The notes beneath the pieces were generated by a model, which was not told the DNA's origin, made no database searches, and saw only the letters and a list, made by a program, of their open reading frames with translations. DNA of 64,000 nucleotides from the NCBI GenBank assembly GCA_029637525.1, contig CP072660.1, forward strand, positions 1,389,612-1,453,611. Direction: 5' to 3'. A program made the position numbers and the translations under genes. Every line of letters begins with the position of its first letter. Positions within the stretch are counted from its first letter, which is position 1. Below, piece after piece: positions 1-64,000 of this stretch. This stretch comes from Desulfurococcaceae archaeon MEX13E-LK6-19. GTDB lineage: Archaea > Thermoproteota > Thermoprotei_A > Sulfolobales > Desulfurococcaceae.

Positions 1-321
1 CCCACCATACCCTCTCCCTACGACTACCTCTACAACCTACTACACAGTGATGTGAAGGAGTGGAACTGGGTTGGATACAAGAACCCTGTGTTCGAGAAGC
101 TTATAGATGAGGCATGGGAGATCGAGGGCGTTGACTACGATGGGGCTCTACAGCTTTACACTCAGGCACAAGTAATCGTGTACAATGAAGCCGTGGCTAT
201 TAACCTGTGGGATGACGTACAACCCTATGTCTACAACCCAAGAATAGTATTGCCCGATGAAGCGTTGAACCCACTGTACATGTACGTGATCTTCTTCCAG
301 TACGTCCAGGTTAAAGGGTAG
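1..321 (+). CDS. ABC transporter substrate-binding protein, family 5 (C-terminal part)
   Basis: The reading frame is open from the first base of the window to the TAG at 319-321, so this is the C-terminal end (about 106 residues) of a gene that starts outside. The tail reads like an extracellular solute-binding protein of the oligopeptide/dipeptide type: a YKNPVFEKLIDEA segment, then LQLYTQAQVIVYNEAVAINLW, which matches the family pattern of a late helix followed by a strand. It ends 6 bp before two permease genes and two ATPase genes, which supports the assignment. It would capture a peptide or sugar oligomer outside the cell; the substrate cannot be told from this fragment. Confidence 0.8.
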   Translation, partial: PTIPSPYDYLYNLLHSDVKEWNWVGYKNPVFEKLIDEAWEIEGVDYDGALQLYTQAQVIVYNEAVAINLWDDVQPYVYNPRIVLPDEALNPLYMYVIFFQYVQVKG

Positions 322-327
322 TAAGAA

Positions 328-1356
328 GTGCCTGTGAGCCTCCACTACATATCCAAGCGTGTGGCATGGAGCGTCTTGGTAATAATAGGTGTTATTGTCT
401 TTTCTTACCTCATAATACTCGCCGCCCCCGGTGATCCAGCCCGGATATGGGCTGGTAATCCTCGTGGAGAAAAAGCTAGTGAAGCCATTGAGAATGCTCG
501 TAGAGAGCTCGGGCTAGACCAGCCTCTCCCGATCCAGGTTGTAAAATATGTCCTCCAGGTACTGAGCGGTAACATGGGCATCTCGATAGAGTACAAGGTT
601 CCTGTAACCGAGATCATATGGAGAGGACTTACTGCCACACTCGAGCTACTGTTCATGGCCTACCTTATAGGCGTGAGCCTCGGCGTGATCCTGGGTGTTG
701 AGTCAGCACTCAGAAGAGGCTCCAAGTTCGATGAAGCAGTACAGTCTCTCGCGATAATACTCGCGAATGCCCCCAGTTTCTGGCTCGGCATAGCCCTCAT
801 AGTAGTGTTGGCTCAGACAATAGGCTTCACTGGCTATGGGAGAGTAGACCAGTACCTAGCGATCTCAACGGGTTTCCATCCGATCACGGGCTTCTACCTG
901 CTTGACTCACTACTGCAGGGAAATCTAGACGTGTTCTTCGACGTACTATTGAGGCTCATACCGCCAGCTCTCGTTGTCTCGACATACCCATTCGGCCTAG
1001 GGATCAGGATTACACGTGCTCTTGTAGCAGAGAATCTCGGTGAAGACTATGTACGTGCTGCTGTGGCATGGGGTGTTAGAAAGAGAACTGTGATATGGAG
1101 ATATGCTTTCCGTGGAGCAATACCTAGTCTCACTCAAGTCCTTGGTCTCGCCTTCGCGTATAGCCTCATAGATGCTATGATAGTCGAGGTTGTTTTCGGT
1201 AGAGAAGGACTAGGCACCATAGCCTACAGCGTGATCGGTAAGAGCGACTACACTCTAGTAACAGGCCTGATGGTGACAGTGACCATATTCTATATCATAG
1301 TCAACACTCTAGCCGATATACTCCAGGCAATCATCGACCCAAGGGTGAGGCTATGA
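328..1356 (+). CDS. ABC transporter permease, DppB/OppB type
   Basis: This is an inner permease of a peptide-type (Opp/Dpp) importer. It starts at GTG 328, six bases after the binding-protein stop, and gives 342 residues, close to the usual DppB length. One N-terminal membrane segment (about residues 12-32) is followed by the extracytoplasmic GDPARIW region typical of DppB, then about five more segments. The EAA-type loop is visible near residues 230-260 (ENLGEDYVRAAVAWGV) and binds the ATPase subunits. It overlaps the next permease by 4 bp, so the genes form one operon. Substrate class is inferred from the family and is not proven. Confidence 0.9.
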   Translation: MPVSLHYISKRVAWSVLVIIGVIVFSYLIILAAPGDPARIWAGNPRGEKASEAIENARRELGLDQPLPIQVVKYVLQVLSGNMGISIEYKVPVTEIIWRGLTATLELLFMAYLIGVSLGVILGVESALRRGSKFDEAVQSLAIILANAPSFWLGIALIVVLAQTIGFTGYGRVDQYLAISTGFHPITGFYLLDSLLQGNLDVFFDVLLRLIPPALVVSTYPFGLGIRITRALVAENLGEDYVRAAVAWGVRKRTVIWRYAFRGAIPSLTQVLGLAFAYSLIDAMIVEVVFGREGLGTIAYSVIGKSDYTLVTGLMVTVTIFYIIVNTLADILQAIIDPRVRL

Positions 1357-2261
1357 GCGGGAGAAGAACTCTTGGAGAACACGCTCACGCCATAAAGAAG
1401 CTGTTGGCCAGAGCTTGGAGGAAGAGAATAGGGTTCCGTATAGGATTGGTACTAGCAACGATAATAACATTCATGGCCGTCTTCGGTCCATGGATAGCCC
1501 CTTACCCTGAGGAAGGATGGGGTATAGCGAAGCCTGAAACACAGCTCCGTGGTCCACAGCCGCCGAGTATTGAGCACCCGTTTGGAACTGATATTCTCGG
1601 CAGGGACTTGTTGTCTCGTATACTCATAGGAGCAGGGTATGCCCTGCTACAGATAACACTGGTTGTCAGCATCAGTCTGGTTATAGGCTTTGTTGTCGGC
1701 GTGACTGCAGCCTACTATCGTGGCGTGATAGAGAAGATCCTGAACTACTTCACCGAGGTATTTATGGCCTTCCCGGCAATAATAATCGCGCTTGCCCTCA
1801 ACACTCTCGTTGGCAGAGGACTATACGTTGTCATAGCGAGTCTCGTCATAACATGGTGGTCTTGGTACGCGAGAATAGCGTACGTTCATGCACGTGGTAT
1901 AAGAGAAATGGATTATGTTGTCTTAGCGGAGCTCGCTGGCGTCCCAAGCTGGAAAATAGTGTTGAGACACATCATGCCCAACACTTTTACACCAGTTTTC
2001 GTGCAAGCAATAACTGATAGTGGTAGCGTATTACTTGAAGCAGCAGCGATCAATTTCCTCGGGTTGGGCTTGCCTTCAGACTATCCTGACTGGGGTGTTC
2101 TCGTCCAGAACGGCTTTAGGTACATCTATAGTTATCCATGGATAAGCCTTATACCCGGAGCATTCATCTTATTGGCTGCTCTCGGGTTCAGTCTCCTAGG
2201 CGATTCTCTTAGAGAAGAACTCGACCCCAAGTTGCGTAGAAGGTGGAGGCTATGGTTCTAG
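1353..2261 (+). CDS. ABC transporter permease, DppC/OppC type
   Basis: This is the partner permease of the same importer, 302 residues, beginning at the ATG that overlaps the upstream stop (ATGA). It has an N-terminal cytoplasmic arm and one membrane segment, then the DppC hallmark EHPFGTDILGRDLLSRI near residues 74-90, and further membrane segments. The EAA loop is near residues 188-205 (LAELAGVPSWKIVLRHIMPN). It ends inside the start region of the first ATPase gene, so translation of the operon is coupled. With the upstream permease it forms the membrane channel. Confidence 0.9.
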   Translation: MSGRRTLGEHAHAIKKLLARAWRKRIGFRIGLVLATIITFMAVFGPWIAPYPEEGWGIAKPETQLRGPQPPSIEHPFGTDILGRDLLSRILIGAGYALLQITLVVSISLVIGFVVGVTAAYYRGVIEKILNYFTEVFMAFPAIIIALALNTLVGRGLYVVIASLVITWWSWYARIAYVHARGIREMDYVVLAELAGVPSWKIVLRHIMPNTFTPVFVQAITDSGSVLLEAAAINFLGLGLPSDYPDWGVLVQNGFRYIYSYPWISLIPGAFILLAALGFSLLGDSLREELDPKLRRRWRLWF

Positions 2262-3214
2262 CTGTTGAGACCAAGAAGCTCAGTATAGGGTACATGGATG
2301 AAGAAGAGAATGTACTATGGGTCGTCCATAATATCAACCTTGAGGTCAATAAAGGAGAGATCTATTGTATTGTCGGTGAAAGTGGTTGCGGTAAATCAAC
2401 ACTAGGCAACGCTATAGTAGGTATACTGCCTCCATACGCTGTAACAAGAGGTGTGATAAAGGTTCTCGGTAAGACAATTGTTGAAGACGATAAACACTAC
2501 TACGAGGAGAGCCGTGGCAAGATAGTCACGCTTATACCACAGAACCCGGGGAAAGCACTAAACCCTTACATGACGATCGACGACCAGTTCTACCATGTGC
2601 TTAAAAGCACTAGGGGGCTGAACAAGAAGAAGTCTCTCGAAGAGGCTAGGAAGCTTTTGAAACTAGTTGGCCTTGATCCAGATAATGTGCTTGACAGCTA
2701 CCCCCATGAGCTCAGCGGGGGTATGCAGCAGAGAGCAGCCATAGCCCTGGCCTTGGCGACGGGGGCACGTATAGTTGTTGCCGATGAGCCTACTTCGGCT
2801 CTCGATGCTCATCTACGTGTACAAATCCTTAACCTGCTTGATGAGCTCCAGGAGAAACTCAGGCTAACAGTTATCATGATAACTCATGACATGGTGTTGG
2901 CCTCTAAGATATGTGATCGTCTGGCCGTCATGTATGCTGGGAGAATTGTTGAGGAGGGTATTGAAGACGAGGTCTTCAAGAACCCGCTCCACCCCTACAC
3001 CCAGATGTTGTCACGAGCCGTCCCAGTGCTTGGTGTGTGGAAGAAACTGGAGTCTTATCTTGGTGAACCACCGGAGCCAGGGCGTTATCCGCCGGGATGC
3101 CCATTCCATCCGAGATGCCCTTATGCACGTGATGTGTGCTGGGAGAAGGAGCCGCCTCTAGTCGAAGTACGTGGTAGAAGGATTTCTTGCTGGCTACATG
3201 GTGATAGACAGTGA
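2252..3214 (+). CDS. ABC transporter ATPase, DppD/OppD type
   Basis: This is an ATP-binding subunit of the peptide-type importer. I place the start at ATG 2252 because GGTGG lies just upstream (2242-2247); the in-frame GTG at 2243 falls inside that ribosome-binding site. Walker A is GESGCGKS (residues 42-49), the signature is LSGGMQQR and Walker B is IVVADEPTSALD. The C-terminal end carries the oligopeptide-transporter extension with Cys residues (PPGCPFHPRCPYARDVC), typical of DppD/OppD; in some relatives these cysteines bind an Fe-S cluster. The gene overlaps its neighbours on both sides by 4-10 bp. Confidence 0.92.
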   Translation: MVLAVETKKLSIGYMDEEENVLWVVHNINLEVNKGEIYCIVGESGCGKSTLGNAIVGILPPYAVTRGVIKVLGKTIVEDDKHYYEESRGKIVTLIPQNPGKALNPYMTIDDQFYHVLKSTRGLNKKKSLEEARKLLKLVGLDPDNVLDSYPHELSGGMQQRAAIALALATGARIVVADEPTSALDAHLRVQILNLLDELQEKLRLTVIMITHDMVLASKICDRLAVMYAGRIVEEGIEDEVFKNPLHPYTQMLSRAVPVLGVWKKLESYLGEPPEPGRYPPGCPFHPRCPYARDVCWEKEPPLVEVRGRRISCWLHGDRQ

Positions 3215-3996
3215 AGTCTCCGGTGCTCATTCTAGACAAGGTTACGGCTGGATACCGTGTAGTCAAGGGATTCTGGAGCCTGTTGCCAAGGCAAAACCTT
3301 GTCTTGAATGATATAAGCTTCACTATAGAGCCCGGTGAGAGACTAGCTGTTATCGGTGAAAGCGGTGTAGGAAAGACTACGCTGATAAAAATAATCCTAG
3401 GGCTCCTCAAGCCCCTCAAGGGGCGTGTCGTGGTTCTAGGCCAGGACATCTACAGGATCGGTAGGAGGAAGAGGAAGATTATAACAAGACAAATAGGCTA
3501 TGTACCACAGGACCCGGGGCGTTCGCTGAACCCACGGCTCAAAGTGAAAAAGATCCTAATGGAGCCTCTTGAGAGGAATGATGTTCCACGTGATGAAGCC
3601 TTGGAGAAAGTTAAGAAAGCTCTCCACCTAGTTCATCTCCACGAGTCTGTTCTCGACATGTATCCCGACCAGCTTAGTGGGGGTATGCAACAGAGGGTAT
3701 TGATAGCACGGGCTCTAGTCCACGAGCCCAAGCTTGTGTTGCTAGACGAGCCGACGTCTGCTCTCGATGTCTCTATACAAGCACAGATAATCAATATCCT
3801 GATCGAGATACATAGTAGGCTGAAGCCAGCCATGCTTACTGTTACACATGACCTTCCTGTGGCACAGTATCTAGCCGATAAAGCAATAGTACTCTACCAG
3901 GGTAGAATAGTGGAACAAGGCTCGATCAAGGAAATTATTGAGAGCCCACAGCATCCATATACCAGGCTACTCATAGAATCATATAAATCAGCTTAA
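3211..3996 (+). CDS. ABC transporter ATPase, DppF/OppF type
   Basis: This is the second ATPase of the importer, 261 residues, starting at GTG 3211 that overlaps the stop of the DppD-like gene. Walker A is GESGVGKT (residues 49-56); the signature LSGGMQQR and Walker B LVLLDEPTSALD are intact. It is shorter than many DppF proteins because the Cys-containing C-terminal extension is missing: it stops soon after HPYTRLLIES. It should pair with the DppD-like subunit as a heterodimeric motor. It is the last gene of the operon. Confidence 0.92.
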   Translation: MKSPVLILDKVTAGYRVVKGFWSLLPRQNLVLNDISFTIEPGERLAVIGESGVGKTTLIKIILGLLKPLKGRVVVLGQDIYRIGRRKRKIITRQIGYVPQDPGRSLNPRLKVKKILMEPLERNDVPRDEALEKVKKALHLVHLHESVLDMYPDQLSGGMQQRVLIARALVHEPKLVLLDEPTSALDVSIQAQIINILIEIHSRLKPAMLTVTHDLPVAQYLADKAIVLYQGRIVEQGSIKEIIESPQHPYTRLLIESYKSA

Positions 3997-4147
3997 CAGG
4001 AGTGTTCTACACTCTATTGTTCCGAAACATTAGGCTCTTCTTATAGCTCAGTGGTGTAGTAGGGTTTAGTGCAAAGGTTTATTTTGTGCTATAGCACATA
4101 ATTAAGATAGACACTCAAGTATAGGATAGGAGGAGGTGAGAAAAGTA

Positions 4148-4381
4148 ATGCCTTGGTGGCCTGGATGGGGATGGAGAGGTAGAGGATGGGGCTGGTGGAG
4201 CCCATGGCCTGGCAGAGGCCCATTCAGCTACCTACCGCCATGGCTGAGACCCGGCTGGCTATTCGGCAGAGGAGCATGCTGGTGGTTGTTCGGCTGGCCT
4301 GGCTGGTACTGGCGCTGGTACCTATGGAGAATATACGCCCCACTACCATACTACCCATACACTCCATACACATGGTACTAG
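4148..4381 (+). CDS. Trp/Gly/Pro-rich small protein (DUF5320-like neighbourhood)
   Basis: This is a 77-residue protein of very unusual composition: roughly a quarter Trp, with Gly, Arg, Pro and Tyr making most of the rest (MPWWPGWGWRGRGWGWW at the start, YYPYTPYTWY at the end). The start is ATG 4148, 9 bases after a strong GGAGGAGGTG site (4129-4138); the in-frame GTG at 4136 lies inside that site. It has no signal peptide, no clear domain and one Cys. It is followed 9 bp later by a Pro/Gln-rich coiled-coil protein. Similar Trp/Gly-rich plus coiled-coil pairs are annotated as DUF5320-type in archaea. Function is unknown; a membrane-surface or metal-associated role is only a guess. Confidence 0.7.
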   Translation: MPWWPGWGWRGRGWGWWSPWPGRGPFSYLPPWLRPGWLFGRGACWWLFGWPGWYWRWYLWRIYAPLPYYPYTPYTWY

Positions 4382-4390
4382 GGTGAGAAC

Positions 4391-4684
4391 ATGGCTTACT
4401 GGTGGCATAAATACTGGCGCAACATCCCCAACCCATTCCAGCCTCCTACACAGCCACAGCAAGAACAACAGCAACCAAGCGAGCAGCAACAACCACCATA
4501 TCCATACCCATATCCACCAATACCACCAATGATAGTATACTACCCACCACCTCCACCGCCAATCCCACCTACACCTGAGGACGAACTATCATTCCTTGAA
4601 GACTACAAGAAGTTCCTCGAGGAAGAACTAAAACGCGTTGAAGAGAGGATAAAGGAGCTCCGCGAACTAGTCAAGAAAGGCTAG
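4391..4684 (+). CDS. Pro/Gln-rich protein with C-terminal coiled coil (DUF5320-like)
   Basis: This is a 97-residue protein with three parts: a short aromatic N-terminus (MAYWWHKYWRN), a Gln/Pro/Tyr-rich low-complexity middle (about residues 18-58), and a charged amphipathic helix (EDELSFLEDYKKFLEEELKRVEERIKEL, quoted here by position 61-90 in part) that should form a coiled coil. This helix pattern resembles the C-terminus of DUF5320 proteins. It starts at ATG 4391 behind a GGTGAG site and is co-transcribed with the Trp-rich gene 9 bp upstream. The two may act as partners, the coiled coil giving oligomerisation. No enzyme motif is visible. Confidence 0.7.
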   Translation: MAYWWHKYWRNIPNPFQPPTQPQQEQQQPSEQQQPPYPYPYPPIPPMIVYYPPPPPPIPPTPEDELSFLEDYKKFLEEELKRVEERIKELRELVKKG

Positions 4685-4705
4685 CCTCCGTATTTTAAAC
4701 CAAGA

Positions 4706-4724
4706 TTTTTTCTTTTCTATTTTC
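4706..4724 (+). terminator. T-rich terminator after the small-protein pair
   Basis: A pyrimidine tract with runs of six, four and four T starts 22 bp after the stop at 4684. Archaeal RNA polymerase terminates at such U-tracts without needing a hairpin. Confidence 0.5.
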
Positions 4725-4827
4725 TCACAGTATAAGTGTTTTCGAACTATATTCTCAAGGTCTTATTATTGAAGAATTATACTAGTTTTTAAATTCTTTC
4801 AAGTCTACAATATAGTTTTGTAACTCC

Positions 4828-5715
4828 ATGAACTCTATGGTGTTCATGTTGGAGAGTACTATCCAGGGGGTATTAGTCTATACCCTCTTGTTTACATTAC
4901 TACACATTATAGCCGACGGCCATGTTGCCAAGGAGTCTAAGATTCAGCGTGAACTCCATAAACTATATGCTCGTCTAGAACCATCTATACTAAGGCTCTT
5001 GGATAAAATGCTTAGATCAAAGTTTTTCACTGAAAACCGTGTGGGCAAGGCATTGCTCAAGGGTCTTGCTAAGATACTCTGGTTTCTACCCCATGGTGTC
5101 GTGATAGACTATAATACAGCGAAGAAGGTGATAGAATTCATCGGCAAGACCGGCAAAGGCCATATAGCTATTGGGCCCTGTGTATGCAAGAGAGCCCTCG
5201 GCGTCAACGAGGAGCCTATAATGACTGACATGACTATTCTCTATGGAGCAGAGATCTACAAGGAGATTAGTGATGAATACCGTGAGATCACACCGGAAGA
5301 AGCACTCAAGCTCCTCCGTGAATTCGAGAAACACGGGCTTGTCCATGAGATATATGCTTGTATGAGGAGTAGTAAATGGACATTCGTTATATGTAATTGT
5401 GACCGCCGATACTGTGTCCCAACAAGAGCATACTTGGTTACAGGAGAAGGAATCGCGCCAGGACCATACAAAGCTGTAGTCGACCCAGAGAAATGCCGTG
5501 GGATCAATGACTGTGGTGAGTGTATTAAGATCTGTAGTTTCAACGCGATCGAGGAGAGAAACGGCAAGGCCTTCGTCAACGACAAGTGTATGGGCTGCGG
5601 CCTATGTATCAACAAGTGCCCCGAGAACGCTAGAACACTCGTCCCCAGACCAAACTATAGGATGCACCTAATCGACTGGATTAATAAAATAGAAGAACCC
5701 AAGTCTTCAACATAA
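4828..5715 (+). CDS. 4Fe-4S ferredoxin-domain protein
   Basis: This is a 295-residue iron-sulfur protein. The N-terminal 35 residues include one hydrophobic segment (VLVYTLLFTLLHIIA). The middle holds extra cysteines (CVCKRALG near 118 and CNCDRRYC near 191) that could bind another cluster or a metal. The C-terminus has two ferredoxin motifs: CMGCGLCINKCPENA is canonical, while the first, CRGINDCGECIKIC, has five residues between its first two Cys instead of two. It probably transfers electrons, but no partner oxidoreductase lies nearby. The start ATG 4828 has no clear ribosome-binding site and may be near-leaderless, with a T/A-rich box about 35 bp upstream. Confidence 0.75.
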   Translation: MNSMVFMLESTIQGVLVYTLLFTLLHIIADGHVAKESKIQRELHKLYARLEPSILRLLDKMLRSKFFTENRVGKALLKGLAKILWFLPHGVVIDYNTAKKVIEFIGKTGKGHIAIGPCVCKRALGVNEEPIMTDMTILYGAEIYKEISDEYREITPEEALKLLREFEKHGLVHEIYACMRSSKWTFVICNCDRRYCVPTRAYLVTGEGIAPGPYKAVVDPEKCRGINDCGECIKICSFNAIEERNGKAFVNDKCMGCGLCINKCPENARTLVPRPNYRMHLIDWINKIEEPKSST

Positions 5716-5762
5716 TTATTTTTTCCTCAATAACCAAGACCAAAACACTTAACCAAAAATGT

Positions 5763-5962
5763 TCATGGAATCCCCTGTAGAGAAACCTTAGCGCTTGGCG
5801 GGGTAAATGCTCCTTCGGGAATGTACTCTAACGCTGCTTGTATGAATAGTTCTCTCCATTTCTCTGGAGAACAACGTCATCTAGTACGTGTAAAACTCCT
5901 TTAAGTGTGGATGGCGTACTGGATACTACGTCATGCCCTGGTTCGAGAGCGACTTCGTGTTT
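5763..5962 (-). pseudogene. Degraded gene fragment, unidentified
   Basis: On the minus strand two adjacent open stretches look like one protein broken by a frameshift. The first reads HEVALEPGHDVVSSTPS and continues to VLHVLDDVVL; the second, in another frame, reads SPEKWRELFIQAALEYIPEG and ends PPSAKVSLQGIP before the stop at 5763-5765. The composition is that of a folded enzyme, not random translation, but neither piece has a plausible start and I cannot name the family. The only plus-strand frame here (5905-6156) looks like a chance reading. Confidence 0.4.
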
Positions 5963-6215
5963 TCATGTACTATACTAGTGCTACTACGAGTATAGTAATT
6001 GGGATGACAGGGATTTCTTCATATAAATCACCTTCCAGGAACATTGTGTTTATTCTCCTTAACCCCAACAGCTTTGATGTAGACACAATTATTCCTAGTG
6101 TACTACTGCAAACATACATGTATACTATTCTTTACGGTTATAGGGTAAGTAAATAAATTAGCTATTGGTTTGATCCTTATTGTAATATACATTATCTAGA
6201 ACCACATTAATATCA

Positions 6216-6226
6216 AAAACTTATTA
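6216..6226 (+). promoter_or_regulatory. TATA box for a leaderless transcript
   Basis: AAAACTTATTA is centred about 26 bp upstream of the ATG at 6247, the usual archaeal TATA-to-start distance. Together with the lack of a ribosome-binding site this points to leaderless transcription of the KaiC-like gene. Confidence 0.5.
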
Positions 6227-6246
6227 GTAACTACGTGATAGTTTAT

Positions 6247-7665
6247 ATGAAGAGCTTATGGAGACAACTATATCAAAACATAACGAGATGTACCAACATG
6301 TTTTATTCAACAGGTAGCGTAGAACTCGACGAGCTCATTGGGAGATTTGAGCCCGGCACCATGGTCCTCATTGAGGGGGCTCCTGGGGCCGGGAAAACCA
6401 CTTTAGCGTTATCTATAGCACATAGCAATATTTTATTGAATAATTCTAGAGTACTATACATCGTATTTGGCGAGACACCATCAAAACTCAGTGTCATCGC
6501 CAAACGTATCGGGTTTAGTGATGTAGATGAGTTTGTGTCCAAGGGTATTCTCAAATTTAACAAGATCCCGTTTGTAAACGATGTTGAGCTGATCAACTAT
6601 ATCACGAAGATCCTTAGCGAGGCCATAAGCGAATACGATATCGTTATCATCGATAGTGTTACTCCGTTAACAAAGATTCTTAGCGGGTACCAAGCGAAAA
6701 GGACATGGGTCCAAATGGTCTATGACTTCATAAGTAAGTTTAGCAAAGGACTTGTCGTACTTGTTGCCGATAGCATGAACTCTGGTCATACTGACGAGGA
6801 TCTAAAAATGTTGGAGTTTGTGTCAGATGTAGTTATTGACCTTGACTATAAGATCCATGAAACAGGTTTTCTAGAGAGAATACTGAAGATCAAGAAGTAC
6901 CGTGGTAAGGCGTTAAGAGTTGTATCATTACCGTTTCTGATAACCAGTAAAGGTATTACGGTGCTTAGCTACATTAGGCAAGACTTTGTGAAAAAAGTAT
7001 CATCGAGAAGGAAACCTATTGAATTGAATTGCTATTCTCTCGAGAAAATATTTGGTTCCCAAATAATTGAGCCGGGTACCCAGGTACTAATTATTGATAA
7101 AAGAAAGTGGGTTCATGGATCGCATTTCCTAAGATATTTCATGCAATTATTATCAGAGCTAATATCAAGAGGACTAAAGATCAAGGTAACGAGTTTTAAT
7201 CCCGAGTTACTTCGTGAGTTCAAGAATATAATCATGGAATGCAAATACGTCAAAGACTGCGATAAAATACTTAATTTAATGAAAATACATGATATAGATC
7301 CACGTACTACACAATTACACTACTTTCTGGGAGAATCCTGTATACCAAGTCTTCTCAGCGGAGTAGATGTAGCTATAGTACTTGGTTCAGAGAGATTATT
7401 CCATATCTATGGATCCGACGCTATTAAAGGAGTAATCATAAACATGATCGAGTACTTAAGGAAGCTGGGAGTTACAACACTAAGATACATGAGGATAGAT
7501 GACGAGAGGAACGTACCTCAATACTATGTAGAGTTCCATGACGTAGTAGTAGCCTTAGAGCCATTGAGTGATGGTGCTATAACAGTAAAACTATTGAAGA
7601 ACGTGAAATCAAGAAGCCCTATTGCTATTCCTGATATAGAGTTTAAAGAGTGTTTGAAAACATGA
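6247..7665 (+). CDS. KaiC/RadA-like RecA-superfamily ATPase
   Basis: This is a 472-residue protein with an N-terminal KaiC-like domain: YSTGSVELDELIG (residues 20-32), Walker A GAPGAGKT (44-51) and Walker B IVIIDS (131-136). The second half shows a weaker repeat of the fold (EIFGSQIIEPGTQVLIID) without a Walker A motif, so it is likely a degenerate second lobe. Archaeal KaiC-like proteins are ATP-dependent regulators, including the archaellum regulator FlaH/ArlH, but nothing here ties it to a pathway. I chose ATG 6247 because a TATA box sits 26 bp upstream; GTG 6235 is the longest option and ATG 6298 the shortest. It stands alone as a transcription unit. Confidence 0.8.
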   Translation: MKSLWRQLYQNITRCTNMFYSTGSVELDELIGRFEPGTMVLIEGAPGAGKTTLALSIAHSNILLNNSRVLYIVFGETPSKLSVIAKRIGFSDVDEFVSKGILKFNKIPFVNDVELINYITKILSEAISEYDIVIIDSVTPLTKILSGYQAKRTWVQMVYDFISKFSKGLVVLVADSMNSGHTDEDLKMLEFVSDVVIDLDYKIHETGFLERILKIKKYRGKALRVVSLPFLITSKGITVLSYIRQDFVKKVSSRRKPIELNCYSLEKIFGSQIIEPGTQVLIIDKRKWVHGSHFLRYFMQLLSELISRGLKIKVTSFNPELLREFKNIIMECKYVKDCDKILNLMKIHDIDPRTTQLHYFLGESCIPSLLSGVDVAIVLGSERLFHIYGSDAIKGVIINMIEYLRKLGVTTLRYMRIDDERNVPQYYVEFHDVVVALEPLSDGAITVKLLKNVKSRSPIAIPDIEFKECLKT

Positions 7666-7804
7666 GTCACTAAAGTATTCCTAAGTATTGTATTTATTTT
7701 GTGCCAAGGATTTAGAGCAAATAGGAAAAAGGGGGAATTAAAGGTATAGTAGGGGGTTTTGGGACAATAGTATTCAGTAGAATCTCCGGCCCCGGGAGGA
7801 TGTA

Positions 7805-8818
7805 TTGAATACATATCGTTTATGTCTACTTGTCTTGCTATTCACAGCTCCACTAATCACCTCGCTTTACGAAGCTCCTCTTTATCAACGAGAAACATTT
7901 CTTGTTAATGCTGGTTATGCTAATAATGTTAAGGTATATGTTGTATATGATAACAATCCCTATTTGAGCGGGCTTGCAGTTAGCTGGGGTCTCTCCCTAT
8001 ATATTGTTGTAGACGATCTTGTATTGTTGTTTGATACTGGAGGTAACGGCGATATATTGCTTGAGAACATGAGGAAACTCGGCTTGGACCCGAGTAGTAT
8101 TGATGTCGTTGTACTATCTCATATTCATGGCGACCACGTTGGTGGTCTCTTTAAGCTGCTGGAAGTCAATCCGAATATAACAGTGTACCTGCCAGAGTCT
8201 TTCCCAGTTGATTTTAAGAACAGAATAGTATCTATGGGTGCAAGAATCGTTGAAGTCAAGGAGCCTACTGTGATCTCTAAGGGTGTTATGACTACCGGGG
8301 AGATATATGGTAACGGAGTCTATGAACAGGCACTAATTATAATCACACATAGTGGTACATTGGTGTTCACTGGCTGTGCTCACCCTGGAGTAGACAAGAT
8401 CGTGTCTAGAGCCGCCGAACTTACTGGTACAAAAATACTTCTTGTTGGCGGGGGATTCCATTTAGCGGGGTCAAGTGAAGACAGGATCAAGAGTATAATA
8501 AACACTTTCAAGGAGTATGGTGTAGAATATGTTATGCCTATTCATTGTAGCGGTGATCTCGCGAGACAATTATTCAAAGAAGCATATGGTGATAAATGCA
8601 TACTCGCTGGCGTAGGATACTCTTTCACGCTACAAGACCTCATAGAAACACCTATTGAATACACTACAACCACTACAAAAAGCATCTACACAGCATCAAA
8701 CACCACCAAGCCCGGCTTAGGAACAACTGCCTTGGTTTCAGCATTCCTTGTATGGGCAATACTGTTTACAGTAGTATTGATAGTCATAATAATTGTTTAC
8801 AAGAAAACCCATAGGTAA
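7805..8818 (+). CDS. Surface-anchored metallo-beta-lactamase-fold hydrolase
   Basis: This is a 337-residue protein with a signal peptide (residues 1-20), a metallo-beta-lactamase domain carrying HIHGDH (residues 106-111), a further metal-ligand region (GCAHPGVDKI) and a late His (MPIHCSG), then a Thr-rich linker and a C-terminal membrane segment with a basic tail (YKKTHR). The domain resembles the archaeal group annotated as 7,8-dihydropterin-6-methyl-4-(beta-D-ribofuranosyl)aminobenzene-phosphate synthase-like, but the export signal and anchor place it outside the cell, so that activity is doubtful. It starts at TTG 7805, four bases after GGGAGGA. It is probably a surface hydrolase of unknown substrate. 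Confidence 0.78.
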   Translation: MNTYRLCLLVLLFTAPLITSLYEAPLYQRETFLVNAGYANNVKVYVVYDNNPYLSGLAVSWGLSLYIVVDDLVLLFDTGGNGDILLENMRKLGLDPSSIDVVVLSHIHGDHVGGLFKLLEVNPNITVYLPESFPVDFKNRIVSMGARIVEVKEPTVISKGVMTTGEIYGNGVYEQALIIITHSGTLVFTGCAHPGVDKIVSRAAELTGTKILLVGGGFHLAGSSEDRIKSIINTFKEYGVEYVMPIHCSGDLARQLFKEAYGDKCILAGVGYSFTLQDLIETPIEYTTTTTKSIYTASNTTKPGLGTTALVSAFLVWAILFTVVLIVIIIVYKKTHR

Positions 8819-8870
8819 TATTGACTACAAAAAGAACATAGTAAAGTGTTATAGAAGATTTCTGCCAATA

Positions 8871-10016
8871 TTATCCTTTGATAAACTTTATTTTCTCGAT
8901 AATACTATCCAGACTCGCCTCCATCACCAGCGTTATCTCGTCGTCTTTACCAGCTGTCAACAATATCTTGTTTCCAACTAGTTGTGCTCCACAGACAAAT
9001 ACTGTTGCTGGTCTTGCCCCAATGTAGTCGTTTACTCTAGGCGAGATTATTGGCTCTGGTGTCATGCCAAGTAGTTCTCCGTTACCATCCATTATTGCTA
9101 CATAAGTGTAGTAGCCTCCAAAGTATGCTTCAACACTATGGAAGAACAACAGGTACTCATTGCTGGATATCTTGACTGTGCAGTTGCCACCTGTTTTACG
9201 CTCGCTATCCGTTGGCGTGAGCTCGGGGTATGTTCTGAGTTCTCTTGCCTCGACGATGTTTTTCTCTCTAGGCCCGATCATTATCGCTCCTACACTCATT
9301 TCCTCTATCCATGGCCTTGTAACCATGTACTCCTTGTTTAGGGGGAATGTATCTCGGTAGCTACGAATTATGTGTAGGCTTCCATCGGGGGTTCTGAATA
9401 GTACTGGCTCCATGTTATTCGGCATGCCATTGTTGCCTATATCTGACCTGAATGTGATCACGTAGGAGTCTGCCCCATGTACCTCCTTGTAGGTACTGTA
9501 TGCTCTAACGTGGTATAACTCAGACATGTTGTCGGGGTCTACTCTAGGGTCTTCCACCCGCTCAGTGGACAATAGTGGGTAGAGTATAGGTTTTGCTTCT
9601 AGCTTCATGCTCCCATAGAGTTTGTCGAGACTTGTTTTAGCTAATCCAATGAATGTACGTGACCAAGGATTTGGTATAGGGTGCCCTCCCAAGGAGGAAA
9701 GCCTCATGTACAAATATACTGTATCTCCTTTAACAGCCATACCAGTATTAGCAGCTATACGCAATGGGATCTCTATGCCGCCAGGGCTTCTCACCAGTAT
9801 ATTCGACCCAATAATGTAGGCTCTAATCCCGAGTACCTCGTGTCCATCGGAAAGCTTTCTCTCAACTCTAGGTTTCTCCCTACGTGCCGCTACTATCTTT
9901 TCTCCAAGAAGTCTCTCCAAGTCTCTGTTCCAAAGAGACATTATTCCTATAACGTAGTCTCTGTACTTGCTGGTAGAAGAGGATCCCAAGTCGTAGACAT
10001 AATCTTGGTGACTCAA
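8871..10016 (-). CDS. GH130-like five-bladed propeller glycosidase/phosphorylase
   Basis: This is a 381-residue cytosolic protein. Its C-terminal third follows the pattern of GH130 (beta-mannoside phosphorylase) and related PH1107-type glycosidases: an active-region strand VFVCGAQLVGNKILLTAGKD followed by a SLDSIIEKI helix, and upstream VTRPWIEEMSVGAIMIGPRE. GH130 enzymes phosphorolyse or hydrolyse mannosides. The similarity is by motif only and the catalytic Asp cannot be placed with certainty. It starts at TTG 10016; GAGGT lies 9 bp upstream, and a stop codon closes the frame just above. It is a single gene converging on the surface hydrolase gene. Confidence 0.55.
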   Translation of the reverse strand: MSHQDYVYDLGSSSTSKYRDYVIGIMSLWNRDLERLLGEKIVAARREKPRVERKLSDGHEVLGIRAYIIGSNILVRSPGGIEIPLRIAANTGMAVKGDTVYLYMRLSSLGGHPIPNPWSRTFIGLAKTSLDKLYGSMKLEAKPILYPLLSTERVEDPRVDPDNMSELYHVRAYSTYKEVHGADSYVITFRSDIGNNGMPNNMEPVLFRTPDGSLHIIRSYRDTFPLNKEYMVTRPWIEEMSVGAIMIGPREKNIVEARELRTYPELTPTDSERKTGGNCTVKISSNEYLLFFHSVEAYFGGYYTYVAIMDGNGELLGMTPEPIISPRVNDYIGARPATVFVCGAQLVGNKILLTAGKDDEITLVMEASLDSIIEKIKFIKG

Positions 10017-10223
10017 ACAACATTACCTCTGTTGGTGCTACAATTCCATGATCTGGCGTGCTGGTGTTATAAAGTTTGTATAATTGTCTGGGAAACTGAT
10101 GTGCTTATACTCGGTAGCGTGAAGTAGCAATTCTTCTAAACCAAGAAAACCATGGAAATCCATGCTCCAAAGCTATTCTTTAATATTTCCATATTTAATG
10201 TTACATATAATGTGGTGACATTT

Positions 10224-10637
10224 ATGAGTAGCCAGTTTACCTCCGAAAGACCCGGTGTAATAGCTGTTGCTGCAGTATTACTCATTATATATGGACTAAT
10301 AATTGTTATCAGTGGAATCGCTACAGTATTCTTCTGGACATCAATAGCCGTGTCAGCACATTCCCATCACACAGAATATCATCTATACCCCTTAGGCATA
10401 CTTGGTTTAATCGCGGTTGTATTCGGGGTCCTGAAGATAGTTAGCGGCTGGCTATTATGGAACATGAAGAGAAGCGGTGCCTTACTTGCAGTAATAGTTA
10501 TGGCGTTCTATCTTGCACTATCATTCATACCCGTGACAGGTATATCGATAATTTGGCTAATTTCACTACTATTCAAAATAGTATTCACCATAATAATACT
10601 AGTATTGATAGTACAGGGATGGCAGTACCTAAAGTAA
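10224..10637 (+). CDS. Small four-helix membrane protein
   Basis: This is a 137-residue integral membrane protein with four hydrophobic segments (about residues 10-35, 58-78, 85-110 and 115-135) and short loops, one of them His-rich (HSHHTEYH). It resembles the broad class of small archaeal membrane proteins annotated as DUF-type; no catalytic motif is visible. The start is ATG 10224, since GGTGA stands 7 bp upstream; the longer frame from 10152 would add a poorly supported N-terminus. It stands alone between a convergent and a downstream gene. Confidence 0.6.
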   Translation: MSSQFTSERPGVIAVAAVLLIIYGLIIVISGIATVFFWTSIAVSAHSHHTEYHLYPLGILGLIAVVFGVLKIVSGWLLWNMKRSGALLAVIVMAFYLALSFIPVTGISIIWLISLLFKIVFTIIILVLIVQGWQYLK

Positions 10638-10856
10638 CGAAAGCCCAGTGCCAAAATTACAATACTGCTTCATTGCCCGGAGGAGAACATAAATAGTTTT
10701 TATATAATTTCCACTAGAACATCTATTCCGCCACTATATAGCAATCTCATCAAAACGGTTACGTGTATTGGGTTATTTATACTTGTTTTACACTAATACT
10801 CTTTGAATACAATACTTTAACCAAGGTTATAACATACAACACTACTAGGTGGTTGG

Positions 10857-11642
10857 ATGAACACTAGTACAGAGAACCTTGATAACGTAGCGCCGAGGGT
10901 TAGGGATTACGCCAAAAATATTGCCGGGGAACTTGGTGTAGAAGGATTCCTTATGCCATGTATTGAAGCCTATATCTTTAATAGCATTATGTTGGGTATA
11001 GTCTGGGATATACGTAAAGGCAAGGATATTAATGTCGACAAGCACGTCCAGAGGGTTAGGAAGCTACTGAGTGAAAAAGATAGAGCTAAGAGACTTGAGA
11101 GTGTCTGCAGGCTTTATATTGAATTACTTAGGAGGAATCCACGTGTTGTAGCTGATATAGGGTGTGGTCTGGGTTTGAATCTTGTTATTACCAAGAGCTA
11201 CATTGGGCGTCCACTGCTCCTACTTGGCGTAGACAAGGACTTGTATTTCCTCAAGATACTCAAGAAGATACATAGGGATGTAGAGGCTATTCAGGCTGAT
11301 GCATCAATGCTACCATTAAGAAACGGGTCTGTAGACATAGTGTTTACTACAGGTGTCATACACGAGCTCCCGAGTCTCAAAGCCATTAATGAGTTTAAAC
11401 GAGTACTCAAGTCCAACGGGAACCTATTGATCGGAGATGTTGTTTTAAGACATGTACCCTCTGTGATACTAAACATCATAAGGTTCTTTAAGACCAAGCT
11501 AGGTATAGAACCAGAAACACCATACACATTAAAACAATTGTATTCAAAGATTAGACAGCTTGGAATGAGAATAGAAAACATCAACGTATTCTGGAGAAGC
11601 CGGGTTATAGGAAGCGTTGTTATAGTTGCTACAAGAAAATAA
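10857..11642 (+). CDS. Class I SAM-dependent methyltransferase
   Basis: This is a 261-residue protein with a Rossmann methyltransferase domain: motif I VVADIGCGLGLN (residues 98-108), an acidic end of strand two (GVDKD), QADASMLPLRNGSVDIVFTT for motifs II-III, then EFKRVLKSNGNLLIGD. About 95 residues of mixed helices precede it. The catalytic order is like the methyltransferase-11 group, which methylates small molecules, quinones or lipids. The start ATG 10857 has GGTGG five bases upstream. It stands alone, so the substrate is unknown. Confidence 0.82.
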   Translation: MNTSTENLDNVAPRVRDYAKNIAGELGVEGFLMPCIEAYIFNSIMLGIVWDIRKGKDINVDKHVQRVRKLLSEKDRAKRLESVCRLYIELLRRNPRVVADIGCGLGLNLVITKSYIGRPLLLLGVDKDLYFLKILKKIHRDVEAIQADASMLPLRNGSVDIVFTTGVIHELPSLKAINEFKRVLKSNGNLLIGDVVLRHVPSVILNIIRFFKTKLGIEPETPYTLKQLYSKIRQLGMRIENINVFWRSRVIGSVVIVATRK

Positions 11643-11831
11643 GCATTAGGCGAATAGGCATTAACCTCTCGCATGTATTAAGAGAATAAAAATCAATACC
11701 ATTATGTTTAAGGTAAACACTAAATGAATTAATGCAGTGAAGAAAGTAATTAATGTTAGAACCAGGTATTAAGTGATGTAGAGAACCCTTAGACGAAATA
11801 ATGTTGAGTTATTGAAGGAGGTTTTCAAATA

Positions 11832-12593
11832 ATGATAACTCCTGGTCGTGGAGAACCTGTTATTGAGCCAAAGATGTTTGTTGAAATGGAGAAATTCCGT
11901 TCTCCATGTGAAAGATTTATTCTTGTATTCTGGGATAGACCTGTGGATATTGCTAAACAAGTATTGGAGGATTCTAGAGAAGTTAAATTGGCAATACCTT
12001 ATAGGAAGAGTGTTAGAGGCAAATATAATGATGTTGATATTTGTGTTGCCAGTATATTCTTTGGTGCACCAGCTAGTGTTATGGCTTTGGAGTTATTGAT
12101 TGCCGCGGGTGCGAGAAAGTTTCTTGTCTTCGGCGGCTGCGGGGCAATCCATCCTTCTGTAAAGATCTTCGATATCGTCATACCTACATGGGGTATCAGA
12201 GAGGAGGGTACAAGCTATCATTATTATCCACCAGATGTAGTGCCAAAGCCTAGTGAAAAAATTGTAGAAGTACTTCAGCGAGAACTTAGATGCACAGCTC
12301 GGTCCCTTGGCACCAGGCTTTATACGGGCGGTATATGGACTACTGACGCGATATTCAGAGAGACAAGAGACAAGATTGGGAAGTACAGTGAAATGAATGT
12401 TCTAGCCGTTGACATGGAGAGTACAGCGCTCATGTCCGTGGCAATGTATAGGGGTGTTGACCTGGGTATTGCTCTTGTAGTAACTGATGAGCTTTATGGA
12501 GATAAGTGGAGGATTTATCAAGACGATGATAAGGCTCAGAAAGTTGAAGAAGAAATAGTAAAGACTATGATCAAAGTTCTAGCGGAAATTTAG
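11832..12593 (+). CDS. Nucleoside phosphorylase (PNP/UDP family)
   Basis: This is a 253-residue enzyme of the purine/uridine phosphorylase family, which splits nucleosides with phosphate in salvage. Visible motifs are the FGGCGAIHPSVKIFDIVIPT region (nucleoside and phosphate binding, around residues 97-117), a loop GGIWTTDAIFRE and the signature VDMESTALMSVAMYRGV (near 195-211), followed by VVTDEL. The MEST-A pattern matches uridine phosphorylase-like members, but base specificity cannot be read here. A GGAGG site ends 9 bp before ATG 11832. It has its own intergenic region and no linked salvage genes. Confidence 0.87.
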   Translation: MITPGRGEPVIEPKMFVEMEKFRSPCERFILVFWDRPVDIAKQVLEDSREVKLAIPYRKSVRGKYNDVDICVASIFFGAPASVMALELLIAAGARKFLVFGGCGAIHPSVKIFDIVIPTWGIREEGTSYHYYPPDVVPKPSEKIVEVLQRELRCTARSLGTRLYTGGIWTTDAIFRETRDKIGKYSEMNVLAVDMESTALMSVAMYRGVDLGIALVVTDELYGDKWRIYQDDDKAQKVEEEIVKTMIKVLAEI

Positions 12594-12682
12594 CGTTTTT
12601 ATTGTGTCTAAAAGAGTATTAGAGGTAGCCTTAGGAGAATATTAGTAGAGACACGTAGTCCTCATTATACCGGTGGAAGACT

Positions 12683-13576
12683 TTGCTTATCGGTGGCAAT
12701 GATATACTATTGTTTGTGTTGGCGAGTTTTTCTCTCGCAATAGTATGTGATGTTGTTTTCCATGTACTTGTTGCCAAGAGAAGAGAAGTTGACTTAGCTG
12801 ATCCCTCTATGTCTGCTGCTCTTACTGTGTATGGTTTCTTGAGGATGTATGTGCCATTTACATCAGTAATGCTGCTCTATTATGTTTCAGGCTATGGAGT
12901 GGAGGGTTTCATTGACTTTGTTAAGAACCAAGTAGTCATGAGTAGACAAGCCTTGATCACTTTTTTATTTGCACCTTTCTACACCTATATGGCGCTGCTA
13001 TTGTTTATCGCGTTAGGCTTATTGTTTAGAATAGTTGGCTTCGAGAAAACACGTAGTCTCTACAAGACTGGTGGTAAATTGAAGACGGTATTGTTCATAG
13101 TTGGCCTCGGGTATATTGCTAGTATAACGATAAATGCATTGTTTGCTTTCGGTGAGGAAATAGGGTGGAGATCATTCTTGTTCATGAAACTACTGGGGAA
13201 ACTAGGTTTCTGGAATGCTGTCTTTGTGACTGGTGTAGTATGGGGTCTATGGCATGCCCCGATAGTGCTTATACTCAAGCCCAAGTCTCCCATTATAGGC
13301 AGGGTTAACCCATGGTATAGCGTGTTTTCTTATATTATATTATGTATAACACTATCGATCCCGGAGTCAATACTACTGCTTGAAACAAACAGTATACTAC
13401 CGCCATCATCGCTCCATGGCTCGGTAAATGCTGTTTGGAGAGCGACCGAGCCGTTGACAAAGATGAGAGAAGAACGTAAGACAAGAGACCTTCTTAAAGC
13501 CTCGGTAATAGCTATAGCTTCATGGCTAGTATCCATAGTAGTTATGACTACAATACTAAAAATCATAGTACACTAG
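12683..13576 (+). CDS. CPBP-family intramembrane metalloprotease
   Basis: This is a 297-residue polytopic membrane protein with the CPBP (CAAX protease and bacteriocin-processing) motifs: EEIGWR (Glu158-Glu159 and Arg163) and HAPIV (His191), followed by a third segment HGSVNAVW. These residues are the predicted metal-binding and catalytic set of Rce1-type intramembrane proteases. About seven membrane segments are visible. The start is TTG 12683 with GGTGGA six bases upstream. The natural substrate is unknown. Confidence 0.85.
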   Translation: MLIGGNDILLFVLASFSLAIVCDVVFHVLVAKRREVDLADPSMSAALTVYGFLRMYVPFTSVMLLYYVSGYGVEGFIDFVKNQVVMSRQALITFLFAPFYTYMALLLFIALGLLFRIVGFEKTRSLYKTGGKLKTVLFIVGLGYIASITINALFAFGEEIGWRSFLFMKLLGKLGFWNAVFVTGVVWGLWHAPIVLILKPKSPIIGRVNPWYSVFSYIILCITLSIPESILLLETNSILPPSSLHGSVNAVWRATEPLTKMREERKTRDLLKASVIAIASWLVSIVVMTTILKIIVH

Positions 13577-13678
13577 TAAATCTTGCCACAATACTATTCA
13601 TTAATGTAAACATTATTGATTGTCTTTATGATCGTGTATAAGATATATTGAGCAGAGCATGCATAGCTGATAATTTAC

Positions 13679-13694
13679 ATACCGAATTCGGTAT
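13679..13694. promoter_or_regulatory. Perfect 16-bp palindrome, probable VapB operator
   Basis: ATACCGAATTCGGTAT is a perfect inverted repeat lying 23 bp upstream of the antitoxin start. A TATA-like box (13641-13649) would place transcription start near 13671, just upstream of the palindrome, so a bound dimeric repressor would block transcription. Autoregulation by ribbon-helix-helix antitoxins is well known; here it is inferred. Confidence 0.6.
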
Positions 13695-13717
13695 ATTCTG
13701 TAGAGGAGGTAGTTAGG

Positions 13718-13990
13718 GTGGTTAAGGTTAAGACTAGTATTTATATTGACAAGGATTTATGGGAGAAATTTAAGAAGTATGCGTTAAGAAGAGGTATTGA
13801 AGTAAGCAGTCTTCTTGAAGACTTAATCAGGAATAATATTGTTGATGAATTATTAGACAAAACGTTGCAAGAGCTAGCGGGTAATGAGAACTATGAGATA
13901 GGCTTTGAGCCTGTTGAGCCTAAGAAGGGTACTGTAAGTGATCTCGTCAGGGTTATGAGGGATGAGCGAGCCAATAGTTTATCTCGATAG
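13718..13990 (+). CDS. vapB: VapB-type antitoxin, ribbon-helix-helix
   Basis: This is a 90-residue protein with an N-terminal ribbon-helix-helix DNA-binding domain: strand VKVKTSIYID, helix DLWEKFKKYALRRG, then EVSSLLEDLIRNNI. The C-terminal tail is acidic and proline-containing, as expected for a part that folds onto the toxin. It begins at GTG 13718 with GAGGAGGT seven bases upstream. It overlaps the PIN toxin gene by 29 bp and has a perfect palindrome in its promoter, which it probably binds to repress its own operon. Confidence 0.85.
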   Translation: MVKVKTSIYIDKDLWEKFKKYALRRGIEVSSLLEDLIRNNIVDELLDKTLQELAGNENYEIGFEPVEPKKGTVSDLVRVMRDERANSLSR

Positions 13991-14417
13991 TAGTGCTGTT
14001 ATCAATAGATACATTAAAGGACCAGGGAGTAGCACCGTTAGAGAGCTATACCTAAAAGCTTATGCTGGCGAGGCAACTCTATCATTTAATATATGGAACA
14101 TAGGCGAAGTACTAGGAGTTCTCGATAAAGCTAGGAGTACTGGTAGGATCACTGACGAAGCATACCAGCTTGCAAGAAAGAGATTCTTACTTGAAACACG
14201 GAGGCTCATAAAATTAGGTCTTATGACAATAGTTCTATTGGACATAAGAATTCTGAGTGAAAGCTGGAGACTTGTAGAGAAACATCATATCTATGAGGCA
14301 GATGCAATACAGGTAGCTTCTGCTAAATATATTAATGCATCACATTTCTTGACAGGCGATAAGCAACTACATGAAATAGCTGTAAAAGAAGGTTTGAACA
14401 GCATATACTTAAGCTAG
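13962..14417 (+). CDS. vapC: VapC-type PIN-domain toxin ribonuclease
   Basis: This is a 151-residue PIN-domain protein. The four acidic residues of a PIN active site are visible: Asp9 (VYLDSSAV), Glu49 (NIGEVLG), Asp114 (EADAIQVA) and Asp133 (TGDKQL). VapC toxins are metal-dependent RNases that cut tRNA or rRNA and are held inactive by VapB. It overlaps the upstream ribbon-helix-helix gene by 29 bp and is probably translated by coupling. All active-site residues are intact, so it should be functional. Confidence 0.9.
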   Translation: MSEPIVYLDSSAVINRYIKGPGSSTVRELYLKAYAGEATLSFNIWNIGEVLGVLDKARSTGRITDEAYQLARKRFLLETRRLIKLGLMTIVLLDIRILSESWRLVEKHHIYEADAIQVASAKYINASHFLTGDKQLHEIAVKEGLNSIYLS

Positions 14418-14451
14418 ACGTTATCACGATCCCAGCATAGTTTACCGTAGT

Positions 14452-14931
14452 TTATAGTTTTTCTATAATAGACCTTATTCTGTAGAGGTCTTCTCTTTTT
14501 ATCTCGAAGAAATGCCGTAGCCCAGTGTCATCAAGTACTACTAGTACGTCTTTCCGTGGACTCAAGTACAATGCCAGTATGTGTAGTGTTATTGAGAGAC
14601 AGCATAGTATGAATATTATGAGAAATATCTGCATAAACATTGATGCTAAGGATATTGTGCTGGTGAACATTGAGAAGGCTATGATCGCGAGTATTACTAG
14701 TACACCTGCTGCTGGGAGCATGAGAATGTATCTTATTGCTTTGCCCGGTAGCTTCATTCTAGAAACACTCAATCCCCTAAACCTATACCTATAGGCACCA
14801 CCTTCATATGTCTCGATAACCACTATACTATCCTCAACCCTTAGGTCACGAACAGTTCCCTCAGATTCAGGCGGGTACCAGTAATGACGACTTGTAAAAG
14901 GCGGTATAAACGGGGGTGGTGTACTAGACAA
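14452..14931 (-). CDS. Membrane protein with two central helices
   Basis: This is a 159-residue protein of unknown function. A Pro-rich N-terminus and a short beta-rich region (RVEDSIVVIETYEGGAYRYRF) precede two membrane helices (about residues 68-90 and 95-122). A second small soluble part follows (VLVVLDDTGLRHFFEIKR), giving the layout of a split PH-like domain interrupted by a membrane hairpin. It starts at ATG 14931. It converges on the VapC gene and has no partner. The domain idea is a guess from shape only. Confidence 0.55.
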   Translation of the reverse strand: MSSTPPPFIPPFTSRHYWYPPESEGTVRDLRVEDSIVVIETYEGGAYRYRFRGLSVSRMKLPGKAIRYILMLPAAGVLVILAIIAFSMFTSTISLASMFMQIFLIIFILCCLSITLHILALYLSPRKDVLVVLDDTGLRHFFEIKREDLYRIRSIIEKL

Positions 14932-15065
14932 TACTATGCACCTAATGTAATAACTGTACGAACCCTATATTTAATGTATTCTTAGCAAAAGAAGAGTGGA
15001 AATACCATGTTACAGTACATGCCATAACTATTGTATGCATATACTTGAATCATGCATTGTAACAC

Positions 15066-15107
15066 TTATATATTTGTGTTGTACTATGGCTATAGATCAG
15101 AAGGTGA
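15066..15107 (+). promoter_or_regulatory. TATA box and ribosome-binding site of the beta-helix surface protein
   Basis: TTATATATT (15066-15074) would set transcription start near 15096, and AGGTGA (15102-15107) stands nine bases before ATG 15117. Confidence 0.5.
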
Positions 15108-15116
15108 AATGTCCTA

Positions 15117-17054
15117 ATGGGCCATAGATTAGTATTAGCCCTAATTATCGTATTCACTTTAACCATAATGTCATGTGGTTCATTAACACATATACTAGCC
15201 GTAGGGGCGGAAGTAACTAATACCAATACACAAGACAACATTATTCGTGTACCCCAAGACTATTCGACGATACAGGAGGCTATTGACGCTGCAACTCCAG
15301 GGACAATAATTGTGGTTAATGAAGGAATCTATTATGAGAGAGTACGTATAACAGGAAAACAGGACATAACAATCACAGGGAATGGAACAGTAATCATAGA
15401 CGGGCAAAACACGAGAGACCTCGGAGTATACATAATAAACTCAACAAGCATAACAATAAAACATCTAGTAATACAAAACAACACAGGAAGTGGCATATTC
15501 ACATGGGACTCACAGAACATTAGCATAGAAGACTCAATAATACAGAGTAACGGAAATGGCGTAGAGATATGGTATTCGCGGAACGTTAGTATCGTGGAGT
15601 GTACTGTACAGAATAATACTCAATATGGTTTAACTGTTGGCTACTCACATTATGTCACTATTGTTGATGTTGTTCTCTATAATGATGGTTTAAGAGTGTT
15701 AGACGATTATTTCTGGGATCTTGGTGCTACGTGGAGTACTCTCGTCGTCAAGAACACTAGTGTCAACGGCAAACCACTTGTCTACATAAAGAACATTGAC
15801 CTAAGTGGTAAGCCACTAAATACCATGCACCCTACGGTCGGACAAATATTATTATACAATGTGAGTAATGCTGTGATAAGCAACTATAGTATATCAAACA
15901 CAGATACAGGAATATGGCTATACAAGGTGTACAACATAACAATAACAAATATAACAATACATGATAATGCGGAGAACGGTATAAGAATAGATCTATCACA
16001 AAACATCAACATAATCAACGCAACACTAGAAAACAATATGCAAATCGGCACGATTATACAGTATTCGCGGAACATCAACATAAAATACTCAATAATGTGG
16101 TACAATAGCTATGGCGTAATTATAGATTTTTCGCGAAACATTAGTCTAGAAAATACGACGATACAAAACAACACAATGATCGGTGCACATATACTGCATT
16201 CACGAAACATCAACATAACGAGTACAGTAATACAAAACAATCAGCTCGGCATAAGGACAATGCAATTACAGAATATGAGTATAGTAGACTCTGTAGTTAA
16301 GGGTAATAACCGTGAAGACATACATATAGAGTACTCGAATAGCGTTGTCGTGTTCTTGTGCTGGATTGGCGATAGTGTCTATGTTTATGAGAGTGATGTT
16401 AGGTGGTTTAGCCCTACGGAACTCTATTACGTCTACAATAATGGGCTCTACCATGGTTTTCTAGGCAATTACTGGATAGACTATAATGGAACAGACTCCA
16501 ACGGGGACGGTATAGGAGACCAGCCATACAACACAAGCTATGCTATAGACCCCTACCCACTAATCGCCCCGCCATCAAGCTACACAATAATTGATCCAGA
16601 GGAAGCACTACATCTGATAAACAATATAGTTGTCGATAACACCGCTCCAATAATAGAGATACTTAGTCCAGCCAACGGTACAATAGTCTATGAGGGGACA
16701 CTAGAGATCAAATGGAGTATCGTGGAGCCAAACCTAGATAAGCTGATATTGTACATTGACGGAGAACCAATCAATGTAACTGGGTTAACAAGCTACTCAT
16801 TAGATGCAGGAAAACTAGCTCCCGGACTCCATAACATAACATTGTATGCGGTAGACAAACTGGGGCACACCACTGCAACCACAATAGTTATACAAAAACA
16901 AGCACCAACAACCACAACAACTACTACGAGTACAACACCCAGAGAAACCGAGACAACCACGACACCCTCGAAGCTATCACCGCAAACAATAGCGCTAGCT
17001 ATGATATCAATAGCGCTCATAATAGCCATAATACTGGTTCTAAGAAGAAGATAA
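15117..17054 (+). CDS. Surface-anchored parallel beta-helix protein (NosD/CASH type)
   Basis: This is a 645-residue secreted protein. It has a signal peptide (about residues 1-30) and the pectin-lyase-fold opener YSTIQEAIDAATPGTIIVVN. About fifteen short right-handed beta-helix coils follow, many repeating a pattern such as YSRNINI or SRNISLENTTIQNN. An Ig-like region comes next (about 515-600), then a Thr-rich stalk and a C-terminal membrane anchor with the basic tail LRRR. Such proteins often bind or cleave polysaccharides, or act as surface-layer components; no catalytic triad is evident. It is a single-gene unit with its own TATA box. Confidence 0.85.
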   Translation: MGHRLVLALIIVFTLTIMSCGSLTHILAVGAEVTNTNTQDNIIRVPQDYSTIQEAIDAATPGTIIVVNEGIYYERVRITGKQDITITGNGTVIIDGQNTRDLGVYIINSTSITIKHLVIQNNTGSGIFTWDSQNISIEDSIIQSNGNGVEIWYSRNVSIVECTVQNNTQYGLTVGYSHYVTIVDVVLYNDGLRVLDDYFWDLGATWSTLVVKNTSVNGKPLVYIKNIDLSGKPLNTMHPTVGQILLYNVSNAVISNYSISNTDTGIWLYKVYNITITNITIHDNAENGIRIDLSQNINIINATLENNMQIGTIIQYSRNINIKYSIMWYNSYGVIIDFSRNISLENTTIQNNTMIGAHILHSRNINITSTVIQNNQLGIRTMQLQNMSIVDSVVKGNNREDIHIEYSNSVVVFLCWIGDSVYVYESDVRWFSPTELYYVYNNGLYHGFLGNYWIDYNGTDSNGDGIGDQPYNTSYAIDPYPLIAPPSSYTIIDPEEALHLINNIVVDNTAPIIEILSPANGTIVYEGTLEIKWSIVEPNLDKLILYIDGEPINVTGLTSYSLDAGKLAPGLHNITLYAVDKLGHTTATTIVIQKQAPTTTTTTTSTTPRETETTTTPSKLSPQTIALAMISIALIIAIILVLRRR

Positions 17055-17352
17055 CAATCACAACATTCTTTTCCCTTATAGCACTTTTTAACAAAAACAA
17101 CCCCCACATTTAAGCGTCCACTAAACAAGAACTGTATTTCCTCCTTATCGTTGAAGAAGGGATGCTCATTAATGGATCTTTACAGAAACCAAATAGGACT
17201 TGTTGAATTCGTACTAACAGAGATAAGTAGGGAATAATAGTGTATCCAAATCCCATTGACTGATATATCTGTGTGCATTAACTATATAATTGGATTAATC
17301 GATTAGTTATGTGAGTAAGTGTTTCGGCTACTTTGAGTTTAGAGGTGCTTGT

Positions 17353-17895
17353 ATGGGAGTTATCGATAAGCTACTTACATGGGCTAAGCGTGAGCGTGAC
17401 AGGAGGCACTTGGTTGCTTTCCTGGTAATCGGTGCCATAGTCTTCGTTTTCTTGTTCCCTTTAGCGATAGTTTGTGTCTCGTTGTTTCTAGACAGGATGC
17501 AGGGTATTAATCTCGGTTTTGAGCCATACAATATTGTTATCGCATTAATCTTGATACCCGTGGGCTTGTTCTTTATTGCGTGGGCTGCCTGGGCTCAATG
17601 GAGTATAGGTAGGGGGACACCTGTACCAGCAGCACCTCCCCGGAGACTAGTAGTCGAGGGACCATATGCTTATTGTAGGAACCCCATGTTACTCGGGACA
17701 ATGCTCTACTACCTAGGCCTAGTCTTCCTCGTAAACTCGGTTACAGGGATAGCGATAGTGCTGCTGGTACAAGCAATCTTCATAGCCTACGTGAAGCTCA
17801 TTGAGGAAAGAGAACTTGAGCTAAGATTCGGCAGCGAGTACATTGAGTATAAAAGGAGAACACCATTCCTAATACCACGTCCTAGAAAACGATAG
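17353..17895 (+). CDS. Isoprenylcysteine carboxyl methyltransferase-like membrane protein
   Basis: This is a 180-residue polytopic membrane protein of the ICMT/PEMT-like family, which methylates a carboxyl group or lipid headgroup using SAM. The family signature is clear: LVVEGPYAYCRNPMLLGTML followed by membrane segments and then the C-terminal EERELELRFGSEYIEYKRRTPFLIPR. There are about four to five membrane segments. The start is ATG 17353, six bases after GAGGTG; a longer GTG frame from 17311 adds a short extension. The true substrate in archaea is not established. Confidence 0.82.
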   Translation: MGVIDKLLTWAKRERDRRHLVAFLVIGAIVFVFLFPLAIVCVSLFLDRMQGINLGFEPYNIVIALILIPVGLFFIAWAAWAQWSIGRGTPVPAAPPRRLVVEGPYAYCRNPMLLGTMLYYLGLVFLVNSVTGIAIVLLVQAIFIAYVKLIEERELELRFGSEYIEYKRRTPFLIPRPRKR

Positions 17896-18023
17896 AAAAT
17901 CAGGGAATAACGAGACATAGTTTTTAAATAGAGTATGGCTTTTTCTTAAATAATCAAAATCCAGACAGGTTTTCGAGCTTGAGTCATACTATTACTCATA
18001 AGCAACAATGCATTAGGTGACAC

Positions 18024-18470
18024 GTGTTGCTGCGGGAAAAGGACATTGCAAGCCTGATAAAGAGCATTATAGAGAAATTTAAAAGCATGGGTCTTGACTG
18101 TAGTGTATCCCTCAAAGAGTTCATGACTTACATAAATGCTCTTACCTATGAGGATGAAAAGACCAGTATAGATGATATACTCGGCAACGAATTCCTGATC
18201 CTACATGAAGTAGCCGAGATATGTTTCCTAAAAAACATGGGATACAAGATAGACGAGAAAGTGATCCTAAATGCTTACCCGAGAACCTATGAAGCACACT
18301 TAAAAGCCATGGAGATCGAGCTCAAGGAAGCACAGAAAAAAGGCTCTATTGAGTGGATAGAGAAACGATGCAAAGACCTAGAGTCATACTGGGAAGACCC
18401 AATGCTCCCCTTACACCTAAGACCATTGCTTACAAGATTAATGAAAACATTTTGTATGAGTCTAAAATAG
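18024..18470 (+). CDS. Conserved-type hypothetical helical protein
   Basis: This is a 148-residue soluble protein, almost all helical, rich in Glu and Lys. No known motif is certain; a HEVAEICFLKNMGYKI segment near residues 57-73 and AYPRTYEAHLKAMEIEL near 81-97 resemble helices of small archaeal DUF families. It starts at GTG 18024, three bases after AGGTGA. No linked gene suggests a role. Confidence 0.55.
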   Translation: MLLREKDIASLIKSIIEKFKSMGLDCSVSLKEFMTYINALTYEDEKTSIDDILGNEFLILHEVAEICFLKNMGYKIDEKVILNAYPRTYEAHLKAMEIELKEAQKKGSIEWIEKRCKDLESYWEDPMLPLHLRPLLTRLMKTFCMSLK

Positions 18471-18644
18471 CACTAGCAGTCTTCTCTACATGCCTTGAAC
18501 CTAGTCTTTGAATTCCTTAATTGTTTATGAGAATCATTTTAGCTACACGTGATTATGTTTCTACATATCCTAGGCTGGAGTTAGTTAAATATATTGTGTT
18601 TCGTATTATTCTATTTTGTATTAGGCATATTTAGTGGTGATATA

Positions 18645-19838
18645 TTGGCTACATCTTATTCTGGTTTGAGCCCGGCTATTGCTTGGAAGATCCTATGGTC
18701 TCCTAGTGGTTATCGGGGCTGGGATCATCGTTTTTACATTGAGTGTGCTTATGGAAGTATTAAGGGTGGCTACGATTATGTAGAAAAATATTGCTTTGGA
18801 CATGAATGGTGGAATTTCTACGAGGGATTTAGTGATAAATACTACTATGGATATGCCGCACCTATTCATGTGTTGAGACCCAAAAGATTTATTGATGGTG
18901 GTGTAGTGTTCTTTGTTTCAAGGAATATCTATGACCGCTTATGGTATCTTGTCGGTGTCTATGGCAAGACAAGTATTATGGATAAGCCTTATACAGATCT
19001 ATCTTTATGGGATACAGTCCCTATGGAGTATAGGAACGAGATCTCTAAGAGAACACGAGAGCAGCTTGAAACAGAAATGGCGCTTTATTTGAGGGCAGAG
19101 AAAGAGTACTCCACACAAATGCCACGACCCATGCCTCTTGATATGGAGAGGGATATCGGTGTTAGAGTGCTTGGACAAGCAGGCTTTATGTACCTCAACA
19201 TTAACAAGGCTATAGATCTACTTGACAAAGCCATTGAGTTCATAGAACAGTTGAGCCACAGAGTCTTACATGGTCTCTTATGGACAGAACCAGGCAGAGC
19301 CCTTAGTAGACTTGAGAAATTAAGAAGCTACTTAATGGAGTATAAGCAGAAGCCCGTCATTAGCACTCCATTGACTCTACAACAGAGACACATAACAACT
19401 GGTAGAGAAAGAGAGGAGAATACCCGCGAGTCCATATCTATACACACAATGGGTTCAAGTGGGGAAACAATAGTTCCTGAGAGACTTGTTGAAGACACTC
19501 TAGCGAGAGATCTTAATATAATTGAAGATGGACTAGAACTTATCGGGCGTCAAATTCACCTACCAGGCGTTGGACGTGCTGATATAATAGCACGCGACAA
19601 GAACGATAGGCTCGTTGTAATCGAGGTGAAAAGCGGTATTGCAGATGATACAACATTAACACAAATACTAGCATACATGTCTGCTTTAAGGCAGAGAGAA
19701 GACAGAGAGGTAAGAGGAATAATAGTGGCTAATGGTTTTTCGAAGAAATTAGTGCATGCAGCAAAACTCATTTCAAACATAAAGCTAGTAGAAATAAGAG
19801 TGAATATCACGATAGCTAAAACTAAAGTGTATCCTTAA
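18645..19838 (+). CDS. NucS/EndoMS-like nuclease with N-terminal unknown domain
   Basis: This is a two-domain protein of about 397 residues. The C-terminal 120 residues match the NucS/EndoMS (DUF91) nuclease fold: RDLNIIEDGLELIGRQIHLP, then GVGRADIIARDKN and LVVIEVKSG, giving the PD-(D/E)XK residues Asp and Glu-X-Lys, followed by LTQILAYMSALRQ. The N-terminal half (WSPSGYRGWDHRFYIE, then VVFFVSRN and LVGVYG) looks like a small beta-rich reading domain, perhaps EVE/PUA-like, but this is weak. The start at TTG 18645 has GGTGAT upstream; the longest frame, TTG 18594, would add a hydrophobic stretch. It could cut modified or mismatched DNA. A second NucS-like gene lies at 58725. Confidence 0.65.
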   Translation: MATSYSGLSPAIAWKILWSPSGYRGWDHRFYIECAYGSIKGGYDYVEKYCFGHEWWNFYEGFSDKYYYGYAAPIHVLRPKRFIDGGVVFFVSRNIYDRLWYLVGVYGKTSIMDKPYTDLSLWDTVPMEYRNEISKRTREQLETEMALYLRAEKEYSTQMPRPMPLDMERDIGVRVLGQAGFMYLNINKAIDLLDKAIEFIEQLSHRVLHGLLWTEPGRALSRLEKLRSYLMEYKQKPVISTPLTLQQRHITTGREREENTRESISIHTMGSSGETIVPERLVEDTLARDLNIIEDGLELIGRQIHLPGVGRADIIARDKNDRLVVIEVKSGIADDTTLTQILAYMSALRQREDREVRGIIVANGFSKKLVHAAKLISNIKLVEIRVNITIAKTKVYP

Positions 19839-19855
19839 ACACAATTTTTATTGAT

Positions 19856-20156
19856 TCACCCCATTTTTATCTCTAGTAAGTTTCTTGTTGTCATAACGCT
19901 TATTTTGTTATTTAATATTTCATTTATCTTGTTTTTGTACATGTCTATCTTGTTAATTAGTTTCCTGTCGTCGGTTACGAGTATTAAGTTATTCTCTATT
20001 GCTGAGACGATATATGATGAATCATAATACGTTGTTTTGATCAAATTGGTATCTTCAGTACATTGGCTTGATTTTGCGAATATACTTGTTTCATCACCTT
20101 GTATATTCTATTCATTAAAGCAAGTAGCGTTAATGCCAGACAAATACTAGAAGAAT
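19856..20156 (-). pseudogene. Remnant of a PIN-domain (VapC-like) toxin
   Basis: The C-terminal half of a PIN protein is readable on the minus strand: YYDSSYIVSAIENNLILVTDDRKL, the usual YDASYI...LVTDD end. The open frame continues upstream to a stop at about 20110 without a good start. A separate frame above it (about 20156-20042) reads DSSSICLALTLLALMNRIYK, which resembles a PIN N-terminus. The two halves are out of frame, so the gene is broken. No antitoxin gene is next to it. Confidence 0.5.
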
Positions 20157-20195
20157 CACCAAAAGAAAGCTATGATCAATACAGTAAGTAATTAG

Positions 20196-20459
20196 TTACG
20201 TAGTTTCTGTTAAGGCGATATACATGAAGTGTCTTCTATGCTCCGGATCACTTGCATACATCATTGATCCTTTCGCCAAGTGCATTCTCAGGTTTCTTTC
20301 TGATGAAAACTCTTTCCCGCATACAGGACACTTTGTTACTCCTATAAGTTTCATGCATTCTCTCTCAATGTGAAGGAATAACTCGTTTTCTGAATCAAAT
20401 TCTTCCCCGCAAAGCCTGCATTTAAACTTAAACTTCATGGAGTTGCCCACGGTTTTCAC
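20196..20459 (-). CDS. Small C2H2 zinc-finger protein
   Basis: This is an 87-residue protein with two C2H2 zinc fingers: CRLCGEEFDSENELFLHIERE and CPVCGKEFSSERNLRMHLAKG, each with Cys-X2-Cys then two metal ligands about 12 residues later. The first finger's second distal ligand may be a Cys (REC). Archaea use small C2H2 proteins of this kind as DNA- or protein-binding factors. The start is uncertain: GTG 20459 fits a TATA-like sequence near 20490, and ATG 20438 is possible. The pair of fingers suggests nucleic-acid binding. Confidence 0.72.
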   Translation of the reverse strand: MKTVGNSMKFKFKCRLCGEEFDSENELFLHIERECMKLIGVTKCPVCGKEFSSERNLRMHLAKGSMMYASDPEHRRHFMYIALTETT

Positions 20460-20653
20460 ACAGCTCTATGTTTTCTCTCATAGACTTTTAAATTATTCGA
20501 AAGAAAAACACTAGCCATATGTCGATTAGGCATTCAAGATAACAGGGTAACTAATGGTTTAGAAGAACTCGTGTCACGTAGTAATTATGATAATTATAGT
20601 GTTGACTGTATAGATTAGGTTTACCTGGTTCTGGCTAGTGTCTAAGGGTAAAA

Positions 20654-22486
20654 TTATCTGTAGTTTTGTGATAGTCTTGAGAGTTCTTGTGCTATGCTAT
20701 GTAGTTCTTCTGCTGTTTTGTTTACTCTCCTGGCTATCCCCACGAGTTTGAGTGGTGCTATGTTTGTGAATATTTCTGATAACTCTCTGTATATTGTTTC
20801 GTATACGTCTTGAGCGTTTGCTTTCACGGTTTTTTCGCCTAGCTCTATAACAAAGAACCCGTCTAGATCAGCTAGTCCTTTGGCTGTCTTGGATATTGAT
20901 TTAACGACTAGTATTCGGAGGTGCGGTAGCTCTACCAAATCCATTATTTTACTGGATTCCTCGGCTACAGCAAGTCTGTCGATGTCTCGATCCCAGTTTC
21001 CACATGATACATGTATTTTGAATCTCGACATGCCGACTTGTTTTTCAGCCCATATGTCAACTTCTATTTCGGCGTTTCTCCTAGTGGCTTTCACCGCGTT
21101 CACATAGATCGAGAAGCCCATGTCTTCTAGTACTTGTGCAACCACGGTCTTCATGTCCTCATGTGATCGTATGGTTTCAACTGGTACAGGTGTTGGTGTA
21201 ATGGGTAGTGGTGTTGTTGGTACGGGGATGGGGATAGGTTTTCTCTCAACAGGTGTAGGCGGGGGGATAATGTGTACGTTGGGGTAGGTTTTTCTAAGGC
21301 TTTCAACTATTTCTTTCTGCCACGGGTCCTTAATGGTGGTGTTGAGGATGTAGACGTTGTTTTTGTGTATACATATCCATAGTGCGTTGGCTAGATGCTT
21401 GTACCAGTCATGTCTGCCCAGGATGTTGATGTATTCTAGTAGGTTTGCGCCTATGCCTTCGAATACTATTACCGCTTTTTCGTCCTTGCCTACACCGGGT
21501 AGTTTCACCGCGAAGGGACATACGTAGATGTATAGTACTGTTCCTGGGCGTGTGGCTGTGTATCTGCAGCAGTAAGCGTACTCGAGGAACCCCTTGTGTT
21601 TTAGATCTATTTCATAGCCAAGGTTTTTGAAGGCATCAGCGAGACGGTTCACCATGGTGTTGTCAGCGTGTTCCTGGGCAAGCGTTTGGACGGCTTTGTA
21701 GATGTCTTTCGTGATTTCGGAGAGATTGTTTTTCTTACCTTTATGCACGATCTTGGGTATCTCTAGGTATGTAACCACGTCCTCTAGTTTGAATCCATAT
21801 AGTGCGTTGAAGACTATGCTGTCTGGGTTGCAGAGAGCTGCTATCTGGAATGCTTCAGCCGTGTACTTGAGCTTGGAGTATATCTCGTCGTAACTAGGTA
21901 GTTCTTTCTCTACAGTCGAAGAGATCTCGTAGACTAGCTTCTTCGTATTAGGGATAAGCTTCATGACCGTGTAGTAGTATCTCCTGCCGGAACTATGGTT
22001 TCTCACTGCTAGTAGTGTTCGCACAAACAATTGCTCGATCTCGTCCCTACTAATATCCTCTCCAAGCATCACTGAGACAAAATCAGCGACATCATCAGAG
22101 TTAAAGTACTCGACATGCCATTTCTCAATACTCTTCCTAATCCTCAAAACACCGTATTGCAGGATCCTCCTACTAGACTCCGGTAACCCATGTATTCTCT
22201 TCACAGCCTCATCAAACACCTTGTATTCATCCAAGCACTCCCGGATAATCTTCTCGACATCCTCCTGAGAAACCGATTCTATCAACCGGATGAGCCTACC
22301 AGTTACCTCATGGTAGATTTCCTCGGCTCTAGAACTATCTAGACCCAAGAGCTCTAGTGTCCCAAGAATATTCGTGTAGTAGTGTTCTCTAGGAGATCTT
22401 GTCGCCGCATATATTGCTAAAGCGTATTCGATACCTCTACAAGCGAATTCAGATAACTCATCATGATTTATACCCATGAATACCAC
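20654..22486 (-). CDS. Large protein with C-terminal degenerate PD-(D/E)XK-like domain
   Basis: This is a 610-residue protein. The first 400 residues are helical and mixed, with a region like a nuclease or sensor core (YIYVCPFAVKLPGVGKDEKAVIVFEG). Next comes a Pro-rich linker (about residues 403-430, dominated by P, T, I and V), and then a C-terminal domain with the shape of a restriction-endonuclease fold: EDMGFSIYVNA, IEVDIWAEK and FKIHVSCGNWD. The strand that normally carries Glu-X-Lys has Ser-X-Gly (VSCGN), so catalysis is doubtful. It starts at ATG 22486. Function unknown; possibly a sensor or inactive nuclease in a defence context. Confidence 0.6.
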   Translation of the reverse strand: MVFMGINHDELSEFACRGIEYALAIYAATRSPREHYYTNILGTLELLGLDSSRAEEIYHEVTGRLIRLIESVSQEDVEKIIRECLDEYKVFDEAVKRIHGLPESSRRILQYGVLRIRKSIEKWHVEYFNSDDVADFVSVMLGEDISRDEIEQLFVRTLLAVRNHSSGRRYYYTVMKLIPNTKKLVYEISSTVEKELPSYDEIYSKLKYTAEAFQIAALCNPDSIVFNALYGFKLEDVVTYLEIPKIVHKGKKNNLSEITKDIYKAVQTLAQEHADNTMVNRLADAFKNLGYEIDLKHKGFLEYAYCCRYTATRPGTVLYIYVCPFAVKLPGVGKDEKAVIVFEGIGANLLEYINILGRHDWYKHLANALWICIHKNNVYILNTTIKDPWQKEIVESLRKTYPNVHIIPPPTPVERKPIPIPVPTTPLPITPTPVPVETIRSHEDMKTVVAQVLEDMGFSIYVNAVKATRRNAEIEVDIWAEKQVGMSRFKIHVSCGNWDRDIDRLAVAEESSKIMDLVELPHLRILVVKSISKTAKGLADLDGFFVIELGEKTVKANAQDVYETIYRELSEIFTNIAPLKLVGIARRVNKTAEELHSIAQELSRLSQNYR

Positions 22487-22674
22487 GCACTCTATACTAT
22501 TAAGCTAGTGAATATACTCACATAAACCTTTTGTACCCCGAAATCTAACCTAACGTAACAGAGTGCTATGTAATATGTAAAAGACTTAAATTCTATTCTA
22601 GTAATAAATACAAGAAACAGAGATGATTCTTGTCTTGAATAAATTGTTTGCTACTCGTTATTAAGGTATAGGCA

Positions 22675-23487
22675 TTGATACTGTTACCTGGTGGTTTTGT
22701 CTTGCCTAGATTATTCATGATGAGAGTTTACCTTTCCACGTCTGATCTAAAGGTCATGCCAGGTTATTACTCTCCGTTTCTCCGGGAGAAAGAGTGTGCT
22801 GGCTTGATACCCATACCTGACGAGCATATTCCACAAGATAGACTGCCAGCCCATCTTGATCCTTGTAGAGCCATTGAGCCATGTACAGGCTTGAAGTACG
22901 AGATGCTACAGCCTCTTGAATGGAGCTGGATTCTCCACAGGGATCCTCGTCTCGACCTCGGCTTCTACACAGACCCAAGATTCAACAGAGTTCGTAGCGG
23001 TGATATAGTACTCTTTGTCGCTGGCTTGGCAGAGTACCCTAGAGGATTCTGGGGCAGCAGACGCTGGTCTATAAAGGAGATAAGAAGAGTTTTCACAGAC
23101 TCTGTACGCCAAGGCAAAGCAGGCATATACGTCGTGGGAGGCATAATAGTTGAGAAAGTACTAAACATAAGCAGACTAAAAGACGGGTGGAAGAAAGCAT
23201 TAGAGATAGCCCCCATCCTCAAGTACTCACCCCATTACTATCACGGCAACGATTATCCCGTAGCCCTCATAGGCAAAAGCTTCATCCTCGAGCCACCGCT
23301 ACCAGTATCAAAACCAGTACCAGGAAAACTAGTAGGTCCACCAACAAGACTCCTGGTAAAACTCTTGGGAGAAGAAAAAGCATATGCCTACGCCCGTAAA
23401 AATTATCGCAAAAGCAGTGGTAGAGCGGAAGTGGAGATGGAAAAAATTCTGTACGTACTAAGAATGAATGCAAAAATTTTGTTTTAA
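22675..23487 (+). CDS. Nmad3-like protein (nucleotide-modification-associated domain)
   Basis: This protein of about 270 residues starts at TTG 22675 on the longest reading; TTG 22702 (GGTGG upstream) or ATG 22717/22720 are shorter options. The core opens MMRVYLSTSDLKVMPGYYSP and continues LIPIPD, echoing the MRILLSRKG...SPI...LPIP pattern of the Nmad3 domain linked to DNA base modification. Later it has GDIVLFVAGLAEYPRG and GIYVVGGIIVEKVL, the alternating strands typical of that fold. The match is by pattern only. It is not next to an obvious DNA-modifying enzyme. Confidence 0.5.
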   Translation: MILLPGGFVLPRLFMMRVYLSTSDLKVMPGYYSPFLREKECAGLIPIPDEHIPQDRLPAHLDPCRAIEPCTGLKYEMLQPLEWSWILHRDPRLDLGFYTDPRFNRVRSGDIVLFVAGLAEYPRGFWGSRRWSIKEIRRVFTDSVRQGKAGIYVVGGIIVEKVLNISRLKDGWKKALEIAPILKYSPHYYHGNDYPVALIGKSFILEPPLPVSKPVPGKLVGPPTRLLVKLLGEEKAYAYARKNYRKSSGRAEVEMEKILYVLRMNAKILF

Positions 23488-23807
23488 TCAATGGTATGAT
23501 CTAAGTTAATTCATTATTTCCCATTACATTGCTCTATGTCTTGGTTTCACCCTCTTATTGTTAATCGTCTTAACAATAGATATTGATAGGCCTCGTTCAT
23601 TAATTACTGAAGATAAGGTAAAACATATTCCCATTTTGTCTGTAGAACTCGTATGCTCAATAATGTATTCGTGAATATAAACATTATGGCAACTATATAA
23701 GCTTTAAGGAGAATTACTATGAGAGTGATATGAAAACCGGAGAACATTGCCTCAACTTAGGTAAAGTAAATAAAGTAAAAAATTATTTATGATTTGTTGT
23801 AGCATTT
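23488..23807. other. Intergenic region, 320 bp
   Basis: No gene is supported. A TATA-like ACTATATAAGC (about 23691-23701) and an AAGGAG site lead to an ATG near 23719 that is stopped after four codons, so these may be signals left from a lost gene. Confidence 0.4.
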
Positions 23808-24701
23808 TTATTTGCGGACCAGTTGCACGAAGATCACATATGTTCCAGGTGCTGCGGTGCTCTTAACGTAGATTGGGATTTGAAGGTACTGTAGTTCGTT
23901 AGGCTCTATGTTTACTACTATTGTTTTATTACATAATATAAGTAATGGGTTTTCATTAACATAAGGAGGCGTTGTTATATCATAAACTCGTAGTTCAATA
24001 GTGTATGTAGTGTTTGCTCTGTTAAGGATCTTTATTGTTATATTGCCATATTGCCCAGGCCATAACCAAGGAAATATTATCTCTTTAACAACTACTGGCT
24101 CGCCTAGACCTGTAGCAACGTGAATTTCTGCTAGTTGAATGCCATGAGTACTTGTCCCACGATATACATGATATACGAGTTCATAAACACCAAGAGGTGC
24201 AGCTAGATCGATCGATACTGATATATTAAGGTTCAACGATTTGTAAGGACGGACAATTCCATATACGCTCCCATATACCATAATATAGTTTTCTGTAGAT
24301 TTATTATTTGTATCATCGTTTGATGATAACAGGTACCCATTGGTGAATACGTTTCCAGAATAAAATATTCCTTCAGCTTCAACACTTACGGGAAGGGTCG
24401 TAGCACCTTTGTTTCTAATCACTATAATCGCCTTATCTTTGCTGCCTGGAAACACTTTTGTCGGCATCACTATTCGCTCTACGTACAAAGGCTCTCCAAT
24501 CGTTACAACCAATGCAAGATTACTGAACACGACTCCATCATTACTCTCTAAGTTGATGTGTACATTACCTTTACCACTACTAATTACATAAGATGAATCA
24601 TCAAGGTCGTCAACTGTAATGCTGAATTTACTACCAACAGTAAAGCCGCCAATAATAGCTATAAAAGTAATAACTATTGTAATGTACCCAAGTGTTCTCA
24701 T
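23808..24701 (-). CDS. Secreted or anchored beta-rich protein, unknown
   Basis: This is a 297-residue protein with an N-terminal signal-anchor (GYITIVITFIAIIGGFTVGS, residues 5-24) and two beta-sandwich-like regions after it. The alternating pattern (VVTIGEPLYVERIVMPTKVFPGSKDKAIIVIRNKG, quoted by position about 65-100 in part, and later IFPWLWPGQYGNITIKILN) is that of repeated Ig-like or CARDB-type domains common on archaeal surfaces. It has several N-glycosylation sequons. It starts at ATG 24701, with a Gly/Ser-poor, AT-rich upstream region. It has no Thr-rich stalk. A structural surface role is inferred. Confidence 0.6.
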   Translation of the reverse strand: MRTLGYITIVITFIAIIGGFTVGSKFSITVDDLDDSSYVISSGKGNVHINLESNDGVVFSNLALVVTIGEPLYVERIVMPTKVFPGSKDKAIIVIRNKGATTLPVSVEAEGIFYSGNVFTNGYLLSSNDDTNNKSTENYIMVYGSVYGIVRPYKSLNLNISVSIDLAAPLGVYELVYHVYRGTSTHGIQLAEIHVATGLGEPVVVKEIIFPWLWPGQYGNITIKILNRANTTYTIELRVYDITTPPYVNENPLLILCNKTIVVNIEPNELQYLQIPIYVKSTAAPGTYVIFVQLVRK

Positions 24702-24901
24702 TTCACGCCACCCTCCCCTCGGGTAGATCTAAGTTATAAACGTTTATATTATTTTCGTTAAATCTAATGAATACATTGTTTCTTCTAGTCAATGTTGATC
24801 AGATTGAACTTTTCAACTACTAGTAGATGAAGTAAAGGTTATATTGGGAAAAATTAATAAATTAACCGTGTAGAAACAAGTTAGTAGTAAAGGTGGGTTC
24901 A

Positions 24902-25315
24902 ATGACGTTCCTTGGGAAGTTTTCCCTACCAATTACCATGTTGGATGAGTATTTGGGAGGCCGTATTCTCTCAGTAACACTTGTTGGAAGCAGTTTATAT
25001 AAAAAATACTATAATGATATTGATATAGTTGTTGTTTCCGATCTACCGGAACAACAATTAAGGAAAAGAGCGCAATTAATGTATAAGGCGCTAGAGAAAA
25101 TCTTGTACCCAAACACAAGAGTGCTCATTAGCGTGAATACTTATGATAACATCCTTAAGGGAGGTAATTCTTCTTCAAGGGATTCTCCAAAACTTCACTT
25201 AATTATTTTAGCAAAGAATACAGAATTATCTGAAGCCATTAGAAAATCTTGGTTGAAGAACTATAGAACTCTCATAGGTAAAGATTTAAGTAGAGTTCTT
25301 GGTTTAGCAGAATAA
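24902..25315 (+). CDS. Minimal nucleotidyltransferase (pol-beta superfamily)
   Basis: This is a 137-residue protein with the nucleotidyltransferase core: LVGSSLYKKYYNDIDIVVVSDL, giving the Gly-Ser motif and the Asp-X-Asp pair (DID). The third carboxylate may lie in the next strand (RVLISVNTYDN), but it is not a clean match. It is much smaller than a CD-NTase of CBASS. It starts at ATG 24902, four bases after AGGTGGG. It is followed 20 bp later by the 600-residue gene, so they are likely one operon. Minimal nucleotidyltransferases often act as antitoxins that modify a partner. Confidence 0.72.
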   Translation: MTFLGKFSLPITMLDEYLGGRILSVTLVGSSLYKKYYNDIDIVVVSDLPEQQLRKRAQLMYKALEKILYPNTRVLISVNTYDNILKGGNSSSRDSPKLHLIILAKNTELSEAIRKSWLKNYRTLIGKDLSRVLGLAE

Positions 25316-25335
25316 TCTAGCTCGGGCAATAAAAT

Positions 25336-27138
25336 ATGGCAAAAGACGCTACTATGGATATAAAAGAGATCATAGAATACAAATTTGAGCCAAAAGAGTC
25401 TGCTTCAGAGCATGTATTGGAAAGAAGCCTTAGTCCACAAAAATTAGAACATTTACTGGAAAAAATATCTAGATCTAAGCGAAGTATCCTATTGATTTAT
25501 CCATCAATCATGACTACAAGTTTTGTATCACTAATAGGCCTTAGAGTACTAGCCAAAATATCTGAAATGATTAGGAACAAAAGAATAGATTATGGAATAC
25601 TCTTCATACTATATACTGGTAAAAACTCTATATTGTCAACATATGGTAAACCTAGCTATGATAAAAACATTTTAAACGAAGTAGAGGAAAAATTTATCAG
25701 ATTACTGAATTTTCTAGGTATAGACCTAGACAAATCTTTTTTCCTATATATTGATGAAAATTTTAGCAGGAATGTAAGCATATATGATATTCATGAAGGC
25801 ATTCTTGCTGAACTAATTAATAAAACTGAGAAACAACCCGAGAAGTATAGATACCTTTACACATATTATTCAAAGCTAACCCAGTTACTACATTCATATA
25901 GGAGAGCATTCGTTACACTTATGCTAAGAGCTTGGTATACTGTTTACATACTTGAAAATCTACGAAAAATTATATCAACAGAGTACTGGTTTAGTTCTTT
26001 ATTTTTTAACTACAAGTCAATACATATGTTTGTGTCTACAGTATTGTATACTGAGGCTATAAAAACCTACTTAGGTATTCTTGGAGAAAGGTACTTCGAG
26101 AACAATAATGTTTGTTGTTTTTACGTCATTAATATAAAGCCCATGACTATCCCATGGCATTTTTCTGGATTGCGACAATACCTAGAAAAATACCTAGAAA
26201 GTTCTTCCTCAAAAAACAGAAGTTCAATGAAAACTAGAGAGAAAAGTGTATCATTACGTAAAAGTAATGTCCTAAACATAGTTGTTGATCTAATAGATAA
26301 AAAAATTATTGATAAAGAGTCTATTATATTGTGTTCAGACAGAGTCAAAAACATCTATGTTACTGATCTATATGAATTACTAACTAACAGAAAAGAAGAT
26401 ATCGTTGAGACAGTTAATTGTTTAACCTTGTATATTGAAGCCTTAAGAAAGTATAAGGAAATTAAGAAGGATAAAGGAATTAACTACACAAAGAATATTG
26501 ATACGCTAAAGAACAATTTAGCGCATATATTGAAGTATTTAAATGAACTAATAGAGTTCGCAGATAAAGTGAATATCATGTATCGGGAAGAACATTCTCT
26601 TTGTAACGAACCAATAAAACTATCGATCAAAACTAAGCAGAAAACCGTGTCAGTAAAAGAGGTATTTAAGCTTTTTGAAGACGTAAATGCACTAGTAGCC
26701 TCTGCTAAAGGTAAGGCAAAGAAGTGTTTAGATGCATTACTACTTATTTTAGAGGGTGTTCTAGAAATTTGTGATGGAAGAAGAAAGATTTACACTGTTT
26801 CTATAGAGGATCTTCCAAGTGCTTGTATTAAACTTATATCAGCTTCTAGTAATACTCGTAGAAATCTTGTAGAAAAATTTGAAAAACAGAAAATCGTGAG
26901 CAACAAGACTTTTTACAAAAAATTGGCTGATTTTTTAAATGATCTAGAAGAGATAGGTATAACCATAAGACGGGCTGAAACGCCTTATTTCAGCAATAAA
27001 ATAATAATTAAATTTAGGGAAAACAATTATTCACCTGTAGACCTCCAAGTAATTTTTGATAATAGATTTAATAATCAAATAGGAAGAGATATTCTAATAA
27101 ACATTACTATGCTAATGAAGAAAATGATTAAATCATAA
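25336..27138 (+). CDS. Large protein of unknown function, operon partner of the nucleotidyltransferase
   Basis: This is a 600-residue soluble protein with no recognised family. The first 160 residues alternate strands and helices (SILLIYPSIMTTSFVS, then YGILFILYTGKNS, then FFLYIDENF), which suggests a Rossmann-like sensor domain, possibly of the CARF type, though not proven. A long, Lys/Glu-rich helical section follows (about residues 290-470). The C-terminus is mixed (IIIKFRENNYSPVDLQVIFDNRF). It lies 20 bp after the nucleotidyltransferase and precedes a winged-helix gene after a 327-bp gap. Confidence 0.5.
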   Translation: MAKDATMDIKEIIEYKFEPKESASEHVLERSLSPQKLEHLLEKISRSKRSILLIYPSIMTTSFVSLIGLRVLAKISEMIRNKRIDYGILFILYTGKNSILSTYGKPSYDKNILNEVEEKFIRLLNFLGIDLDKSFFLYIDENFSRNVSIYDIHEGILAELINKTEKQPEKYRYLYTYYSKLTQLLHSYRRAFVTLMLRAWYTVYILENLRKIISTEYWFSSLFFNYKSIHMFVSTVLYTEAIKTYLGILGERYFENNNVCCFYVINIKPMTIPWHFSGLRQYLEKYLESSSSKNRSSMKTREKSVSLRKSNVLNIVVDLIDKKIIDKESIILCSDRVKNIYVTDLYELLTNRKEDIVETVNCLTLYIEALRKYKEIKKDKGINYTKNIDTLKNNLAHILKYLNELIEFADKVNIMYREEHSLCNEPIKLSIKTKQKTVSVKEVFKLFEDVNALVASAKGKAKKCLDALLLILEGVLEICDGRRKIYTVSIEDLPSACIKLISASSNTRRNLVEKFEKQKIVSNKTFYKKLADFLNDLEEIGITIRRAETPYFSNKIIIKFRENNYSPVDLQVIFDNRFNNQIGRDILINITMLMKKMIKS

Positions 27139-27140
27139 TC

Positions 27141-27284
27141 TTAATTATTCATCCTTACCCTATATTTAGCGTACTTAACGTACTTTAGATTTTTCACAGA
27201 GGATATTCCCAATGCTTTTAGCTCTTTTGCTGCATTCTTAAGTAAGAAACCCAAACGCCTATAATATTCAACACAAGAGGTCAA
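27141..27284 (-). CDS. Possible 47-residue protein, convergent
   Basis: A short minus-strand frame starts at TTG 27284 with GGTG upstream and ends at TAA 27141-27143. It encodes a basic, helix-prone peptide (YYRRLGFLLKNAAKELKALG). It has natural codon use and a plausible ribosome-binding site, and faces the end of the 600-residue gene. It may also be the tail of a lost gene, because an upstream in-frame stop lies just before the TTG. Confidence 0.3.
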   Translation of the reverse strand: MTSCVEYYRRLGFLLKNAAKELKALGISSVKNLKYVKYAKYRVRMNN

Positions 27285-27465
27285 TTATCTGCACCGTGTA
27301 CATTTTTTACTAAGATTACGCATCACTGTTTATTAATTTTCCCTACTATAGATCTTCGAAAATTCTTGAAAAATACCGTAAATACAATGATAAAAGTAAA
27401 TAAGCTGGCGCCGAAGAGGTAAACTAGTGAGACAATCTACTTTGAAAAGAGAGGGAGGCTATATT

Positions 27466-27954
27466 ATGATTGTGAAACGAACGAACTTACTGCTCGAGTT
27501 ATCGCCTACTGAATTAGAAGTTTTCGCATTGATTCTAGAAAATGGTGGAGTTGCAACACTAGAAGACCTTTCAGAAAAAGCTCCTCATATTCCCGTAGGA
27601 AGTATTAAGAGAAGCTTAGCTAAGCTTAAGAATCTTCGATTGATAGAATCAATACCAATTGTAAGGGCAACAACTATTGATAGACTCCGAATAATTCTCC
27701 CAAGCAATATTGTTAACAATTGTCCTGATCTACTGAAAAGTATAGTGGAGAAAACAAGAAAACTTAAAGAAGAAAAAATTGATCCACGAACGAGAATTTA
27801 TGTCGTACGTGTTACTCCGAATGAGCTTAGGGTAATGATAGAAGAACTTCTTGCATTAGTAGAGAGAGGACTAATAAAGAATAGAGCAGAAAAAGAACAA
27901 GCAGGTAAAGTAATAGTATCTGCTATATCAAAGTTTAGCCTTTGTAAACAATAA
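27466..27954 (+). CDS. Winged-helix transcriptional regulator
   Basis: This is a 162-residue protein with a MarR/TrmB-like winged helix-turn-helix: LSPTELEVFALILENGG, then TLEDLSEKA, then SIKRSLAKLKNLRLIES (residues about 10-60). A helical C-terminal part (LLKSIVEKTRKLKEE... and VERGLIKNRAEKEQA) could form a dimer. The start is ATG 27466 with GGGAGG upstream; a GTG at 27427 is longer. It lies upstream of the ubiquitin-like operon with 235 bp between, so it may regulate that operon or the upstream genes. That link is by position only. Confidence 0.65.
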   Translation: MIVKRTNLLLELSPTELEVFALILENGGVATLEDLSEKAPHIPVGSIKRSLAKLKNLRLIESIPIVRATTIDRLRIILPSNIVNNCPDLLKSIVEKTRKLKEEKIDPRTRIYVVRVTPNELRVMIEELLALVERGLIKNRAEKEQAGKVIVSAISKFSLCKQ

Positions 27955-28126
27955 GATTGATCTTATTACTAAAAAACACTCCGGTAAATATTATAATAAC
28001 TGATTACCTTTTTAACTATTCGATTATTTTCCTTTCTCTTGTTCGGTCTAATTGGTATCTAATTGAGCATATTGCAAATATAAACTATCGAGCCTATTGA
28101 ACTAGTAATAGATTATTTTTTGAGTA

Positions 28127-28179
28127 AAATTTATCTATAGAGTACAACAAAAATTAACTAGAACTAGGATAGGAGAGGT
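28127..28179 (+). promoter_or_regulatory. Promoter and ribosome-binding site of the ubiquitin-like operon
   Basis: AAATTTATCT (28127-28136) fits a TATA box, giving a predicted start near 28158. AGGAGAGGT (28171-28179) stands 10 bases before the GTG at 28190. Confidence 0.45.
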
Positions 28180-28189
28180 GTGGTATGCA

Positions 28190-28426
28190 GTGAAGCCTCG
28201 TCTTAAGCTAGTAGTCATTGACAGGATGACTGATGCCCAGAGAGAAATCGAAGTACCAAGTTCAATGAAGTTTAAGGAATTCAGGGATTACTTAAAAAGA
28301 ATTTTTGGTAGAGACGAAGCAACATTAATCGATATTAATCCAAGTGCTGACGACGAAGTTGTCATTGGTAGCGTATTTAAGGATGGTGATGTTGTCGAGA
28401 TTGATACTTACAAGACTGTTGCTTAA
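28190..28426 (+). CDS. Ubiquitin-like beta-grasp protein
   Basis: This is a 78-residue protein, almost the length of ubiquitin, with a beta-grasp layout: strands RLKLVVID and REIEVPSS, helix KFKEFRDYLKRIFG, strand ATLIDINP, and the final FKDGDVVEI that matches the 'DGD-x-V' end of ThiS/MoaD/ubiquitin-like proteins. It does not end in Gly-Gly: the last residues are DTYKTVA. It is the first gene of a five-gene operon with E2-like, JAMM, E1-like and JAMM genes, and is predicted to be the conjugated modifier. Start: GTG 28190, ten bases after AGGAGAGGT; the longer GTG at 28178 lies inside that site. Confidence 0.72.
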   Translation: MKPRLKLVVIDRMTDAQREIEVPSSMKFKEFRDYLKRIFGRDEATLIDINPSADDEVVIGSVFKDGDVVEIDTYKTVA

Positions 28427-28453
28427 CTACGGATTATTAAAAACGGTGGTATA

Positions 28454-28984
28454 ATGAATACCTCTTTTTATATTAAGTATTGTGATTTAAATAATCGTAA
28501 AGTTTTTGTTAGCTACAAGTATATACTCAAGGAGCTGGAAACAAGTTATGATGTAATTAGACCATTAGATACTCCTTTATGTATAGGTACATATGCTTTC
28601 ATAATATTTGTTGGTACAAAAAATAGGAGAAAACATGCTTTTATTGTTGCGGAAGATCTTTTACATTATCCGAGGAAAATCCCACGAGTATATGTTTATC
28701 CCGGATACATTCATCCATGTTTGTTTTCCAATAGAAGCCCCTTACAACAAGTTTACAGTAAATTATATAGGAATGTCCTTGAAGAGTACTTGAGGAAAAA
28801 CAATCTTCCGATTGGTTATGAGTATTACGAAGTCCACTGGGACACTGAATTCTTAAGGTGTCTCGAAAGGAAAACCCTCTATATAGGTGCTCTTAAGGAT
28901 CATTTGAGAGGTTTGCTAAAAACAGATAATCCCAAAGAACATGAACCTATTTTTGATCTAGTATATCCCAACTTTAGGGGGTGA
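28454..28984 (+). CDS. E2-like (UBC-fold) ubiquitin-conjugating protein
   Basis: This 176-residue protein has the ordered landmarks of a UBC fold: GTYAFIIFVG (residues 45-54) and KHAFIVAEDL (60-69), then YPRKIPRVYVYPGYIHPC (72-89), which parallels YP..PP.V.....HPN. Then comes HW (128-129) followed by LRCLERKTLYIGALKDHLRG and LLKTDNPKE, which parallels W...L..VL..I..LL..PNP. The usual Cys between HPN and W is absent; Cys89 directly after HP is the best candidate, and Cys10, Cys43 and Cys136 are others. It sits 27 bp after the Ubl gene and 9 bp before a JAMM gene, with GGTGGT before ATG 28454. E2 role inferred. Confidence 0.55.
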   Translation: MNTSFYIKYCDLNNRKVFVSYKYILKELETSYDVIRPLDTPLCIGTYAFIIFVGTKNRRKHAFIVAEDLLHYPRKIPRVYVYPGYIHPCLFSNRSPLQQVYSKLYRNVLEEYLRKNNLPIGYEYYEVHWDTEFLRCLERKTLYIGALKDHLRGLLKTDNPKEHEPIFDLVYPNFRG

Positions 28985-28993
28985 CTTTACAAA

Positions 28994-29983
28994 ATGTTTG
29001 ATAGAATAAAGAAAAGAAATAAAATAAACCAATCACGACAAAGTATTAAAACCATGATAAAAGTATACACATCTATTGATTTTCTTGCCAAAGTATTTAC
29101 ACAAACAGTCAAAGATTGTTTAAAGTGTACTAGTACAGATCACAATAATTCCATGGGCAACAACAATGAACTCCATTCATGTGAATCAGGTTTTGCAGCG
29201 AAATACGACATCTATGAAAAAGATAACACTCTAATCTACAAACTACATGAAAAAGTCTATGAAATAAAGGCAAAACCCAAGTCAAAATACTCAATACAAA
29301 TACCTGCTAGAGCAGGAGAAGTTTTTGGGCATACACATCCCTGGCTAGAAGCTAAACCATCAGGCACAGATAGCAATACATTTAGAGAGATTGCTGAGAA
29401 ACTGCTAGAGGCAAACACACTTGCTCTAACAAAACCTTACTTATACTCCATAGCTTCAGCGAGAATTACAAGTAATGAAAGACAATCTTTAACAATACAT
29501 TTTGAGATAATGTTTTATGTGCCCATACTCAACTATGATTATCAAGTTACCGAAATAAATAATATCGTGTTGGCTAACTCTACCAAGTTATTAAACAATA
29601 ATGACATATCGCTATATATTGTATCAGAAGATCCATACACTAATACGTTATATGTACATACTGTTTACAATAAAGAGGAGGCAAGCAAGCTTCCTGCATC
29701 AATAATAAAAGAAGGGATGTTAGGTATCTCCGGGAATGTTGTAAACAACAGAGAGTTATCCCCTCTTACACAATGGTTTGTTGGACTCTATGCGTCAAGA
29801 ACTGGTTTAAATAATGTTTATGTGATCAATATTAAAGAAAGAAAGGCATGGCGAGTATCAATACTATCTAAAATAAATGTAGATGTTGTCGCTGTAAATT
29901 CTATTCATTTTTCTTGGATTTCAGAAGATAAGCTGAACTCTAAAGCACAACAAAGAGAGGGTAACGGAAATGCCTATGGGTAA
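28994..29983 (+). CDS. JAMM/JAB metallopeptidase-like protein
   Basis: This is a 329-residue protein with an exact JAMM motif: HTHPWLEAKPSGTD (His113, His115, Ser123, Asp126), which is H-X-H-X7-S-X2-D. A Glu near 64 (CESGF) is placed like the catalytic Glu upstream. This zinc peptidase family removes or processes ubiquitin-like modifiers. The C-terminal 160 residues have no known domain. A strong GGGGGTGAC site overlapping the E2 stop lies 9 bp before ATG 28994. The gene overlaps the E1-like gene by 14 bp, so the two are linked translationally. Probable role: processing or removing the operon's Ubl. Confidence 0.68.
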   Translation: MFDRIKKRNKINQSRQSIKTMIKVYTSIDFLAKVFTQTVKDCLKCTSTDHNNSMGNNNELHSCESGFAAKYDIYEKDNTLIYKLHEKVYEIKAKPKSKYSIQIPARAGEVFGHTHPWLEAKPSGTDSNTFREIAEKLLEANTLALTKPYLYSIASARITSNERQSLTIHFEIMFYVPILNYDYQVTEINNIVLANSTKLLNNNDISLYIVSEDPYTNTLYVHTVYNKEEASKLPASIIKEGMLGISGNVVNNRELSPLTQWFVGLYASRTGLNNVYVINIKERKAWRVSILSKINVDVVAVNSIHFSWISEDKLNSKAQQREGNGNAYG

Positions 29984-30821
29984 TGGTAAATACTATGGTT
30001 TTGAACTGAGACTGCTTAAACACTATCTGAATAAGAAGAAGGAGCTTCAAGGAATTAATGAGAAGAGAATAGCTATTATAGGTTGTGGATCTATTGGGTC
30101 AATTATAGCGGAAATCCTGGCAAGATTTAATCCTCGGGAACTTATTCTCATAGATTATGATATCGTTGATATAGAGAATGTAGGATATCAACCATATGGG
30201 CCTAGATATATTGGTGTACCTAAATCTAAAGCTTTGGCAGAAAAACTGCTATTAACATACCCGTTTCTTGATACAAAAATAACTGTAATTACAGAACCAA
30301 TACCATCATCGGACCTAGTTATAAGTGAGAACGAGCTTACGGGTCTTCTTAATAAATTCGATGATATTATCAAAAGAAGCGATGTTCTCATAGCAGCCGT
30401 AGACAAGGTTTCCCCTAGAAGAATACTAACTATATGGAGCATAGCTTTCGGGAAACCTCTTGTAAGCCTGGGTGCGGATAGAGATGATGGATGGGTTGGC
30501 GGTTATTGCGGAAAAGGAACACCTTCTAAGCCACTATGTCCTGATTTTCTTCAAGCTAATATAGGTGGACAAGGATACGCTATAAACCCTGTTGTCACAT
30601 ATACTGTATCAGCAGAAGCAGCATGGTTAGCATTAAATTACGCTATAGGAACGATAAAAGAGAATGTTCTCTTATCAATATATGCTATACACGATACAAT
30701 TAACATCAAGAAAATTCGGCCAAGAGAATGTAATAGCAAATACGTCAACGAGCTTACACGAATACGCTTCAGTAACCTCCATGAGCTTAATCGTTGGATT
30801 ATTAAAAATGAGTTATGGTGA
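29970..30821 (+). CDS. E1-like ThiF/UBA-type adenylating enzyme
   Basis: This is a 283-residue protein of the ThiF/MoeB/E1 family. The nucleotide-binding motif is IAIIGCGSIGSIIAEILARF (GCGSIG at residues 38-43), followed by LILIDYDIVDIENVGYQ (Asp62, Asp64), a VPKSKA lysine pair (85, 87) and VLIAAVDKVSPRRI (Asp145). Cys180 (GGYCGKG) and Cys190 (KPLCPDF) are candidate thioester sites. The paired CxxC zinc motif of many relatives is absent. It would adenylate the C-terminus of the Ubl. It starts at ATG 29970 with GAGAGGGT upstream and ends just before the second JAMM gene. Confidence 0.85.
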   Translation: MPMGNGKYYGFELRLLKHYLNKKKELQGINEKRIAIIGCGSIGSIIAEILARFNPRELILIDYDIVDIENVGYQPYGPRYIGVPKSKALAEKLLLTYPFLDTKITVITEPIPSSDLVISENELTGLLNKFDDIIKRSDVLIAAVDKVSPRRILTIWSIAFGKPLVSLGADRDDGWVGGYCGKGTPSKPLCPDFLQANIGGQGYAINPVVTYTVSAEAAWLALNYAIGTIKENVLLSIYAIHDTINIKKIRPRECNSKYVNELTRIRFSNLHELNRWIIKNELW

Positions 30822-30826
30822 TTATT

Positions 30827-31327
30827 ATGGCCAAAGTTGTTTACCTATATTCTTTATTAGAAAGACTAAAAGAACGGGCCTTTGAGGCTTATCCCAAGGA
30901 AATCGCCATGTATATCTACGGTAAAGAAGATTGGAGCTCTCATGGAGAATTACAGCTTCTCATAACAGATATCGAGATCGTGAAAAACTATGCAACTACA
31001 AATTCATACTTACTCCCCCGAATAGAGCTGGCAAAATTAAAAACTTGTATAGGGATGCTACACACCCATCCATATACACCGTCTATGAAAAAATCTGGAG
31101 CATTGAATCCACAAACAATAACAGTTACATTACATAGGATTGCTTATCCCTCTCATCAAGACAAAATCTTTTTTGCTAATTTACTTGACAAACTTAACAG
31201 GGAATACATGCTATTAGGTATTTTTTCCTGCTTCAAGATAAACACTATTAAAGAGAGTAGTCTAAGATTTTACATCATAACAAAGAACAATACATTAATG
31301 GAGGCAGAGCAGGCAATTATTATCTAA
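30827..31327 (+). CDS. Second JAMM/JAB-like protein with an enlarged motif
   Basis: This is a 166-residue JAB-fold protein. It opens with an N-terminal helix ending YPKEIAMYIYGKE, where Glu25 matches the JAMM catalytic Glu, and has GMLHTHP (His79, His81). The S-X2-D part is not at the usual place; PSHQD (Ser109, Asp112) lies 27 residues after the second His instead of seven, so the motif may be intact but split by about 20 extra residues. It may be an inactive or specialised deconjugase. The start is ATG 30827 with GGTGAT overlapping the E1 stop; the longer ATG 30815 is inside the E1 gene. Confidence 0.65.
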   Translation: MAKVVYLYSLLERLKERAFEAYPKEIAMYIYGKEDWSSHGELQLLITDIEIVKNYATTNSYLLPRIELAKLKTCIGMLHTHPYTPSMKKSGALNPQTITVTLHRIAYPSHQDKIFFANLLDKLNREYMLLGIFSCFKINTIKESSLRFYIITKNNTLMEAEQAIII

Positions 31328-32189
31328 TCAAGAATAAAGCAAATTTATGTTCAGTAATTCCTCTAAAAACTCCATACTTTGTGCAGTAACAATTACTTGA
31401 TTGCTTTTGGTAAGGAGGTGAGCTAGGTAATAAATAATCAAGATCCTCGCTTCCTAGGTCATAGGTCGATCTAGTACTTCATTAAGTTATATTTATTATT
31501 TACCTTTACTGATTAAACCATATAATGTGAGTAACCATAAGTTTTTGTTCTTTTGTTCAGTACCTCGAAACATAGTTATAGTTACTATCGCCGTGGCAAT
31601 TGTGAATATAAACTCCGGGACTTCAAGGAAGACCTACCAGTATATACATGTCACCATGAGGATCATAAGGCTTAATAACACCGTGGCAAACTTGGTACGT
31701 ATGCTCCTACTCAACCACCTCTGTAGAAACATTAAAACAATAGGTTTTCGTCCAAAACAAGCTACTCTCAGAGATAACAAACAATACAATATAGTAGCGT
31801 ACAGAACATTTACCATTGCTTTCCGCACAACTAGAAAAGAGAGTACTGTAAACATTCTCTTGTATTCCCGACCTTATACTAAAACAATGTTGATTTCTTC
31901 ACAGAAACATTGTGCAGACACTATTGCTCGAGTATATTAGTCAAAGTGATCTCATCACTATCATTGTCTAGATAAACGTAGTTGCCGGAGAGCTAGTGTG
32001 ATACTGAGGGATTAATAAATGAAGTAATGAAGTTTATCAAGACAATTAATAAAAAGCCGATCCAAATAATTGAAAACTATCTTGTTGCCAATAGGATCGC
32101 AGCATCAGACCTGATTCTCTTCTATAGTAGCTTTGTTTAGCATCTTTGCACATGGCATGTTAGTCTAGTTAGATGTCTTGACACCAATT
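31328..32189. other. Gene-poor region after the ubiquitin-like operon, 862 bp
   Basis: No confident gene is seen. A plus-strand frame at 31527-31940 (137 residues) has composition unlike a folded protein. AAGGAGGTGAG near 31411-31421 is a strong ribosome-binding site with no usable start after it, and a 37-codon frame (32027-32140) has no ribosome-binding site. These suggest decayed genes. Confidence 0.45.
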
Positions 32190-33686
32190 CTAGCGACACC
32201 AACACTCATTGCTGTCTCTTTCGGATGCCTGGCACTGGCTTGTGTATCGTGTGAATTCTCCTGCACCATATGCGTCTATGTTTATCTTGTGCCCGTTGAC
32301 TACTATTACTCCAGTCCAGTGGATGAATGCTCTACCCCATACTGCTGCTCCTTCGTTATTCCACCATACGCCCTGAGACACAACCCATTTTTCGGGCCAG
32401 TAGCCGATTACTTCCCCTGTTAGATTGAAGTACCCGTTGCTGAGGGTTCCGTAGAGCCTGAATATCCTGGGCTGTGGGTTGCCGTCGTCTTGGAGGGTGA
32501 AGTTTGTTGTATCAAGGACTAGTCTTTGGTCTAGCAGGTTTATCCTGACTTGGTGTTCTAAATGGAACCCGGGATCCCATGGCGAGGGGTTTTCGGATGA
32601 TGCAATCATTATGTTTATTCCAGGCTGGTAGATCACCATGCAGGAGAAGGCTAGAGGGGATCCAAGGTTTTTCTCTGATGCAGCCTGGTGGGCACGGTGT
32701 GAAGCTCTATCGAATACAAACACGCCGTGATAAACTCTCTCCTTACCCCCGATATACACTCTAGCCTCCATGATCCCTATGTCCCAGAACCCAGCCCAGA
32801 GATCGACTCCCCGGGCTTTAGCGTAGACCCCGTGTGGTAAATACGTTTCATTCCATATGCCGAGCCACATTGGTGCACCTATTGCCTGGGCTCGTATCTC
32901 GAGTAGAGTCTTGTCCTCCACTACATCAACTATTTCGTGGATCCATGTTCTATTATGTGGTATGTACATCAAGTACTCTAGGTATCTTCCAGACAAATCG
33001 TATTCATAGACAGTAGGGTATCCATAGCGTCCGCTACCATCGTCATAGTATAGTGGGCCAACGAACCTCATGTCATCAGGCTCGATCCATTCACCATCAA
33101 CATAGATCTTTGGGACAAAGCCACCCAACGGAACCTCTCGTGGAATCAAAGGAAGTCTTCCCTGGTACATGAATACTGGCTGGTTATTCTCGTCAAAACC
33201 TATGGCAATTATTATGAAGCAGCTTAGCTTCCATGATCTATCGTTCCTCGGGTAGACAAGATAGCCTCGTTGAGACAACACAAAAACAGTACCCAGCGGT
33301 ACGAAGTCCCATTTCCCTGGTATCTTCTTTATGTAGAGAGTGTTATCAGCAACACTATAGTTTATCGATGGGAGCACTGGTAGAAGCACAACATTCTCTA
33401 GCTCGTCTCGTGCTTTATGGAACAACTCTATGGCTGTTTCTTTATCACCATTAGCATAGTGGTATCTAGCTGAAAGCAGGAGGTATTCAACGTAATAGAC
33501 ATCATATCCTTTTCTCTCAAGCTCGGCAACCTCTCTTAAAAAACTCGCCACTTCTTTAAGCGATGGGCTTCCGCCTCCCATTCTTTCAACAATAAGTTTA
33601 TCATATACAATATAGCCTATTGAGAGAACAAGTGCGATAATGAGAATTATTGACAATATTTTCCAGCCATTATTACCTAGAGACAA
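32190..33686 (-). CDS. Exported or anchored protein with lipocalin-like C-terminal domain
   Basis: This is a 498-residue protein with an N-terminal membrane helix (ILSIILIIALVLSIGYIVY, about residues 10-28) and a helical region of TPR-like form (residues 42-95: ELERKGYDVYYVEYLLLSARYHYANGD then ELFHKARDEL, in part). A long beta-rich domain follows, with a pattern (YHGVFVFDRASHRAH and late WTGVIVVNGHKINIDAYG) resembling the two-lobe lipocalin-like fold of AttH/CrtC-type proteins. That assignment is weak. A late Cys-rich tail (CQASERDSNECWC) may be disulfide-bonded outside the cell. It starts at ATG 33686. Confidence 0.5.
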   Translation of the reverse strand: MSLGNNGWKILSIILIIALVLSIGYIVYDKLIVERMGGGSPSLKEVASFLREVAELERKGYDVYYVEYLLLSARYHYANGDKETAIELFHKARDELENVVLLPVLPSINYSVADNTLYIKKIPGKWDFVPLGTVFVLSQRGYLVYPRNDRSWKLSCFIIIAIGFDENNQPVFMYQGRLPLIPREVPLGGFVPKIYVDGEWIEPDDMRFVGPLYYDDGSGRYGYPTVYEYDLSGRYLEYLMYIPHNRTWIHEIVDVVEDKTLLEIRAQAIGAPMWLGIWNETYLPHGVYAKARGVDLWAGFWDIGIMEARVYIGGKERVYHGVFVFDRASHRAHQAASEKNLGSPLAFSCMVIYQPGINIMIASSENPSPWDPGFHLEHQVRINLLDQRLVLDTTNFTLQDDGNPQPRIFRLYGTLSNGYFNLTGEVIGYWPEKWVVSQGVWWNNEGAAVWGRAFIHWTGVIVVNGHKINIDAYGAGEFTRYTSQCQASERDSNECWCR

Positions 33687-34003
33687 AACATAATCACCTT
33701 TAGAAACATGGTCTCATAGTATCTAGTCTGTGTTCATTCCTATTAAGAACCAACATGGAACAATGTAGGCTGGTACAGTGGAACAACTGGAACAATGTGT
33801 ATGTAATGCCTATACAATTTACGTAGTCAAATAAGCGTATAGTCTTCACTTGATACTAAGCACTATAATCTTCTAGAAACACCATCACATTATACACAAC
33901 AACCTTGTAAAGACGTTGTATAGAAAAACCACCATGTAATAGGTGAGATGCCAGAAAAAACTATAGGCGAATACTTGGTGTTGGAATGAAGAAAAAGGTT
34001 TTG
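33687..34003. other. Intergenic region, 317 bp
   Basis: Between two minus-strand genes. No open frame of note and no clear RNA gene was seen. It contains the promoter of the lipocalin-like gene and the end of the propeller gene. Confidence 0.4.
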
Positions 34004-36217
34004 TTACCCCTTTTTTAGTTTCATGATGTAGTATGCTTGTACTGCGATTACTGCTGCGAAGGCTCCTACCATCATGTATAGTATGGCGTTGTCTTGACCT
34101 CCGGAGACTTCTTGTGTAACCGTGTTTGTTATGGTTTCTGTTACTGTTGTCTCCTCGGTTACTGTTGTCGTGTCTCTGATTGTTGCTGTCTCTGTCTTTG
34201 TTTCCGTCGTGGTTTCTGTTACCGTGCTTGTTTTCGTGGTAGTTACTGTTTTTGTCACTGTCTCTGTCGGGGGCTCTTGTACAGGAGTTTCTTTTAGCTG
34301 GTATACTGAGAGTGAGTATAGACTATGGGTTAGTATTGACATGTAGTAGCCTGATGGACTGTATGATAGTTTCTTTACAAACCAGTTTATCTTCACGGGC
34401 TCCATGTAGTAATTACCGCTGCTTGTGTTCAGGAAGAGAAGTTTGTTGTTTAGTGCTAGAATCAGTGTCTCGTTGTCGTTACTCCACGTCATACCTCCCA
34501 TGTACACGTAGTCGTCTATGCTTAGCTCCAGTAGCGTGTTACCTGTGTTGATGTCTACGATGTAGATGTCTAGTCCGGGTTTCCTAAGCCCTTGTTCAAT
34601 AGTATACTTGACTACCGCCAGGGTCTTGCCATTGCCTGCTAGTCTTGCATCTAGTTTTTGGCTATAGTTCTCTGAGAATCCATTGTAGTCGTATAGCTGT
34701 GTTACCTCCCCGGTCTCGATATTGTATTCATAGACACGGTCTCTAGTAGGGAGACTTATATCGCCAATGACCTCAGGTGTTGTTCCTCTGACTACTGTCC
34801 CGTTTAGAACGACTATGTTCAGCATCCCCGGTGAATGATCTATTCTATAGACTTCATATCCTCCGGCATAGTCGAAGACAACTATATGTGTATAGACCAT
34901 CCAAAAGAAATCGTCTACATAACTATACTCAACCACTAGTTTTCCGTCAGTTAGGCATACCCAGTTCAAGTAATTGATGTAATCAGGTAATTCAAATACT
35001 TTGTAGTCTTTGAGAAAACCATTCTCAAGATCATGCTCCATAACATATAGTTCGTCACCAGCATAGCTAATCAAATACAACGTATCATCTCTAACTATCA
35101 CTTTTCCAGGAGCGTGTGATGACTCATATGTCGATATAATACTCCCATTCACATCATATATTACCGCATATGCATTCTTTCCAGCGTCATAGCCATACGC
35201 TATAAGGTGCTTGTCGTCAAGCCAGTAAGTATCATAAAGACTTGTAGTAAGATCCCCGGATCTGTAGACTAGTACCATGCTATCTACACGATATACATAG
35301 ATTCCATTACCAGGTGATAGCACAGCATAATATTTTTCGCTTGGCGACAAACCTATACTGTGTATACCGTTTGCTGAATGACCTACCATTTTTTCAATAT
35401 AAAGTGTAGCTATGTCTATAACATATATCTTATTAGAAGTTACAAGCAGTATCTTGTGGTCTACACTATCAACAACTATGTCAGCATAAGTAATATACCA
35501 TAGTGTTCTTCTATCAAGTTCGTTGCCTGTGGAAATAGATCTCTTAACTAATGTCCCGTTATCATAATAGGTTATCAAAACATCTAGATTAGGGTCGATA
35601 TCGTTTTTCCCTGGATCATCTAGTTTGACTTCCCTGGTTATACCTGTGTCTATACTATATACACGTATGTAGTAGTTTTGGTTATAGTAATCTCTGTACT
35701 TGACATAACCGCTTCTTAGAGTATGACGGATACCAGAAGTCTCCTTAACTACATCTGTAGTGCCGCTGAATGGATTAACTATTATTATATGCGTGTAATT
35801 AGCTAGTACGACTCTATTGCTGTATACACCAAGTAAATCCATGAACCCATAGACTCCTTTCTTGAGCCATAAAAGCTTCTCTTGGGGCAAACTGTACAAT
35901 CCTCCATCACCATTACTGTTGATCAGAAAGATCTTGTCGCCGCCGACCAGGATCCCCTGTACAAAACTAGTGGCTAGTTCACCAACATAGATAGTCTTGG
36001 TTTCTCCTGATGAGACATTGATAAGACTTATGAATCCATATCCTTCGCTATACATGAGAAGCTCGTCGCTGATCCATGAGAGGCTCCAGGTGTCTGTACC
36101 ATAAGTCCTTGAGAACATCATCCTAGGTACACTATCGTTATCCTCAGCTGCAACACTTATACTAGGTACCATTACTGCTAGTAAGAGGACAAGAGCTAAG
36201 ATCATGTATTTAGACAA
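34004..36217 (-). CDS. Surface-anchored beta-propeller protein
   Basis: This secreted protein of about 737 residues has a signal peptide (YMILALVLLLAVMVPSISVAA), many YVTN/WD-like repeats built of four strands (for example VLLVTSNKIYVIDIATLYIEK), a Thr/Glu/Val-rich stalk (TETVTKTVTTTKTSTVTE and more) and a C-terminal membrane segment with the tail KLKKG. I place the start at TTG 36217, five bases after AAAGGTGT, because the longer GTG/ATG options fall on or before the TATA box at 36256-36264. It probably acts as a surface scaffold; no catalytic motif is visible. Similar stalks occur on other surface proteins in the window. Confidence 0.82.
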   Translation of the reverse strand: MSKYMILALVLLLAVMVPSISVAAEDNDSVPRMMFSRTYGTDTWSLSWISDELLMYSEGYGFISLINVSSGETKTIYVGELATSFVQGILVGGDKIFLINSNGDGGLYSLPQEKLLWLKKGVYGFMDLLGVYSNRVVLANYTHIIIVNPFSGTTDVVKETSGIRHTLRSGYVKYRDYYNQNYYIRVYSIDTGITREVKLDDPGKNDIDPNLDVLITYYDNGTLVKRSISTGNELDRRTLWYITYADIVVDSVDHKILLVTSNKIYVIDIATLYIEKMVGHSANGIHSIGLSPSEKYYAVLSPGNGIYVYRVDSMVLVYRSGDLTTSLYDTYWLDDKHLIAYGYDAGKNAYAVIYDVNGSIISTYESSHAPGKVIVRDDTLYLISYAGDELYVMEHDLENGFLKDYKVFELPDYINYLNWVCLTDGKLVVEYSYVDDFFWMVYTHIVVFDYAGGYEVYRIDHSPGMLNIVVLNGTVVRGTTPEVIGDISLPTRDRVYEYNIETGEVTQLYDYNGFSENYSQKLDARLAGNGKTLAVVKYTIEQGLRKPGLDIYIVDINTGNTLLELSIDDYVYMGGMTWSNDNETLILALNNKLLFLNTSSGNYYMEPVKINWFVKKLSYSPSGYYMSILTHSLYSLSVYQLKETPVQEPPTETVTKTVTTTKTSTVTETTTETKTETATIRDTTTVTEETTVTETITNTVTQEVSGGQDNAILYMMVGAFAAVIAVQAYYIMKLKKG

Positions 36218-36222
36218 TTCTA

Positions 36223-36264
36223 ACACCTTTACATCAAGTATTTGGTATAAACACATATATAAGT
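36223..36264 (-). promoter_or_regulatory. TATA box and ribosome-binding site of the propeller gene
   Basis: Reading the minus strand, ACTTATATA lies at 36264-36256 and AAAGGTGT at 36230-36223, five bases before TTG 36217. Spacing fits a transcription start near 36234. Confidence 0.5.
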
Positions 36265-36558
36265 TTATCTAGACAGCATAAACTATATTCTTTAAACATA
36301 AATAAATTAATTCCACCAAAAATATTAGCTAGGAATGTAAAATAATTATATGCGTATGTTAAAACAAGCAGACATACGATAAAGCATAATATCCTAGCGA
36401 AAACACTAAGTACAACATAACTGTGTTATTATTTAGCTATCTTCTTCTACAATTGCTTACAGAGCTCTGGTAAAGTTAGTGTGTTTTCCACAGAAAAGAA
36501 GCCCATCAACTATATATTGGAATTCAATGATAGTTCTTGATGTTCCCCGGAAGCCCCC

Positions 36559-37824
36559 TTGCCTTCGGCGGGTGTCCTGGTTTTGGAGGGGTTTATTGAT
36601 GTTGTTTTGAAGAGTAGTGGTGTGCGGAGGGGCTTGGTTGACAAGTCTTTGCTGTTGGTTTCTCTAGTTAATGGTATTGGTTTTGGTTTCTCGTGGGCTG
36701 TTCTCGCTCCCTATCTCCGTATTCTTGGTGTTAGTGGTAGTATCTTTGGTTTGATGAGTGGTGGCAGTGTTTTCGTTGCTTCTTTCTCGACGCTACTGGC
36801 TGGTATCCTATGTGATGTATATGGCTCTAAGAGGATAGCTTCTATAGGGCTTGTTTTGTATGGGCTAAGCTTCTTCTTGTTCTCCACAAGGCTACTCCAC
36901 TTTATCGCTATGGGCTACCTGCTTCTTGGTTTCTCGAGTAGCCTTGTAATGACTAGTATTAACGTGTTGACTTCCAGGAGTGTTGACGACAGCATGCTAC
37001 ATTACTCTTTCAGCTATGTTAGAGCTTCTAGGACACTCGGCAGCGCTGCTGGTTCTTTCCTCGGCTGGATACCAGTCATTTTGTCGATGAGCCTAGGAAT
37101 AGACTTGGCTTTGGCTTATGGTTTTTCTCTCCTGGCACTAACGCCTATAATGATTGCTAACGTGTTTCTTGTTGCAAGAGTTAGAGAAAGATCTTTTGAG
37201 AGGATGGGATCTCCTAGCCTAGGAGAGATCTTTAGGGGGATTCGTGGACTCGGTAGATTCAACTACTTAATCGTAATAGGGAGCTTGATTGGCTTCGGGG
37301 CAGCCATGTCTATACATAACATAGGGTATTATTTCGCTGCAAAATACGGTGTTACAAGCGGTGAGATAGGTAGTATATTTGGGCTCCAGCAGCTAGCCAT
37401 GGCTTTTATAATGACCCGGCTTCCTGTCCTGGCGGACAAGTATGGTGGGCCTCTGAGAATATATTTGGCGGCAACAATACCGAGCATACCATTACTTATA
37501 GCTATGACTCTCGTTGACGACTACCTTGCCGCGAGCACGATATACCTTGTGAGAAGCATCTTGATGAACGTGGCGAACCCCTTGTACACAGCTTTCGCGT
37601 TAAGCCTGGTGCCAAATAGTAGGAGAGGTATTGCCAGCGGGCTCCTAAGCCTCTCGAGGCAGCTACCGGCTGGGGCTGGGAGAGCTATTGGTGGCTACTT
37701 GCTCGACATAGACTTGGAGCTACCGCTGAGACTAACAGCTATATTGTACACAGTAAGTCTAGTCGTGCTAGCACTGTTATTCGAGAAGGAGTGGAGGCGG
37801 AAACAACTCATTATCTCAGCGTAG
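36559..37824 (+). CDS. MFS transporter
   Basis: This is a 421-residue membrane transporter of the major facilitator superfamily with about 12 membrane helices. It has the loop 2-3 motif in LLAGILCDVYGSKRIASIGL (GxxxDxxGxKR), the typical A-type signature, and a mirrored loop (LPVLADKYGGPLRI) between helices 8 and 9. It is likely a proton-coupled exporter or importer; substrate unknown. TTG 36559 gives the longest frame. Its last 9 bp overlap a convergent gene. Confidence 0.85.
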   Translation: MPSAGVLVLEGFIDVVLKSSGVRRGLVDKSLLLVSLVNGIGFGFSWAVLAPYLRILGVSGSIFGLMSGGSVFVASFSTLLAGILCDVYGSKRIASIGLVLYGLSFFLFSTRLLHFIAMGYLLLGFSSSLVMTSINVLTSRSVDDSMLHYSFSYVRASRTLGSAAGSFLGWIPVILSMSLGIDLALAYGFSLLALTPIMIANVFLVARVRERSFERMGSPSLGEIFRGIRGLGRFNYLIVIGSLIGFGAAMSIHNIGYYFAAKYGVTSGEIGSIFGLQQLAMAFIMTRLPVLADKYGGPLRIYLAATIPSIPLLIAMTLVDDYLAASTIYLVRSILMNVANPLYTAFALSLVPNSRRGIASGLLSLSRQLPAGAGRAIGGYLLDIDLELPLRLTAILYTVSLVVLALLFEKEWRRKQLIISA

Positions 37825-38895
37825 ATAAGAAAAGATCTTCTCGAGAAACTCTATGAGCCTTGTAGGGGATTGTACTGGTTGTATCGGCTGTACTAGTATC
37901 ATATGGAAGAGCGTGGAGAGGCCCAATAGTACTACTAGAAGTGCGAAAACAGGATAGATGGTTGCCCTGCTTGTTTTAGCCGTGTAGTCTCTGTATATTA
38001 GCAGGAAGAAGAGTAGGAGAACCATTGAGACAGTTAATATGAATGAAGAAGCTGTGTAGAATACTAGCGCCATTGTGTTTACTTGGCCATAGAGTATTGT
38101 TTTAACCACAATAACGTATAGTATGAACGTGTTGGCAGCTATTACAGAGAGTACTGCCAGTAGGTTCTTCAGTCTTTTTTCTATCAAGTGCTTCTTCCTG
38201 AATGTTCTCCCAGCAAGCAGCCCCCATAGCGGTACCACTAGTATGGACTCGATCTTTATCTTCGTGACAATAAAGGTTTTACCCACAGCCATGAATACAG
38301 CTGCTCCCCCAAGACCCCCTAGACTACTAGTCATAGTATTCTCTAGACCGCTCATAGCCGAGGAGAATACCTTATCTATACTATCATAGTTCATTGACAG
38401 GAACAAGTAGTTAACCAGTAGGAGCATGTACTCTGCTATGAAGATACCCGGGATTATGTAGAGTATGTGGAAGTACCTGTAGTAACTAATCTTATTCACC
38501 GTGTCCCTAACACTACTTTTACTATGTAATATCCTCGATAATGTGTTCAGGAAAGTCAAGACAATGAAGTGTAGAGCAGTAATCAGCGTGAAAAGATACA
38601 GCATACGAGTCGATAAATCCTCTCTATACACAACACCAAGACTCTCCTGTAGGAAAGCTATAGCGAGCCTGAGCACATAGCTCACAACCACTGTGACAAC
38701 AGCAAGCCCAAGTGTCATAATAAACAATAAGCCACGGCTAGGCGAACAATGTAGCCAAGACTCCACAACCTTAGAGAACGCAACTTTCTTTCCTTCTCTC
38801 CTCCTCAACTCCTTATATAATCCAGCATAGATACTGGAAACAACAACAATCGATACCAGGGCTGCTATGATATATTTGAAGAAAGACCCTAGCAT
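37816..38895 (-). CDS. Polytopic membrane protein, unknown
   Basis: This is a 359-residue membrane protein with about nine hydrophobic segments and a long basic loop (GRTFRKKHLIEKRLKN) near residues 228-243. No transporter or enzyme motif is seen. It converges on the MFS gene with 9 bp overlap, and its upstream region is shared with the large stalked surface gene on the other strand. It could be a permease or an assembly factor. Function unknown. Confidence 0.6.
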   Translation of the reverse strand: MLGSFFKYIIAALVSIVVVSSIYAGLYKELRRREGKKVAFSKVVESWLHCSPSRGLLFIMTLGLAVVTVVVSYVLRLAIAFLQESLGVVYREDLSTRMLYLFTLITALHFIVLTFLNTLSRILHSKSSVRDTVNKISYYRYFHILYIIPGIFIAEYMLLLVNYLFLSMNYDSIDKVFSSAMSGLENTMTSSLGGLGGAAVFMAVGKTFIVTKIKIESILVVPLWGLLAGRTFRKKHLIEKRLKNLLAVLSVIAANTFILYVIVVKTILYGQVNTMALVFYTASSFILTVSMVLLLFFLLIYRDYTAKTSRATIYPVFALLVVLLGLSTLFHMILVQPIQPVQSPTRLIEFLEKIFSYLR

Positions 38896-39210
38896 GTGTT
38901 CTCCACAAGAAAATAATTCTAGTTTACAAAGCAGTATATGTATTTTAATGCTGTTCTAGTTGAATACTATTTTATCATATAAACAGGGTTTCATTTACAT
39001 AAACAGAATGGCTTATTTATAAAAACCGGAATATGTTTTCCCCTATACTTATGTTTATTAATTTAAAAGATTTGCTATCCTTATGCTAATACAGTAAATT
39101 TATCATCCAGCTATTTACTTTTGATAAAAACAAATATACCATGCCATAACATATTAACATATTGGATTACCTGGTACATAGTACGTAAAAACGGAAGGTG
39201 GTAATCCTTC
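38896..39210. other. Divergent intergenic region, 315 bp
   Basis: It holds the promoters of the convergent membrane protein and the large surface protein. A TATA-like TTTATAAAA is at 39015-39023, and GGAAGGTGGT (about 39193-39202) is the ribosome-binding site for TTG 39211. No gene was seen. Confidence 0.45.
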
Positions 39211-42200
39211 TTGTCTAATCGATTCCCAGCCACAGTTGTTCTTATTGTATTAATTATTGCATCCATGGGTTTAGTGAGCACTAGGGTGTATACATTAAAC
39301 ACATCTCTCCAGAACTATCTTGACGATAATACTCCTAGTAGTATTGAAGTATATGTTGTTCCAAGCAACCCCAGAGACTTAACCCCGGTACTGATACTCG
39401 TACATATAAACGGCTCATACACGGGTTATCCAGTACTCAAAGTATTCTCTGAGATAAACTTGAGTATGGGTTTACAAGTAGAGCCAACTTATAACCCTGG
39501 CTATGGGAACATCACGCTTGTCGTCAATACCTATCTGGATGGCTCGCCTATAGGCAACGTGTACGTGGAGGTTTGGGAGGAGTCGTTGCTTGAACCGGGA
39601 TTACTAGAGCTTGTTGCATCGGGCTTCACTAATAGTAGTGGCTCCGAGACCTTCTATCTGTACGACATAGGGGGATACTATGTTAGATGCTACTATGACC
39701 GTGACGAGGATGGAGTCTACGAGTACTTTAGTGAAGACTATGTCCCCGTGTACAATAATACTAGAGTAAACATAACATTGACTACAATAATCGATCACCT
39801 CGGGTTAAGGGACTTCTTACCAAAACCAGTAGTCCGGGAAATACCTTTTAGGCCACTGGGAGACTCCTGGTTTATCAGCGGGTTCCCTGGGCTCCCATAC
39901 AAAGTAATCAATACTAGTGCATCATGGCTCTCAGCCGATATCCCGTTTATAGTGACTGTTAAGGGAGTTGCAAACTGTAGTATAATAGTTGGTGACAAAA
40001 CCTATAATGTCTCCTTGGAAGTAAACTCGTCTGCTCTAGGAGAAAATATCCCGCCACTAGTACTGGCACAAGTATCGAATACTCTCGAGGACCCCGGGGC
40101 TTACAAGGAGACTCTAGGGCTTGCACCCAGGGGTTGGAGCCTACCTGATTCAACGCCATTGAATATCTCTATAGTGGTTGTTGACGATAAGGGCTATAGT
40201 GGTATAAGGGATCTCGTGTTCGAGTATTGTGTCAACAACGAGTCATGGGCCACTGCTCCTGTGACTAACGACACGATAATGGATTACCTGGACAATATAA
40301 CAAGAGATTTCAACAAGATGATCCACGACATAAATACTGTTTTGGGGATAGCTGGTGTAAACGAGACCATACCGCATACTAGTATACCTTTCTTCATGGG
40401 CATAGCCGAGATACCCGGGCAACAGCCAGGTGTCTTCGTCGAGTTTAGGGCGAGAGCAGTTGATGAAGGCAATAATACTATTGTTTCGCCTATGGGTCTC
40501 TACTATGTCTATAATAGTACTGGCGAGCGGGTCCTAGTAATAGATCCTCATGTGAAGCTTTGGCTTATTAAGGAAAACTATAGGCAGCTACGAGACATGA
40601 TTAGTATCAATAGCAAGTTCTCTTTCCCATCAAGCTATATGGGGAAAATAGAGAGTGCTAATAAGCTTGCTGAGCTGCTTTGCAGGAGTTTCGTTGTCTT
40701 CCATAACTGGCATTATGTTGGCGAGAAATATAGTGTGACTATAGTGTACCCCGGGGAGAGTATTGACGAGTACCTTAGGTCCGTTGAGCCTAGGGTAGTG
40801 ATACTTAGTAATCTATATCTTGGCTTGAACGCTGGTTTCTTGTTCAACTGGGATCTAAGCAGTATAGATTGCGGTGGTAAATCGGCTCTGGAGTGTATTC
40901 TTGACTACGTTAGAGAACATCATGCAGGACTTATTGCAACCCATGGAACACTCAGTGACTGGATGCTATGGGTCTCCTGTGAGACCAGGATAAAGATCGG
41001 GTCACGCGGCCACATAGGCAGTGGTATCGAGGACATAGCTAGTAGCAGGAGACTAGCAAGCGCCCTAGGGCTGATATGGCTACCGCTGTGGGAGTATGCT
41101 CGCGACAAGATCGCTGAGGAGTTATGCGAGATGGGTAGAGAGAACCTGTTCGCCTACTCTCTTGGCCTAGCTATTGGCTCGACTCCACTGCAGGTACCCT
41201 ATGTCCCGTGGAGCGGAGAGCTGGAGCTGACACGTGAAGGCAAGGCATTGGGCTGGAGTCTCCCAAGCGAACCAATAGTTATACCGAACCCCTACACGGG
41301 CATCAACAGCAAGTACAAGGCATACACGCAGGTTGGATGGCAGCTTGGGGCGCCGAGCGCCATAGCCTACACTGCGATTAACCATACTGGGAACGCTAAG
41401 GGCTATGTTACAGGTTTCTACAACAGGGTGTACGAGATAGTGGAGAATGCCACAGGGAGGAGGCTGAGAGAAAACCTTACCGGATACCTCGATAAAGCAT
41501 TGGATCACGAGATAAGGGATCTAAGGAGAGGTCTTGCTAGAGCCGAGATAGTTGAGAACAGTATTAAAGCACTAGTCGATATCCCTGGGCTTGGAGCTAA
41601 ACTAGAGGTCAATATCACTATTCCTGAGGACGTGTATAGACGTGTCACACAACTGATGCCATTGAAGATAGTTGCCTTGTCTCCCAATGGCGCCGCCGGT
41701 ATAACTGTCTATGATGTCTATTGGGACCCATATTATGGTTATAGAGCTGTCTACTTTAGCTTCGAGGTCGAAGCCGGGGTAACCAATAGCAGCAAAGTGC
41801 TTCTACAACAAGCAATCGAGTGGGCTAGCGAGTGGAAGTTTGTCCTCGAGGCAACGGATCTCATTAACGATGAGATGAGGGCTCCGAAGGAGGTCGTCGA
41901 TGCATTCGAGGATCTTGTCTGGAGCACCCGTGGAGGAACAATACTCTATGACAGCGCCGTGCTCTTGCCCGAAGAAGGAGTCTATAAGCTTGCTCTAAAC
42001 ATCACTGAGCCCACGAACATCACTATAGTCATAGCTCATCCATGGAGCAGCAAAGTAAACATCACAGTAAGCGAGAACGCCATAGTACTAAACAAGACCA
42101 CGTACAACAACGTTACAAAGATAGATATCTACGTGGAGAAACCAGGGTACACCATAGTCAACATGTCATCGGATCCGGCTTCAACATACGACCAAGCATA

Positions 42201-42552
42201 CCTCTATGCCTCAACACTAGAAGCACCAGAAACCGTGACAGTATACGTCACGACAACCGTCACAGAAACCCAGACAGAGACCGTAACAGAAACGACCACA
42301 GAAACAATGACTAAGACGGAGACAGTAACAGAAACCACGCCAGTACCACAAGTATCAACCACTACAACAACACAAACAGAAACCAAACTCCTGGTCTCCA
42401 CAACAACAATAACACAAACAATATCGACCACGCCGCTAGACCCAATAATCTACGGATTGGTAACAATAGCAATCATCATAATAGCAGTAATCCTCCTACA
42501 AAAACACGAAACAATAATAAAAATGATAAAAACAACATTAAGACAAACATAA
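39211..42552 (+). CDS. Large stalked surface protein
   Basis: This is a 1113-residue exported protein. It has a signal peptide (about residues 7-25), beta-rich domains (about 35-330), a middle region with PRVVILSNLYLGLNAGF and LIATHGTLSDWMLW (about 510-600) that resembles a GATase-like or Rossmann core, and a long helical section near 740-860. A C-terminal beta domain follows, then a Thr/Glu/Val stalk (about 1010-1075) and a membrane anchor. It starts at TTG 39211, 8 bp after GGAAGGTGGT. Many N-glycosylation sequons are present. It is a likely surface-layer or enzyme-bearing stalk protein. Confidence 0.75.
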   Translation: MSNRFPATVVLIVLIIASMGLVSTRVYTLNTSLQNYLDDNTPSSIEVYVVPSNPRDLTPVLILVHINGSYTGYPVLKVFSEINLSMGLQVEPTYNPGYGNITLVVNTYLDGSPIGNVYVEVWEESLLEPGLLELVASGFTNSSGSETFYLYDIGGYYVRCYYDRDEDGVYEYFSEDYVPVYNNTRVNITLTTIIDHLGLRDFLPKPVVREIPFRPLGDSWFISGFPGLPYKVINTSASWLSADIPFIVTVKGVANCSIIVGDKTYNVSLEVNSSALGENIPPLVLAQVSNTLEDPGAYKETLGLAPRGWSLPDSTPLNISIVVVDDKGYSGIRDLVFEYCVNNESWATAPVTNDTIMDYLDNITRDFNKMIHDINTVLGIAGVNETIPHTSIPFFMGIAEIPGQQPGVFVEFRARAVDEGNNTIVSPMGLYYVYNSTGERVLVIDPHVKLWLIKENYRQLRDMISINSKFSFPSSYMGKIESANKLAELLCRSFVVFHNWHYVGEKYSVTIVYPGESIDEYLRSVEPRVVILSNLYLGLNAGFLFNWDLSSIDCGGKSALECILDYVREHHAGLIATHGTLSDWMLWVSCETRIKIGSRGHIGSGIEDIASSRRLASALGLIWLPLWEYARDKIAEELCEMGRENLFAYSLGLAIGSTPLQVPYVPWSGELELTREGKALGWSLPSEPIVIPNPYTGINSKYKAYTQVGWQLGAPSAIAYTAINHTGNAKGYVTGFYNRVYEIVENATGRRLRENLTGYLDKALDHEIRDLRRGLARAEIVENSIKALVDIPGLGAKLEVNITIPEDVYRRVTQLMPLKIVALSPNGAAGITVYDVYWDPYYGYRAVYFSFEVEAGVTNSSKVLLQQAIEWASEWKFVLEATDLINDEMRAPKEVVDAFEDLVWSTRGGTILYDSAVLLPEEGVYKLALNITEPTNITIVIAHPWSSKVNITVSENAIVLNKTTYNNVTKIDIYVEKPGYTIVNMSSDPASTYDQAYLYASTLEAPETVTVYVTTTVTETQTETVTETTTETMTKTETVTETTPVPQVSTTTTTQTETKLLVSTTTITQTISTTPLDPIIYGLVTIAIIIIAVILLQKHETIIKMIKTTLRQT

Positions 42553-42802
42553 AAATCATAAAACACTTTTTTCTCAGAACACAATATAGCGTTGAAGTAT
42601 ATGAAACAGCGCTTCATCAAGGTATTTCAGCTTCAAGAACCTTAATACCATGCAGTGGACAATAAAATTAAGGGAGTGAGAAAATTTAGAGGAATCAAGT
42701 CATTCCTATTAAGTGGTGAGGAGTTGTTATATAAGTTGGGGCCACGACAAAATATTGATTTAAATTGCTCATTGACTAGATTCGCTCGCTGGGAATGAGG
42801 GG

Positions 42803-43048
42803 TTGGTATTGAGGATAAAAGATCAATTAAAATCCAGAGTTATTTCTGTGTTAATCGTGATCTTGGGTGCGGTAATTGCTTTATTGCTATATATCTCGAT
42901 CGATTATTATAGAGGAGCTGGCTCGAGACTTATGTATGAGATTGATCTTCGGGATATGGTCTTTCCAATAACTGCTTTCGTCTTATCAATAGTGTTTATA
43001 TTCCTTGCACGATATATTGCTTCTTCCTATGTAAGAGAATCTGCTTAG
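42803..43048 (+). CDS. Small two-helix membrane protein of the pilus locus
   Basis: This is an 81-residue protein (79 if it starts at TTG 42809) with two membrane helices (about residues 13-32 and 50-70) and a central loop YYRGAGSRLMYEIDLRDM. It precedes the pilin genes by 69 bp, so it may belong to the same transcript. A GAGGGGTTGG sequence just upstream fits a ribosome-binding site for TTG 42803 or 42809. No motif is known. Confidence 0.55.
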   Translation: MVLRIKDQLKSRVISVLIVILGAVIALLLYISIDYYRGAGSRLMYEIDLRDMVFPITAFVLSIVFIFLARYIASSYVRESA

Positions 43049-43117
43049 ACGCTTAGCTTTAATACGGCTTTTTCACATCATGTTTAATGGGGCGAGAAAG
43101 TAGTCTAAGGATATGAT

Positions 43118-44314
43118 ATGAGGATGAAAGTATTATCACCTATAGTAGCATCATTGCTTTTGATAATAATAGTTGCTAGTGTAGCTACTATACTATACTT
43201 TGTCATGATAAGTATGAGTATTCCTAATGAAGAATCTATTGAGTTAGTTGATGCAAAGCTTGTTAAACAATACAGTAATATATATGCTCACATAGTCTTG
43301 TATAATAATGGACGGACTAGTATTAGGGTTAAAATGGTACTTCATGGCGAAACAAGTATTTTCTCTTCCGAGTATAGTGTTATTGCTCCAGGAGATATCT
43401 CGAGAATATATATTGTTGGTTCCTATGGATATGATTTCATTGTGGGAGAGGATTATGTTATTGAGATAGTTGGCGATATAAACTTTTCAGTAATTGTCAA
43501 GTGCAGCGGTTTTGAGTTAATCCATAAGCCTATGTATATATTTGCTCCAACAATATTACTACAGGATTTTGCACAATTAAATCTTAGTAAAAAAGGATCA
43601 ATAGAAAATGTTAGTGAAGTAGTAAACGGTATCCTAGAGGCGTCAAGGAAACTAGGTATAGTTGTGAAGACCATATCGTCAATGGATGAATGGCTTGAAC
43701 TTGTATTAAATCCTAGAGATGATGTAATTATAATAAATCCATTTGGAGGCTTAATCCCTGTTCCAAGAGAGTATTTTAATGATACTGAGAAGGTTCTTGA
43801 ATTTATTGAGCTACTTCATAATAATATAAGAGATTATGGATGGATATGGGTGCATCTATCAGGATACCCGCTATACTATGCTGTATGCGATGATGATATT
43901 ATAGAGATAGGGATTGAAGGATTTGAATACTTGCTCTTCGGGTCAAGAGGGAGAGGCACCGCGATCGTGGGTTCTTCTATACAGGAATACGATGATGTAG
44001 AGAATAGGACCTCAGATATCGTTAATTTTAAGTCTTGGCTTAACACTTATGGTTTCAACAATATAAGTAGGAAACTTGTTGATAACATGAGGATTACTTA
44101 CTCGGTGTTTTTAAAGAAACGTGGAATCGAGAGCATGGTTGTAACTAAATTCTATACTGATCGAAGTGAGACACGAAGTGGTGCCTGTATACTCCGTATA
44201 GGTAAAGGCTTGTATATACACTGGGGTTCTCCCACTGACCCCCCGTTTAGTGATAAAGAACTAGGCACGCTAGGATTATTATTAGCTGTTTATTCTACTA
44301 TGTATCTGAGGTAA
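43118..44314 (+). CDS. Type IV pilin-like protein with large C-terminal domain
   Basis: This is a 398-residue protein whose N-terminus is an archaeal class III (prepilin-like) segment: MRMKVLSPIVASLLLIIIV, with a hydrophobic core from residue 8. Typical archaeal pilins are 130-200 residues, so the additional 250-residue domain is unusual. It contains VIIINPFGGLIPVPREYF and WIWVHLSGYPLYY, a fold reminiscent of a Rossmann/GATase-like surface module. It is followed by two shorter pilins and the assembly ATPase. It may be a tip adhesin or minor pilin. It starts at ATG 43118. Confidence 0.75.
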   Translation: MRMKVLSPIVASLLLIIIVASVATILYFVMISMSIPNEESIELVDAKLVKQYSNIYAHIVLYNNGRTSIRVKMVLHGETSIFSSEYSVIAPGDISRIYIVGSYGYDFIVGEDYVIEIVGDINFSVIVKCSGFELIHKPMYIFAPTILLQDFAQLNLSKKGSIENVSEVVNGILEASRKLGIVVKTISSMDEWLELVLNPRDDVIIINPFGGLIPVPREYFNDTEKVLEFIELLHNNIRDYGWIWVHLSGYPLYYAVCDDDIIEIGIEGFEYLLFGSRGRGTAIVGSSIQEYDDVENRTSDIVNFKSWLNTYGFNNISRKLVDNMRITYSVFLKKRGIESMVVTKFYTDRSETRSGACILRIGKGLYIHWGSPTDPPFSDKELGTLGLLLAVYSTMYLR

Positions 44315-44333
44315 TGAATGGGGTATACTGTTA

Positions 44334-44783
44334 ATGAAATCTATCTCTCAAGTATTCAGTTCGGTAATGTTGATAGCGATAACACTGGCTGCTATGGCTC
44401 TTTATGTAGTTAACTTATCTATTTATGTTGAATCAAAAAAGGGTCTTATATTTGAGGTCTTCTCATACCGTAAAGAACAACTGCTTGAAAGATTGTCGTT
44501 AGCGTATGTCTACACTAATTCAACTCATGTAAACCTCGTGGTCTATAATTATGGTGATGTCAACGTATTAATTACGACGATATTTCTAGACAATAATGAT
44601 GTTCCTAAAGAGAACTATACTATTGTCGATGTTTATGGGGAAGATCTAGGTGATACAATACCTGTTAGTAGTAGGCTGGCGATAATATCGATAGAAGTAG
44701 GCTCGCCTTTAGCTGAGGATACTCATACGGTTACCTTGATTACTGGGTTAGGCAATGTATTTACGTTTACTTTTGGTGTGTAA
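44334..44783 (+). CDS. Type IV pilin-like protein
   Basis: This is a 149-residue protein with an N-terminal prepilin-like helix (SISQVFSSVMLIAITLAAMALYVV) and a beta-rich C-terminal part (THVNLVVYNYGDVNVLITTIFLDN) like archaeal minor pilins. It lies 19 bp after the large pilin gene, and its stop overlaps the next pilin's ATG by one base (TAATG). A prepilin peptidase is not in this window. Probably a minor subunit of an archaeal pilus. Confidence 0.72.
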   Translation: MKSISQVFSSVMLIAITLAAMALYVVNLSIYVESKKGLIFEVFSYRKEQLLERLSLAYVYTNSTHVNLVVYNYGDVNVLITTIFLDNNDVPKENYTIVDVYGEDLGDTIPVSSRLAIISIEVGSPLAEDTHTVTLITGLGNVFTFTFGV

Positions 44784-45235
44784 TGATGGCTAAGAAGAAG
44801 TCTATATCTAACATCATAGGTGCACTGCTGTTCATCTTCGCTCTAGCTATAGCTATTTCAATCATGATAATATTCCTTACAGAATACTCTATGTACATGG
44901 ACACCGTTAGGTATGTTGAATCACTTGAACAAGAGAGAAACATGGAAAAACTGTATCTAAACGGTTCAATCGTCAATGGAGTGCTGAACTTAACAATCGT
45001 GAATACAGGCCCAATATCAGTAAACATTGATGATATATTGGTCCACGATCTTGATAATAACGTCCTGTTATCCTTATCAAATATGACGAAGACGGATATC
45101 AACATAGTCCTTAATCCAGGTGAAAAAGTTTCCTACAATATACAACTCAATACCAATAACGCTATTATAGTAGTCGTAACGTCTAGAGGGAGGTCTTTTA
45201 CTCTTTTAATTAAGTCGGGTGTGATTGTGCCTTGA
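44783..45235 (+). CDS. Type IV pilin-like protein
   Basis: This is a 150-residue protein (ATG 44783 or 44786) with a positively charged start (MAKKKSISN), a hydrophobic helix (IIGALLFIFALAIAISIMIIFL) and a beta-sandwich tail (VLNLTIVNTGPISVNIDDILVHD), the usual archaeal pilin layout. KSISN before the helix resembles a class III signal-processing site. It overlaps the ATPase gene start by 4 bp. Likely a minor or major pilin of the same locus. Confidence 0.78.
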   Translation: MMAKKKSISNIIGALLFIFALAIAISIMIIFLTEYSMYMDTVRYVESLEQERNMEKLYLNGSIVNGVLNLTIVNTGPISVNIDDILVHDLDNNVLLSLSNMTKTDINIVLNPGEKVSYNIQLNTNNAIIVVVTSRGRSFTLLIKSGVIVP

Positions 45236-47859
45236 TCAAGTTTAGATTGTTTAGAAAACGTAAGCCAAAAATCGTAAGAGAGTCCAAGATATTAAGAATG
45301 TCGCTTGACAAGATGCCTCATGTAGTTAAGAACGGGACTCTACTTGAGAGATACAATATCGGGCTAGCTGCTGTTTATATCTATGAGTATGAAGGACTAG
45401 GCTACTATATTGTTGACGAGCCCGAGCTTAATGAGCAAGAAAAACGTCTCTACAACATAATAATGAATTCTCTCTACTACGCTATGAAGCCTCTAGAGAA
45501 AGAAGAGCCTGTCAAGTATGTTGAAGAACAAATGATATCTATTGCTAAAGATTTGGGTATTTACGAGCAAGTCCTGGAGTCTTTTGATAAACTGAAATAC
45601 TATATAATCAGGGATACTCTGGGTTATGGGCCTTTAGATGTCCCGTTAAAGGATCCTAGGATTGAGGATATTTCTCTAGAAGGAGTCGGCAGGCCTGTTA
45701 GGGTTTTTCATAGAGATTACTCATATCTAGACTGGTTGATATCCAACATAATATTTGACGACGAGTCTGTCCTGGATAACACGATATTGATGATTGCCCA
45801 TAAGGCTAAGAAACACGTGTCCACCGCCTTCCCTATAGCAGAAGGTTCTCTTCCGGAAAAACATAGAGTGGCAATAACTTATTCTAGAGAGATAACGCCT
45901 TTCGGTTCAAGTATTACGATTAGAAAATTCCGAGAAGAACCCTTCACTATATGTCATCTAATAAAGTTTGGTACCGTGAGCTCATTAATGGCGGCATACT
46001 GGTGGCTTCTCTTAGAGAATAAAGGCTCTGTGTTCATTGTGGGTGAGATGGCTAGCGGTAAATCAGTTCATGGGCACAGCGTATTAGCAGCGATCCTGTC
46101 TAATAAGCCTCTGCTAGTGACAATAGAGGAATTATGGGATCTACTAAGTAGGCATAAGCCTGTGGTAAAACAGGGTGACATGGAGTACATAGATTTATCA
46201 GATGTTGATTTAAGGATACTTGCTTTAGATAAAGGATTTAATGTCTCGTGGAAGAAGCCCAAGTATATAATAAGGCATAGAGCTCCCCGTAGGCTCGTAA
46301 AGATTGTTACTGAAAGCGGGAGACAAATAATAGTGACTGAGGATCATTCATTAATTACTACGGATGGCAGGAATTTATACGTGAAGAAACCTCTTGAACT
46401 CAATAGTGGAGACAAGCTGGTAGTCATTAATAGACTTGAGCTACCCAAAACTACCGTGGACATAAAACAAGACGAGATACTGAAGAATATTCTAGGTGAC
46501 GAGTCTTCCCGTGTACTGCCTGAGGGTAACCGTGATATTATAGCAAAGCCTGAATTGGGCTACATACTTGGGTATATTCTTGTACAGGCTAACGATAAGA
46601 CTAGTAATTTAAGAATTAGGGTTGACAAGAATGATGACCTTGTCCATGAGAAAATCAAGAACTGTCTCGACAGTCTTGGGCTCAAGTACGAGGCCGTTGA
46701 TAGAGGCGTGTCTAGAGAATACATGTTACTAGATAGTAGTGTAGCCTACTTGCTTAAACGTATTGTCAACCTTAAAGAGGAATTATTCAGGTATCTATTC
46801 TTGTTCAATAGAGAATGGCTGGCTAAATTCTTGGAGGGAATTAGAGATGCTACAAAGAGCTCGGAAATAGTATTCGACTCGGAGGAAACAGCGTACAAGT
46901 TTCTACATGTACTCCAGTATGTTGGTTTAGGAAACAGCGTCTCTATAGAGAATGTTGATGGAAAATACGTTGTCAAGCTTGATAGTGTGACGGGATCCTC
47001 TAGTAATGGCCCGGTTGTATTTGAGAATATTAGAGAGATCACTATGGTAGAGCAGTCTGGTGGCTACGTTTATGATCTTGAGGTTCCGGGTAATGAGACT
47101 TTTGAAGCAAACACTATAATAGTACATAACACCACGCTACTCAACACCCTGGCGACACTATTGCCTCCGACATGGAAGATCGTTAGTGTAGAAGACACAC
47201 CCGAGCTGAGGCTGCCACATATAGGATGGAAGCCTTTGGTTGCAAGACACGTGTACACATTAGCTGAGTCAAAAACCGAGATAGGGCTCTTTGACCTGGT
47301 TAAACTAGCCTTGAGAGAAAGAGCCCAGTTTATCATAGTCGGCGAGATTAGAGGCGAGGAAGCCTACGTGTTTGTACAAGCACTTGCCACGGGTCATGGA
47401 GGTGCTTGTACGTTTCATGGAGACTCCATAAAATCTATGGTAATGAGACTAGTGACCCCGCCTATTAATGTCCCGATATCGTTTCTCCCATTGATAAGCA
47501 ATGTAATAATTACGAGGTTCATCAGGATCCCCGGGAGAAAGCCTATGAGGAGGGTTATCGAGGTTGATGAGATCACTGGAGTGAAGGGGGCTACTGATGT
47601 CGATTATATCAAGGTATTTTACTGGGATCCAGAAAAGGATAAACACTACCCTGATGACGAAGAGGAAGTGGTTAAGAAGAGTGTGAAACTGGAGAGCATG
47701 GCAAGACTGCTTGGCTGGACAAAGGATATGGTATACGAGGAGCTGGTGCTGAGAAGGAAATTCCTTGAGTCTCTCGTAGAGAACAATATATTGAGGTACG
47801 AGGATGTTGTGAAGCATATACAGAGGTTCTATAGTGAGAGAAGGAGGATAAGAGAATGA
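45232..47859 (+). CDS. Type IV pilus assembly ATPase (FlaI/TadA/VirB11 family) with intein
   Basis: This frame of 875 residues encodes a secretion-type ATPase interrupted by an intein of 356 residues. The host part has an N-terminal region (RDTLGYGPLDVPLKDPRIED), a Walker A formed only after splicing (GEMASGK joined to TTLLNTL), an Asp box (VSVEDTPELRLP), Walker B (FIIVGEIRGEEAYVFVQAL) and a His box (GHGGACTFHGD). The spliced enzyme would have 519 residues, the usual size. It powers pilus extension at the platform protein encoded next (overlap 4 bp). It starts at TTG 45232 after GGTGTGAT and overlaps the upstream pilin. Confidence 0.93.
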   Translation: MIKFRLFRKRKPKIVRESKILRMSLDKMPHVVKNGTLLERYNIGLAAVYIYEYEGLGYYIVDEPELNEQEKRLYNIIMNSLYYAMKPLEKEEPVKYVEEQMISIAKDLGIYEQVLESFDKLKYYIIRDTLGYGPLDVPLKDPRIEDISLEGVGRPVRVFHRDYSYLDWLISNIIFDDESVLDNTILMIAHKAKKHVSTAFPIAEGSLPEKHRVAITYSREITPFGSSITIRKFREEPFTICHLIKFGTVSSLMAAYWWLLLENKGSVFIVGEMASGKSVHGHSVLAAILSNKPLLVTIEELWDLLSRHKPVVKQGDMEYIDLSDVDLRILALDKGFNVSWKKPKYIIRHRAPRRLVKIVTESGRQIIVTEDHSLITTDGRNLYVKKPLELNSGDKLVVINRLELPKTTVDIKQDEILKNILGDESSRVLPEGNRDIIAKPELGYILGYILVQANDKTSNLRIRVDKNDDLVHEKIKNCLDSLGLKYEAVDRGVSREYMLLDSSVAYLLKRIVNLKEELFRYLFLFNREWLAKFLEGIRDATKSSEIVFDSEETAYKFLHVLQYVGLGNSVSIENVDGKYVVKLDSVTGSSSNGPVVFENIREITMVEQSGGYVYDLEVPGNETFEANTIIVHNTTLLNTLATLLPPTWKIVSVEDTPELRLPHIGWKPLVARHVYTLAESKTEIGLFDLVKLALRERAQFIIVGEIRGEEAYVFVQALATGHGGACTFHGDSIKSMVMRLVTPPINVPISFLPLISNVIITRFIRIPGRKPMRRVIEVDEITGVKGATDVDYIKVFYWDPEKDKHYPDDEEEVVKKSVKLESMARLLGWTKDMVYEELVLRRKFLESLVENNILRYEDVVKHIQRFYSERRRIRE
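46063..47130 (+). other. Intein in the pilus ATPase, Walker A insertion site
   Basis: The intein (356 residues, Ser278 to Asn633 of the precursor) sits between Lys and Thr of Walker A. Block A begins SVHGHSVLA (Ser instead of the usual Cys). Block B is VTEDHSL (Thr and His at positions 92 and 95). Blocks F/G run VYDLEVPGNETFEANT to IIVHN, then the first extein residue Thr. The endonuclease region has two LAGLIDADG-like helices, LGYILGYILVQAND and FLEGIRDATK, but the acidic catalytic residues appear replaced (Gln for the usual Glu/Asp; Thr for Asp). So splicing is likely active and homing is likely lost. Confidence 0.92.
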
Positions 47860-49751
47860 GTAAGCTAGTTGAAGAGAAAATAAAGAGTATTAATACATTA
47901 TTTAACTCTTTCATAGTAGCAAATATTCTTTCGACGCTACTAATGATGGCAGTTGCTCTAAGCTGGAGAGTCGAGCTGCCGATGAAGATTTTCTACTTCC
48001 TATCATACATCATAGTTTTATCTCTACTAAACTTCGTTGGCGGCTTATCTCTGCTAGCTTACTCCGAAATACTTGTTAGAAAAAAGACCACTAAGGTCGC
48101 TACGCTGGTGATAATGTATTTAAAGAACGCGCCTATAATAAGCAAGTTATTCAACTACATGGAGGAAAATGTTAAGAAGAACATGCCTAAAGCACTAATA
48201 TTCACGCATCCAACATTTTACGTTGGGAAGTACATCCTATTATTCATCATAACGTTGGTTTTGACTGTAGTGACAAGCTTGTTCACGTATTTCAATATAA
48301 TCGGGAACCCCCTGATATTTCTGGTCAACATAATCCCGTTCGTGATACTGTCTATACCCACTATGGAGATAAACCTCAAGATATCTAATAGGAAGAGTGA
48401 TGTAGAGAACGAGCTAGCGTTCTTCCTAACCTATGCCGCGATACTTCATGCTGCAGGCATATCCCTGTACTCGGCTTTTGAGAGGATTATTGGAAAGAAT
48501 GTTCTCCCCAAGCTAGAGCGTGAGGCCAAGGTAATCAGGAGAGACTACATGTTTTTCTCCCATAACCCGCTGGACGCTCTTGATAGCATTGCGCTTAATC
48601 ATCCTAGCGAGAAATTCCAGACCATTGTACTAGGGTATTCGTCGATAATAAGGAGTGGTGGTGATGCAACAGCTTATTTGACGTTGAAAGCTGAGGATGA
48701 GTTGAAGGAGCTTGTCAATAAGTGGAAGAGGTATAGTGAGGTAGCCAGTACCCTGGGTGAAGCTTCTATGGCGTTGTTCTTGATCTTGCCGGCACTCCTG
48801 ATAGTGTCTTCGCTGGTGTTCGCAGGCCCGCTTACTATGCTTACACTACAGATTTTTACCGTAGGGCTACTGCCTCTCCTGGCTTTTGTGACGATATCAG
48901 CTGTTCATACAATACAGCCTAAGTTCTATGATAAATACGATATACAGCGTAAACTACCATTAGTAATAGTGCCTTCCATACCATTATTCGTTCTATTAAG
49001 GCTGCTGATGCCGGGGCTACATAATGTTATCGCGGTAACACTACTTTTCACCTCGATCCCTATAGCTGTAGAGTATCTTCTCGAGCACAATGAGGTAGAT
49101 AAGGTGGAGAATGCTCTCGTGCAGTTCCTCAGGGATATCACGGAGATGAAGAAGATAGGCTATGATATAGTCCAGGCAATAAGAGACTTGCCTAAGAGGA
49201 GAACCTATAACAAGTTCTTCGACAAGATACTGCAGTGGATCGCAAAGCAACTAGAGCTAAACGTGCCCTTCAGGAACGTTGTAGAAAGCCTTAGCTTGAG
49301 AAGCTGGCTAGGAAACTACGTCTTCTTCGTCTTAAACGAGATCGTTGAGACCGGCGGCGGCAACCCCCAGATCCTCGAGAACCTGACAAACTTCGTAAAC
49401 AATGTAGTGAGCGAGAAGAAGAGAGTAAAAAGCTCCACGAGAACCTATGCTTTCCTAGGCTACACGGCCCCAGTATTCTTGAGCATACTGATACTAGTGA
49501 TACTACAGATAATACTGCCATCAATAGAATCACTAATCACTACACCAACAGGACAAATACCAGTAATACTACCCAGCATGGAAGTACTAAACAGTGTCAT
49601 CGAACTAGGCCTCATACTAGTGACCATCGTCGCATTCACAATAGGCCTAGTCATAGCTAAAATAACCAGCTTCACAATACTCGACTTCACCCACGTACTA
49701 ATATGCCTACTAACCAGCATACTCGCAACAAACATCATCATGTGGATATAA
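47856..49751 (+). CDS. Type IV pilus platform protein (TadC/FlaJ type, two T2SSF domains)
   Basis: This is a 631-residue polytopic membrane protein. Two T2SSF-like cytoplasmic segments are visible: IPTMEINLKISNRKSDVENELAF followed by AGISLYSAFERI and GGDATAYLTL, and a second VEKALVQ-type segment (VENALVQFLRDITEMKKIGY) followed by WLGNYVFFVLNEIVETGG. These are separated and followed by pairs of membrane helices. It is the platform on which the assembly ATPase works. The start ATG 47856 overlaps the ATPase stop. This is the last gene of the pilus operon. Confidence 0.85.
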   Translation: MSKLVEEKIKSINTLFNSFIVANILSTLLMMAVALSWRVELPMKIFYFLSYIIVLSLLNFVGGLSLLAYSEILVRKKTTKVATLVIMYLKNAPIISKLFNYMEENVKKNMPKALIFTHPTFYVGKYILLFIITLVLTVVTSLFTYFNIIGNPLIFLVNIIPFVILSIPTMEINLKISNRKSDVENELAFFLTYAAILHAAGISLYSAFERIIGKNVLPKLEREAKVIRRDYMFFSHNPLDALDSIALNHPSEKFQTIVLGYSSIIRSGGDATAYLTLKAEDELKELVNKWKRYSEVASTLGEASMALFLILPALLIVSSLVFAGPLTMLTLQIFTVGLLPLLAFVTISAVHTIQPKFYDKYDIQRKLPLVIVPSIPLFVLLRLLMPGLHNVIAVTLLFTSIPIAVEYLLEHNEVDKVENALVQFLRDITEMKKIGYDIVQAIRDLPKRRTYNKFFDKILQWIAKQLELNVPFRNVVESLSLRSWLGNYVFFVLNEIVETGGGNPQILENLTNFVNNVVSEKKRVKSSTRTYAFLGYTAPVFLSILILVILQIILPSIESLITTPTGQIPVILPSMEVLNSVIELGLILVTIVAFTIGLVIAKITSFTILDFTHVLICLLTSILATNIIMWI

Positions 49752-50057
49752 AAATTCATGCATCCAAGAGCAAACAATTCCTCAACCATATTTTTGTTGT
49801 AAAGAATACACCATATCTACTCAATTTTCTTTATCCTCTCAAGCCTCTCGCGAACTAAGCGAAGTTCTCTCAGAACTTCATCGACACCGCCCATACTAGA
49901 AACACCCGTATGTAACCTAGGTCTTAAAAACAAAGATAAAAATATCTATTATTCACGTCCTGATCTAGTCTAATAGAAGCAATACGCTCAAATAGACTTT
50001 GTATTTTAGAAACGACACCAACAAAAGGCTAATACCTTCCTGTATCGTTAACCTTTG
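49752..50057. other. Intergenic region, 306 bp, with a 25-codon minus-strand frame
   Basis: A minus-strand frame from ATG 49894 to TAG 49817 encodes MGGVDEVLRELRLVRERLER and a few more residues, a coiled-coil start like short archaeal antitoxins. GGGTG stands nine bases upstream. It is too short to call a gene. No other feature seen. Confidence 0.3.
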
Positions 50058-50720
50058 CTAAAGAGAAACGTAGGGCTTAAATAGATCAATAACTTTATTG
50101 TCATGTTCTGCTAGAATTATTACGTCAATGTAATCGGGTATAAGCTCTTCTTCGCTTAGCTCTTTGTGAAGGTACTTCCACATCTTACTTCTCTTCTTGT
50201 CTTTGACGGGAACATCATATATTATCAGTGCAGACTTCGGATTCTTGTAGTGATTATGTATGATTTTGAGTCTATTTATTGTGTTTTTAAGTCCTTTTAG
50301 CCCACCTTGAGGATATGCTTTGATCTCCAGAATAGAGACTAATTGATTTATCATCCTAGGGTTATTATCGTATGGTATGTAGACTATAATGTCTGGCCAT
50401 ATCTTCTCATTATTAATTTGGAGCGGTAGTCCAGCACCTAGAACAATGTTTTTGCCTTCATAGTAAAAGGCGTTAAGATCATTTGTTATTTTAATTATCT
50501 TTGCTTTTTCTCCTATTATGTGGTGTAATGTTCTAAAAATAAGAACTTCAGTAACACCATCAAATCCCCATGAACCACCAAAGAATTCTTTGAGTTCTTT
50601 AAATAAGGTTTTGTAGAATTCGCTGAGGTCACAAGCTCTTAAATAAGACAGGTTATCAGTTATGTAGTTGTCTATGGCTTGCAATATTCTATTAACATAC
50701 TCCGAAGACCGAGCAACCAA
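50058..50720 (-). CDS. PD-(D/E)XK nuclease-like protein
   Basis: This is a 220-residue protein with a restriction-endonuclease-type core: IWPDIIVYIPYD (Asp) followed by LVSILEIKAYPQGGLKGL (Glu-X-Lys), with a helix and later strand (SALIIYDVPVKD). The N-terminal 70 residues are helical. Nuclease folds like this occur in restriction, repair or toxin proteins; no partner is adjacent. The start ATG 50720 lies in an AT-rich stretch. It is one of several nuclease-like genes in this part of the window. Confidence 0.6.
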   Translation of the reverse strand: MVARSSEYVNRILQAIDNYITDNLSYLRACDLSEFYKTLFKELKEFFGGSWGFDGVTEVLIFRTLHHIIGEKAKIIKITNDLNAFYYEGKNIVLGAGLPLQINNEKIWPDIIVYIPYDNNPRMINQLVSILEIKAYPQGGLKGLKNTINRLKIIHNHYKNPKSALIIYDVPVKDKKRSKMWKYLHKELSEEELIPDYIDVIILAEHDNKVIDLFKPYVSL

Positions 50721-50951
50721 TTACCTAGCGCCCCCATTCTTAACTATAGTCTTAGCGCTGGTATTATATTGTGTTCACAATGCCTGTAGATTTATAGTTC
50801 AATGTATCAGATAATCGTACATCTACGATTAGGTATTATTCTAGCTGGACGTATTAGTGATAAGAATTAAGAGATCTGATTTATAGATCATCATCTTATT
50901 AGTTTTACTTCGGCTGGTTAAAACCTCTTCTCATATAAGTAGGAGAGCAGT

Positions 50952-51101
50952 ATGTACGAAGACAATGTACTCTTTGAGGTAAAACTTGACGAAATAGACG
51001 AGAAGATGCTAAGAAAACTACTTAAGGAGCTATTAGATGAGCTTAAAGAACTTGAGAAGCGTGAGGAGACTAGTAAACAAAACTTTCCCTATAAACATTA
51101 A
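50952..51101 (+). CDS. 49-residue helical protein
   Basis: This short gene starts at ATG 50952, three bases after AGGAGAGC, and encodes a Glu/Lys/Leu-rich peptide (FEVKLDEIDEKMLRKLLKEL, then DELKELEKREE). The first part resembles the strand-and-helix start of a small antitoxin, and the rest is an amphipathic coiled coil. It is well separated from neighbours (230 bp and 180 bp). The strong ribosome-binding site is the main support. Confidence 0.5.
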   Translation: MYEDNVLFEVKLDEIDEKMLRKLLKELLDELKELEKREETSKQNFPYKH

Positions 51102-51280
51102 CAATAACTATTGGAGCATTTATTATGAACTAACAAGTTGTTACAAGTAATAAATATAGAAATTGCTAATCGAGAGTATCCCAGTATAATCCAATTTATT
51201 TTTAATTGTGTTGATAATTATCTAAAGAGACAGGTATATTTGGCTACCTCGTAGAGTTATTGGAGTGTTTTGTTTAGCTT

Positions 51281-52516
51281 TTAATCTACTAGGTTTTGAC
51301 TCTTTGTAAGTATTTCAGCAAAATCCTCAATACTGTATATCATGATTTTCTTATACCCTCTAGGTTTTACTGAATTTAAGTTCTCTAGACATTTGATTGA
51401 AGGTTTGACACGTTGTATGAAGACCAGATAGTAGTCGCCTATTGGTGTTTCTTTCTGTAGAAGCTCCTCTAATTTTCTTAGTTTATCAGATTTTACTGTG
51501 ATGTAGTGTTCATATTTTATTAGTGATTCTGTTTGTTTTCTATGCTTACATTCACTAACTTGTCTCTCTTGTTTATTGTTCTGGTGCTTGTATGCACTCG
51601 ATAACAGTATTCGACAAATATCGTCTTTTCTAAGTTTCGTATCTACAATAAGTATATCAGCTCTATCTTCTCGCTTTATAGGGATAGCTATATCTTCTTG
51701 GCAAGGCCCTCCTGTCTTATACTCTTTAACAAGATAATCTGTAACGTTCTTACTGAATATGCCTTGTACATACTCGTTGACTAGTAGTAGCTTAACTGTT
51801 TCCTCAAACCATTTTGATGAAGATTTCCAGCCTCTTTTATTCTTAAAGCCAGAAAAACCGTATCTGTTCAGCAAATCGTAAAGAAACGAAAATGTAACTA
51901 AAGCCTTAATTGTCGTCGACTTCCTATGATTAGCTAAATAGTCATACTCGTCTGCATAGAAAACATTACTCGGTATTTCCTTTATTGATTCCCTTAGCTT
52001 ATTAATTGACTCAACATACATGCTAACTAACTCGTGTTCCGATGGAAGAGGTAATAATATGGGAAATAGGAGTAGAATTCTACTTTCATTGAGTATATCG
52101 CTAGCGAGTTTGCCTACAAGCCTGTAATGTTTCTCATACAGTTCATCAATAAGTTTTAACGGCATAAACACTAGTGGTACTATGAACTCGTTAATGCCTA
52201 CATCAGTTATACATCTTACAAAGTCGTCGGCAATAGAGTATACTAGATAGAATATCAACGAAATATTATTTTCATACTTTTCTTCTATGAATACTGTATT
52301 AAAACTACAAGTTTTTGGTTTACCCTTCATGCCTATATTTCTCGCCAAATATTTTGCCAATTTTTCCCAATTAACTCTATAAACTCCACCTACACTCTTT
52401 TCAAGTACTCTTTTATCTATGAGTTGACTAAATTTTGAAGCCATTTCTTGAGGAATATAGAGAGTTGGATTGTTGTTTAAGTACTCATTAAGTTTTAGGA
52501 GTCGTTCTTCAAACAT
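51281..52516 (-). CDS. Protein of unknown function with possible nuclease core
   Basis: This is a 411-residue protein, second partner of the 52527-54095 gene, from which it is separated by 10 bp. It has no recognised family. A RADILIVDTKLRKDD segment (about residues 289-303) looks like the Asp and Asp-X-Lys strands of a PD-(D/E)XK fold, and SSSKWFEETVKLLL lies just before it. The N-terminal 200 residues are helical. It is the last gene of a minus-strand operon led by an Hjc-like nuclease. Function unknown; a defence or repair complex is possible. Confidence 0.55.
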   Translation of the reverse strand: MFEERLLKLNEYLNNNPTLYIPQEMASKFSQLIDKRVLEKSVGGVYRVNWEKLAKYLARNIGMKGKPKTCSFNTVFIEEKYENNISLIFYLVYSIADDFVRCITDVGINEFIVPLVFMPLKLIDELYEKHYRLVGKLASDILNESRILLLFPILLPLPSEHELVSMYVESINKLRESIKEIPSNVFYADEYDYLANHRKSTTIKALVTFSFLYDLLNRYGFSGFKNKRGWKSSSKWFEETVKLLLVNEYVQGIFSKNVTDYLVKEYKTGGPCQEDIAIPIKREDRADILIVDTKLRKDDICRILLSSAYKHQNNKQERQVSECKHRKQTESLIKYEHYITVKSDKLRKLEELLQKETPIGDYYLVFIQRVKPSIKCLENLNSVKPRGYKKIMIYSIEDFAEILTKSQNLVD

Positions 52517-52526
52517 AGCACTAACC

Positions 52527-54095
52527 TTATTCCTTTGTTAGTTCTTCTGAAGCCTTCCATAGAATATAGGATAGCTCGGTAACGTACTCACGGTTCATGT
52601 TATGAAAGAATACATCGTCCTCACTCGTAAACTCTATTATGGAAGGGTGCCCATAGTCTTCGACTCTTCCTTGAAGACTGACACCTACAACAAATCTTGT
52701 TTTCGGATGCATAAACTCTTTTTTTGCTTTACTTGAGAGGTTTTTTATCTCTTCTGAAAAGACTTTAATATTAGTGTGTGGGAGCAAACCTTTTACTCCA
52801 GGGTCAGATAACTCGATCTCAAGCCGCATTAGAGTTTTGTTTTCCAGCATCACCCTCAGATAGAGTTTAGATATTGTTAAGGACGAAACAAATTTACGTA
52901 GTTTATCTTTGTACTGTAAAGACTCAGAGTCTATTACCCTAGTAGCTTTCTCAACAAGTTTATTCTTAAACTCATCAAGTGCTTCATTAAGTTCTCGCTC
53001 TAGTCTACCTTCTAATGTCTTCTTGATTTCCTCAACGAGCTTCTCAGCAGGTATACTATAAACTTCTCGTTCGTAGCGTAGTAATTGTTCAAATGATACT
53101 CCTATCATTTGCCTAACTATATCATTAATAATATTCCATACTCTACTTCTCTTCTTGAGTTTAGAAAACGGTACATTTAACGCTAATAACATTGAGCCCC
53201 GGTCTTTAGATACCATGAACTCAATGTATAAAACTGATGCAAGTCGTCTATATTGCGTTGAAACACCACTCCTTGTAAGTACGCGTTCATAACCCCTAGA
53301 AGCCTCAGGATATCCAATTACTATTAATGAATCCCAGTTTTTATCAAAAATGCTCCTTCTACGAACAACTGGATGCCGGATATCATATGGAAATCTTTTA
53401 TTAGATAAATAAACTTTCATTTTATTATAAACAGAATCAAGTTTTTCCCTATTAGATACCAATTCATCAATTCTTGTAATAACATCTTTTAACCTATTAC
53501 CAAATACTATTACCGTATGTGCATGTGTTTCAACATAGGAAAAACCATAAATAAAATCAATTCTAAACTCAGATACAACATCATTTAATACCGTATCTAT
53601 GTCTAGGTTTTCATCTAGAGTCTTAATAAGAACATTAATTGCAAAAGAAGTTAAGTAAAGCCAGAATATAGTCTTAGGTTCAATGTCATGTCGGACAGCA
53701 CTCATTACTATTGGTATTTTAGCATCAAATAACTTAATTGTCTCTCTAATTATAGTTCTATATAGGTGTATTGGAGAATTTTTATTGACTTCTTCTACTT
53801 TTCGCCTGAATTCTTTTAAGAACGTATTATAAGCTACATACTTCCCATCTTTTTTTAACTCAACAAGACCCTCATTAATCAACTTTAGTATATTGTCTAT
53901 TTTGTCTGTATACGATTTTAATAGTTCTTCAATACGGCTGAGCTCCTCTTTAAACAAATAGTTTCGTCTAAAATCCTTTACACGATCGATGCCGAATTTT
54001 TTCGTATAGTTCCTATAGTTAATGATCCTAGCATCTTCAATAAACCTATTTATTTGACTTATTGCCTCAACAAGCTTACTCTCCAAACTCGACAA
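52527..54095 (-). CDS. Large protein of unknown function in an Hjc-like operon
   Basis: This is a 522-residue Lys/Glu-rich protein. Its first 100 residues look like a coiled-coil helix bundle (LSRIEELLKSYTDKIDNILKLI, in part), followed by mixed regions (TVIVFGNRLKDVITRIDELV, then SKRSRVWNIINDIVRQMIG) and a beta-rich end (FEVKGLLPHTN-type and RFVVGVSLQG). No family is recognised. It lies between the Hjc-like gene (16 bp upstream) and the 411-residue gene (10 bp downstream), so the three likely act together. Confidence 0.55.
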   Translation of the reverse strand: MSSLESKLVEAISQINRFIEDARIINYRNYTKKFGIDRVKDFRRNYLFKEELSRIEELLKSYTDKIDNILKLINEGLVELKKDGKYVAYNTFLKEFRRKVEEVNKNSPIHLYRTIIRETIKLFDAKIPIVMSAVRHDIEPKTIFWLYLTSFAINVLIKTLDENLDIDTVLNDVVSEFRIDFIYGFSYVETHAHTVIVFGNRLKDVITRIDELVSNREKLDSVYNKMKVYLSNKRFPYDIRHPVVRRRSIFDKNWDSLIVIGYPEASRGYERVLTRSGVSTQYRRLASVLYIEFMVSKDRGSMLLALNVPFSKLKKRSRVWNIINDIVRQMIGVSFEQLLRYEREVYSIPAEKLVEEIKKTLEGRLERELNEALDEFKNKLVEKATRVIDSESLQYKDKLRKFVSSLTISKLYLRVMLENKTLMRLEIELSDPGVKGLLPHTNIKVFSEEIKNLSSKAKKEFMHPKTRFVVGVSLQGRVEDYGHPSIIEFTSEDDVFFHNMNREYVTELSYILWKASEELTKE

Positions 54096-54111
54096 AATCT
54101 ATCACCTTGCT

Positions 54112-54465
54112 TCAGCTCCTTGGTTTCCATTTCTTTATCCGTATTCCAAGCTTCTTGGCTAGTTCTTTGGCAGAAATGGTTACGTTTACATTTGGTCCAA
54201 TAAATAGTACTGGCTTGGCATTAATTCTTCTTGCTTTTCTATAGAGTTTGATCATGGTACTTGATGTAATAGTTTGTGATCCACTTTTTACTTCAATTGT
54301 TAATCTTTCTTTTCTCTTAATAGCTAGTATATCTATTTCGCCCTTGCTTATTATAACATGTTTTCTAACATTGTATCCTGCTTTTCTGTATCTATTTGCA
54401 ACATGGTTTTCCAGCCAACTACCTTTCCTCTCCTTACGCCTACGGCTGATCATCCTCCCACTCAT
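54112..54465 (-). CDS. Hjc/restriction-like nuclease
   Basis: This is a 117-residue basic protein with the Holliday-junction-resolvase/restriction-endonuclease fold: an N-terminal helix GSWLENHVANRYRKAGYNVRK (in part), then ISKGEIDILAIKRKERLTIEVKSG, giving the Glu-Ile-Asp and Glu-Val-Lys residues, followed by SSTMIKLYRKARRINAKP and a last strand. The Gln/Lys/Arg content suits DNA binding. It leads a minus-strand operon of two unknown genes and is divergent from a winged-helix gene (67 bp). Whether it cuts Holliday junctions or another structure is not certain. Confidence 0.8.
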   Translation of the reverse strand: MSGRMISRRRKERKGSWLENHVANRYRKAGYNVRKHVIISKGEIDILAIKRKERLTIEVKSGSQTITSSTMIKLYRKARRINAKPVLFIGPNVNVTISAKELAKKLGIRIKKWKPRS

Positions 54466-54532
54466 AGAGATATTCTGTATAAGAGATATATATTTTTATT
54501 CCAAATTACTGTATAGTAATATTGGTGTCTCT

Positions 54533-55267
54533 ATGTCTAAACGTGTTAGTGAGCAAAAGAAACTAATCGAGATAATTCGTATAGTTGCTCTAGAAGGTCC
54601 TCTAAGTGTTAGTGATTTAACTAGGAGGTTTTCGGAGGAACTCGGAATGCATTATAGGACAGCTAGATCAGCTATTGGACGTTTGCTACCTCTACTTATT
54701 GAGAAGGGGGCTATTGTTGAGCTAGATAAAGTTGGTCCTCGCGGGACAAAGTATGTTGATATAACTCCTAAAGGTTGCGATGCAGCGTTGTTTTCTGGAA
54801 TACTAGACTATAGTGAAGTAGCTGGGATCACTGTCAAGCACGTTAACGAACTTAAGAGACCCTTGGCTAGAGCAATAGAGTTTATCTATAAAGAAGTTTT
54901 TGGAAGAACACGTGAAGAAAAGGAACCCGAGGAAGCCGCAGCTGAACTACTTGAACACCTAGATGAGCTTGAGACAACAACTTGGGATGATGTACTAGAG
55001 GATACACTCATCGACCCACTCGTTTATCACTCACATTGGGAGGAATTTGGGCTATCCCGCGAGTTACTTAAAGACCTGTTTGAAGCATACAAGAAAGCTT
55101 CAAGAGATCTAAAACCATATATACTACAAATACTAGAATACATCGCCAACATGAAAGAAGCAGAGAGTAAAAGACTTGAAGAAGAAGCAAAACAATACCG
55201 GGCCAGCGCTGAAAACATCAGAAAATTCATAGACAAAGAACGCAAGAAACTCTTTAGAAAACCATAG
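54533..55267 (+). CDS. Winged-helix DNA-binding protein
   Basis: This is a 245-residue protein with an N-terminal winged helix (KKLIEIIRIVALEGPLSVSD, then RTARSAIGRLLPLLIEKGAI and RGTKYVDITPKG). A long acidic and helical C-terminal domain follows, ending in a Lys/Glu coiled coil. It could be a repressor of the divergent nuclease operon (gap of 67 bp). The start is ATG 54533; the open frame extends far upstream but that part lies over the minus-strand nuclease. It has GGTG upstream. Confidence 0.68.
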   Translation: MSKRVSEQKKLIEIIRIVALEGPLSVSDLTRRFSEELGMHYRTARSAIGRLLPLLIEKGAIVELDKVGPRGTKYVDITPKGCDAALFSGILDYSEVAGITVKHVNELKRPLARAIEFIYKEVFGRTREEKEPEEAAAELLEHLDELETTTWDDVLEDTLIDPLVYHSHWEEFGLSRELLKDLFEAYKKASRDLKPYILQILEYIANMKEAESKRLEEEAKQYRASAENIRKFIDKERKKLFRKP

Positions 55268-55368
55268 ACATCATGACAAATATCTTTATTCTCTAGAAAC
55301 AATGTAGCTTAAAGCTCCTGTATAAGACAGGGTTTCATCTACTCCATAGAACTACAGTACTGCCTAAC

Positions 55369-55950
55369 TTATTGGCTACGAGGGATAAGCTTGTTCTTGA
55401 TGTATCTCTTGAGTATTTCCTTGAAGTTTTGTTCTCTAATTACTATAATGTTTTCTGGTGCCCTGATTGGTGTTTTCCTGAGTTCCGTAACAGTATTCAG
55501 GTATGTCAGAAGTTTCTGGAAGGATTTGAATGTTCTTTCATTTTGTGCTACAATCAACCCTATCTTTCCCATGAAAGATGCATTAAGCATGCTCCCAAGT
55601 CTATGTTTTATACTGGTCTTATTCTCAACCTCTATAGCTATAAAACAACGAGGATTCTCATTCCATTTCCCATTAAAGTTATTGGTAAAACCGTTTTTGA
55701 TGAAGTCTTGTATAAGCCCACGATAATTATTATATGCTTCATTTATTTCTCTAAGATTATCACGAGAAGATGTGATATTAAATGGCCCCACAACATAGTC
55801 TATTCTAGGAACATAAGTTTTATTTCTAAGTCTTTTCCAGAGATCTTCTGCTTCAACAGCAATATTCCATTCTTTCTTCACCAAGTCCTTTCCAAAAACC
55901 TTTTTTAAGAGATCAAGTATCTCATCACTATCTAAAGACATTTTTCTCAA
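55369..55950 (-). CDS. PD-(D/E)XK-like protein, unknown
   Basis: This is a 193-residue protein. RIDYVVGPFN (residues 49-58) and CFIAIEVENKTSIKHRLGSM (about 103-122) give Asp and Glu-X-Glu/Asn in the layout of a restriction-like fold that often uses Glu-X-Glu/Asn. The rest has a late strand (GLIVAQNERTF). The plus-strand reading over the same DNA (178 residues) has hydrophobic, Cys-rich, unnatural composition, so I prefer the minus one. It may be one of the defence-type nucleases in this region. Confidence 0.6.
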   Translation of the reverse strand: MRKMSLDSDEILDLLKKVFGKDLVKKEWNIAVEAEDLWKRLRNKTYVPRIDYVVGPFNITSSRDNLREINEAYNNYRGLIQDFIKNGFTNNFNGKWNENPRCFIAIEVENKTSIKHRLGSMLNASFMGKIGLIVAQNERTFKSFQKLLTYLNTVTELRKTPIRAPENIIVIREQNFKEILKRYIKNKLIPRSQ

Positions 55951-56051
55951 CTAATAAAACGATCTTTGATTTAATATAAATAGTTTTTGTAGCATACCTC
56001 GGTTGAATCTAGGAAAACTAGTTTAGCCCAGCACAAGCAATATTTTCTCTT

Positions 56052-56741
56052 GTGATAGAGTTGAGCTTTGATATTGCTAAGTTCTCAGGTATAGGAGTCC
56101 TCGTCATGGCTCTTCTACTAGGGCTTATGGCTGGGTTGTTTGCAGGTAGCAACTATTACCCCAAGACTTCCACGAAGACAGTCTATGGCACAATTACGAA
56201 CACCATAGTAAACAACACGACAATAGTTATGACAACAACTATTACGGAGATAAATACTGTCACAAAAACCGTGACAGAGACAGTATCTGAGACGGCAACA
56301 ATAACGGTTACAAAGCAATTAAAAACAATACCATGGGGTCAGAATGGTAGCTATGCCTTATACAGTGTTTCAGCTTTTGCTTTATTCATAAGCTTCTCGG
56401 GCGAAATCCTTGTTATGACTGACGGCAAAAACGTTTATGTACATACTGTTATGTTTGGTTTCTTCAACGATACCATAATACCCTTAGACCAATGGGACTG
56501 GAAGACTTTGGGACCACTAAACGAGACCAAAAATATGACCCTAGAGAAAACAGAGGAAGAAATCATAGCAACAAAGTATGGACTACGACACACGATAGTA
56601 TACCATTACAGACAGGACAATAAGACAACCATAGTATACATGGACAAGGAAACAGGCATACTCCTAAGAACACTAGTGGTAGAACAAGGAGCATTTCTAT
56701 CAATAGAACTAGTCGAAACAAATATCATACCCAAACCCTAG
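56052..56741 (+). CDS. Membrane-anchored surface protein with Thr-rich stalk
   Basis: This is a 229-residue protein with the anchor at the N-terminus: a helix at residues 12-30 (GIGVLVMALLLGLMAGLFAG), then a Thr/Val/Glu stalk of about 55 residues (for example TVTKTVTETVSETATITVTK), then a C-terminal beta domain facing outside. This is the reverse order of the C-terminally anchored stalk proteins elsewhere in the window. Some N-glycosylation sequons are present. No catalytic motif is visible. Function unknown. It starts at GTG/ATG near 56052. Confidence 0.65.
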   Translation: MIELSFDIAKFSGIGVLVMALLLGLMAGLFAGSNYYPKTSTKTVYGTITNTIVNNTTIVMTTTITEINTVTKTVTETVSETATITVTKQLKTIPWGQNGSYALYSVSAFALFISFSGEILVMTDGKNVYVHTVMFGFFNDTIIPLDQWDWKTLGPLNETKNMTLEKTEEEIIATKYGLRHTIVYHYRQDNKTTIVYMDKETGILLRTLVVEQGAFLSIELVETNIIPKP

Positions 56742-57157
56742 CCTTTTTCCTAATTAATTATATTCATTAATCTAGTATTAACAATATGATGAGTAACCAT
56801 ATTTTAAGTAAAAAACACTAGATACATATAGACAGGTTTACATAATGTGGGCGTTGCTGAGGTAAAAGATTTTAGTTAACTATATTGGTAGACCCCTAAT
56901 TACGTTAAGAAGTAAAATTTCGGTTTTTATTCATATACTATCGGTATCGATAGTATTACCATTTACCGGCAAAAATTCCCAAACATACTGACACAGACAT
57001 ACACCGATTACATATTTTACCAGCATACGATCATTAATCTAATTAATATCACAATAATAAAATTGTCAATGAAATCCTGAGGTTAAGTGTATTTACGCTT
57101 GTTGGTAAAGCAAGCATTATTTCCTGTTCTAATTACATTTCTATTAGGTAGATTCTT
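56742..57157. other. Intergenic region, 416 bp, with a hairpin
   Basis: No gene was seen. At 56935-56956 there is an inverted repeat with nine-base arms ATACTATCG and CGATAGTAT around the four-base centre GTAT. It lies about 200 bp upstream of the next gene. It could be a regulator site or a small RNA stem, but nothing confirms this. Confidence 0.45.
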
Positions 57158-58396
57158 GTGCGGAGTTTCTACGAGTATACCTTTAAGAATGAGTACTGGA
57201 ATATTGGTTCATGGCTGAGTTATGCTAGAGAGTATGTTATACCGCTTTATGTGTCTACGCAAAAGCTTCTAATGATATACGAGTACTTGAAAACGCTTAT
57301 TGGCGGCGAGAGTATTAAGCTTTATGATTTGAGGAAGAAGAATAAGAAACTTTATGAGATATTACTTGATGGCATTACCGATGAGGGAAAATATAGTGAT
57401 AAGAGCTTTGCAGGACTCTATAGTAGAGTTTTTGGAGTATACGTTGATCCAGAGAAATGGAGTAGATTAAAGAGAGAAGAGGGTGAAAAGAATGCCTCAA
57501 AGAAGATAGGTATAGAAATAGTGAAGTCGCAGTTTATGTCTTTTGTAGAAAAACTAAATGCGTTGTGCTTAGATATTATTAAAATCCTTGGTATAGACAA
57601 AGAGATTAAAACGGATAAACCTGATGTCAAAGAATTCATTAAAGATCGCAATAAGCTGTTACATGTTCTTAAAGAGTTATACAATGCATGTATAAACGTA
57701 TGTGCAGTAAATAATGATTATACGTTCTTCATATTTAGCACGAATAAACTACCTCGTCAATTAATGGAGATTGCTTACCCTAAGCTTAGAACCATGTTCG
57801 ATAAATTTAGAGGATTCCTGGGCATGGAAAAAATATTTGAGCCAAATGTAGATGACCCTGATTTTAGAGAAGCTTATACAATATGGGTTTATTCGGAAGA
57901 TTATCTAGGCGGAAAGATATATAGGATAAATGAGTTGATTATGAAAGAATTCTATGTACATAAAGAAGTATGGGAACAAGTTGTCGAGAATCCTATCGAT
58001 CCTGGGAGAGAGTATGTAAGAAAAGCTCTCGATATAATAGGTCATTACAAAACACGCTTTCTACCACAATACGTAGTTATTGAGAAGACTTATGATGATA
58101 TTTATGTGGAAGAGAAGTGCCGGTTATGCGACAAAGAAAACAGAGACTATATGCAATGTTACAGCTTCGAATACATTGTTAAATCAAAAGAAGTAACAGC
58201 TGTCACACATAGAATAAAAGTTGATGTCAAGAAATATAGTAGCCCATCTCATCCCCTCAAAATAGATCTCGCAAGCTTCCTAAACGACATATTTCCCCTA
58301 TTATTTACAAAAATCATCGATATAGATGTTAATGACAACACTATCTCCATAAGCTACAATAGAAACCTATTAAGAAAAAATGTAGCCATTAGGTAA
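57158..58396 (+). CDS. Protein of unknown function with a C-terminal Cys cluster
   Basis: This is a 412-residue soluble protein. It has Lys/Glu-rich helical stretches (residues 90-190) and a later CRLCDKENRDYMQC segment (near 323-336) that could bind zinc. It opens MRSFYEYTFKNEYWNIGSWLSY; no family is recognised. It starts at GTG 57158 with TAGGTAG upstream. No neighbour suggests a pathway; it lies in a nuclease-rich region. Confidence 0.5.
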   Translation: MRSFYEYTFKNEYWNIGSWLSYAREYVIPLYVSTQKLLMIYEYLKTLIGGESIKLYDLRKKNKKLYEILLDGITDEGKYSDKSFAGLYSRVFGVYVDPEKWSRLKREEGEKNASKKIGIEIVKSQFMSFVEKLNALCLDIIKILGIDKEIKTDKPDVKEFIKDRNKLLHVLKELYNACINVCAVNNDYTFFIFSTNKLPRQLMEIAYPKLRTMFDKFRGFLGMEKIFEPNVDDPDFREAYTIWVYSEDYLGGKIYRINELIMKEFYVHKEVWEQVVENPIDPGREYVRKALDIIGHYKTRFLPQYVVIEKTYDDIYVEEKCRLCDKENRDYMQCYSFEYIVKSKEVTAVTHRIKVDVKKYSSPSHPLKIDLASFLNDIFPLLFTKIIDIDVNDNTISISYNRNLLRKNVAIR

Positions 58397-58724
58397 TTAC
58401 TTTTTACCATAAAGCTGAGTTATCACCCTACCTTTTTTCATAGCCTATAAAGCATTTTATCAGGAATAACTTTAGAATCCCTTGTTTATCCGCAAATTTC
58501 CAATAAACCCTGTGTGGTTATTAGGAAAAGTATGAGAAGTCCTTAGCACCAACAGAGGACAGAATGAATAGTATAACATATAGTACAACATTAAGTTGAC
58601 GAGGCTTTCTACGTTTTTGTTTGAAAAGATTCATCATTTCCTTTTTTCATTTCTAGTTACGTAGAAGCATAGTTTATATTTTGCCGACAATAATAATTAG
58701 GATGTACATAAGTTGGTGTTCTTT
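58397..58724. other. Intergenic region, 328 bp
   Basis: No gene is supported. A TATA-like TAGTTTATATTTTGC near 58670-58684 would serve the NucS-like gene downstream. Confidence 0.4.
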
Positions 58725-59423
58725 ATGCCGGGTAGACGTTATCATAAGAGTGTTTATGAGCTTGTTCATGAAGCAGCTCTCATTCTTGGTAGGAATGGTA
58801 GTGTGTTTAGTGATATTGATGTGATCAAGTATATACGTAGCAAGTACCCTGACTGCCCCTATAGCGATAACTCGTTTAGAATGCACCTACTAGGCTTATC
58901 CAAGAATAACAAACATGCACCTAAGCGTTGGCCCAACCTATACAAGAAGGCATTCTTAATACAAGTAAGCAGCAGTAAGTTTAGGCTAGCCGATGATACA
59001 TTAGTTGATGAAGACATTAGTGATTATGAGGATGAACCGGTAGATTATAATGTAGGTTATAGTCTCTCGCTCGAACGCGACCTAGAAGATTATCTAGCCA
59101 GAAAACTCGATGTACTTGAGGAAGGCCTATCTCTTGTTGAGAGACAAAAAGAGCTCACAGGCGTTGGCAGATTAGACATACTAGCTAGAGACAAGGAAGG
59201 GAATCTCATTGTCATAGAGCTCAAGGCAGGACAAGCCGACGAGAAAGCAGTCGGGCAGCTACAAGCATACATGGAGTACTTGAAAGAACAAGGATACAGT
59301 AATGTGAGAGGAATACTAGTCGCATCAACATACACGCCCAAAGCAGTATATGCCGCAAAAGCAAATAAAAACATAAAACTAGCCAAATACCACGTCGAAT
59401 TCAAAATAGAATACCTACAGTAA
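58725..59423 (+). CDS. NucS-like nuclease with N-terminal winged-helix-like domain
   Basis: This is a 232-residue protein with two domains. The N-terminus (about residues 5-90) is a small helical winged-helix-like unit (VYELVHEAALILGRNG, then SDIDVIKYIRSKYPDC), similar to DUF7669-type DNA-binding modules. The C-terminal 120 residues match NucS/EndoMS: RDLEDYLARKLDVLEEGLSL, then GVGRLDILARDKEGNLIVIELKAG (Asp and Glu-X-Lys), then GQLQAYMEYLKEQ. It starts at ATG 58725 with GGTG upstream. It is a relative of the NucS-like gene at 18645 but with another N-terminal domain. It may cut DNA with modified or mismatched bases. Confidence 0.72.
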   Translation: MPGRRYHKSVYELVHEAALILGRNGSVFSDIDVIKYIRSKYPDCPYSDNSFRMHLLGLSKNNKHAPKRWPNLYKKAFLIQVSSSKFRLADDTLVDEDISDYEDEPVDYNVGYSLSLERDLEDYLARKLDVLEEGLSLVERQKELTGVGRLDILARDKEGNLIVIELKAGQADEKAVGQLQAYMEYLKEQGYSNVRGILVASTYTPKAVYAAKANKNIKLAKYHVEFKIEYLQ

Positions 59424-59510
59424 ACGGCACACCAAACTATCTCCAACTACAGACTCACAAGACCTCTACACTAACACAAGGCCGAGAATCCCATATGCAT
59501 GTAAATAAAA

Positions 59511-60536
59511 TCACAATGACACTTTGCTTGATATACTTATGAGTTCTTCTGCTGCTAGGAGTAGTGTTTCTGGTGTTTTCCGGTAGTATGCTCCGATCTC
59601 GTAGTTTTTCTTGAGGCTTGTTTCTAGGAGGTTTGCTGATGATGTTATTGCTGGTCCCCTGGGGTTTAGTACTATTTTTGCATGTAAGCGGTTGTAATGG
59701 TAGGTGTTTAGTGTTGTGCTCAGGGTTTTCTTTAGTTCTTGGAGGTACTTGTTGTTCCTACTGGTGTTTCTCACGACTATGCTTATCTCCTTTAGATCCT
59801 TGTTGTATTTTGTTATGTGTTTTAGTAGTGATACTAGTGACCCGTTGATCCATGGCGATATTATTATCGGGTGCCTTGAGTCGTAGAGTACGTCTGCTAT
59901 ACCAGAGTAGATCGTGTAGTCGCCGGGCATTGTACGAATAATATCAACCCCGCCATACAGGCCCTCACCATGCCCCTTGAGTATCTCCTTGGCTTCCTCC
60001 GTGATGTAGATTAATCCATTGTCAACATGGATCAGCCCTAGCTGCCTAGCCAACGGGACGAAGAGGTTTCTTGTAACAAAGCTATTATAGGGCTTGGCCA
60101 CACCCGGTCTCCTCATGATCCCGCGGGCAATCCCTAAGTCATAGAGTATCCTCGTCCACCTCTTCATAGCCCCGCCAAGATCCCTGACGACATCATCAAC
60201 ACTAACCCTCCCTCTCGTCCCAACATAGCTGAGAAACACCACAAGCGGGATCCATCTAAGGAAAACACTACGCAGAACACCGAGCCTAGCCTCACGATCA
60301 CCACCAGAGAGCTCGCGGGCAACCCTTAGCCCAAGGCTACTCAACCCAAAGAACAACCTACCCTCAATCCTAGTATGAACAAGTAGCCCAAGATGCCACA
60401 ATAACCTAGCAAAATAACTTCCCTCACGACCCGTCCCAGCAAACCGCAGGCCACCAGACCCAGCAATAAACCCGTCGAGCTCCCTGACAGAAACAAAACC
60501 CCTATTATGAACAAACCCTAGAATCCTCTCAAACAA
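59511..60536 (-). CDS. Winged-helix plus PLD-like domain protein
   Basis: This is a 341-residue protein. The first 190 residues carry two or more winged-helix-like units (GFVHNRGFVSVRELDGFI; then RVSVDDVVRDLGGAMKRWTRIL). The C-terminus resembles a phospholipase D-like domain: IIISPWINGSLVSLLKHI and LHAKIVLNPRGPAITSSANL, with His-X-Lys and a Ser-X-Asn end; the usual Asp is not in its position. The HKD His and Lys are intact, so a nuclease or an inactive DNA-binding role is possible. The frame is open above the TTG start 60536 without another start. The 5' half is richer in G and C than the neighbours. Confidence 0.6.
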   Translation of the reverse strand: MFERILGFVHNRGFVSVRELDGFIAGSGGLRFAGTGREGSYFARLLWHLGLLVHTRIEGRLFFGLSSLGLRVARELSGGDREARLGVLRSVFLRWIPLVVFLSYVGTRGRVSVDDVVRDLGGAMKRWTRILYDLGIARGIMRRPGVAKPYNSFVTRNLFVPLARQLGLIHVDNGLIYITEEAKEILKGHGEGLYGGVDIIRTMPGDYTIYSGIADVLYDSRHPIIISPWINGSLVSLLKHITKYNKDLKEISIVVRNTSRNNKYLQELKKTLSTTLNTYHYNRLHAKIVLNPRGPAITSSANLLETSLKKNYEIGAYYRKTPETLLLAAEELISISSKVSL

Positions 60537-60801
60537 ACCAACATCAAACCAGGCAACACCATAACTAGAAAAATAAACACGAGCAGCCCAATAAAGCCTA
60601 CCAATAATACCACACCACCCAATAAATAATCTATCACCAAAACTTATTATTACTTAGCTATGTACTAAAGAATAAAACACTTAGTTTATCTATTGCGTTA
60701 AAGTATAGAGACGTTATGAAATGAGGTAATACCCCGATATACATAGTGTCCTAACCGTTCTCTATAAATATGTTTCCATATACTTATGGGGCCGGAAAAT
60801 A

Positions 60802-61215
60802 ATGGTTTCTATGGATAGAAGTGCAAGAGAACATACGATCATGAGAATTATTCAATACTTGCAGAATACTAGTATTCCTGTGTTCGACTGGGTTATACAC
60901 AATGTGGTGTTCTTGCTGGAGTTTTATTACGGTGTAGATACCGGTTACAGTGGATGCAACTGGGTTTACCAGCCTTACGGCGTATGGTGTGAAGATCTAT
61001 ACTCTGATACAAGAAGGCTTATTGATGAAAAGAAAATTTACCGCCTAGAAAATGGTGAACTAAGAGTATTCTCAAGAAGTAACTATTTAGACAACAAGTA
61101 TCATAGTAATATACGGATACCATATCAGCTTGCAAAGATGCGTATTAGAGATATAGTTTACTCAGTATTTAAGGTGTATAATGAGATCCTTGGAACAAAA
61201 GAGCTTCTCTACTAA
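60802..61215 (+). CDS. SocA/Panacea-like protein
   Basis: This is a 137-residue protein with the pattern of the Panacea/SocA family: IMRIIQYLQNTSIPVFDWV, then FLLEFYYGVDTGYSG, YQPYGVWCEDLYSDTRRLIDEKKIY. In such proteins a helical core with a YGPxxxx-like motif acts as an adaptor or antitoxin in toxin-antitoxin systems. The match is moderate. It overlaps the convergent HD-domain gene by 4 bp. No toxin is adjacent in the same direction, so a different role is possible. The start is ATG 60802. Confidence 0.5.
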   Translation: MVSMDRSAREHTIMRIIQYLQNTSIPVFDWVIHNVVFLLEFYYGVDTGYSGCNWVYQPYGVWCEDLYSDTRRLIDEKKIYRLENGELRVFSRSNYLDNKYHSNIRIPYQLAKMRIRDIVYSVFKVYNEILGTKELLY

Positions 61216-62759
61216 AAGGTCGTTTCCATCCATTTCTTTAAGCCACTTTGTTTTTGCGGCGATTCGTATAGTATAGCTAAGAGCTTCTCTTCCATATCTC
61301 TTGATAACTTTTCTCTGTTAATATATATTCTTAATAGCACTATTGGAAAGACACCATTTTCTGCCATAAACTCTACTAGAGGTATCATTATGTACTTTTG
61401 TGCTGAACCAATTTTCTTCACTATAGGTATTACTCGTGGCTGGGAATCTCCGGGGTAGAGGTTAAATGCTGTTCTCGGAAATATCGATATTTCTCTTACA
61501 TCAACAATAATATCATCTTCTGTGATGCCCTTTGATTTAAACTTGTCTATGATCCCCTCTTTTTTAGCTTTGCCCAGTGCTTTGAACTGATTTTTAATGG
61601 CAGCTACTTCTTCATCATCTCTAAGTCTCTTAGCATTTGTAACAACTCTACGTCTATTGTAGATTAATTTCCATCTACTTTTTCTTCTTAGATAAATATG
61701 TTCAACAAATTCTTTCACCATGTTTCTCGATTCCTTGCTAAGATATGTTGTTGAATGTGCTCCTAAGTTAATGTGTCTATAGAGTGCAAGCATTTGTCCA
61801 AGAAAACTGTATTCGTTCAAGAATAAGTAACCCTCTATGAATCCCTGCTTTAGATTCTCTATGGTCTTACTTATCTCAAGCAAATCTAGAAGATCTTGAT
61901 CATTGGATAATTGCTTAAAATAGTAATCAAAAGCTATTATGGCAGGATGATAATATACATTTTCATACATAAACTGTCTTGCTATGACATATTTTATGAA
62001 CTCACCTATGATCTTCTCAGGAAACGCTAAGATGTATATTCCATCCATGTTTATTACTTCAAGCGCCTCTATGAGTCTTCTATAGTTTATCCAGCCATAC
62101 TCTCTGGTACCTGTATAGAATGAGTCGCGTAGGAGAAAGTCAAGAACATCAGCTGGCATAAGCCAGTCTCTTACTATTTGTCTAAAGAATCTAGAACAAG
62201 GATCTATATTAGTATGAGGGGCAAGCATCTGATCTACTAGTAACGCAATATTATTGGGATCCACACCATTTCCTGCCGCATTTTCTATAATTTGCCTTAT
62301 CCTATGACTGTAAAGCTTATACGTTATAATTTCATGATTTAGGCCGTATTTTTCTAGAATATATCTGTCAAAAGAATGACCATAAGGACCATGGCCAATA
62401 TCATGTAGTAGACCAACAATCCTGACAGCATAATATACTTCTTTTTCATTATACCTTGCTTTATTCTCATCACACCCACATATCTCATTAAAGACTCGAC
62501 CACCCATCTTCTTCACTATATGTTCAAAATACTTACCAGAAAGATGCATAACACCTATGCTATGCTGAAACCTCGTGTGGTCAGCACCCGGGTAAACAAG
62601 GTATGATAACTGCAGTTGCCTAATGTATCTCAGTCTTTGCAGGACTATATCATTTATTAAAGGTTCCTCATATTGTCTGTGAAAGTATACATGCCCGTAT
62701 ATAGGATCGTTGACAACACCAGCATTTGTACTGTATTCTATAGCTTCATAAGAAGACAT
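61212..62759 (-). CDS. HD-domain phosphohydrolase (dNTPase/SAMHD1-like)
   Basis: This is a 515-residue protein of the HD phosphohydrolase superfamily. The N-terminal part shows VYPGADHTRFQHSIGVMHLS (the first His of the site), then VRIVGLLHDIGHGPYGHSFD (His-Asp) and later VRDWLMPADVLDFLLRDS, as in dGTPase/SAMHD1-like enzymes that cut dNTPs. The C-terminal half has Lys/Arg-rich helices (RRRVVTNAKRLRDDEE). The dNTP-depleting role in antiviral defence is known for some relatives. The start is ATG 62759, following GGAGG; TTG 62780 is longer. It overlaps the SocA-like gene by 4 bp. Confidence 0.85.
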   Translation of the reverse strand: MSSYEAIEYSTNAGVVNDPIYGHVYFHRQYEEPLINDIVLQRLRYIRQLQLSYLVYPGADHTRFQHSIGVMHLSGKYFEHIVKKMGGRVFNEICGCDENKARYNEKEVYYAVRIVGLLHDIGHGPYGHSFDRYILEKYGLNHEIITYKLYSHRIRQIIENAAGNGVDPNNIALLVDQMLAPHTNIDPCSRFFRQIVRDWLMPADVLDFLLRDSFYTGTREYGWINYRRLIEALEVINMDGIYILAFPEKIIGEFIKYVIARQFMYENVYYHPAIIAFDYYFKQLSNDQDLLDLLEISKTIENLKQGFIEGYLFLNEYSFLGQMLALYRHINLGAHSTTYLSKESRNMVKEFVEHIYLRRKSRWKLIYNRRRVVTNAKRLRDDEEVAAIKNQFKALGKAKKEGIIDKFKSKGITEDDIIVDVREISIFPRTAFNLYPGDSQPRVIPIVKKIGSAQKYIMIPLVEFMAENGVFPIVLLRIYINREKLSRDMEEKLLAILYESPQKQSGLKKWMETTF

Positions 62760-62780
62760 GATAACATCAATCCTCCACAA

Positions 62781-63368
62781 ATAAGTATTACTACAGCTTT
62801 TATATCGTTTACTCTTACTAGTAACTTAATGCTCAATATAGAATGTCTTACTCACAATTAAATATATAGAAACCTAAAGCATATAAAATCTAACAACAAT
62901 CAATAAAGAGTCAAAGCTGGACACATTGATTCAGTATATAATTCACTATTATTTTGACAAAAGACTAGAATCTGTAATGCAACCTACAAGACTCCCTATA
63001 TCATCTTTTTGATTATACACATCAATACCAGTTAAATTAGATATTCATGCTATTAGTGATCTTTATAAAATATTTCAACCAAAGACCTAGGTGAGAACCC
63101 AACTCGCATGATACAACCACGTGAGATGCCTAAATTTTAACTTAAATTGATTCTATCTTTAATCTTGGCGAGTAAGACCTAGGCTGATGAAGAGTCTGTT
63201 AGGCATTTCTTTTTGTTACTTTTCTGGAGCCTCTGTCTTGAAGAATATTTGCATAAACATCTTGATATTAACATCGTGATGAAATCGCTTAATGTCCTTA
63301 ACTAAAAGTGGAGTTCTATTGCATTAATAGTATTGGACAGTAAACAAAAATAGGAGTAATTGTTTATT
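62781..63368. other. Gene-poor region, 588 bp, with a possible gene remnant
   Basis: No intact gene was seen. On the minus strand a 36-codon open stretch (63216-63323) reads VKDIKRFHHDVNIKMFMQIF and ends FFKTEAPEK. It has natural composition but no start codon and a stop directly upstream, so it is probably a remnant of a lost gene. Confidence 0.35.
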
Positions 63369-63992
63369 CTAAAGTTTATCAATTATATCCTTGGTATTTA
63401 TTGTTACAGGAAGTGTAACTAGGTCATGCCACGATGTGATCCTGTATTCTATTAGTATCTTTTCTGGAGCTACATTGAGTAGTAATGCTGATTTTGTGAA
63501 CGTCTCTAATATGTATTTTAGTGAATTTTTCTTTTCAGGTCTTACTTTGGTGCTTTTCTTAATGTTTATCCTCATAGAAAATGGATTCAAGGTTAAACAG
63601 CTTATCTCGTTACATCTTGGAACATCTGGAGCTATTAAAAATACTAAATCTGCTTGACCTAGACTATCATATTCTAGAGCTTGTTTGTATCCAGAATGAG
63701 CCCTCCTATATGATGGCTCTACCTCCCCTATAGTAATGATGTTATCTGAACTAATTAATGGCAGTTTTACATCAGGTTCAATCCGAGGAGCAGGCCCATA
63801 GAGACTGTAAATTGTTATTTCAGGTAAAAAAGCACCAGTATGTATAATCCCTTTATCCACAAGCTCATTGTTTATCTCTGTTCTCCAAGCAATTATATCT
63901 GGGAATTTCATGATAAAGTGTCCTTTAACGAATGGCTTTTCAAGATACAGCCCATGACCAGCATATCCAGCTACGTCAACAAGAAATCCCAT
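63369..63992 (-). CDS. PD-(D/E)XK-like protein, unknown (start may lie outside)
   Basis: This is a 207-residue minus-strand frame. KFPDIIAWRTEI (Asp) and IITIGEVEPSYRRAHSGYKQ (Glu-X-Glu) are in the layout of a restriction-like nuclease, followed by ADLVFLIAPD; this is a pattern of several archaeal nuclease-like families. The frame stays open up to the window end past the ATG at 63992, so the true start may be outside. It is isolated by a 588-bp gap from the HD gene. Function unknown. Confidence 0.55.
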   Translation of the reverse strand: MGFLVDVAGYAGHGLYLEKPFVKGHFIMKFPDIIAWRTEINNELVDKGIIHTGAFLPEITIYSLYGPAPRIEPDVKLPLISSDNIITIGEVEPSYRRAHSGYKQALEYDSLGQADLVFLIAPDVPRCNEISCLTLNPFSMRINIKKSTKVRPEKKNSLKYILETFTKSALLLNVAPEKILIEYRITSWHDLVTLPVTINTKDIIDKL

Positions 63993-64000
63993 TGCTCTTA

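Follow-up and report, generated by a model that had tools for sequence, protein, structure and literature searches.

A divergent E1-E2-JAMM gene cassette shared by a Desulfurococcaceae archaeon and Ignicoccus, and its probable role in ubiquitin-like conjugation

A cassette of five tightly packed plus-strand genes, located within the 64,000-nucleotide stretch of DNA analysed here (the window), which comes from a heat-loving archaeon, probably encodes a ubiquitin-like (Ubl) conjugation module of some sort. Its genes specify, in order, a small Ubl protein, a UBC-like E2, a JAMM protein (JAB1), a ThiF-fold E1 and a second JAMM-like protein (JAB2) (Table 1). An open reading frame (ORF) check verified the coordinates and spacing given in an earlier sequence-only reading of this DNA: gaps of 27 nucleotides between Ubl and E2, 9 between E2 and JAB1 and 5 between E1 and JAB2 (if the later JAB2 start is used), and an overlap of 14 between JAB1 and E1. 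Domain matches, motifs and gene order likewise uphold the proposal that E1, UBC-like E2 and JAMM parts share one operon. The further suggestion that this is an undescribed system is doubtful, because the E1 belongs with the E2-linked E1s of Caldiarchaeum-type operons. Judged from sequence, the system is a strongly divergent variant of the known archaeal E2-linked ubiquitin operons and not a separate kind, an assignment also favoured by the presence of canonical E2s in ~17% of sampled Thermoproteota genomes. The E1 crossover-loop cysteine and the Ubl Gly-Gly (GG) tail appear to have been lost.

Table 1. Features of the cassette and its upstream neighbour (positions in the window).
Feature	Position	Strand	Details
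wHTH regulator (Lrs14/TrmB-like), upstream neighbour	27427..27954	+	>200 bp gap before operon
Ubl	28190..28426	+	78 aa; GTG start behind GGAGAGGTG; C-terminus ...VFKDGDVVEIDTYKTVA, no GG
Ubl stop codon and 27-nt spacer	28424..28453	+	Ubl and E2 in-frame, one TAA between
E2, UBC-like	28454..28984	+	176 aa; aligns with the E2 portion of the Ignicoccus fused proteins
HPC, proposed E2 catalytic cysteine C89	28712..28720	+	spacing as HPN of canonical E2s
JAB1, JAMM metalloprotease, proposed deconjugase	28994..29983	+	329 aa; PADLOC JAB 0.0019, motif
JAB1 JAMM zinc motif HTHPWLEAKPSGTD	29330..29371	+	sequence motif
E1, ThiF-fold adenylating enzyme	29970..30821	+	283 aa; PF00899 2.5e-21
JAB2, second JAMM-like protein	30815 or 30827 to 31327	+	170 aa; Prok-JAB 1.9e-4

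Conserved synteny, which the sequence-only reading took as a check on the system, was found in four Ignicoccus genomes, which share the order Ubl, E2, JAMM, E1 with the window. In these genomes Ubl and E2 form one fused ORF, JAB2 is missing, and the neighbouring genes differ from those of the window. The JAMM-E1 pair recurs in one Acidilobaceae-like MAG (G031). For the Ignicoccus pair in which dS can be estimated for all genes (L036/L037), the three core genes have dN/dS values of ~0.13-0.25. These ratios, together with the conservation of order and motifs across genera, argue that the operon is not a chance assembly. The cassette has moreover been retained in I. hospitalis despite its minimal genome, a strongly reduced one in which ~180 usually conserved clusters are disrupted (PMC2614490). 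Searches of genome and viral contigs with the window E2 or E1 as query confirmed no relatives, the first confirming sequence being too divergent for some.

Three candidate additions were rejected. An apparent E2 homologue (L005, in G119) is noise: stop codons interrupt the match, and its surroundings contain neither E1 nor JAB genes. A 324-aa protein upstream of the G031 pair gave no significant alignment to the Ubl-E2 fusion. The 148-aa wHTH protein encoded before the Ignicoccus cluster is a general gene rather than a system part, since a homologue exists in all ten same-order genomes tested.

In a phylogenetic tree, the system E1s form a single clade (support 100/98) that holds when each long branch is left out, and this clade joins the E2-linked archaeal E1s (99/98, with 20 of 21 E2-linked E1s), a placement to be read with caution over long branches. 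The system E1s stand apart from MoeB/ThiF proteins, including the MoeB of the source genome itself. The gap in E1 bit scores was not counted as evidence because the profile was built from the same sequences, and the tree was used instead. Most E2-linked E1s carry both a crossover-loop cysteine and a C-terminal ubiquitin-fold domain (UFD), and both are missing in all six system E1s, in which the motif NLxRQ is replaced by NVGYQ.

The E2 has no Pfam or NCBIfam match at all; UQ_con is absent from G000, and from Pfam scans up to an E-value of 10. Its identity to the E2 halves of the Ignicoccus fusions is 24-28%, with Y72, P73, P77, H87, C89, F91, N93, W129 and D130 invariant in the alignment. The Y-P-x3-P-x9-H spacing of canonical archaeal E2s is kept, and the cysteine occupies the position of Asn in HPN. 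All five E2s thereby display HxC (HPC in the window, HKC in Ignicoccus), and HPC is the catalytic motif of Atg3 and Atg10 (PMC10851258). The E2, like the gene order, is indeed unlike the described types, as had been claimed.

The I. hospitalis Ubl-E2 fusion (AlphaFold, pLDDT 84) shows a ubiquitin fold followed by a UBC-like order of elements, and its Ubl domain reaches a TMt of ~0.7-0.8 to UFM1, NEDD8 and ubiquitin variants. Since Foldseek matches to this model are dominated by the Ubl domain and no profile match to UBC families is statistically significant (hhalign E 0.059), the predicted UBC fold is based on element order and motif. The window Ubl and E2, read through the intervening stop codon, gave a pLDDT of 43.5, at which a fold search is meaningless. 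Their designation as putative beta-grasp and UBC proteins draws on gene order, the motif and the model of the fused Ignicoccus homologue, and that of the window Ubl itself as a candidate beta-grasp protein comes from sequence only. Of the parts first named in the sequence-only reading, Pfam searches recognised E1 well and the JAMM proteins weakly.

The window Ubl has no useful Pfam match (one stray PRiA4_ORF3 match at 0.018) and ends in TVA, with no glycine at the C-terminus and none that trimming could expose. Its tail is colinear with those of the MoaD/ThiS proteins of the genome, with VA replacing GG. Profile comparison places it closer to the UFD of E2-linked E1s than to archaeal ubiquitin or MoaD; this best match (hhalign score 23.7, reached by 0 of 100 shuffles) is modest at 14% identity, and the UFD profile was built from more sequences than its rivals. 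For the Ignicoccus Ubl, free archaeal ubiquitin (21.3) scores above UFD (17.1). GG-less Ubl domains form fusions with E2 in Ignicoccus and with E1 in G059 and G252, and in G252 a separate GG Ubl adjoins the Ubl-E1 fusion. The source genome itself contains six ThiS/MoaD-type Ubl matches above the Pfam cut-off, lying close to genome positions 114172, 446766, 752363, 758951, 768688 and 1356519, and the five with readable ORFs all end in GG. Because it lacks GG, has an E2-fused homologue in Ignicoccus and resembles the UFD of E2-linked E1s, the operon Ubl may not be the modifier; it is probably a UFD-like adaptor between E1 and E2, with a GG-ended Ubl encoded elsewhere as modifier. The earlier proposal of a full modifier pathway is therefore supported in part, for E1, E2 and JAMM, and doubtful as regards the Ubl.

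A second claim, that two deconjugating proteins are present, is likewise doubtful. JAB1 matches JAMM profiles weakly (Prok-JAB 0.034) but has a complete HxHP...PSxxD motif, of which HxH...PSxxD is invariant in the Ignicoccus and G031 homologues. JAB2, whose match lies under the Pfam cut-off, retains HTHP but lacks the JAMM Asp (SGALN), and as partner it probably represents an MPN-minus pseudo-enzyme. As previously noted, no E3 gene is visible, and Pfam scans of the operon and flanking ORFs found no RING family.

We tentatively favour, with a little less than even confidence, an E3-less E1-E2-JAMM module in which the operon Ubl serves as adaptor and the modifier is encoded elsewhere, and for this module we infer the following route. 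E1 would adenylate the C-terminus of a GG-ended Ubl made elsewhere in the genome. Given the loss of the E1 crossover-loop cysteine, the activated Ubl is proposed to pass directly to Cys89 of the HPC-type E2. The operon Ubl would stand in for the missing UFD by holding E1 and E2 together, and fusion of Ubl to E2 in Ignicoccus would serve the same bridging purpose. E2 would then conjugate the modifier to a target protein, and JAB1, paired with an inactive JAB2, would detach it again. Several observations speak against this reading. Apart from the lack of a significant UBC match, the modest UFD match and the better ubiquitin score of the Ignicoccus Ubl, some E1s have no UFD at all, which means that a lost UFD does not have to be replaced, and no modifier gene has been linked to the operon.

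A self-contained cascade, as proposed in the sequence-only reading, is a less probable alternative; here the Ubl of the operon would serve as modifier and be activated through its C-terminal Ala. The Ubl is encoded within the operon, and its tail equals in length those of GG-ended MoaD/ThiS proteins and archaeal ubiquitin. In Ignicoccus the JAMM protein would first sever the Ubl from E2 at EEPYG-S, and EEPYGS is invariant in all four species and lies where the Ubl domain should end. There is precedent in Caldiarchaeum Rpn11, which processes pro-ubiquitin to its mature form and can also cut a fusion with ubiquitin at the N-terminus (PMC5654768). However, the missing glycine, the GG-less E2 fusion and the UFD match all count against this cascade. 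We think it rather unlikely that the system represents an unrecognised archaeal Ubl branch, in which a Cys-less E1 would hand adenylated Ubl directly to an Atg3-like HPC-type E2 and the UFD that recruits E2 would have moved to a separate protein or to E2; in Ignicoccus, membranes or lipids might be what such a branch acts on.

Anti-virus defence comparable to CBASS or Bil/Bub is improbable. PADLOC E1-E2 models match the E1 (1e-18), and genes for a Mrr-type nuclease and a PIN-domain protein are found 6-14 kb upstream; however, the PADLOC matches cover the ThiF fold alone, the operon has no effector or cyclase gene, and four Ignicoccus genomes, with the minimal genome of I. hospitalis among them, retain the cassette amid neighbours that differ from those of the window. 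An autophagy-like pathway, in which an ATG7/ATG3-like E1-E2 pair places Ubl not on a protein but on some atypical acceptor, for example an aminolipid, is more doubtful still. Ignicoccus has an unusual membrane system, the HxC motif is shared with Atg3/Atg10, and among solved structures ATG7 chains match the E1 profile best (3e-20, against 1e-14 for MoeB). ATG7 was nevertheless rejected as a special closest E1: its 75.7 bits are comparable to the scores, of up to 89, that ordinary archaeal ThiFs attain, which makes the likeness a lead only. The ATG7 model TIGR01381 yields 29.6 of 571 bits, Autophagy_act_C and the ATG7 N-terminal domain are absent, and the E1 joins E2-linked archaeal E1s in a tree that contained no ATG7 sequence. 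A sulfur-transfer or metabolic Ubl module with the 28454 protein as non-catalytic partner is equally improbable: the ThiF fold, the MoaD-like Ubl tail and the JAB-E1-Ubl operons found with sulfur-metabolism genes in bacteria and Pyrobaculum (PMC1779556) suit it, but no sulfur or cofactor genes were recognised near the operon, the Ubl has no GG tail for thiocarboxylation, the E1 clade is E2-linked and HxC is conserved in the E2-like protein.

When Ubl genes of archaea, I. hospitalis among them, were surveyed in 2010, the authors noted that an archaeal E2 had yet to be detected (PMC2948915), and the main text of the 2017 paper on archaeal ubiquitylation does not name Ignicoccus (PMC5654768). If our reading is true, an E2-linked system in this cultivated species with a reduced genome would permit tests of archaeal E2 chemistry inside living cells, and a Cys-less E1 beside an Atg3-type E2 would test the evolution of two-step thioester transfer.

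The module shares with ATG7/ATG3/ATG10 an HxC active site in E2 and the lack of a separate E1 catalytic-cysteine domain, and ATG7 is the best solved relative of its E1 profile. However, its E1 is an adenylation domain only, without the Cys position kept by ATG7, a JAMM protein takes the place of Atg4, and the autophagy family models do not recognise it. With the haloarchaeal SAMP/UbaA/HvJAMM1 system it has in common a ThiF-fold E1, a JAMM protein and GG Ubls elsewhere in the genome, whereas its E1s fall outside the MoeB/ThiF group; the SAMP system is not known to have an E2. Bacterial Bil/Bub operons combine a Ubl or target, E2, E1 and JAB. The present cassette resembles them and CBASS Cap2-Cap3 (PMC10097602) in this single-operon composition, but it is archaeal, has a separate small E1 and no effector, and its E2 is unmatched by PADLOC models. 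Caldiarchaeum-type operons (Ub, E1, E2, srfp E3 and Rpn11/JAMM; PMC5654768) include a RING-type srfp E3 that is absent here from the operon and flanking ORFs scanned, a UQ_con E2 with HPN...C where the present E2 has HPC, an E1 with the crossover-loop Cys and C-terminal UBL/UFD that the present E1 lacks, and a ubiquitin with a GG tail, or GG plus pro-peptide, in place of TVA. Even so, both are archaeal, both cluster their E1, E2 and JAMM genes, and their E1s lie on one side of the 99/98 branch.

The five plus-strand genes of the operon, which the sequence-only reading had placed and spaced, were checked on the window sequence, and their positions and intergenic gaps are as it gave them. The genome that contains the window is a single contig of 1.91 Mb. 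By profile search the identity of the E1 is certain (ThiF, PF00899, 2.5e-21). The profile match of JAB1 is weak and its JAMM motif is clear; that of JAB2 is also weak, and its JAMM motif is partial, with the Asp missing. For the ubiquitin-like (Ubl) and E2 proteins, profile scans of Pfam and NCBIfam returned no useful match. These two proteins are encoded by separate genes that share a reading frame and are divided by a single TAA. Read through this codon, the spacer (28424-28453) gives LRIIKNGG-IM, whose GG adjoins the E2 start and is probably the ribosome-binding site of the E2 gene, GGTGGT.

Within the class, the best E1 matches all come from one genus, Ignicoccus. A search of the gene neighbourhoods bore out the expected synteny: all four Ignicoccus genomes carry a packed cluster of a Ubl-E2 fusion, a JAMM protein and an E1. 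Ubl and E2 are encoded by two genes in the window. In G031, an Acidilobaceae-like MAG, a JAMM protein and an E1 lie downstream of a protein of 324 aa, which may represent a highly diverged Ubl-E2. Neither E2 and JAMM profile searches of 226 class genomes nor an E2 profile search of 398 phylum genomes revealed further convincing members. The three core genes have dN/dS values of approximately 0.13-0.25, a range taken only from the Ignicoccus locus pair L036/L037, as dS is saturated in many other pairs.

The predicted folds of the first two products were examined by AlphaFold modelling of the I. hospitalis Ubl-E2 fusion, with the window E2 included in the alignment (pLDDT 84). Residues 7-85 of the model form a beta-beta-alpha-beta-beta-alpha-beta unit, which gives way to a helix and then three to four strands; the HxC site and further helices complete the order expected for a UBC domain. 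In a fold search with the model, the Ubl domain matched UFM1, NEDD8 and ubiquitin variants, and the earlier claim of a beta-grasp fold is upheld to that extent. The accompanying claim of a UBC fold is supported by the model but not proven, because the search took the whole fusion, from which the E2 half was not separable. Motif evidence for the E2 is strong at the sequence level. The Y-P-x3-P-x9-H spacing is exactly that of archaeal E2s, and Cys replaces the Asn of HPN. Profile-profile comparison with archaeal E2s gives a weak match (E 0.059) in the correct register.

Phylogenetic analysis groups the six system E1s (from the window, Ignicoccus and G031) in one clade with support of 99/96 against 53 other archaeal ThiF/MoeB-type proteins, and the clade persists when each long branch is omitted in turn. 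Canonical archaeal E2 loci exceed the cut-off in 47 of 270 Thermoproteota genomes. When the E1s adjoining such loci were added, the resulting tree, in which long branches still call for caution, recovered the system clade at 100/98 and a 99/98 branch with this clade and 20 of the 21 E2-linked E1s on the same side; the MoeB of the window genome falls outside that group. The E2-linked E1s retain the crossover-loop Cys (AECTL, NPCS, LQCS), and most have a C-terminal ubiquitin-fold domain (UFD). Sequence comparison with these proteins shows that both features are absent from all six system E1s, in which NVGYQ or NIGYQ stands in place of the NLxRQ motif.

The window Ubl ends in TVA, without GG, and its tail has exactly the length of that in GG-ended MoaD/ThiS proteins of the same genome. 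Against a UFD profile it scores 23.7 by hhalign over residues 19-75 of 78, a modest match that none of 100 shuffles reached, and it scores lower against free archaeal ubiquitin (16.7) and MoaD (17.5). Ubl domains without GG are fused to E1 in G059 and G252, two genomes with E2-linked clusters, and the Ubl domain of Ignicoccus is nearer to free ubiquitin than to UFD. The profile comparison and the fusions to E1 support a putative role for the window Ubl as a UFD-like adaptor, and the modifier would therefore be encoded elsewhere in the genome. Six ThiS/MoaD-type Ubl matches exceed the Pfam cut-off (G000:C1, the contig of the window genome, near 114172, 446766, 752363, 758951, 768688 and 1356519). 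All five of the corresponding ORFs that were read end in GG, and such proteins are candidate modifiers.

Features of related clusters and of the region upstream of the operon
Feature	Location	Strand
Divergent cluster within the same order, made up of a Ubl-E1 fusion, a canonical HPN...C E2 and a JAMM protein	L150 (G059) 6730-8948	-
E1-E2-JAMM cluster	L151 (G342) 6847-8852	
E1-E2-JAMM cluster	L152 (G252) 6046-9757	
Mrr-like restriction nuclease	window 20654-22486	-
NucS/Cas4-like PD-(D/E)XK protein, PADLOC candidate PDC-S02	window 18594-19838	+

In the G252 cluster, a free GG-ended Ubl stands beside the Ubl domain fused to E1, and the JAMM domain is joined to a long region in which a membrane segment is predicted. 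Directly upstream of the window operon (24893-27138) are a nucleotidyltransferase-domain protein and an adjoining 600-aa protein, the latter without a family match. A defence role for the operon is not favoured.

The operon is a real, conserved and divergent E1-E2-JAMM module. That much of the proposed complete, undescribed pathway stands; its completeness and novelty are doubtful, given a Ubl without GG, a modifier inferred to lie elsewhere and kinship with known systems. The survey by Makarova and Koonin, which included I. hospitalis, states that no E2 was detected in archaea (PMC2948915). Caldiarchaeum is among the archaea in which later work identified eukaryote-like E2s (PMC5654768, PMC4327156). 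Within the open-licence literature, the excerpts of these two later papers make no mention of Ignicoccus or of an HPC-type archaeal E2. Atg3 and Atg10 use HPC as their catalytic motif (PMC10851258), and the window E2 site has the same three residues. The module is best read as a variant archaeal ubiquitin operon whose E2 site resembles that of Atg3.
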